Assembly (NCBI RefSeq): GCF_000003605.2
Contig: NW_003105607.1
Location: 239,748-280,081 of the forward strand
Direction: 5' to 3'
Length of the DNA: 40,334 bases
Source of the DNA: Saccoglossus kowalevskii
Taxonomy: Eukaryota > Hemichordata > Enteropneusta > Harrimaniidae
Of this stretch, positions 1-40,334 are shown piece by piece. The stretch's first letter is position 1. Every line of letters begins with the position of its first letter. Both the position numbers and the translations under genes were made by a program. Below the pieces are notes generated by a model that had not been told where the DNA came from, searched no databases, and saw only the letters and a list, made by a program, of their open reading frames with translations.

Positions 1-1850
1 CACGAAAATATTGTAAATCATCATCCGACGAGACCGTTTTTGTTGGACTTGTTATTTTCGGGAGGGACCTTTTGTAGTGTTCGTGCAAGTTTAGTTTTCA
101 TTTTACCTGAATAAGCCTAAAGCGATTTTCAGACAAATTCGAAGGGAACGCTGCCCCTCCTCACCAAAGTGTTCGTCTTACCATGGATGTTCTTAGTACA
201 TCCATGGTCTTACAGCACATTTACATGCACTTTTTTTGCAGGTGCGTCGGACTTTGGTTTGATTTTGGTTTAAGATAGTAACAACCACCATCAGCTAAAT
301 TCAAGTCCATTATGTTCGCAAATAATTGTGCTGCATCAAATTTTAAACTTGCCACTCGGCTTTATCGTGAAGTTTCTGGCGATCTCGGCAAAGGAAGCTA
401 CCGTAGTGTGGCTCCCCAACAGCAAGTACATTGCGGATAACTTTTTTTCCTCATGATGATAACAGTGATCAATCACTGTCAACAGACTGTAATATTTGTT
501 TCAATTGACTACTCTTTCAACGTAATTCGACCAATGAAAATGCAGTGTTCTAAAATATTGACAGACACTAAACAACTCCACGTGGTTTCTTGTTATGGCT
601 ATGACGGGGCTTCAAAGTGTCTTTTTGTCGTCTTTTTGTTGCTTTAACCGGACTTTTCTGGTCTGTTTATAATTCACACTTCCGCATTGAATACGTCGTA
701 CTATCTTGGGAAACATCCTTTGGTTTGATTGCGAAACTTCCGGATTGACTACCCAAATTTGCCCTTTTTTACAATTCGCCAATACTTATATGTGTGACAA
801 TATTCGTGGTCAGTGATTTATTTCCTGATTTCAGTATTTCCTGATATTGTGCCTGAGGGTATTAAGTAGTCAGTAAACTGAAATCTAGACGTCATGGTCA
901 TACACCGTATATGTGCGGATATTATAAGATACTAGGATTCGGGACGCGGTGTTCCTAGTAAACTCAGGCTGAAGAATTTCAATATGGCAATCAACGTCTA
1001 TCACCGTTTTACCGGGAAAACAATGAAACAACTTAAGTTCATACAAAACGAATCTATGCTACAACATGAAATGTGTCATGTGAGAGTATCATTTCCTGGA
1101 CACTACTAATATAGCGTGCGATTCCCACAATGCATTCTGCCGAGCACTGACTCAGCGACTCCAATGAAAATGAAACATACAGAAAGCGGACACCATTTCT
1201 CCGGTTGGTAAAACAACATCGTTGATCGTAAGTGGCTCAGTCCCCCAAAAGCACAGAATATGTACGACATTTAAAAATAAACCACACGTTACACTGTGCA
1301 AGTGGGGGGCTATCGGAGATACTCACTGTCCACCGTTAGCACTCTGTATGAGTGACAGCACAGCTTGTACGGACAGTTTTCTCCCTTTCAAGCCAAGTAG
1401 TTTGGTTGACGTCGGACCAGTGAAAACTGGTCCTGATACTACGATGAGATACGAATTGACAGTGTATTGGCGTTTAATGGGTGTGCATGTCCTATATATA
1501 CTAGTGTGAAGGTATGAGTCACGGTGTTGTGTAAAATAACAATACACTGAAATGAATGTTCTCGAACAGTTTAGCGCATGCGTACACTGACGTGGTCGTT
1601 GTATCATAGCAACATTTTGTGCCCGGACCACAATAGCCACCGTGGTCGTCACTGATTGCTTAATCGCTTTTCTAGAATGTTCTCCAAACAACGTGAACTT
1701 GTTTATTGACGTACAATTCGCGTTCCTGAAGGCTATCGACTCCTGTGTTGAATAGTTGGTCTTTCGGTTCAGCCTTTGCAGCATCAATTGGCTTGACGAA
1801 GTAAGGCTACCTGTTGAACGACCGCAAGTGGTGGGGAGCTAGATTTTTGA
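1..1850. other. Non-coding stretch, no gene recognised
   Basis: No protein family, RNA gene or repeat array is recognisable apart from the short hairpin at 180-208. The longest open frame is on the minus strand at 1323-1787 (154 codons). It has no recognisable domain, no signal peptide and no supporting splice sites, so it is not called as a gene. Confidence 0.5.
180..208. repeat. Perfect 11-bp inverted repeat with 7-nt loop
   Basis: The arms at 180-190 and 198-208 are exact reverse complements (accatggatgt / acatccatggt) around the loop tcttagt. Two similar CCAT-containing hairpins with loops of exactly 7 nt occur at 19262-19292 and 25770-25800. Function is unknown; it could be a tiny foldback repeat or the remains of a MITE end. 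Confidence 0.7.
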
Positions 1851-1945
1851 TTGCCCCCCCCCCCCTGGACAGAATTTGGTGCGATGTTAATTCTGTTCGC
1901 AAATCAATTCTGTGTTTGTGGGGGGAATTCTTTCCAACGACTTCA
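1851..1945. repeat. Foldback-type repeat, copy A
   Basis: A poly-C stretch followed by tggacagaattt, and about 45 bases later a G-rich arm followed by aattcttt. The same order of parts is present at 6951-7045 (ccccc, tggacaaaat, then ttttgtccatgcggggg and gttcttt). The two look like diverged copies of one short element of about 95 bp with inverted C-rich and G-rich arms. Copy A is the more decayed, its C run having expanded to 12. Confidence 0.5.
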
Positions 1946-2716
1946 GATCGATTTCGAGACTTTTTATGAAAATCATGGCTGTCAGGCGGTGGATAGAACT
2001 TATAGCAATGCTGACTTCAAATCGTTTCCTTCTGAAATGGGACAGTCTATAGAGTTTGTGCTATCGCCAGCAGTGAGCTGGGTCCTCTATGGTAAGAATG
2101 TCTTCGTCTAAATGATGGTTGTCTCAGCTATGTTGTCACTTGTCTGATTGAATGAGGGAGTTGTGAGTTAGGGTTGGGGTGGGAGTACAATGGAAAGTCT
2201 TTCAAATGGTTTGTATGACGTTACAAACTGAATGATCTGTAAAACTGACGTCTTCCGAGACAACCCAGCTCTCGCCATTTATACACTCACATAATATTTA
2301 ATTTCATCAAAAAAATACCGAAAAAACAAAAGAAGGCTGTATGTAAGTACATCATTAATAGAGTTCTTCAGAATATCTAGTCGCGTGGGTGACCGGTAGA
2401 TTATTTAAAACTAGCTTTTATGGATAAACTGATAAACAAACAGATAACAAGTGAATGTAAACGATCTGAATGCAAAATAGCATTACACAAATTGGGAAGG
2501 GGAATGACACATCATCAACTTGACTTGCCCGAACACCAACTAAACCATAACTTTTGGCTAATAGCGGTAATATATATTATAGAAAGCCCACCCTCTCTTC
2601 AGATACTGTGACTTACACCTAAAATGATTGCCCCACGTTTATTTTATCTACATTATTGACCATGATAAAAACATACACTCAGCATTTTGAGTTACATCAT
2701 TATTACTTCAATTGCT
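1946..2716. other. Non-coding stretch
   Basis: No gene is recognised. At about 2165-2200 there is an agttagggtt-containing segment that resembles one arm of the MITE at 12221-12424, without a visible partner arm. Confidence 0.45.
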
Positions 2717-3001
2717 GTTTCTATGGCAACCACAATCACTTCTTATTTAATAGATTGGTCATAAATTCAAGGGCAACCTCTGCTATTTTTGATTAAAAGC
2801 TGTTGAATTATAAACTTGAAATGAAAAATAATTCCTGAAATTGTTTCCATGGCAACCATATCTAAATCTTTGCCAAAATCTAATCGATCGGTCCGTATTA
2901 GGGAGTGGCCCTTCTGAAAACATCATGTAAAGCATTTCATACAGTTTTTTTAAGTTATAAATATAACACTCATTCGAGAAATTGTAGTTTCCATGGCAAC
3001 C
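2717..3001. promoter_or_regulatory. Three X-box-like (RFX-type) palindromes in diverged repeat units
   Basis: The 15-mer gtttccatggcaacc occurs exactly at 2843-2857 and 2987-3001, and with one change (gtttctatggcaacc) at 2717-2731. This matches the RFX X-box layout of two inverted half sites, GTNRCC and RGYAAC. The sites are 126 and 144 bp apart and share some flanking sequence (an attg or aaattg context), so they may belong to a decayed tandem repeat rather than a built regulatory cluster. No promoter or ciliary gene is seen next to them. Confidence 0.4.
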
Positions 3002-3710
3002 GGATCCACACATTTCTGGTTAGGATGCTTTGACAGCTCATGGTGTGGCTTCCTTGTTATAAATAATGAAAAATTTCATAAGTTGAAGTGTTTTTCTGAT
3101 CTTACGATCCTTCATTGATGTAGTACGTGTTGTGAAGTGGTCAGGACTACTATTTGACTAAGTTGTACGCAGACTGAGATATATCACCGGTGGTGTTAAT
3201 TAAACACCTGCACCCACATATGAGTCGTCGAGCCCCTGTGAGATAAACGTGTGCCGTATCAGTGGTGATGCTGGAATATAAACAGATTATTTCATATATC
3301 CGCATAACCTTAACCTTTCTGCATTGAAATAGTTTGCATTCGAAACAGATACTCCTCCCGTCTACCAGTGTGTAATTATTGATACAATGACGCGTGTGTA
3401 AATTATACGTGAAAGAAAATACAATGTTCACTGCTATTAAAAATTCAAATACTAAAATGAAAATAAACATTTTCTTCATTCATTTAACGTGTCGTGACGG
3501 AAAACTTAACCAGAAACGTGGGCTAGCAACTCTACAAAACACCCTGTGCACACTAACGGGGTCCATTGATGGACTAATACAAAGTAAACAATTAACATGT
3601 CCCTAAAGCAAATATATTTTGTGATAGATCATCAGCTTTTTTGAACAATATTATTTTTATGTTTGCCTGAGCATTTGTAAATATTAAAAGTATGCATGGT
3701 TACAAAATGT

Positions 3711-3712
<2 letters not shown>
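3002..3712. other. Non-coding stretch
   Basis: No gene, RNA or repeat is recognised. Short overlapping open frames on both strands (about 3150-3606) have no family resemblance. Confidence 0.45.

Positions 3713-3781
<69 letters not shown>
3713..3781. repeat. (TA)n microsatellite
   Basis: About 34 uninterrupted TA dinucleotides. The length is likely to vary between individuals and may be imprecise in the assembly. Confidence 0.95.
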
Positions 3782-3784
<3 letters not shown>

Positions 3785-6740
3785 AATAGCTCGTAAAATT
3801 GATTATAAATTAAATTATCTCAAAAATGTCAATAGAATATGCACAGTAGTCTAATTCGTTGTTTGTGTGTGTTACTTTAAATTCGGTAAACTACCAGCGA
3901 TAGGATGGTTCATTATATTTTCATGTTAAAGTAAATCACGTCAGCTATACGAGTATATAAAAAACAAAATAAATTAAGAATATAGTTTAACTAAACAAAG
4001 ACTAAACTTGAACTTGGTTTATGCATCTTGGTTTTCAGGAATATAAATAGAAGCATGTCAATTGTCAATGTCACAATCACGCAATATAGAGAAATCGTTT
4101 TCATAAATGTTGTTTGGTGGTTGCCCCACATACACACATTTACATTTATCATAGCTTGAAATTATGACACTGTGAATCTCAACTTCCAAAATACTGACAG
4201 AAAAATTACCTATTAAGTGAAATTAATGTTGCATCGAAATGCTGCAGGCATTCAGTATATGGGGAAGTGTCAACGATTGGTCTGAAATACGCCATTTCAA
4301 TGATATAAGTTTATGTTTGTTTTATTATAGAGGAAGTAAAATTTAAATAAGTTGCTCTACTAGTATTGTATTTATCATATCAGTATTTTTTTAACTCCTA
4401 AACTTAATAATGCGATATCCTTTTCAAGAGCATGGCCGTGATTGGTTGAGTTTCATTGGACTCGGACTGTTTGTATTTAACATTGCGCATGATCGAATCG
4501 AACGGACACACTTCGCTAGAGACCACTTGTTGAGACACAACAGAGTGATATATCCGTCATGAAAAGCTGAAAGTCAATTGACTAACCTCAGATCATATTA
4601 AATTTTGCGATTGTGTATCACTAGCACTCTCACTGCTAAAACATCAGTTGCTGAAAATAGAACCCTTACACAGCCAATTACAAGGCACGTATTGGTATGA
4701 CACAATGAAAACAAAGAATAACCACTGGTGGCGCTGTATACAGTCGAAACCTACTAGTATTTAGGCTTGTCAACTCTCTCGCCGGCATCAGTGTAAAAAG
4801 CAGAAATACTTTTTAAATTTGGTGACCAGTTTAGTATGATAAAAAGCGTGTACTACGTATAAATAACCATAATAGACAGTTTGGGGGTCAAGACCAGCTT
4901 TTTCATAATGAATGTTTTCTATTACTATAATTACGCTTTCAATTAATATTCATGAGATATGTCTACGTTATAAAACTTGTTAGTAGCATATTGCGTACGC
5001 AGTACGCATGCTTCTGGCTCTTTTTCTATATTCACAACGCATGCGTCATCAGTGAGGTCATTTGCAATTTACGTTTTATGCAGGTAACGTTCTGCACCGT
5101 CAATGATGGTGATGAACGTTGTGTCCGTTTTCGAAACCCACACATAAGCGTCGCAAATAGACATATACACAAGCTGACAAGCCACACCAACCCGGCGACT
5201 GCTGAGATTGCAAAGGATTTGTGCACACTCCCACCATGTCATACGCTGTGGTTCCCCCCGGTCTTGGTCAGTAGATGTACTTTCGTGGAAAATCTCTGCG
5301 TTGGCATTCATAGTTACAGGCAGGGCGATCTGGTTGTCCAAATGGTTTTGCGTTAAGAATGTTTTGTACATAGTTAGTGTAGAGTAGTGGTCAAATGTTC
5401 GTATTCAAGTTGTCTGGAAGCTAAAAATAGACAGTATTCTTGAGAAGGTCACGTGATAGATCTTCTGAGGGTGCATGTTGGGTGTTTTGAAGGGTAAACG
5501 TTTCTCGGCACCCAAAACGTACACACACCATGTACATTTACTTGTGATGCATGCTCTATGAATATCACACAGACAATAATTACTGAATCCCTATCCCTGT
5601 AATGTATTTCCTAAGCCAACACCCCCCCCCCCCATCATATTGGCACATGGTATCCGGGTAGTATTGCCCGTCTTCTTTGTAAAACACTATGTTTGGGAAT
5701 ACCCTGCGTTTTCATTCAGTTTCGTTTAACCCCAATCATATACGCTACAAAAACAGAATTAACCAACGTATTGGTGTGATAATCTATACACAGTCCTTCT
5801 ATCACTATAGTACTCTTTATGTGCATCGCAGATATACTCACCAAGCATAATATCGTAGGTCAAAATTCAAATAATTCACCGCGAACGAGGTCAATGATAC
5901 CGAGCTATGTACGCGAGTCGAAATCGAAAATTGGCTTAGAATCTGAAACGCAGTATGTACTGGGACACTATCTTTTGAGTTATAATTCCGTTGGTGAAGC
6001 CAAAAATGGAATTTCCTGTCGGTCGTCAATATTGACTCTTGTGACGTACGGTGACCTTTGGATTATTGCCAACGCAAAACGGAACATGTCTTACAGTATG
6101 ACGATGGTACAAGCGTATGTCACGACTCGTATCACTGTCTGTGTGCACAGTACAATATGCGTATTTTTCATTCACCGGGGAGACGCCGAGTGTACCGAAT
6201 TTACCGCCGCGTGACCAGGCTACAATTATCTCGAATTATATATTCACCCTCGGACTAGCGGGTTTAGTGAGGCTAATTTTTGTTTGACAATTTTAACAAA
6301 CATGAAAGTTACAACACAATGTTGAATGAAAATTAGAAAGTTCATTACGTAGAACCAGCCCTTCTCTCCCCTCCCCTCCCCCTCCTCAAGGCTAATGCAT
6401 GATAGTTTAAATCATAAAATCATGTTGTGCGACCTAGTTTTTGGACACTGTTAAATATGTAACTATGGGAACGATTTGCTAACTAACGATAACACAACGC
6501 CCAAATAGTGATGATTCATCCCTTCCATATCGGTAATGGAAACATTTAGACGATGTGATGCGCATGCGCAACTCAGTGCTACGTATCATTTCGCGAGTGG
6601 GTGCTCAGTTAGCCTGTATATGAATGAAAGCGGCCTGATGCAAAACTCGTGATGTCATAGCTTAAAATAGAAAATGTGTCAGAACCACGTGGAAGTTGAG
6701 GTAATTACCCGCCCAAATGTTTACTGACGTACAGAGCCAG
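3782..6740. other. Long non-coding stretch with unrecognised open frames
   Basis: Open frames of 100 to 134 codons overlap on opposite strands at about 4952-5371, and a 131-codon frame lies at 5819-6214. None has a recognisable domain and their composition does not look protein-like. A 12-base C run lies at 5622-5633. An unrecognised exon cannot be excluded. Confidence 0.4.
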
Positions 6741-6748
6741 TATAAAAG
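6741..6748 (+). promoter_or_regulatory. Candidate TATA-box core promoter
   Basis: The sequence tataaaag is followed 20 to 40 bases later by initiator-like sequence (around gtttctttcacagtag), and 172 bases later by a short ATG-initiated frame at 6920. The spacing to a start near 6770-6780 fits a TATA promoter. No recognised gene follows, so this is suggestive only. Confidence 0.3.
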
Positions 6749-6919
6749 AATACCTCAACGACATCGCAACGTTTCTTTCACAGTAGTGGGTCGTGACAGT
6801 GAGATCAGCGCTGCTAGCACGACACAGTGCCGGTGACTCGGGCATATTTACATCAGCCGCCAAGGACTTTTGTTTACACACTCGCTTAGGAGATCACTGG
6901 TGATTTTAAGCAATATAGG

Positions 6920-7054
6920 ATGCTGTTACTTGCATGTATATCATGTATGTGTTGCCCCCACTTGGACAAAATGGATGCGACGAGTACAAGGCCTCGCGTC
7001 AGTTTTGTCCATGCGGGGGAGTTCTTTAGCAACGTTGGACTGTTAAGTGAATAA
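6920..7054 (+). CDS. Short unrecognised open frame (44 codons) after the TATA candidate
   Basis: The frame starts at the first ATG after the TATA-like box and begins with a short hydrophobic, cysteine-rich run (MLLLACISCMCC), which could be a weak signal or anchor segment. The rest is not recognisable. Most of the frame overlaps the foldback repeat at 6951-7045, which argues that it is accidental or a recent repeat-derived reading frame. Confidence 0.15.
   Translation: MLLLACISCMCCPHLDKMDATSTRPRVSFVHAGEFFSNVGLLSE
6951..7045. repeat. Foldback-type repeat, copy B
   Basis: The left arm (cccccacttggacaaaat from about 6954) and the right arm (ttttgtccatgcggggg ending about 7019) are imperfect reverse complements around a GC-rich loop. 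It resembles the element at 1851-1945 in order and spacing. No target-site duplication could be seen. Confidence 0.55.
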
Positions 7055-7825
7055 CACGAAGCCTTTTGCGAGGGAGCGGATGAAGATTTCTAGTACAAGC
7101 TTGACGTTTCTGCAAAATTATTTGAATTTCCAGTCCTGAATCGGACGGCGAATAGGACGGGTATGACGACTTTTTCATCAGGTTTATGGGAAATCCCAAA
7201 AAATGCACGATTTATGGACACCCACATGAATCGCTAGCATGCGACAATCAACAATCAATCAATTTCGAAAACATGCAATATATATTGTTATTTTGTTAAT
7301 GAGCGGATATTTAATGTAGTCGATGAGATGATGATGCAAATTGGCAACTAGTTTCATCATGGATAAAAATAGCATTGGGTGGCATTGAGGCCGTCCATCC
7401 TTTCATAAAAAGAGCAGTGGCTGTTACTTGTGTGGCCACTATTCCAGCCCTCCAGTGTGTTCCAGCCCTCTAAAGTCAGATAACTTAGCGGGTTGATTTA
7501 ATTCCTCATTTTACTCTTTTATCGTAGTATAAATCAGAATCGGTCTTTCTATTTTCATTTTGGTACTTTTGTTTCCTGTTTCTGACTGGATTCTTTTCTT
7601 TTCAATAGCGCCGTGTCGTGATGACGTCCTGGGTGCGGCTCTTCACCAAACAGGGGAAGATGATGGTATTCATTAGCAACTGCCAGTACAATGGAATTTC
7701 TTTTTATAAACTGGGATTTCCCCCTTACGTTTATCACGTGACGTGACGTCAATATGGATTGCGAATACACGCATGTGCGAGCACAGTGGCTTAGGGGTTG
7801 ATCAATATCAATTCCGGGAGAGGAT
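7055..7825. other. Non-coding stretch
   Basis: No gene is recognised. A perfect CRE-type palindrome, tgacgtca, lies at 7744-7751 but no gene sits beside it. Confidence 0.45.
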
Positions 7826-7968
7826 CAGTGGCGGATCTAGGGTGGTTCTTGGTGTTCTGACCCCCCTTGAAAAATGTATTCAATTTGTTTTTGCATAATA
7901 TAGAAAAACTTAGTCTTGCGATTTCAAAGTTTGGACCCCCCGCCATAAAATTCCTGTATCCGCCCCTG
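7826..7968. mobile_element. Short terminal-inverted-repeat element with CAG...GGCGGAT ends
   Basis: The left end starts cagtggcggatctaggg and the right end is tatccgcccctg, whose reverse complement is caggggcggata. Ends of the form CAGNGGCGGAT are common on short non-autonomous DNA elements in many animals. Length is 143 bp with no coding capacity. Flanks gagaggat and gggattaa do not give a clean target duplication, so the insertion is old or the superfamily (hAT-like by its ends) is uncertain. Confidence 0.6.
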
Positions 7969-10940
7969 GGGATTAAAAACAAATTTAATTTCGGGGTTGT
8001 GTTGCTGTAGTATTATATTGCTTGTTCTTTCAAATTTGTCCGAGTTTTTTTTACCACCATTTTTTTCATTTTTTTTTTTGATGATTTCACTGTATTTTTC
8101 ATTTCAACTGTTTGTAATATTTGGGTATGCAGATTTTTTCATGAGTTCTTCCTGCGATTTGTTTTTTCAATTCTGCGATCGTCCCTCCTTCTCCATAGGT
8201 TATAATGGTTTACCCCTAATCAAAACTATTCCGTTGTAAATAGTGTGACCCCCCCCCCCCTCATATCACGACGAAACATATACGGGTACATACTTGAACG
8301 CAGGTGAGGTGAATAGAAGACTCAAATAATTTTCATTTTAAGTCGGTGTGTATTCTTCAAATTTTGGTGTGGGTACATTTACCACCATATCGAAATAATG
8401 AATATGAACACAACGACCTGAATGTATGTGAAAATAGTCTGCCACCCCTTTATTTCAAATGGGCTAACCTTTAATCTGCTTACAGTGACAAATTAGTTTA
8501 CGACAGGGATTCCTCTTCTTACTAGTATTTGAGGAGCACAACGCTACAGACTTGAAGAATCTTTTTTACCAAGAATCCAACCTCGAATTAGTTAATCGCT
8601 CGGGGTAGAGTGTGACACCATGGTTGTGGTCAGCGATCACGTGTTATTAATGTATGTATGTTTTACTTTACTCGTAATTTGTATGTCAACGAGTAAAAAT
8701 AACTTATCACCGATAGGTGGCGCTGTTATACCAGCTTATAATGATGTTTGGATGGAAGATGAACTGATTTTGTATAGTGATATTTATTCTGTCACGTCAA
8801 AACAAACACGCAATAATTTGATATAACAAGCATTTCCAGCTACCGCACAAAAAACGACATGAAATAAATGCGAATAAGTGCAGCAATAAATAAACAAATA
8901 ATGTATCACCCACTTATTGTTACTAGAGGATAGTCGTCACTTTATTTGGACTATGAACAAATAATTACACAAATTGTAGGTGTGTGAAAGCTGAAAAATC
9001 ATATATTGTCGCTTGGTATAAAATATAGAAATACTCAAAAATATGCTTTAACGCTACTTAAATAGGTATTATGTTACACATCAACATGTTTTATTTATGT
9101 TCTATCAGGTGGAAAAGACTTGTTTTTAAAATGTTTAAAAGTTATCGATGTATAAGTAGTTCTAACCCTTTCCCTGCGCATAGTGAACAACTATACGAAT
9201 AACGAAAGTACGCTTCAAATCAAATAATATTCTATTGATGACCATGAAACTAAAAGGAAACCCGCCAAACCCAGGGATTGCACCAAGGAATCATGAGACA
9301 CAATTGTTTATCATGTTGTGTTAATCTATTTTTTGTTATCTATTGTAATTTTAACCCAGAAAGCAAATTTGTTGTGAAATTGGACTTAAATGGAGATGCC
9401 CCTTTAACATACCGCTAATACAAATTCAAAACATAGCACACATATGGATGCATTGCCCACTGATGGGGCAATTAATTTCATATCTTTTATTTAACAATTG
9501 TATTAACACGATATATTTCTTTCAAAGTTCATAAATCTCTATTGACATCGCACAAAATAAAAGATAAGCGCCATCAATTGTGTTATAAATTTTCCAACCA
9601 GAATTCATGGAATAGGTGTTTTCACGGGTCTTAGTACAAAATTCATATAGGAAAGTCCAAGAACACGAAACAAATAACTGACAAAAAAATCGACAAAGAA
9701 ATCCACAAGAACAAAGCAACTAACAAGTACACTAACTTGTAACAGTGTTATTGTATTTACCCACAAGGTCAAATCTGCAAAAAAATAAAAACAAAATTTT
9801 TGAATGTTAGTGCTATTCGCTTTCCACAAAATCCCTGGTTTAATAGTTTGAACAAAAAAGACACTGTCTTCATATGTACTACATGCTTGTGCAAAGCGAG
9901 TTAGTTTGGAAATGTATACCCATTAAATAAATTTCTTCTGTCATTTAGAGATTCTGTAGTTTCTTTAATCTCAAGTTCAACTGGATATATCATTGGAATA
10001 TAATCACTAAATGTAAAATTATTTTGAAGTAATGTATTTTTTTTTTAATATTATATGAATAAAAAAAATATAAAAGAAAAAAAATCACTAAATGTAAGAC
10101 TATTTATTGAATAGACTTCGGTCTTCAGGCTACATTTACTTATGTTATGCCCTGGCATTGACGTTCCAATTTTACAGTAGCAACCTAAACAGTTTCGCTA
10201 TGTTTTGTGAGAACTCATTACAGATGTTACATTTATATCAAGCGTGGCGAACACCACACTCACCAGGTCATATTCAAATGTGATTTCAGCCTGTGTCTTA
10301 CCCCCGTTCTTCTCAGTACCTAAATTACGTGTATATGTTTTGTGGTGAATCAATATACCACGTTAACACAACTTTCCCTCCCTCTCAATTGTATGTAAAA
10401 TACCTTATTTCATCTGTAGTGACACATTTTGTGTTGTATCAACAACCTGCTTGGTAACACAACTCCCACTTCTTACTTCTGGACCTGTAATATTATATTT
10501 TACTGACGGAGTTAAGAAACGGATCAAATTATTTAAAACGCTTTTCCAGTTGTCTGGATATTTCGTTTTCCATTTTTTTCCAGTTGACCACTATGTTACA
10601 TGTCTTTGGCTGCATGTACGATTTCGAAAACAACATCCAAAATTCAAATTAGCTTGCACTTCCTTACATTCAACATTCTCACTTCGACTACAAGTTCGAA
10701 ATTTACTTCTGTTTACAAGTATTCATTTTTGTTCATAACTTACATTTAGTTGTAACGCGCACATAAAATGCTCACTCAAAGGCTTTGAACATTCACCAAG
10801 GCTATAATTCTATCGCCAGAATAGTATAGGTCGGTGATCGGTAATATATCATGTATAAGGTACCCTTTTGTTGAACGGAAGACAATGGCTGTTACATGTC
10901 AGCACGTCCTACAATTTGGTAGGTGTGTACCCAGTATGTG
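7969..10940. other. Long non-coding stretch upstream of receptor 1
   Basis: AT-rich sequence with no recognisable coding or RNA genes. A 12-base C run at 8249-8260 is followed by tcatatcacgacg, echoed at 20791-20817 (C-rich then tcatatcgagacg), which suggests a small dispersed repeat. Confidence 0.45.
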
Positions 10941-11045
10941 CTGAACCGTACATACTGTGTCAATGTCCTGTATATGAGATACGTATGTAGAAAGTCTGAA
11001 CACCGTCTCCGTCTATAAGGGACAATACCTTACTGTGAACGTGCA

Positions 11046-12200
11046 ATGAATCTCACGTTCATTCTCAGCACTAATGTCGTCAGCGTGGATCCCAATTCGC
11101 TGGTAACACCAGATCGCGACTATGGCCGCCTCGGCACAATCGTAGTGTCAACGATACTTGTAGCCATTATGGCTGTCACTTTGTTTATGAATTCGCTGAT
11201 AATCCTCGCGTTTTGTACATCCAGACACGTCCGTAAGATAAACAACTACTTCTTTTTCAGCCTGGCACTCACCGATATACTTATGGCTGTGCTGGTCATG
11301 CCATGGATGGCCACGGAACAGTTATTGGGTACGTGGATGTTCGGTAAAGAGCTGTGCTTAGTTTGGTTATGTGCTGACTATTTTCTTTCATCGGCATCTG
11401 TGTTCAATATGACATTCATTTGTATCGACAGATATCTGAATATCGTTCACCCTTTGTCTTATCCAGCTAGCAGGACACCGAAACGGATTATTGCCATGAT
11501 TGTAGCGGCGTGGGTTCTAGGATTGCTCGCCGAGTTACCAGCCACGCTTTTATGGGAACCGATCGGACAAAAGAGTGTGATCAACTACACGCATACATGT
11601 GACGTTGAATGGGTTGCCAATGTTTACTACACCGTTCTCAGTACGGTCCTGACTGTTTTCGTGCCGTTTATCGTCATGACGGTGCTGTACTCCCGATTGT
11701 ATTGCGCCATAAGACGGAGTTTACGCTGGATTAGAAAACACTCTTTCGCCGGGTTCGAAAGCAGCGAATCGATAAATCAGTACACACAGGTTAATCACCA
11801 CAATGGCGATGGCATACCGCTCGAATGTGCCGACTCATTGCACAGCCACCACAGCACTAGCGGGTGGTCACTAGCGAGGTTATTACTACAGAATCCCGAC
11901 AGTCACACAAAACGAAGGGGTAACAAGAAACATCGTGTTTTAAAAGATAAAAAAACTGCCAAAACTCTTGGGATTTTATTAGGATTTTTTGCGTTCTCGT
12001 GGCTTCCCTGGCAAGTAGTGAGTATCACAGACGCGGCGTGTGGGTATTACTGTGTCCCTACACTTTTGTATGACATTTGCCTCTGGTTACAATATTCCAA
12101 CTCTATGATTAACCCATTCCTGTATATATTTAGAGACGACAGCTTTCGCATTGCTGTTTATGGAATTTTGACAAAATGTTCTTTCACCAGTGGCAGGTAG
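11046..12200 (+). CDS. Class A aminergic-like GPCR (histamine H3/muscarinic-like), receptor 1
   Basis: A 384-residue seven-helix receptor, predicted to sit in the plasma membrane and signal through G proteins. Visible landmarks: N49 (1.50), SLALTD with D77 (2.50), C104 (3.25) paired with C185 in ECL2, D111 (3.32, the amine-binding aspartate), DRY at 128-130, W156 (4.50), P207 (5.50), W319 and P321 of FSWLPW (6.48, 6.50), W347 and Y350 (7.40, 7.43), and NPFLY at 356-360. TM3 and TM5-ICL3 resemble muscarinic receptors; the AAC..YCVP ECL3 and TM7 resemble histamine H3/H4. It lacks the H3/H4 glutamate at 5.46 (T203 here) and has W322 at 6.51, where tyrosine or phenylalanine is usual. N-glycosylation sequons lie at N2 and N180. 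ICL3 is basic, about 85 residues. Single exon; the first in-frame ATG is used and is conserved in the paralogue. The ligand is unknown. Confidence 0.93.
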   Translation: MNLTFILSTNVVSVDPNSLVTPDRDYGRLGTIVVSTILVAIMAVTLFMNSLIILAFCTSRHVRKINNYFFFSLALTDILMAVLVMPWMATEQLLGTWMFGKELCLVWLCADYFLSSASVFNMTFICIDRYLNIVHPLSYPASRTPKRIIAMIVAAWVLGLLAELPATLLWEPIGQKSVINYTHTCDVEWVANVYYTVLSTVLTVFVPFIVMTVLYSRLYCAIRRSLRWIRKHSFAGFESSESINQYTQVNHHNGDGIPLECADSLHSHHSTSGWSLARLLLQNPDSHTKRRGNKKHRVLKDKKTAKTLGILLGFFAFSWLPWQVVSITDAACGYYCVPTLLYDICLWLQYSNSMINPFLYIFRDDSFRIAVYGILTKCSFTSGR

Positions 12201-12210
12201 CACCCGTTAT

Positions 12211-12434
12211 GAACGAGTTAAACTGGTGAGTCCCTTTTGCACCTCCACCCCTAACCCTAACTGTAATCCAACCCCTACCCCCCAGCGCTCTCCAATTCAA
12301 TTGTAAATGCTCCTCCTAAGGACACCTATAGATATCTAGAGGGGGACATGTACAATTTAATTAGAGGGCTGGAGTGAAGGTTAGAGTTAGGGTTAGAAGT
12401 AGGGTGCAAAAGGAATCCTTTTCGGAACGAGTTA
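12211..12434. mobile_element. MITE with 10-bp target duplication, just 3' of receptor 1
   Basis: The direct repeat gaacgagtta at 12211-12220 and 12425-12434 brackets a 204-bp element (12221-12424). Its inverted arms include ccttttgcacc at 12233-12243 with ggtgcaaaagg at 12403-12413, and ctaaccctaact at 12251-12262 with agttagggttag at 12385-12396, both perfect pairs. The paralogous block has a single gaaggagttg at the matching place and no insert, so this is an insertion after duplication. A target duplication of about 10 bp fits Mutator-like elements best. It starts 10 to 20 bases after the stop codon and so probably lies in the 3' UTR. Confidence 0.85.
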
Positions 12435-14211
12435 GTGTATCGGTTTGGAATACGTGCACTATACATTATTTCATATGTACTGGAGAACAAACTGTCATTT
12501 GCCGTGGAATAACATTGGTATTGTCTACAACTGACATGCAAATGAGATAAAATAGTAACTTATAAAGTTGGGTTTTCTTTCTATTTGTTGCATAGCGTGA
12601 ACTGCCGGGGTACCATAGAGAGAGCACTCAAGAACGCGAACAAAGTAATAAAAAAATACTATTGTCGAGAAAAATAGACGCGCAGTCAAGCATAAAAAAC
12701 AAGACAAAAACGTGATGAATTGAGGGTATTTTAAAATGGCTGCTTCCAAGTAAAGTTTAGCACGAGTGTCGGGTGAGTAACTATTTCTAATGTTTATGTT
12801 TTACAAATCGGAGTATGCAAGTAAATATCATTACTAAAGTACACTGCACTGTGTCTATGTCTCCAAATAGTAATATCAAAAACGGTTGGGATTCTAGTTT
12901 CGATGTTCAGAATCTTGATTCACTGCACGGCTTTTGTACTATGTACATTGTGAGTTACATATATTTGTGTGTTGTAATATGTTATATTAGTACATTTAAT
13001 CGAAATTGTCTATTTTGTTTGTGTGTTTTTTTTAATTACTGTACTTTACTTTTTATAAATATAACAATGTACAATACAATGTAAAAAATGAATCGATTAA
13101 ATATGAATAATATTACATATAAATATGTGTGAACAAAAAGCAAACTTGAACTATTCGTTCCTGTCATGACCTTGTTCTTTATCTATTGCAGCTATGAATA
13201 TACATGTATTAAATACATAAATACAGTTACTGAAGTTGTAGATGTACCAGCTTACGTGATATTTCGGAATATCATGATCACGATTGTTTTATTTTGGCAA
13301 GGAAATAAACCGTAAAATAAATGTCTGGTTCCACTCCATATATGACGTTAAGTCTACTGATGATACAGTGTTCTGCACTTCATTAATATGCATAATAGTA
13401 ACTAGTAATTCATGTTCGGATTATGAGTTATGGTGGCGAACAGCATGGCAGAAACAATTGGAAATTCTGATTTAGATGAGCTCTCTAAAGGAGTACGCCA
13501 ATATGACAAAATAAATGAAAGCCGGACCAGTGTTTTAATTTGTGTGGTTATTTTTATCCCACACCGTGCCTTAAAACTGCAGTCAGGTTATTCCATTCCT
13601 GTCTATCCTTAGCCGCCATTTCTGCACTACTCCAGGTTAGGTTCGCTTGGGCAAGTTCTGTGGTAAAGATTCATCAAAACAATAAATTTATAGCTGAATA
13701 CTGTTTAATAGTTATTATTGAACACACCGTGTTCTGTATCAAATATAACTATAAATATAATTACATATTTGAGGAACTAGAGAATATTATATGCAAATTT
13801 GGTGACATTGATATAATTCACTACATATTTGTGTAGGTATGTATCTTATTCACTTTTTCCGATAAACAATTTATTTGATTAAAACTATATACAGATTTAT
13901 TATTATTATTGTTGTATAGAGACTGAAAATACAAAATGAAATGTATTGATTTATTAATTTTTGTACAATACTCCGAATAGCTTTTGTTTGAGAAATACAT
14001 GTACTAATTAAAATGAAACAAATTGTTACTTCAATATTGTGCTACATACGTCATTTTTATCAATACCAATGTAAAGTTTCAGTTTACTTACTGTCATTTA
14101 CAACTTGAGCCTAAATGTGATGAATATATTCAAATTTCAATCCATTTTTTTGCCATACGTGTTGTATGGAAATGTATCGCCATGCAAACTTTGGTGTTGT
14201 CTCAATCTTAC
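12435..14211. other. Non-coding stretch
   Basis: After the receptor 3' flank no gene or repeat is recognised. The sequence is AT-rich with short random open frames. The 3' end of the receptor 1 transcript probably falls early in this stretch, but no poly(A) site could be assigned with confidence. Confidence 0.4.
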
Positions 14212-14400
14212 CTGAGAACTACATATTTCATTTTCATGTTTATGTCCAGCGTGCTTCTCTTGATGAGCTTTCATCGTAGCACACGACTAGGGCTGAAATC
14301 CACACAGTCTACATTCAGGCAACGCCTTTTATTTGTTTGTGAGTTTCACATTATGTTCCGCAATTTTTGTTTCTGAAACTTCCTCATTGCACATGTAGCA
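14212..14400 (-). pseudogene. Decayed C2H2 zinc-finger exon, with splice donor
   Basis: On the minus strand, codons from 14313 down to 14251 read C-x2-C-x12-H-x3-H (CRLCGFQP...MKAHQEKH), the exact C2H2 spacing for zinc coordination. An in-frame TAG at 14287-14289 interrupts the finger. Upstream, 14400 down to about 14341 shows a second finger trace (C-x2-C-x11-H, last histidine replaced by leucine), followed by an in-frame TAA at 14329-14331. After the intact finger the frame runs 13 more codons to a consensus donor, CAG|GTAAGA, at 14212/14211. The two stops suggest a pseudogene, or base errors next to the nearby assembly gap. The parent family is not identified; transcription-factor DNA binding is the usual role. 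Confidence 0.45.
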
Positions 14401-14579
14401 ATGGAGTATATATACATGCGTGTTGCTATGGGTATGCCGTCCCAAACACGTTTTCGTCTTGTACAACTGAATCTGATACAACTTTCAAATTTACAATTGA
14501 AAGTACTTCTTTCTGAATTTACCTCCGTGTTCCCATAGTGTATGTAGTGATGACAGATGTTATGTCCTGTAGTAGACTT

Positions 14580-14629
14580 NNNNNNNNNNNNNNNNNNNNN
14601 NNNNNNNNNNNNNNNNNNNNNNNNNNNNN
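14580..14629. other. Assembly gap (50 N)
   Basis: Exactly 50 unknown bases, a common fixed-size scaffold join. True distance and content here are unknown, and any gene structure crossing it (such as the zinc-finger remnant) cannot be judged. Confidence 0.98.
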
Positions 14630-14862
14630 GAAAATTTCGAAATATAATAAATATTACATGTTACACCAGAAAATGGAAAATCATACATACCATGAATCTG
14701 AACATCGAAACTAGAATCGCAAAAGTTGTTTTATTACTGCTCTGTGTCTTAAAGAATTTTCTACAAAATACATGTTAGAAATAATACGGGGTATTTTGTT
14801 ATTGGTATATACTTGCATATTTTGATTTGTAAAATATAAAGGTAGAAGAAATAGCTACTTAC

Positions 14863-14979
14863 CTTGGAAGCATCCATTAACCAATCATTGGACAGAATCA
14901 CTGCGCTCTCATACAAATGCAGTAAGGTTAAATCTTTAATATTATTTGAGATATGATCATAGCGCGCCGTAATGGGCCT
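14863..14979 (-). other. Candidate minus-strand exon ending in a strong splice donor
   Basis: A 39-codon open stretch on the minus strand ends at AAG|GTAAGT (14863/14862), a near-perfect donor, and begins after an in-frame TAA at 14980-14982. The peptide has a run reading HLYESAVILSNDWLMDASK that is not low complexity but is not recognised. It lies 230 bp upstream, in minus-strand terms, of the gap that separates it from the zinc-finger remnant, so the two could be exons of one gene. No acceptor was settled. Confidence 0.25.
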
Positions 14980-15179
14980 TTAACATTGCGATCATCTGGT
15001 ATTTGGAGTTCAAAAGAGAAGCTTGGGGACAATATCCCAAGTTCCTTCCAAACAATGAGCACACTTGGACATTTGATGATTGCAAACTTATGCAAAACCG
15101 TCAAGTAAGAAGTTACGCTGAAATTGTTGTTTGTAATTTGAGTATCTGCACCATTGTCAAGCTTGTAACCAATTGCAAG

Positions 15180-15925
15180 GCAAATAGGACGTAATTGACC
15201 AACCTGATTTCTCGTAACCGGTCTCAGTACGTGGTTTTCGGCGCCCTGGCATAACACAGAATATCACGGTATTATTCTTGCTATTTGAGCACCGTTAGCT
15301 TTAGATCTATGATTTCATTGTTTTTTCTTCATTTTCATGTCTAAGATGCAAGTACCTACAATCTTTGCAGTATTGACTGTATGGGTAGCGCCCTCTCTGG
15401 TAACTTCGTTACTAACGTTAGGACCTCCATTAAGGTACATGGTCATAGATAAATTGCCGTCGTATGAATAAGTATACTTTCAGAAATAATGAAGCGTTGC
15501 ACTGTGGGATATAGCAACGGAAATTAATATTATGACCGCTTCGCTATGATTGCTTCATATTATGCTTCAAACGTTTCATATAATGCCGAGAACACTCAAT
15601 AATGCCGTGATCGCTTCAAGATGTAGTGACGGCTTTATCTAATCATATGTTTTATTAGACTATGTAGATCTCGCATTATGTAATAAGAAGATCGCGTAAA
15701 GTGATCACATGAAATGATGAGGTGGTTAACTTATATGATAGATAGATGGCATTTTACAATGAGATTTGTTATTATATTAATGTGTAGCGCCGTAGAAGGT
15801 AGTACCAGTCTTGGTATATTATACACTTTACTCTGATCTGATTACCTCATAATCATCGACGTTGCATTATATTATTTTTGGTAATTATTTTACGATCTCA
15901 TGTACATCCATTTAGGTAATTGATT
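15180..15925. repeat. Diverged local duplication, copy A
   Basis: Segments match 17265-17625 in the same order. Examples: accaacctgatttctcgt versus accaatctgatcactcgt; ggcataacacagaatatcac versus gacgtaacacggaatattac; ctacaatctttgcag versus ctacaatctttgtag; gtagcgccctctctggtaac versus atagcgccctcattggtaac; and catccatttaggtaattga versus gtccatttaggtaattga. About 350 bases at roughly 15478-15830 have no counterpart in copy B and look like an insertion or replacement. Minus-strand reading gives weakly conserved peptide (for example TVIF in both copies), so an old coding origin is possible. Confidence 0.55.
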
Positions 15926-16402
15926 ATTTTTACATACAACCACAGACAGCGAATTTGCGTATGACGTATAAAGAATAGATAAACGTATTAAATTGGATAT
16001 GTGCAAAACGTATTTTGTTATCGAGTGTTCAACATAGAACTTGTTGGATGTTAACATAATAACTGCATTCAATGCGGCAAACTATAAACAATTCTTCAAT
16101 GTATATACGAGTCAAAACTTTATGATGATACAGTCTGTTATACTTACAAACGTGTAAACAGTACCCGGGCACTGCAGCTTACACCGTGACGGAAATGCTG
16201 ACACTAATGTTATCATTACTTACATAAAGAAATATGACGAAATCACATACTCCTCTGTATAAACAACATACTGTCTTTCTCGTAACATTATTTGATTGCA
16301 TGTACTGCGATTCACTCGTGGCTTCATTAGTTTAGTAACTGTACTGAGATTATAATTATATTTTTAATTCCGTTTTAATAAAAAGCAGCCTGTCGACTGA
16401 GA

Positions 16403-17183
16403 TAGCTCCGCTGTTAGCAATGCACATTTGAATTAAAGAACAGAAGATATCATTAGAAAATGAACAATATGTATAGTACATTGTATCAAAGCAACGTATC
16501 TTGCTGTTTTCAACAAGAATTCAAAAATATCACTTTTCACCAAAAATGACAAAAATAATCATCAAAATTAAGTAATTGAAGATATCACCACAAAATTAAC
16601 AAGGTCCACATGTAATACCTATATGTGTAATATAAAAGCAATCAGACTTGCGGTTTTTAACAAGAAGTCGAAAATATCACTTTTTACCAAAAATGACAAA
16701 AATATTCACCAAAATTAGAGAATTAAATATATCATTACAAAATGAACAAATCTGAGGAGGTCCACTTGGATTACCTATGTATGTAATATCAAAGCAGTTG
16801 GACTTGCGGTTTTTAACAAGAAGTCGAAAATATCACTTTTTACCCAAAATGACAAAAATATTCACCAAAATTAGAGAATTAAAGATATCATTACAAAATG
16901 AACAAATCTGAGGAGGTCCACGTGTGGTACATGTGTATGTAATATCAAAGCAATTGGACTTGCGTTTTTTAACAAGAAGTCGAAAATATCACTTTTTACC
17001 AAAAATGAACAAATCTAAAATAGGTCTACATAAGGTACATATACACCAATTATCAAAGCATTCAGGCTTGTTGTAGTTTTCAAGAAAAAGTCGAAAAAGT
17101 AAAACGGACACGGACGACGACGGACGACGACGGACAATCACTCATATGATAAGCTCCGCTCGACAAAGTCGACAGCGGAGCTA
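16403..17183. mobile_element. TIR element carrying internal ~150-bp tandem repeats
   Basis: Perfect 12-bp terminal inverted repeats, tagctccgctgt at 16403-16414 and acagcggagcta at 17172-17183. Inside is a direct repeat of about 147 to 156 bp whose units are marked by aacaagaa.tcgaaaatatcac near 16512, 16659, 16815 and 16971; the last unit is internally shortened. The right end has a run of cggacgacga repeats and a small hairpin (agctccgctcgac / gtcgacagcggagct). No transposase is encoded. It splits the duplication between copy A (15180-15925) and copy B (17265-17625). The superfamily is not determined. Confidence 0.7.
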
Positions 17184-17264
17184 AAAAACGTTTTGGTCGG
17201 CTAACTACCAAGTACGAATTTATGTGGGAATTGCTTTTTTCAAGTTGCAATTTCAGTATAATGA

Positions 17265-17625
17265 TGCGCACCTACACCAATCTGATCACTCGTTGCCTGT
17301 TCCAGTGTGTGGGTTGATGGGCCCTGACGTAACACGGAATATTACCGTGCTGTTCATTGCTAATAGCTTTATATCTTCTATGATTTCATGTATTCCTTCG
17401 TTTATATTTCTAGGAAGAAACCATCTACAATCTTTGTAGCATTTACTTCATGAATAGCGCCCTCATTGGTAACTGTAATACGTTCAACTATGAAGATCAT
17501 AGCGTGTAGTTAACCACTCCGATCTCATTTTCTCTTAATCACCGGCGTTGTGTGATTTGTCAGTGGATACATTTCCTCAATTTCACGGTCTAATTGTATG
17601 TCCATTTAGGTAATTGAATTAAAGG
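17265..17625. repeat. Diverged local duplication, copy B
   Basis: This is the partner of 15180-15925. It starts just after the TIR element at 16403-17183. On the minus strand a roughly 50-codon open stretch (about 17440 down to 17285) reads through a peptide containing CRWFLPRNINEGIHEIIED, and the matching frame in copy A is broken. The protein family is not recognised. Confidence 0.5.
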
Positions 17626-17937
17626 CCAATTAAGTACATTAAGGTTTTATTTTTAGAATACGTTCAACAGCATATGTTGTAAAATAATTAAAAAAACGTA
17701 TCAAATGCAAAGATATTTTGCTGACTATATCGCGTCTCAAAGGGCACCCCGAAGTCATATCATATGTGAACTCATGAGCTAAAATGATTTATTTTTAACC
17801 GTGACTGAAGCTGACATACAATTATGTTAACGCCATAGTATTTTTTTGTAAATATGCAAATAAATATCATAAGAAGCCATGACTGTGTCTTTTTGTGGCA
17901 AACTACAAATAATTGTTCGATGCATATACATAATATT

Positions 17938-18127
17938 GTCATCCAAGTGTTTCAAAAATGAGGCACCGTGAAGTTAGGAAGTCTTGAGGTTGACTCAGTG
18001 AAAGATTGAGAGTGATATTTAGCGCGCCTTGTAGTGATTTTAGCGGCCCCGGTAGTGATTGTATCGCCCGCGGTAGAGATTTAGCGCCCCCCGTAAATGT
18101 GCCCCATTTTTGAAATACTTGGACGAC
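17938..18127. mobile_element. MITE with GC-rich internal short repeats
   Basis: Left end gtcatccaagtgtttcaaa (from 17938) and right end tttgaaatacttggacgac (to 18127) are near-perfect inverted repeats extending about 28 bp inward to gaggcac / gtgcccc. ATAT occurs at both outer edges, a possible short target duplication. Between the arms, about 18018-18095, four diverged units of about 22 bp share the form tagcgccccnggtagtgat, much more GC-rich than the surroundings. No protein is encoded. Confidence 0.7.
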
Positions 18128-18587
18128 CATATATACTACTGGGTCAAAACATTCTAAACATAAAAGCTATCGACGTTTAAATAGCACCTAATCAGCTGAA
18201 GTATACGCGTGATATCCTATTAAAGTAGGCCGCACTACCTGACACATCACCTCGAGTTTACACGTGTGATACGATGTAACAAGGATTACATGGGTTAAAT
18301 AGTCGACATATTTGCCGCTAATTGCAGATCAAAATCAAAACAGGGTTTACAAATGGATCGATACAGTGTACATAACCGGAGCAAAAAAAGGTGAAAGGTT
18401 AACAAGGTCAAAGTTTATCACTCACTCGGATGCTCGCTGCAGTAGCTACCAAACTATGTTATGGGTTGCGAACTTTCGGGACTAGTAACATGATATAAAA
18501 TATACGTCACGTGCATGTCAGGTGAATACTGATGGTCCTGTTTGTAGAATTGTCAACACCAATAGCCAACTATATCGTGCGACATTA

Positions 18588-18747
18588 AAGCAAGGGAGTC
18601 GTCCCCTGCGCGTGCGTCAGATGGCCATAGCGTGTCATTGTTTACAAACAAACGTCTACCCGGAAGCCTTGCGTTTTTAGCGTGTGTTTTTATTGTCTTG
18701 CTTGGGACTCAATACCCGCGCGTGAGCAGGTGACGAGCCTCCCGCTT
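18588..18747 (+). mobile_element. TA-flanked MITE family, copy 1
   Basis: A 160-bp element bounded by TA on both sides (18586-18587, 18748-18749), with inverted ends aagcaagggagtcgtc and the reverse complement of gacgagcctcccgctt. It shares an internal core (agatggccatagcgtgtcat, tgtttacaaacaaacgtcta) with the copies at 28850-29014 and 19305-19419. TA flanks and short TIRs fit a Tc1/mariner-type non-autonomous element. Confidence 0.8.
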
Positions 18748-19261
18748 TAGCAGCTTGTCTGCCAAACAACAGCTCAGAAGCAATTTATGTTAGAACGTTT
18801 TCCCGCCAATTTATATCTATCAGAGTATGTTTATATATAGTGTCATGCGATGAATATATATCATATATATATATTGAAATGTCGCGAGACTCTCGAAGAA
18901 TGCACAAAATACTGAATATAAAGTTTGGTTGGGACCGTGGCATAAATCGAGCTTGTTACAAATTGTTTTATACTTTATCCAGGAAAGGGGAGGAAATATA
19001 AAACTAAATCCCCATAGTATTCCATTAAAATGAGTGACAATTTGATTTTGACGGAATGGCGATATTCGTTATAGTGCAACGACCGCAACATGGAATTTAT
19101 GTTTATCATCACCCTATTCTGTCAGATGAGATGAATTGTCAGGTGATTGAAAATGTCGAGGTCGACTTCAATCTGCTAAATGGGGGCAACTGCATTAAAT
19201 ATTGAAAACAATTTAAACCTCGTCAACTCGAGTACTGTGGTTTAATCTGTAATCATGTTTC

Positions 19262-19292
19262 ACCATAGACCTTGTTTTCTAAGGTCTATGGT
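19262..19292. repeat. Perfect 12-bp inverted repeat with 7-nt loop
   Basis: The arms accatagacctt (19262-19273) and aaggtctatggt (19281-19292) are exact reverse complements around gttttct. It lies 12 bases before the TA-flanked MITE copy at 19305. Confidence 0.8.
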
Positions 19293-19304
19293 TTCACACA
19301 ATTA

Positions 19305-19419
19305 AAGCGAGTGCTCATCACCTGCGCACAACACACGCTAAAACGCAAAGGCTCATGGGAAGACGTTTGTTTGTAAACAATGACACACTAAGGCCATCTG
19401 ACGCATGCGCAGATGACTT
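19305..19419 (-). mobile_element. TA-flanked MITE family, copy 3 (inverted, shortened)
   Basis: A 115-bp copy in the opposite orientation to copies 1 and 2, with TA on both sides (19303-19304, 19420-19421). It keeps the core gtttgtaaacaatgacac and the ggccatctgacgc arm but lacks about 45 bases near the other end. It faces copy 1 across 557 bases, forming a large inverted pair. Confidence 0.75.
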
Positions 19420-20671
19420 TATACAAAACAACATGGCCGGCCAAACATTACTGCTAGTATTTACTTTTGACCAGGGATGGTGCCCTCGGAAAAATGATGA
19501 GAATGTGTCGTCAGCGTATTCTTACAGGCTACGTGATACTAATAACAGTCTTGGTTGAAAACGTTCTCAAGTGTGGGGCTGGATCTTGGTAGAGAATACG
19601 ATAAATTAACAACTACAAATACACACAGCACTGAATAAAAACCATAGTAACAAAACGAGATAAATGGAAAAAAAAGATGCTAAATGATTGTGTTGTTACT
19701 TTACTTCTTAGCAGGTATGCTAGACATTCAAGTTCATCAACCGCTAGGAGATGGTTTTACAAAAAATTATATCTTTCTCGCCCTTCACATAGAACACAAT
19801 TGCGAAGGAAATGTTTTCCGATCTCAATTTCCTGTTAGTCACAAACTGGACAGATTCAATCATCATCATTAAAGTTATTATAATTACCCCTTTCAATTTG
19901 AAGGACAAAGTCATTTTCGTCATAGCAACTCATTGGTTGGAATTTTTCAATTGTAGTCAGATATTTGTCATATGCGAAATCTGTTTTATTTTTATCATAT
20001 AATATTTCTGTACTTCAAAGTATTTCAAATGTTTGTTCTGGTTCACGTGTTACTGTTTCGCGGTTTTTGTCGCTCTTATATTTGTATTTTTTCCATACTT
20101 TTTCCATATTCAAATATACAGTAGTTTCTCCCTTTTTGTGTAGATGTATTCCTAGCTAGAATACCTCATAGACTAGTGAAAAATGAGATTTATTATTTAT
20201 CTAATATTTTGTCATATATATATTTGCTTGTTGCTGGGTTACTTAATAATGAATGCTGAAATTGTAGACCCCGTTTCAAAATATTTTGCTCAAAAAGAGA
20301 TTCCATTCTAGATGATTCCATTCCCAAATATTTTGCGACATATCCGCATTATTATAATACCTATCAGATGGAACTATCTCAACTGGGGTACTTAACATGA
20401 CTGACATAATTTGGATAATTCGAACAACGGAACTGAAAAAAGCTCCATGTTTAAACTGGTCCTCAATTTCGCCAGTTAATTTCAATTTGACAAATCGTCT
20501 GCTGTAGTCACTATGAATGCTTCGTGCTCGGATGTTAGCATAATTAAATATTAAATAATATTTCTGTAAATCTCGTTTATCTGAAATTACATAACTAATT
20601 ATGCAATGTGATTAATTCTTCGTGATGGCATTTGATTCAGACAGGGAGCTCCCTGATTTGGTACAGAACAG

Positions 20672-20720
20672 TCGATCATACCATAGAGGTAGTAGGTCCT
20701 ACTACCTTCCATGATCATAC
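20672..20720. repeat. Imperfect inverted repeat around aggtcct
   Basis: The left side cgatcataccatagaggtag and the right side ctaccttccatgatcat pair around agtaggtcctact, giving a stem of about 20 bp with a small bulge. Nothing indicates a terminator or RNA gene. Confidence 0.5.
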
Positions 20721-22515
20721 GTTGTCCAAAATGTAAAGTGGCGCTATAATGTAACGTTATCATGTGACGCCAACAACTGCTGCACGCATACCCCCCCCTC
20801 CCCCTCATATCGAGACGTAAATAGCAAACCAGTCTTCAACTTAGCTGACAATGTTACAGTTTTGTGTTCGGAACAATGTGGCAGTGAGAATAAAACAATG
20901 GGCGTTTAGAGATCGGGGATAGTGGGACTTTGGAGCAAACAAATATTTAATAACCAAAAACTAGAACTGTGACGGACCCCTGTAACTATTGTGGCGTTGA
21001 AATAATTTAGCAAAGACTTCGTTCAGGCAATACACCTCCCTGGCATACACAACAAATCACCCCCCCCCCCCCAAACACAGTAAGTAACACAGTTGGTGAT
21101 TGAAATGTCGTCGTCGTCTTCGTACATTGTCCCACAGATATTCATGTCAGTTGCGACACTTTAGCTGACAACTTGATTGAAATGTTAGACTAGCGTAAAC
21201 GAACCGAGGGGATCCCCGGTGCTTTCAGACCACAAGCTATACCAATACAAGAACCTGTACGTAGCTCGATTCCCCCTCCCCCGCCCACGTTTTTTCACCG
21301 CATACACACACGCCCCTATAGCCATTACAGTGTAACGTTTAGAGCATTGTAGTGTCGTTCACACGATATTCGTCGTATCCTTGTATTTGTTAGATCATGG
21401 ACGCACCACGGACGTACTAATCCATGGTTAGATCTCATACCACTAATAAAGTGCCCGGTGGTCTGAGGTAAGATCTAGTCGTATAAGCTCCGAATATAGA
21501 TCGATACAGCGATTCCTTTTTCTGAATCGATCATAGCTATATTGAGATAAAAGTTGTGTCTTAGATTAGTACTTAAAACAAGCGTATATTTTGTTACCAG
21601 AAACTTCAATCGGTAAACCAATACTAAACTAACCACAACTGTGAATGTCTTTGAGTCGAGCTTTGAGTTGGTATGCTGGCGTAATACGAATAGCAAACAT
21701 TATATCTTGCAACAAACATTATAGTTTGCGTTTGTGTGCACTAGACTAACAGACTACAGACTAACTGCATAATGACCCAATCACTAATCGTAACTCTGTA
21801 ATGCGCGCATCACACAACATCACTCCACAGTGCCTCAATAACACGGTATAACTCCATAGCCCCACAACACAGAATAACTCCACAGTAAGGATTACGGAAT
21901 ATACTTGTACAGGAATTGACATACAGCGCCATACCATACTATTATGTTTTTGACATCTCCAGAGAATCATCAGTGATCCGTCCACCAGTACGAGTATATT
22001 TGCATATTGCTCATTTTATCAAAGAATTGTCTTAGAATTCAATGCCCCCCCCCCTCCAACTTGAAAAAACGAAGTCGGTCCCGGTCCATCTACCAAAACT
22101 TCAATTACAATGAGTAAATGTACAAACTCTCTGTCCCATCTCGTTCCACAATATTCGGACGCTGTGAATGTAACTCACTTCCGGCGACGTTAATTATTTC
22201 TATCCCAATTCCCCTGAGGCCGGAAGTTTGAGATAATTTCATCAAGTTTCCTGGAAACGTCTTTTATAACTTCTGATTCTGCGGATCTCTGTTTTAACAT
22301 TATCCAGTCCACTGAATTCAGTAAGGTGCGTATTTGACCTGTTTTGTTTGAAAAAAAAATGGGTTCAATGTTTTTCGCTTTATTTCCAGATATACAAATC
22401 TTAAGAATAAATCGATCATAATACCCCCAACATGCTCCATCCGCAGTTTGATGGGCGTATCATTGAAACACACATAACGACAGATTTATATGTAAATTAT
22501 GTACACCACTCTACG

Positions 22516-22523
22516 TGACGTCA
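22516..22523. promoter_or_regulatory. CRE palindrome upstream of receptor 2
   Basis: A perfect tgacgtca, 293 bases before the receptor 2 ATG, in the context cgtgacgtcacaa. This is the full CREB/ATF site. Receptor 1 has no such site at the matching place because homology starts only about 100 bases before the ATG, so the two copies may be regulated differently. Two other copies of the octamer in the window (7744 and 29430) are not near genes, so chance occurrence is possible. Confidence 0.35.
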
Positions 22524-22715
22524 CAATGGAAACACCAGACTGAACGAGATCACCGACGGGAACACATTAATAAAAAGACGGAGGCGCAATCGACGATCGT
22601 TGTTACCCGTTCTATCGGAAGTCTTAAAATACCGTGATGAACTTTGCCCGTAAAGGCTTGGCTAGAGGGCTAGACATGCGTCTGTCATTCAGCCTTTATA
22701 TTGCCTGTTTACTGA

Positions 22716-24045
22716 ATGGAACCGTACATGCTGTATCGACGCCCTTTCTGTGGGATGAATACGTAGCAAGTCTGAACACTGTCTCCGTCTAAGGGAGAAT
22801 ACCTAGTGAGCGTACGATGAATCTCACGTACATACTCACCAAGAATGTCGTCAGCGTGGACCCCAATTCGCTGGTAACGCCAGATCGCAACTACGGTCCA
22901 CTCGGCACAGTCGTGGTGTCAGCGATACTTGTAGCCATTATAGCCGTGACTTTGTTTATGAATTCGCTGATAATCCTCGCGTTTTGTACATCCAGACACG
23001 TCCGTAAGATAAACAACTACTTCTTTTTCAGCCTGGCACTCACCGATATATTGATGGCTGTGCTTGTTATGCCATGGATGGCCACGGAACAGTTATTGGG
23101 TACGTGGATGTTCGGTAAAGAGCTGTGCTTAGTTTGGTTATGTGCTGACTATTTTCTTTCATCGGCATCTGTGTTCAATATGACATTCATTTGTATCGAC
23201 AGATATCTGAATATCGTTCACCCTTTGTCTTATCCAGCTAGCAGGACACCGAAACGGATTATTGCCATGATTGTAGCGGCGTGGGTTCTAGGATTGCTCG
23301 CCGAGTTACCAGCCACGCTTTTATGGGAACCGATCGGACAAAAGAGCGTGATCAACTACACGCATACATGTGACGTTGAATGGGTTGACAATGTTTACTA
23401 CAACGTTCTCAGCACGACCTTGACGATTTTCGTGCCGTTTATCGTCATGACGGTGTTGTACTCCCGCATGTATTGTGCCGTGGAACGGAGTTTACGCTGG
23501 ATTAGGAAACATTCTGTCGCCGGGTTCGAAAGCAGCGAATCGATAAATCAGTCCAGTCAGATTAATCACCACATTGACGATGGTATGCCGTCTGTGTACA
23601 ATGACTCGACGAGTAGCCATCAAAATACTCGCAAATGGTCACTGGCGAGGGTATCGCTACAGAAACCCGACAGTCACACAAAACGAAGGGGTAACAAGAA
23701 ACATCGTGTTTTAAAAGATAAAAAAACTGCCACAACTCTTGGGATTTTATTAGGATTTTTTGCGTTCTCGTGGCTTCCCTGGCAAGTAGTGAGTATCACA
23801 GACGCGGCGTGTGGGTATTACTGTGTCCCTACACTTTTGTATGACATTTGCCTCTGGTTACAATATTCAAACTCTATGGTTAACCCATTCCTGTATATAT
23901 TTAGAGACGACAGCTTTCGCATTGCTGTTTATGGAATTTTAACAAAGTGTTCATTCACCAGTGGCAGGTAGCACCCGTTATGAAGGAGTTGAGAGCATGT
24001 CAGATGTCTGCAGTGGAGTACGTGCAATATATTATAATATATGGT
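22716..24045 (+). repeat. Duplicated block, copy 2 (contains receptor 2)
   Basis: Partner of 10941-12478. The upstream match covers about 100 bases, including agtctgaacactgtctccg. Downstream the shared cacccgttatgaa follows the stop codon, then gaaggagttg, which is the uninterrupted equivalent of the MITE target in copy 1. Homology is lost after about 24045. Confidence 0.8.
22817..23971 (+). CDS. Class A aminergic-like GPCR (histamine H3/muscarinic-like), receptor 2
   Basis: A 384-residue paralogue of receptor 1, differing at about 37 residues by hand count with no length change. All class A landmarks are kept at the same numbers: D77, C104/C185, D111, DRY 128-130, P207, W319, W322, Y350 and NPFLY 356-360. 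The changes are grouped. Eight fall in residues 5-42, eight from ECL2 to early ICL3 (A191D, T196N, V201T, V204I, L218M, I222V, R223E, F234V) and nineteen in ICL3 residues 246-283. Only K306T and I355V lie in the rest. So the helical core and G-protein interface motifs are fixed, while TM5 and ICL3, which commonly tune ligand access and G-protein choice, have diverged. Single exon, intact frame, so probably functional. Confidence 0.93.
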   Translation: MNLTYILTKNVVSVDPNSLVTPDRNYGPLGTVVVSAILVAIIAVTLFMNSLIILAFCTSRHVRKINNYFFFSLALTDILMAVLVMPWMATEQLLGTWMFGKELCLVWLCADYFLSSASVFNMTFICIDRYLNIVHPLSYPASRTPKRIIAMIVAAWVLGLLAELPATLLWEPIGQKSVINYTHTCDVEWVDNVYYNVLSTTLTIFVPFIVMTVLYSRMYCAVERSLRWIRKHSVAGFESSESINQSSQINHHIDDGMPSVYNDSTSSHQNTRKWSLARVSLQKPDSHTKRRGNKKHRVLKDKKTATTLGILLGFFAFSWLPWQVVSITDAACGYYCVPTLLYDICLWLQYSNSMVNPFLYIFRDDSFRIAVYGILTKCSFTSGR

Positions 24046-24317
24046 CGGATAGCATGTTTTCATATTTTGATTTATATAAAATATTAATATTAATATTATT
24101 AAAAAAATTAAAAATATATAGAAAAATTTGTCATGATTAACATAATCGGTCAATGATATATTTATAAGTCGTTCGACACTACTATCTCGTCACGGTTAGA
24201 TTATATATGTATTTATTGGTTGTCTGTTTATGAGTTGTGTATACAAACATTGATAGTCAACCGCTTATAATGACAACATCGCTCTGTTCTGTTTATGACA
24301 ATATAACTACTGTATAG

Positions 24318-24485
24318 TACGAAAGTGGTACAAGAACAGTGCCTTGCTCATTTTATTCTTCGTGGTGTACCGTGACGTCAATTCTTGCAATTGTCGTATC
24401 AACACTAATAGTCAACCTCATACTGACATACATCATCGTCGCCATGATATTTGGCCGTTGTATCGCCATTATAGGACGGTTGTGA
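24318..24485 (+). CDS. Candidate terminal exon with one transmembrane helix
   Basis: A 55-codon open stretch follows a possible acceptor (ctgtatag|tac, ending 24317) and ends in TGA at 24483-24485. It has no usable early ATG. The peptide contains one strong hydrophobic segment, ILAIVVSTLIVNLILTYIIV and four more residues, followed by a short tail with three arginines, which looks like a C-terminal membrane anchor. It lies about 350 bases after receptor 2 but is not homologous to its neighbours. No family is recognised and no partner exon was found, so this is tentative. Confidence 0.22.
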   Translation, partial: YESGTRTVPCSFYSSWCTVTSILAIVVSTLIVNLILTYIIVAMIFGRCIAIIGRL

Positions 24486-25192
24486 ATGGTTGGCTTCAGC
24501 GAAACCGTGCGAATCGGTTGATGAATATATTTGAGTCAATAAGAATTCAAACGATTCAAACGCTGCAGTTGAGTTGAAGCATTCTCAAAGACGGACCGGA
24601 ACAGGAAGTCAGTGAAAGCATATTTACAAGGCACAATTTGATACGTCCGAAAAAAAATTCATACAAGTTGTTGTTTGATTGGTCAGACCAAAGACATTAG
24701 AAAGAGACACAGGCATATGACAGTTGAACGGGATTAGTCAGTATGAATTCCAGGTGTAGTTGAACTTGAAGTATTGTAAATTAGACTGGTGGTTACCACA
24801 CGATTACTGAGGTAAAATACGTCTACATTCAGCATGTAGCTTGAATATGCACCAATCCGCGCGTTTTCCTCCTTTACAGGGAACCAATCTATTTACTGAT
24901 GAACGACTTAGTGTCGTCGCTGTAAACATGGAGGTAAAAGTCTTTTCCCCTCCATGCTATAAACAAGCCCTGATTGGTTATTTGCTTTCAAGACGGTTAC
25001 TCGCGATTAAGTAAATCATTGCACTCAAATGCCGCGGTTGTCATTGTACGATATTTTGTAGTGTACCCATGAGTGCACCGAAACAATGCCATGGCGGCGG
25101 GAATGGCTTCTGTCTCGTTCTCATATACACGGCGTTTGTGTTATTTCGACTGATTACGTCATCAAACTCTCGTCTGAACTTGATACGTGAAT

Positions 25193-25221
25193 CATGGAAC
25201 TATAAACCCCTTAGTTCCATG
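25193..25221. repeat. Perfect 10-bp inverted repeat
   Basis: The arms catggaacta (25193-25202) and tagttccatg (25212-25221) pair around a 9-base loop. It is flanked by gtgaat on both sides. Confidence 0.7.
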
Positions 25222-25769
25222 CGTGAATGAAGCAACGTGAATGCAACCTTTTAAGAACTCTATGATGAATGACGTACCCAGAAAATACCACGTACTTTCT
25301 ACAAAACATTAAAATAAAGCGGTGCCTCTATGAAAATATGCCCACGCCGTCTCCGAAATTCGACAGTAGCACGCGCAAGGCACCATGCCACCAGCAAGCA
25401 CTAATGCAAGTTCGTATAATTACATGTTCAACGCTACATGCTGCGTTCTAGTTGTCACTCACGCGTGACACCATTCCCAATCACTGACCTAGTCATAAGT
25501 GTTCACGTATGTTTGTATCCCAGCCAATAACCAGCCAACTATGTCAGTTTCGCTTGACCCAGAGTTAGTATTGTTATTGATCGTATTGCGGTCAACTGGG
25601 TGCGCATTTAAACGGAACACTCCGTAACCTACAAAACATAAAATACGGCAGGACAGGACGTTGCAATGAACAAAGAGGTTACGTCATGCATGTAACTTCA
25701 GTGACAGCGATGATACGCCTCAATGCACCTAAACAGAACGCGGTACTCTTACTCCCGGTCATAGACCTG

Positions 25770-25800
25770 CGTCTGACCATAGTACGTCCATGGTCTGACG
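25770..25800. repeat. 12-bp inverted repeat with 7-nt loop
   Basis: The arms cgtctgaccata and catggtctgacg match at 10 of 12 positions around gtacgtc. The geometry matches the hairpins at 180-208 and 19262-19292. Confidence 0.6.
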
Positions 25801-26469
25801 TAGTATTTTGATTATAATGGCCACATTTTACTACGTCAGCATTGCTACTGCAAGGATTACAATAATCTAATCATGACAGGTGTGGGACTGTGGTGGAATA
25901 TTTATTGGTTATAAAAAGTAAAAATCTAATATTTGATTAAAACACTTTCCAAAACTAAGCTGTAACGGGAACCGAGAAAATGGGGGAAAGAATGTGAGAC
26001 GATAGTTTCGTGTGGTGCTACACTTTCCATGTTCTGAAATAAATCACGGATTTTTCTCAGTTTTCAGCGTAGTTACTTCCTCTCAACACTACAAACCTGC
26101 CAACATTCATAGGGATATAGCTTTATAACCTTCTCAAGTATGAGTTTTGACAACCCATCAACATATGCGCTGACTAACGATTCATTGTCAATAAGTATAC
26201 CAACAACCAGCCTCGTTTTCGAATAAGCTGTTGGCGGACGATGCTCCCAGTCGATTTAATACACTGCCACTGTCGTCGGGGTAACGGAGCACATATGATT
26301 TTCAGATTAGATATATGAAATGCAACGCGTATGATAAGAGATTATGTTGTGTGGGCAGCTAATTAATATTATGTTGTAGTATCAGTACACACGTTACAGT
26401 ACCGTATCGACAAGCTAACATAATCTGTCCTGTTTATCCCGACTGAAAAACAGACTGAGAAATATACAG

Positions 26470-26576
26470 AATGGCCGTCGAGATCTCGTTAAGAGCGAGA
26501 AAACAACGAGACTTGTTTCGACACGGCAAAACAAGTCTCGTTGCTTTCTCGCGCCAAACGAGATATGGCGGCCATT
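26470..26576. repeat. Long near-perfect hairpin (foldback element)
   Basis: Two arms of about 48 bp, at 26470-26518 and 26528-26576, pair around a 9-base loop. The outer part pairs aatggccg with cggccatt. The inner 24 bp (from gcgagaaaacaacgagac to gttt) pair with one mismatch; a few mismatches lie in the middle. It is most likely a foldback MITE. A small-RNA precursor is possible from the length and stem, but nothing further supports that. Confidence 0.8.
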
Positions 26577-26863
26577 TGCGTGTGAGGTCTATTGTGTAAC
26601 ATTATAAAGTTGAAAACATTTGTGTTGTTCAGACATAGTTCAGACGTTTGTTGCGAATCGATCCAGTAATACCTGTATGGATTTAGGCCTGGAAGACTAG
26701 GCGCGGAATTGGATCGATGTATCATGCACTGATCGTAGACGTAGTAATTATATTGGATAAGTGGTGAGCAAAATTCGGTGAGAAAAATTGCAGTCAACAG
26801 AACTGCGCTCACCAAATCAGGTAAGAATCCTTGTCGTAAACGATGAGCAAAATTTTCTCTTAA

Positions 26864-27419
26864 GGTAGAAGCCTAGTCATAATTTTTGACAAAATTGGTC
26901 ATAAATCGCATGACAATGTTTATTAGTTAATTATGTACAATCATGAAGCTCATGTCTCATGGTACATGAAATAGCATTATTTTGTATGTTACAGTTACGC
27001 TTTTTGAGAAACGTGTCCTAATATTTCTTGAAAATAGCTATTTTTAAAACAATTCCATAGAACACAATTTTAAAGAAAAATTGCATGTTTTAACACTTTT
27101 TAAAATCCAGATTTTTTAAATAATTCAGAACAACAAAAAGTAATCTATCATTAACAATATATGATTTTTTCAGCCTATGTCACCAGGTTAGATTTTGAGA
27201 TATTGCATAATATCTCTGCCATAGGAACCTGTGGTAAAAGTGTTATAATAATGACAAAATGGCGACTTTCCACTAAAATACAACCATTAATTTCTCCAAA
27301 AAAAAGGCTGGTGACCCCTAACTTTTTTTGGTCAATATCCTTATATTGCCTTGGAGTAAAATTTATTGCAAAATGAATAAATTCTGTTGTTTTTTTAATA
27401 TATGAGTAGGCTTCTACCC
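26864..27419. mobile_element. Non-autonomous element with TTAA target duplication
   Basis: TTAA at 26860-26863 and 27420-27423 brackets 556 bp. The ends are ggtagaagcctagtcata on the left and tatgagtaggcttctaccc on the right, inverted repeats matching at about 17 of 18 positions, the left end missing one G. Duplication of exactly TTAA is the mark of piggyBac-type transposition. The inside is AT-rich with no transposase, so it needed an enzyme supplied from elsewhere. Confidence 0.8.
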
Positions 27420-27423
27420 TTAA

Positions 27424-28849
27424 AACAGGTTAACAGTTTTTTTAATTATAGCGTAATAAGTAATTCAATATCACGTTTTAAGGAACTCGTTAAATATAAA
27501 TATTAAATATTAGCTGACTCTTCTACCCACCTCATTTAAAGTGAGGGTTCTAATCTAGTTCATTTTGCTCATTGCCCCGGTTGCCATTTACCTACCCTAG
27601 GCTGTTCATATTAGTCACGTGATATTTTGATCTAAGAATACATTGGTGTTTGTTTATTATACACTTGATTGTAGCATTGCTTTATGTCGCCATACGTTTC
27701 TCATGGCAAGCAAATGCTTTTTTTAGAATCGTTAGACCAAGCTTATTATTATACTTTATCACGAAATCCTATAACGTGATATGATGAAACGTTCAAATTA
27801 CCATGAAAGACAAAACCCCGCCTCGCGTGATTAATGACAGTAATTTGACATCGTTTAATAATATCGTCACGGTTATTTCACATTATTTGACAACCCATAC
27901 TTTAGATATACTTACATGAGTTACGTGAAAATATGGACATTCCTATATTCCGAAGGAAGAAAAATAAATTACATCACTTTATATTGCACAAATGATAAAC
28001 GCACCGCGTAGGGTATATATGTATACTGACATTCCGCTGGTGTGTAGAGTTATCAATATGGGATGGTTACCGAGAGTTCATGTGTGCTTATTAACATGGA
28101 GGTTAGTGTGAACAGCGCACTTTGAACTCGTCCCAATTCTCAAGGATGATGTCTAGAACCGTCGCCGTTTCGAGTTTCTTCAATGTATTATGCGATCTGA
28201 AAGTGCAAAATATTTCCGATAAAGCACGTTCAGAAAAATGCGTCTGGAAATTTCATAACAGAGACGATCTGGTGTATGTAATGTCCGTTGTCACATTATA
28301 CAGTGTTGCTGAGTGTGCAAGCAGCGAGAAAACGGAACAAAAACGCAGGGGTTCCGTAAGCTATATCCACAGTGGAATTGTCACTGTAAGATAACGGCAG
28401 AGCCATCACGTGATGGCCAAGAGTCGATGAACCAGGTCAGGAGTCGCTCACATTCTGTCACGTCGTCGCTAGTTTTTATGTTATATTTAGTCACTTGTGC
28501 TGTCATCATAGTTTGTATTCAGTAAAACTCGATGTACAGTGTGCATGGTTTCCTTTTTAATCAGAATACTCCCATTATGTATGAATAATATCAGTTGTAG
28601 AAAATATAATAGCAACATAATTGGCGACGTGTTTGCGTCGTAGTGATTAGGTCGGACTGCTATTTTGCTGCGTGAGTCTACAGGGATGATTTCATGTTTT
28701 GCCTTTTTCCCCATAGAGTAAAACGTATAATCTCAAAATTTAATGTTTTCCGTATTGTTTGCAAATATGTCATGTCATCTCAGTATGGTGTTACGAACTA
28801 TTGTGAATCCATGGCGAAATCTTAATGCCATGTTCAAAATGTATATTTA
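27424..28849. other. Non-coding stretch
   Basis: No gene is recognised. A 90-codon frame at 28122-28394 and an overlapping 70-codon frame have no recognisable domain. Confidence 0.4.
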
Positions 28850-29014
28850 AATCGGGGGAGTCGTCACCTACGCATACGTCAGGTGGCCATAGCGTGTCAT
28901 TGTTTACAAACAAGCGTCTACCCATGAACCTTTGCGTTCTTAGCGTGTGTTGTTATCATCATGGGGACTCAATTCCGGCGCGTGCGCAGGTGACGACCCC
29001 CCCCCCCCCCGCTT
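28850..29014 (+). mobile_element. TA-flanked MITE family, copy 2
   Basis: A 165-bp copy in the same orientation as copy 1, with TA at 28848-28849 and 29015-29016. The right end contains a 14-base C run (28997-29010), against only three Cs at the matching place in copy 1. It retains the core ggtggccatagcgtgtcatt and tgcgcaggtgacgac near the right end. Confidence 0.8.
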
Positions 29015-29016
29015 TA

Positions 29017-32000
29017 AAATAAAACTGCGACGTATCTTTCTTTTCAGTTAATTCAATATGCAAGCGTGAATAAGTGGTCAATGACCCGATGTTGTTGTCG
29101 TGAGACAAAGTTAGTGACGCGGTATTCTGTTATTAGCGTTGGTTGAGTTTTATAGTGGGAATATTAATTACACACGTAAGTTTACATTCATTTCTATAAT
29201 TTATGAGTAGAGATTATAAATTACACGTATATCATTAAGGCACCGCTCTGTGACTATGATAATCATACAAATAAACACATATTAGACTATGTACACTTTG
29301 CTATCATTATTCGTGACATGATTCCGTGTCAGCCAGCCTGAGTATTAGTACATGCAATGAACATATCAAACACAAACAATTTATTCATTGTGTGGCACAT
29401 CACGTTTTGTACAAAAACTAGACCTATCATGACGTCACGGTGGTGGTGTTTAGCTTGCCGGTGGTGTATTCGTCATTTCGATGTAACAGAAACTCTCCGC
29501 TCATCGATTGTTCGACGAGAATGGTGTATCATCCAGCATAATCAGAGCCGAAGTGAACCTAACGACGAAATATTATGGAAGGAAATATATCTTCTATGTC
29601 ACCAAGGCGTTGAAATAAATCATATTCTGATGCATAAAAACGTCAACTTCAATATAGAATTCACAATAGCTCCGTGAATGATGAATGAGAAGTGTAATAT
29701 AGTCTCACAACTAATGTTACACACATTTCTGCTCTGATTTCCGGGTAGCGTATGTAATATTCACCACGCGTCTAAGCAATAATTGGATAATTTTGGTTTC
29801 CATTAAATTGGGCGTTTGATCGCAGTCGGTACTTTCATGACCATTTTACCATGGGATTTGCCAACCGTAACCACTTGCGGGCATGTTATCGCAAGGTATC
29901 ATGGTTATCACGTAATAGTTTCTGTTACTGAGTACTATTATCATTCACACTCAGTGTTAATACGATTACATACTAGGACCTTGGGGGAAATAAACTAGCA
30001 GTACGAACAATATTGAAATAGACATCCTCCACGCTCCCCGAGCGTAGCCAGTGCACCATAACGGCTCAATACGATGATGATTACTTTTATGACGTGCATA
30101 GACTCAAGACAACTTACAAGTATAATATTTCTTTATCCAAATTTCGTAATTTTTACCGGGGTCAAAATAAGAGTGGGTTTCCGAGAGTCGACCGAAGATC
30201 CAGTGTGCGGAAAGTACAAATAATAACTCGTATGAAGTGTCAGTTATACCAATCTGATTAAATACCGATATAGGTATAAGTTCCAATATCTATTTTGTTT
30301 TATTTTATTTATGTCTATTATATTTAATAGAAAAAATAACAAAAACCAAATTTTGAAATTAAAAAAAGTCAGCCTACACCTACTTTGGATTTAACTCATA
30401 TTACCGTCGTTTCAGACTCATTGAGCGTAACTTGATTATAATTTCCACTTAGTCTTATGTTTGTCTCCAATAACGACTCAAGCAGGTACCGACTGTGACA
30501 CGTCATATTGGCGAGGTCAAAGGTTATCGATGAAAGCAGGATTACGACGTACTTAATTGCATTCCACTGAATTCCAGAGACCTGTACAAATATGGGTACG
30601 TGGTGTAATAACCGAGTGTCGATTTCCTTTCAGGTTGCCATGTTACTGTGCGCACGCTCGCTACAAGCACGTACTTGGAGCAGTTCGCCCCTTTAATTTT
30701 CCACAAATTGAATAAACATCCTTAGATATATTAGCCCCTCACGGTAATTAATAATGTACGTTCAATAATAATAATTATAAAATACAATTATCGATTCATT
30801 ATGTGTGTAAATGAGCCATATTTTTTTATTTTACGAACGTTTCGTAAACTTTCAAATGCAGCCTAGATTCAAAACGATATAAACTCGATATACTAGATAA
30901 TAGTACCGATAAATAAAATATTCGGACAGAACTGAAGCTAGTATAGTTAAATGTCTAACTAAATTATCGGCACTGTCTCGTACGTAGCCGCGTATCGACC
31001 CCGAGTCACTAGGTTCCATACAGCCTTGAACAGCAGCCGGTAAAGGTATTGTGCTATGACTATTATCTTTGCTCTACATCGTCTACAAGTCACATACAGA
31101 CACATATGAATAAAGACAGACACAGCGTGGTGATGAGAATAACTGATATGAGACTGTGCATACATTGACATATACACACATCGCATATTGGTTGCATAAC
31201 TATAATCACTATTGAATATGTTGTTTCGAGGATTTAGAAAATATGCACATATTCGGGGTGTTAAGAAAAAATGTGCGACCAAGCAAAGTAAAGAATCAGT
31301 TATATATGAAGGAGGCCATTTTGAATGTTATGACGATTTACCAGTCCATTACAAATAAAGTTGACCTACCCTGCATGTGGTAGAATTCCACTATACAAAC
31401 TACGTACCTCTGAAGGTAACTTTTGAACCCGACTTTGTTTCTATGTTTTTCACTCACACACCTAAGTTTGGCTGTTCAATTACTAATATTCTCGGGATTC
31501 TTGTTCGTTTTGATAAAATACTGTTTGCCCCCCCCCCCCCCCCGCCACCGCCACCGCCTAGTTCATCATGTGTGAGTACATTTCGGAATACTCAACATTT
31601 ACCACAAATAGGTCATTATTATCGACCCTGGTTATAACTTTGTCTGTCGAAGTTCAGAATTAAATGTCGATGACTCGTCGCTGTTTCCACGAAGGTCGGT
31701 GATAATCAAGAATAATCTCATTTATCCAACTGGGCAACGGATGTACGTGTTTTTTCGCGCCTTGTGTGACACTTATATCTTTGTTGTGTTCCCCAGAGAA
31801 TGACCACACAAATATAGCGGTATCACGTCGCAAGTGGAGTTTGTGGTTATACCGATACCGATACACTGTAATAGTTACCATTAAAGCTAACAAAGAACCA
31901 TTTTTTGAAATAAATATTCATGCAAACATTCTCACTATCTTTCCCTGAGTTACTTTGTATGGACAACTACAATTCATGTTTGAAGCAATCCGGAGTATAT

Positions 32001-32564
32001 GTTAATCGCAGTTAATCGTCACATGTTACGTACTCGGCTTATTGCTCGATGGTGTAGTTTTCACCTCTTGGCAGCATTAACACAACGTTGTACCGCTCTT
32101 AGGTCAGAATGTTTGCTTAACTATGATCGATGGGTTGATAAAGTTTAAATTAAGAAGTCCCGTTTCGGCCATAAAACACGGTTCCACTGGAAGTCGAACG
32201 AGTAGAATTTGCCAGGAAACACATGTTTTGAATTGAATGTTAGTACGAACAGTTGTTTTTATGACAGTTATGTAATAGATACATCAACCCATGGACTCGG
32301 AAGTACATCATCACCGACTTTTACCTTATCAATCCCTAGCAGTACTTCCATGATATCAATAAGGTCACGCATATTAAGCGTGATGTGGAGATTATTCTTG
32401 ATCATGTTCGAAATTTAATTGTGGAATTTATTTTCATCAAAAGTTACTTACTTGAATTTGAAGAAGTGGTTCTGTATATCTAAAGTTATTTACGAGATTT
32501 TGTTTTCAATAAATTGTAAGCATGCTATTCTACAACGTAAATCGGAGAAATACTCTCACGTTTT
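29017..32564. other. Long non-coding stretch
   Basis: No gene or RNA is recognised. Open frames of about 106 codons at 29357-29677 (plus) and 107 codons at 30959-31282 (minus) have no family resemblance. A 16-base C run with following CCG/CCA repeats lies at 31528-31558. A CRE octamer lies at 29430-29437. Confidence 0.4.
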
Positions 32565-32570
32565 TGAATT

Positions 32571-32664
32571 AAACACACTGCTCAAATTAAAAACACCCTG
32601 TTTAAATTAAAAACACGTGAATTTTATTTCAAAACACATGTTTTAAATAAAAACAGCAGTGTTT
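32571..32664. repeat. Imperfect foldback centred on cacgtg
   Basis: The outer arms cactgct and agcagtg pair, as do the inner aattaaaaacacgtgaattt halves, around a cacgtg centre near 32613-32618, with repeated aaattaaaaacac units on the left. It ends about 90 bases before the LINE remnant and is probably an older AT-rich repeat. Confidence 0.45.
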
Positions 32665-32753
32665 CAGTATTTGCTTCCGCGGTGGGGGAAAATTAAAGAA
32701 AAGTATCTCAAAATATAGCACATATAAAGGCGCAAAAAGAAACTTTTCACCAA

Positions 32754-34947
32754 GTGTTTTATTGTCTTAAATACTATATCAATGTTTGTCTTGATATGCA
32801 GCCATATTTAGTCAAGATTAAAACAGAGAGTATGTCAAATAATATTACACAAGATGAGTGGTTTGATTATTTTAGCAAGTTATTTAATCCAGAAATTACA
32901 ACAGATGAAAGCATGGCAGACTTCCATTCATTGGTCCACGAATATGTTAATGAATTGAATTTTGATGACTTAGATGATATTAACTTGGACTGTAGTGATT
33001 TAAACTGTCATATATCTATGGCAGAAATAAGAAAACATTTAACAAAATTGAAAAATAATAAAACGCCTGGTCAGGATGGAATACCGGCAGAATTTTGGAA
33101 ACACGCCCCACAGGATATATATGATTCGTTACATATTTTATTCAATAATGTTTTGAACAGGGGCTTATTTCCCATGGAATGGGCTTTAGGATTAATAACT
33201 CCAGTTTATAAGAAAGGATCTAAAGGTGAACCGGGAAATTATCGTAGTATTATGCTATTAAATACTATTAGTAAATTGTACATAAGTATTTTGGCAGATA
33301 GACTTTCGGCATGGATTGATAATTATTGTAAAATAGTTGAAGTACAGAGTGGCTTTCGGAAGGGAAGGAGTACCATGGATAATGTATTTATTCTGTCTAC
33401 ACTTATTGAAAAATATGTATTTCATTTAAAAAGCCGTTTATACTGTGCAGTTATAGACTACGAAAAAGCTTTTGACCGTGTTCATCATTATTCCCTGTTC
33501 TATAAATTAGCCAAGGCTGGTATAACAGGAAGACTATTATCCCTATTTTCAATGTATACACATGTTCAAGCTGCTGTCAAAACACCAATTGGGGTCACAG
33601 AATTTTTCAAAATAAACGTAGGTTTGCAACAAGGGTCAGACATATCACCACTATTATTCTGTTTTTATGTTAACGATATTGAAAATGCACTTTCACAAGG
33701 GGTTGAGACTGTTGTATATTCCAATACTTTGAAACCTATGTATTTACTTTATGCAGACGATCTCGCGCTTTTTAGCAGTTCTCCTATTGGTTTACAGCGT
33801 TTGTTAGATAGATTGGCTGATTATTGTTACAGTAGCAGACGGAGATTGAATGTAAATCTGAATAAATCTAAAATTATTGTATTTCGGAAGGGAGGGAGAT
33901 TAAAACAAGTTGAGAAATGGTTTTGGAAAGGAGGAGAAATAGAAGTTGTCTCAAGATACAAATTATCTCGGTGTAATTTTCTGTAGTTCGGGTATATGGT
34001 ACCAAGCACAACAACATATATTTGCAGATCAGGCAAGGAAAGCTTTATATTCTCTACAAAGTATGCTTTATAAATTTGGGGGACTACAACCAAGTATTGC
34101 ATTTAAAGTTTTTGATTGTAAAATTCTCCCAGTTCTCTTGTATGGCAGCGCAATTTGGGGAGTCCATAAATGTAATGATATTGAAAAAAATCACCATTAA
34201 TTTTGTAAATTTATTCTGGGGGTAAACTTGAAAGCCACAAATTGTGCTGTCAGGGGGGAGCTAGGTAGACACCAAATACATACATTTATTAACATTGAAA
34301 TAATTCGTTTTTGGTTGAAATGTATAAAAGTAGATCCCCAGAAACTGTTAGTGATTGTTATCAATACCAGTATACTCGGGCAAACCAGGGATTAAATTGC
34401 TGGGCACTGTACGTCAAAAACTTGTTAAATAAATATGGTTTTGGTGAAGTATGGGTAAAACAACAGGTGGCTAAGTATGACCTCTTTCTATATGAATTTA
34501 AACAACGAAGTTTTGATATTTCTGTGCAAGAATGGTTTACTAGCGTTGCAGGGTATCCCAAAATGCGTACATACTGTAAATTTAAATATAATATGACCTG
34601 TGACAAGTATTTAGAATGTATTTCAAATGTTACTTGTAGAAGGGCACTGTCTTGTTTTAGAATTTCTACACATGACCTAAATATTGAGACTGGGAGAGGG
34701 ACGGGCGTTCCACTGGAACTGAGGTTTTGTCCATTTTGTTGTAATCAAATTGAAAATGAATATCACATGCTTCTAATTTGCCTACAATATGCCAATTTTA
34801 GGTTAAATATATTTTACACTTTTATTTTTCTCCACCAACAGAATGGAAATTTATTTCTTTAATTAATTAAGTATTTCAAATACATTAGTAAATCTAGGCA
34901 AGTTTATTTTCTTTTCATTACAGAAACGCCGAAAACTTATGGAATGA
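32754..34947 (+). pseudogene. LINE ORF2 reverse transcriptase, broken
   Basis: The first 400 or so codons are open and carry reverse transcriptase motifs: the KTPGQDGIPAEFWK region, NYRSI, SGFRKGRSTMDN, motif A with D235 in IDYEKAFDRV, GLQQGSDISPLLF, and motif C YADD at residues 333-336. The catalytic residues are therefore present. The frame then breaks four times: one extra base near 33961-33963, an in-frame TAA at 34198-34200, a frame change near 34330, and another break after about 34840. Readable C-terminal sequence resumes to a TGA at 34945-34947. A CxxC...H...C motif near 34728-34793 matches the zinc motif at the end of such proteins. Reading continues across the breaks at good similarity, so decay is recent, but the copy cannot make a full enzyme. 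Confidence 0.85.
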
Positions 34948-35031
34948 CTGTGGGATGGTTTATTTATTTATTTATTTTTAAGAATATTTAATATTGTACA
35001 TGTATAGTACTGAATAAAGATATATATATAT
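32754..35031 (+). mobile_element. 5'-truncated non-LTR retrotransposon (LINE)
   Basis: The element contains the reverse transcriptase part of ORF2, a C-terminal CCHC-type zinc motif, a short 3' UTR with aataaa at 35013-35018 and a terminal gatatatatata tail. The endonuclease domain expected upstream is missing, so the copy is 5'-truncated, as is usual for LINE insertions made by target-primed reverse transcription. The exact 5' junction is not clear and lies near 32750. Its sequence style suggests a CR1/L2/Jockey-related clade; a finer assignment is not possible here. Confidence 0.88.
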
Positions 35032-35094
35032 GCCAAGATTAGGATTGCTAACAACTTGAGATAAATTACACAGATATTCGAACTGGTAAGACAC

Positions 35095-35345
35095 AGTAAT
35101 GATATATGCCATTGATCTAACCAGTCAACCACCTAAAGATATAGTCATGGTATATACCATTGATCCAACCAGTCAACAACCTAAAGATATAGTCAAGGTA
35201 TATGCCATTGATCCAACCGGTTAATCACACGAAGATAGAGTCATGATACAACCAATGATCCGTCAGCCAACCACCTAAAGATACAATCCTGGTATATGCC
35301 AATGATCCAACCTGTTAATCACCTAAAGATACAGTCTTGATGGTC
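35095..35345. repeat. ~48-bp minisatellite, about five units
   Basis: Units share ggtatatgccattgatccaa then ccagtcaaccacctaaagatat. The first three are close to each other; the later ones carry small changes and deletions. It begins about 65 bases after the LINE tail. Confidence 0.8.
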
Positions 35346-35660
35346 AGATACCGGTCAGAAAGTGGTCAGTTAGTTGTTTTTGTTCAAATTTCAGTGAACA
35401 ACGACTCATGGGCCAATATGTACTCTGGTATGAAGTTTTAAAGCTACACAGGTCAGATGCTTAGGTGTTAAATAGTGAATAGTCAGTGGCTAGTCAGTCG
35501 TCAGTTAGTTGGTGGTTAGATAGCGGTTAGTTGGTGGTTTGTTAACGGTTTGGTTAATTAGTGGTTAGTTAGTGAGTGAAGGGAATGAATATTTGGTTGG
35601 TTGGTTGGTTGGCTGGCATCCACTACATGTTGTTGAAATTGTGTTTTTTATATGGTATAT
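35346..35660. repeat. Degenerate GTTAGTTGGTGG-type low-complexity sequence
   Basis: Mixed ggtcagatag, gttagttggtggttag and ggttggttggtt runs, at about 35346-35400 and 35480-35620. No gene is seen. Confidence 0.6.
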
Positions 35661-35693
35661 TGTTTTTTGTTTTGTTTTTTGTTTCTTTTGCAG

Positions 35694-35764
35694 ATTATCT
35701 CAAAACATTAGACCCGCAGTTCATATCTTATACAACGACCAGCCTAGAAGCAAAACAACTGTAG
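35694..35764 (+). CDS. Candidate short terminal exon
   Basis: A T-rich tract of more than 30 bases ends in ttttgcag at 35693, an excellent acceptor by appearance. In one frame the next 22 codons, YLKTLDPQFISYTTTSLEAK then QL, end at TAG 35762-35764, giving a plausible hydrophilic C-terminus. No upstream exon was identified and the T-rich tract may be just low-complexity DNA. Confidence 0.18.
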
Positions 35765-37459
35765 TACGTTCATATTAATATTGGCTAACCGTCGTGTTCG
35801 ACCTCATCTGGCGTTTATTATTAGTGAAGGCTCGAGTCGCCGGATGGACCAGACGTTGGCATAACAACAGTCCTTTCTCCGATGAACATCTCTAACTTAA
35901 ATTATGGGGAGAATACCCACCCGCGACATGAATGTACTAAGTTTGGTTGTTCTGTCAATGTCCACAGTCCTCATAAATTGCGCATCTCTGGGTTGTGCAA
36001 ATATCTCCGTATCGAGTGACTGATTGATTGATTGAGAACTTCGTCGGCCTGCCTGTCCAGTGAATTCTCTCGATTTGAAGATACTCTAAGTTTCGGAGCC
36101 GGAAAATGTGCTCCCTGATCTCGTAAAACGATAATAATATTTACTGCGTACTGTATCAACTGTGATGACGCCGGGACAACATTATTGGAATATACATATA
36201 TAGTGTTACTTATCCGGTTGTATATTACATCACACTGACAATTTCTGTGCATGGCACGATTACATGTCGTATTATTTGCGTTTGCTATGAACCTTGTCGT
36301 CTGTAAACACATGGAGGTCAAATGCCACCTTTAAAAACTCGTAAAACATTGAGACTTATATACAGTACTTCGCACGTACACATTCGCCATGTTTGAATGC
36401 GTCAACAGACAAACGCAGAATGTTCGTATGTTTTAATAAATGTGAAAGGTGTCATTGTAAGAAATGGTTATTTACAAGTAAGTCGGTGAGTTCGGAAGAC
36501 ACAAAATTACTCTAACCGATATGGTTGCTATGGGCGACTATGGTCATCAACGTGTACATCCATTGCAGCTGGAAATTCGCATTTTGGATTTAAATTTGTC
36601 TTAAATTGGGAATCCCGTTTCACTGTGGTGTAAATTACTAGTTTAGAAATAAAGCATCGCTTCATCATGTGGATGATTGCTATGATGAGAGACTAAAATC
36701 ACTTTTATAATCGTTTCTCTAATAATTGACGAATATAAGTGAATTATTCACGCCATTACCCAGACCTTTCGTGCACTCAAAGCTGTGAAATGAGCATATA
36801 TCATTACATTGCAGCGTCTGACGATATAAGCTGATCTTTCAATTCACTGAATATTATTTACGAAGCCTATTAAATTACATCGAGTTTTCAGTTTCAACAT
36901 ACGCAAATAAAAATGTCGGAATTAAAATGAAATAAATACAGATGCTTAATAAAGTTTTGCCCACGGCATTGCGATGGTGTCGTCGTTATTTCAGACCCTA
37001 CGTGCAGACAACGCGAGCATTACTCCGGGTTAATGACATACATCATGTAAGGGACAATTATCTTGTGGAAAAACAAAGTATGACCGTGCTCTCAAGAAAG
37101 GTGAACATGGAAATTACTTTTCATTTGATGAGGTGTCAAAATAGCCCCATCTTCGGTAGTCATGGAAATATACATGCCTGGGGTCATTGACCTATGTTCG
37201 TTGTTCCGCGCCTGAAAACATAATAGCGATGACTTATAGCAACACATTGCTTGGCTATGAACAAGCCTTGATGTCACGTTGATCGTGCGTGTCAAATTGC
37301 ATGCCTATCACGCTGGTTTTCCGAGAACCTTGACCTGAAACGCGAGTGGTGTTTCTAAACCTAAATTATCTGGAACGTGGCATTTCATGGTCAACAGTCC
37401 CATAATGTTGGATTACTGTAAATCAATTACTTCACTATTATGCTGTTTTGAATATATTC
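35765..37459. other. Non-coding stretch
   Basis: No gene is recognised. A 116-codon minus frame at 35971-36321 and an 82-codon plus frame at 36942-37190 carry no known domain. Confidence 0.4.
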
Positions 37460-37597
37460 ACTGTGTTTTTAGCCTGACATGTAGGCGTGAGTGGCGCCCT
37501 CGCCGGCCGAACGGCATCATACCTCACCTCACTGTGTTGGGTTTTGAGCACCGCGGAAGGGCGCAACTCACACGACTTGGTCAGGCTACTGTGTTTT
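37460..37597. mobile_element. GC-rich MITE with 10-bp target duplication
   Basis: The direct repeat actgtgtttt at 37460-37469 and 37588-37597 flanks a 117-bp element (37471-37587). Its ends are inverted: agcctgacatgtaggcgtga on the left and, on the right, the reverse complement of gtgtgagttgcgcccttccg preceded by agcctgacc. The imperfect inverted repeat runs about 35 bp each side. The interior is far more GC-rich than the flanks. A 10-bp duplication with long TIRs fits a Mutator-like non-autonomous element. Confidence 0.8.
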
Positions 37598-39437
37598 AAG
37601 TTCACGAATTTGTCATTGTAACGATGTGTCCTATTGTTGTTTTTACATGTTAACGTAGATTTTAATTTAGTGAATTTTACTTATCAGCGAAATAAAAACC
37701 CAGTGAATATATAATTGCGGCATTCACAACATATGGCGTACTCGACTGCGTGTATATACATACAACTCACGCTTTATATTTTTATTAGGCACATTTCTGA
37801 ATCTAATAGTCATATTTTTTATAAAATGTAATTTCAGAATATTTATATTATATTGTGATTATTTGTGATACCACAGTGTTAGTGAAATATGTCGTTTCTG
37901 ATATTATATTCAATTATTCAGCGTGCCGGGGCTTTGATTAACACGAATACCGTGCCTCGATTATTTTCAGACGTTTTTTAGTTGTTTACTTTCTCAGATT
38001 ATTTATCATAACTCAGGCGTACTCAAACATAGAGCAAATTAAAACATTGCTTAATCAAATTAAATATTGCGAAAACATCGATGTAAATCGAATTACTGCG
38101 TTTTAATAATCGTCCACGTTATGTCAAAGTCTACGTAATCTCATGCAAATTATACACCGTGACGTCAGACTTTCCACAAATCGAATCAGACATCATATTA
38201 TGCGGTAAATGATCCGATTAATGCAATCAGGTAAATCCGATTTCGTAAACCAGTCATAAATCTGCTGATATTTTCTCACTACTGTGTATTGAATTATGAA
38301 TCAAATTCTTAATATATCATCGAGAAATAGGTAGTCGAAAGTTGTCTTAACCCTGGCCGAATAAGCTAATAAATATTTTCCATTTGACTGCCGTCAAAAA
38401 TACACACGATTTTTTTTTAACTTTAAATGCAGAATGATTTTACCAATTATCGATTTTATCAAAGTACGGCACTTTGCAGAGTCAATTTGAAACGATGCAG
38501 TTCGTTTATTCCGCTGTTACTGTGTTTGTTTTCCCGAAGTTTTTTAGATTGTGTCACTATTGTTTTGTCCCAACTGTGGTATGTACATGTACATACTATG
38601 TAAAACATATTATTGTTACTTTGGGCTAATATGTTGACATGAAAAATACTGTAGTCACTATATCCAGTGAAAATAGTTTCAGTGGTTATGTATGGAATGG
38701 CCAACATTCTGCAAATTTCAGAAATGATTGCCATATCCCGCACATGATGCTAACAATTATATTCACTAGTGAGGATAATGACTCAATTTATGTTTGAAAT
38801 ATTGTTTTATCTTAGTGTTCTGTGAAGCCAGTCCTGACAATCGCAGTTTTAGCAGAATATTGGACCCCTTAAAAAAAGACTTTTGTAGCGCACGATATAT
38901 TGTTGTTGTTGCTCAATGCAATAATCAAGAAATCACGTTCTTGTCATTTATGTGCAAAATTTAACTGAATCGATTCACACGTTTCATTCAATAGATGGGT
39001 GACTGGCACTGAGAACGGCTCGATACGCTGCAGACTGACACGTCTGGATATTAATGAGGTTATTTAAAAAAATTTAAAACATTTAAAAGATGCTGCAGCA
39101 CAAATAAAACCAATTTCACAACTTGAATTGTCCTCAGGAGTAGTTGAAATTACATTGTACAAAGGCATAATGGAGCCTTTGAAATTATTGATGTGTGCCA
39201 TGTTTAATTCGCACGACATTTTAAAAGGAAATTAGTTATTGAATTCTCTAAAAGCTCGGGTGTGTGATTGACTCTTTATGTGCAAATGTCATCGACGATT
39301 AAGGCGTTCAGTGTTAACAATGGCATAGTTTATGGTGGAACACCGCTGATAACTTCAAATGATTCTGACGTCGTTTTTGTTAATTACATTAGTATGTATA
39401 TTATAAAAAGATATTTTTTCTGCGTGACAGAAACATA
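37598..39437. other. Non-coding stretch
   Basis: AT-rich, with no gene, RNA or repeat recognised. Confidence 0.45.
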
Positions 39438-39539
39438 ATATTCAGCAAAAACATCATCTTTAAAATTTAGTCAGTTTCAGGATATTTTATATTCAGCAAA
39501 AACATCATCTTTAAAATTTAGTCAGTTTCAGGATATTTT
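39438..39539. repeat. Perfect 51-bp tandem duplication
   Basis: Two identical 51-base units, 39438-39488 and 39489-39539, each starting atattcagcaaaaacatc and ending caggatatttt. The following atatt begins a third unit and then diverges. Identity suggests a very recent event. Confidence 0.95.
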
Positions 39540-40334
39540 ATATTGTTTCAAATTAAATAGCATATGTCCTGAAATGTTATTCGGGACATGGTTTGAACAA
39601 ATGACATACTTTTTCGATGTTGAGAAGTTAACGTGACATGTTTCTAATGATAGAATGTGTTTTGATTGCGGTCTAACTTAATACACTGTCATTTTATACA
39701 TGATTTTCACATTGAAAACAAAAGTCTACGAAATGTTGACTAATACAATGTATTTAATGGGTAACATCATATTGTTCCACTATTATATGCGCTAAAATTG
39801 GATATGCGCATAAGTAAAAAAACTACGAGTTTTATGAGGCGGTGGAATTTTTTTATTGGCTCAGGGACAGGACATTATGATTTTTATTGGCTAGGGACAC
39901 ATTCATACAAACATACGCACATGATATGTATGAAGCGAGAACCCTGTCGACAAACAACAAACAAAATGGTGCATACCTAGTTAAAGAAGAAGCAATCATC
40001 TGATTCGACAAATGTAAATTATCCGCCCCTGGACGATAAAATGGTCCACCCGTACTAAATTGCCGGATGCGGGCATACTCACGGTGGTTGTTAATTCCCA
40101 TAACAAATTATGCTGCGAATAAATAATTAATTTAAACGAGGAACGATCAATATATCAATTAATTTTTCGTCAGCGTAATTATGGTAATCAATACATCCCC
40201 AAAATAACTTGAAATTTCTCAGTTAACAAGCAGACTGCAGTCTCGGGAAGACACAGAACTATTTTGTATTCTTATGGCATTTTCCATTTAAAATAAAGGT
40301 TAAAAATGGAAAGAGTAAGAGAGATATGGAAGTA
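39540..40334. other. Non-coding end of window
   Basis: No gene is recognised. At 40021-40032 there is a tatccgcccctgg-like sequence resembling the right end of the element at 7826-7968, but no matching left end is visible. Confidence 0.4.

Follow-up and report, generated by a model that had tools for sequence, protein, structure and literature searches.

Two tandem receptor genes of Saccoglossus kowalevskii are nearly identical along some parts of their length and clearly different along others. The question that this locus raises is whether such a mosaic reflects constraint, an error of assembly, or an exchange of sequence between the two copies.

Two tandem receptor genes

The window, by which we mean the whole stretch of 40,334 nucleotides that was analysed, contains the following two genes:

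11046..12200, plus strand: receptor gene 1, an intact single-exon open reading frame of 384 amino acids, class A (rhodopsin-family), aminergic type
22817..23971, plus strand: receptor gene 2, an intact single-exon open reading frame of 384 amino acids, a direct tandem copy at an offset of 11771

At this offset, 1070 of the 1155 bases are identical and 85 differ, with no indels, and both copies are still intact in the open reading frame listing of the window. The 7tm_1 domain (PF00001) was detected in both proteins (E = 1.6e-63 for gene 1 and 2.1e-62 for gene 2). Class A aminergic receptors have as their hallmarks a TM3 Asp (3.32), DRY, WxP in TM6 and an NPxxY-type motif in TM7. The proteins carry Asp 111 opposite the TM3 Asp of the histamine H3 receptor, IDRY from position 127, FSWLPW from 317 and NPFLY from 356, and these motifs mark them as class A GPCRs of the aminergic type. 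When gene 1 was used as the query, the top match among sequences of solved structures was the histamine H3 receptor (E = 5.4e-47), closely followed by 5-HT and muscarinic receptors. The H3 receptor contacts its ligands through a TM5 Glu (5.46) and a TM6 Tyr (6.51). In an alignment to two H3 chains, Thr stands opposite the former and Trp opposite the latter, and therefore we refer to the pair as orphans of aminergic type, not as H3 receptors. The placement of blocks in transmembrane segments and loops given below follows approximately from the motif positions and from general receptor numbering. An inverted-repeat element is present elsewhere in the window (18585-19417), and tRNA and Rfam scans of the window gave no matches.

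Mosaic of identity and difference

The earlier note had counted by hand the differences between the two genes, assuming no indels, and its six counts were all exact on recount at the offset of 11771. In coordinates of gene 1, the features are arranged as follows:

10943..11045, plus strand: homologous 5' flank; 20 differences between genes 1 and 2 in 98 aligned bases; partner 22719-22816
11046..11177, plus strand: divergent block, N-terminus and start of TM1; 18 of 132 bases differ; partner 22817-22948
11178..11279, plus strand: near-identical tract 1a; 102 bases with 0 differences; partner 22949-23050
11280..11297, plus strand: island; 4 differences in 18 bases, in codons 79, 83 and 84, all silent
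11298..11575, plus strand: near-identical tract 1b, about the end of TM2 to ECL2; 0 of 278 bases differ; partner 23069-23346
11617..11894, plus strand: divergent block, end of ECL2, TM5 and most of ICL3; 56 of 278 bases differ; partner 23388-23665
11895..12097, plus strand: near-identical tract 2, end of ICL3, TM6 and start of TM7; 1 of 203 bases differs (11962); partner 23666-23868
12098..12219, plus strand: 3' end of the coding region plus 19 homologous bases beyond the stop; 5 of 103 bases differ up to 12200

The genes differ at 4 of the 398 bases of 11178-11575 (at 11280, 11282, 11294 and 11297) and at 57 of the 319 bases of 11576-11894. The island at 11280-11297 is either a remnant that was not converted or the junction between two events. 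Recognisable homology starts at about 10943 and ends at about 12219 and 23990, about 19 bases after the stop codons; beyond these limits, neither ungapped nor blastn homology was found in the flank stretches compared. About 110 bases further on, an A-rich stretch occurs downstream of gene 2 only.

Silent divergence between genes 1 and 2

Uniform dS, which the earlier note had named as the finding that would speak against exchange, was absent. The NG86 dS between genes 1 and 2 was 0.339 in codons 1-44, 0.035 in codons 45-176, 0.419 in codons 177-283, 0 in codons 284-350, and 0.210 in codons 351-384, with a whole-gene value of 0.167. Among degenerate codons that encode the same amino acid in both genes, 3 of 183 differed in the near-identical blocks versus 25 of 143 in the rest (Fisher P = 2.8e-7, with blocks picked post hoc). 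Since the blocks had been picked from the same data, we relied on run tests with no preset blocks, in which P was 0.0065 for the longest silent-identical run and 1.2e-4 for the two longest combined. When sites were shuffled within degeneracy classes, the same tests gave 0.005 and 1e-4, respectively.

Silent sites could also be alike because purifying selection or a low local mutation rate, acting through codon bias or overlapping signals, holds them in place, and the tracts do coincide with conserved transmembrane segments. Relative codon entropy was 0.917 for the near-identical blocks pooled and 0.863 for the rest. Clearly, the pooled codon use of the near-identical blocks is no more biased than that elsewhere, and the sharpness of the steps in dS does not fit such constraint either. 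Per block, in order, the entropy was 0.72, 0.91, 0.73, 0.68 and 0.75, values that depend on small codon numbers; the second tract, with few codons, had by itself the lowest one (0.678), as if codon choice there were somewhat restricted.

Comparison with a third paralog

A DNA search of the animal's own genome (assembly G000, 572 Mb in 4830 contigs) found three places only: genes 1 and 2, and a copy on another contig (G000:C4070:488432-489601). The latter, gene 3, is 84% identical; its open reading frame is 389 codons long, and its ICL3 carries an insertion of 18 bases and a deletion of 3. At the protein level, 45 matches with E of at most 1e-20 were obtained among the 107 of 570 candidates that were scored, and the next relatives after the three copies were genes on contig C4226, with 41-42% identity over TM1-5 and 54-55% over TM6-7. 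Among viral contigs (viral_contigs), six stretches fitted a pattern and none of them encoded a relative. All the comparisons that follow are based on one assembly and one outgroup paralog.

In the near-identical blocks (codons 45-176 and 284-350), dS was 0.023 between genes 1 and 2 and 0.487 between either of them and gene 3. In the other blocks (codons 1-44, 177-283 and 351-384), the corresponding values were 0.358 for genes 1 and 2, 0.601 for genes 1 and 3, and 0.610 for genes 2 and 3. Taken singly, the first near-identical block had a dS of 0.33 against gene 3, and the second one of 0.97-0.99. Thus, the silent sites in these blocks mostly do mutate, and, except in codons 137-192, only copies 1 and 2 are alike there. 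Scaled by the ratio in the other blocks, the near-identical ones should hold about 28 silent differences, and they have 3 (Poisson P = 2.6e-9, with blocks chosen post hoc). Moreover, among silent codons polymorphic in the three copies, the pattern in which genes 1 and 2 agree against gene 3 was found in 37 of 40 in the near-identical blocks versus 24 of 47 elsewhere (Fisher P = 1.9e-5). Gene 3 therefore refutes constraint on silent sites for most of the tracts.

The exception is a stretch in which gene 3 resembles the other two. Of the 50 silent codons compared in the region 137-192, no more than 3 distinguish gene 2 from gene 3 (scan P = 0.004), and these two genes are identical over a run of 83 bases, 11541-11623. 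This likeness may reflect an older exchange with gene 3 or local constraint, and constraint therefore stays a possibility for that part of tract 1. As an account of the tracts as a whole, we regard constraint on silent sites as very improbable.

The three-copy comparison also allowed for tests with no preset blocks. Among 205 polymorphic sites, the longest runs in which genes 1 and 2 agree spanned 25 sites each (11963-12087 and 11305-11540), and the longest had P = 1e-4. When only the 91 silent polymorphic sites were used, P was 0.012 for the longest run, 4e-4 for the two longest and 2.5e-4 for the three longest. With breakpoints left free, a division of silent sites into 3 segments had P = 0.026, and that into 5 segments, with breaks before 11322, 11576, 11879 and 12170, had P = 0.003; with all sites, none of 300 shuffles did as well as the real data, whether 3 or 5 segments were allowed. 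Clearly, a single uniform history of the gene pair is rejected by the three-copy run tests. Of the control pairs, genes 2 and 3 had no excess run (P = 0.70 for all sites and 0.82 for silent ones), and neither had genes 1 and 3 at silent sites (P = 0.87). Another tandem receptor pair (L011 and L012 on contig C4226), the one control pair of this kind out of 20 loci, had 67% and 74% alignment and no near-identical tract.

With all sites, genes 1 and 3 did agree in one run of 6 sites (11822-11829, P = 0.007), so private changes in gene 2 do occur in clusters. This run lies in the core of ICL3 (11799-11888), where genes 1 and 2 differ by 0.356, versus 0.256 and 0.322 to gene 3, as if genes 1 and 2 were recent duplicates and the divergent blocks had been imported into one of them from distant paralogs. 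However, divergence is raised also in the N-terminus, on the TM5 side, at the 3' end and in the non-coding 5' flank, and flanks past about 100 bases cannot be aligned; the gene pair is therefore not young. Alignment of the near 5' flank gave 20 differences in 98 bases for genes 1 and 2, 39 in 100 for genes 1 and 3, and 34 in 95 for genes 2 and 3, so that this non-coding flank of genes 1 and 2 has diverged at the higher level. Nor was a donor found among the three DNA copies and the next protein relatives (41-42% over TM1-5 and 54-55% over TM6-7, 107 of 570 candidates scored). Where gene 3 is identical to gene 1 or gene 2 over 40 bases or more, the run always falls within 11467-11623 and, apart from 7 bases, does not enter the divergent blocks. 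An import of the divergent blocks is in our view scarcely credible.

Edges of the tracts and the integrity of the assembly

The edge at 11576 that the earlier note had placed held in one analysis and moved in another: the free-breakpoint segmentation of three-way polymorphic sites puts a step before 11576, whereas the BIC segmentation of raw differences between genes 1 and 2, which favoured 5 segments, has its steps at 11178, 11617, 11813 and 11886. The 40 bases between 11576 and 11617 are the same in all three genes, and the 3' edge of tract 1 can therefore be placed only as 11576-11617. At 11576, gene 1 alone differs and gene 3 agrees with gene 2, so the change there either arose later than the exchange or marks where the tract ends, and tract 1b may reach 11616, interrupted by this single difference. 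At 11962, gene 2 alone differs and gene 3 agrees with gene 1, which looks like a mutation later than the exchange.

The last observation bears on an error of assembly, the main surviving rival to conversion, in which reads of both copies would have been merged, or a repeat node used twice, so that the tracts represent a consensus. The tracts do sit where the two genes are most similar, a gap of 50 N interrupts the scaffold inside the window (14580-14629), and a short-read assembler could mishandle identical tracts as short as 278 and 135 bases. Assembly collapse normally needs prior identity over the length of a read or k-mer. Both tracts are bounded by copy-specific sequence within a few hundred bases, and the lone difference at 11962 inside tract 2 speaks against a consensus. 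The flanks of genes 1 and 2 are unlike, which excludes a false duplication of haplotypes, and the DNA search, which covered the contig except for a part masked as N, showed three close copies and no spare haplotigs of genes 1 or 2. We therefore consider an assembly artefact improbable.

Discussion

The mosaic, the sharp steps in silent divergence, and the variability of most of the same silent sites against the third paralog, all of them observed directly, support the gene conversion that the earlier note had proposed, and recent, patchy interlocus gene conversion between genes 1 and 2 is very probably the best explanation of the locus. Tandem duplicates of a single-exon, aminergic-type receptor gene would first have diverged to a dS of about 0.35-0.4. 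Conversion would then have overwritten at least two stretches in one copy from the other, from about 11178 to 11575-11616 and at about 11895-12097, and perhaps also 12109-12169. The transfer was presumably a non-reciprocal repair event, and a recent one: the dS of 0.023 in the near-identical blocks versus 0.358 elsewhere suggests that the age of the exchange is about 6% of that of the separation of the copies.

Two related ideas were rejected. GC-biased conversion would not fit the GC3 of the tracts (0.52-0.53 and 0.40), which exceeds neither that of the divergent block (0.59-0.61) nor the gene 3 values for these tracts (0.53 and 0.45). An origin as a retro-copy was not supported, as homology stops about 19 bases past the stop and no poly-A run is present there, though old ends may have decayed.

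Gene conversion requires well-matched DNA, and the divergent blocks probably escaped because their many mismatches make them a poor substrate, whether or not selection also kept the two loops different. The 18-20% mismatch could by itself protect the block from conversion, which would give the same picture as selection. The N-terminus and the end of ECL2, TM5 and ICL3, which the earlier note took to have been spared by exchange or kept distinct by selection, do differ between the genes; the part of selection is unproven, as dN/dS was below 1 wherever it could be computed. It was 0.37 (0.155/0.422) for codons 177-283 and 0.38 for codons 246-283, so that positive selection in the divergent block was rejected on these values; codons 253-273 yield no ratio, as their silent divergence has reached saturation. 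Selection may still keep the N-terminus and the ECL2/TM5/ICL3 region distinct.

The mechanism is already well known, with precedents among receptors. The linked chemokine receptor genes CCR2 and CCR5 of mammals undergo gene conversion, and a proposal made for pairs of this kind is that conversion homogenises structural regions and leaves binding regions free to diverge (PMC2880985, PMC2720389). As there, closely linked class A receptor paralogs appear to exchange sequence here. In contrast, ours is an aminergic-type orphan pair known from one genome, not from many species, and its divergent parts are the end of ECL2, TM5, ICL3 and the N-terminus, whereas in some CCR5 genes ECL2 itself was converted.

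Opsin genes have several exons. The L/M opsin genes of gibbons are likewise tandem class A receptor genes shaped by conversion, together with purifying selection, and were studied with population data (PMC3213168), whereas the coding regions here are single-exon ones, known from the sequence of one assembly. In the copepod Tigriopus californicus, regions of high divergence between GOT1p1 and GOT1p2 are described as persisting beside regions of low divergence under apparently ongoing conversion (PMC3728101). The islands of divergence are alike in the two systems, although GOT1 is an enzyme followed across populations and the present case is a receptor pair in one assembly.

The locus offers a clean and quantified case of conversion between receptor duplicates. 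Since the whole-gene dS of 0.167 contrasts with about 0.36 in the unconverted blocks, trees and duplication dates based on complete coding sequences of gene pairs like this one will be wrong. TM5 and ICL3 would be the part in which the two receptors work differently, provided that the divergent block is guarded by selection. A broader scheme for the set of three copies, which we put forward tentatively and consider rather doubtful, is that conversion homogenises the helices that form most of the pocket (TM2-4 and TM6-7) and selection preserves a version of the ECL2 end, TM5 and ICL3 that is private to each copy, so that the receptors would share a ligand and differ in coupling; copy 3 may also have exchanged TM4/ECL2 (codons 137-192).

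Likeness of Genes 2 and 3

At codons 137-192 (11454-11621), gene 2 of the tandem receptor pair differed from gene 3, its paralog on another contig of the same genome (G000:C4070:488432-489601), at 3 of 50 silent codons (scan P = 0.004), and an 83-base run here contained no difference between them. This unusual likeness hints at an older three-way exchange, or else at local constraint. In the ICL3 core (11799-11888), the divergence between genes 1 and 2 (0.356) exceeded that of either gene from gene 3 (0.256 and 0.322, respectively), and the comparison with genes 1 and 3 revealed numerous changes private to gene 2.

Genes 2 and 3 also have in common a 61-base upstream patch (22485-22545 and G000:C4070:488184-488244; 75% alike), which was looked for upstream of gene 1 and not found. 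Inside this patch, gene 2 carries TGACGTCA, from which the gene 3 version differs by one base.

Another tandem pair of related receptors, L011 and L012, was present at G000:C4226:312118-329816. Two pieces of the pair align, one at 67% and the other at 74%; a near-identical tract was sought in them and none was seen. In this pair, as in genes 1 and 2, the WLP motif of TM6 is followed by Trp.

Repeats and Putative Mobile-Element Remains

Copies of an inverted-repeat element, perhaps a non-autonomous transposon, with 88-base arms spaced 641 bases apart, lie close to genes 2 and 3:

18585-18743, 19328-19417 and 28847-29003, inverted-repeat element
G000:C4070:485245-485753, further copy

The window also contains the following:

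32754-34862, reverse transcriptase ORF (PF00078, E 3.1e-31), then a second ORF without a Pfam match; together they look like remains of a LINE-type element
3713-3781, tandem repeat, 2-base unit (TA)
16484-17013, tandem repeat, 156-base unit
35088-35341, tandem repeat, 48-base (or 94-base) unit
39438-39544, tandem repeat, 51-base unit
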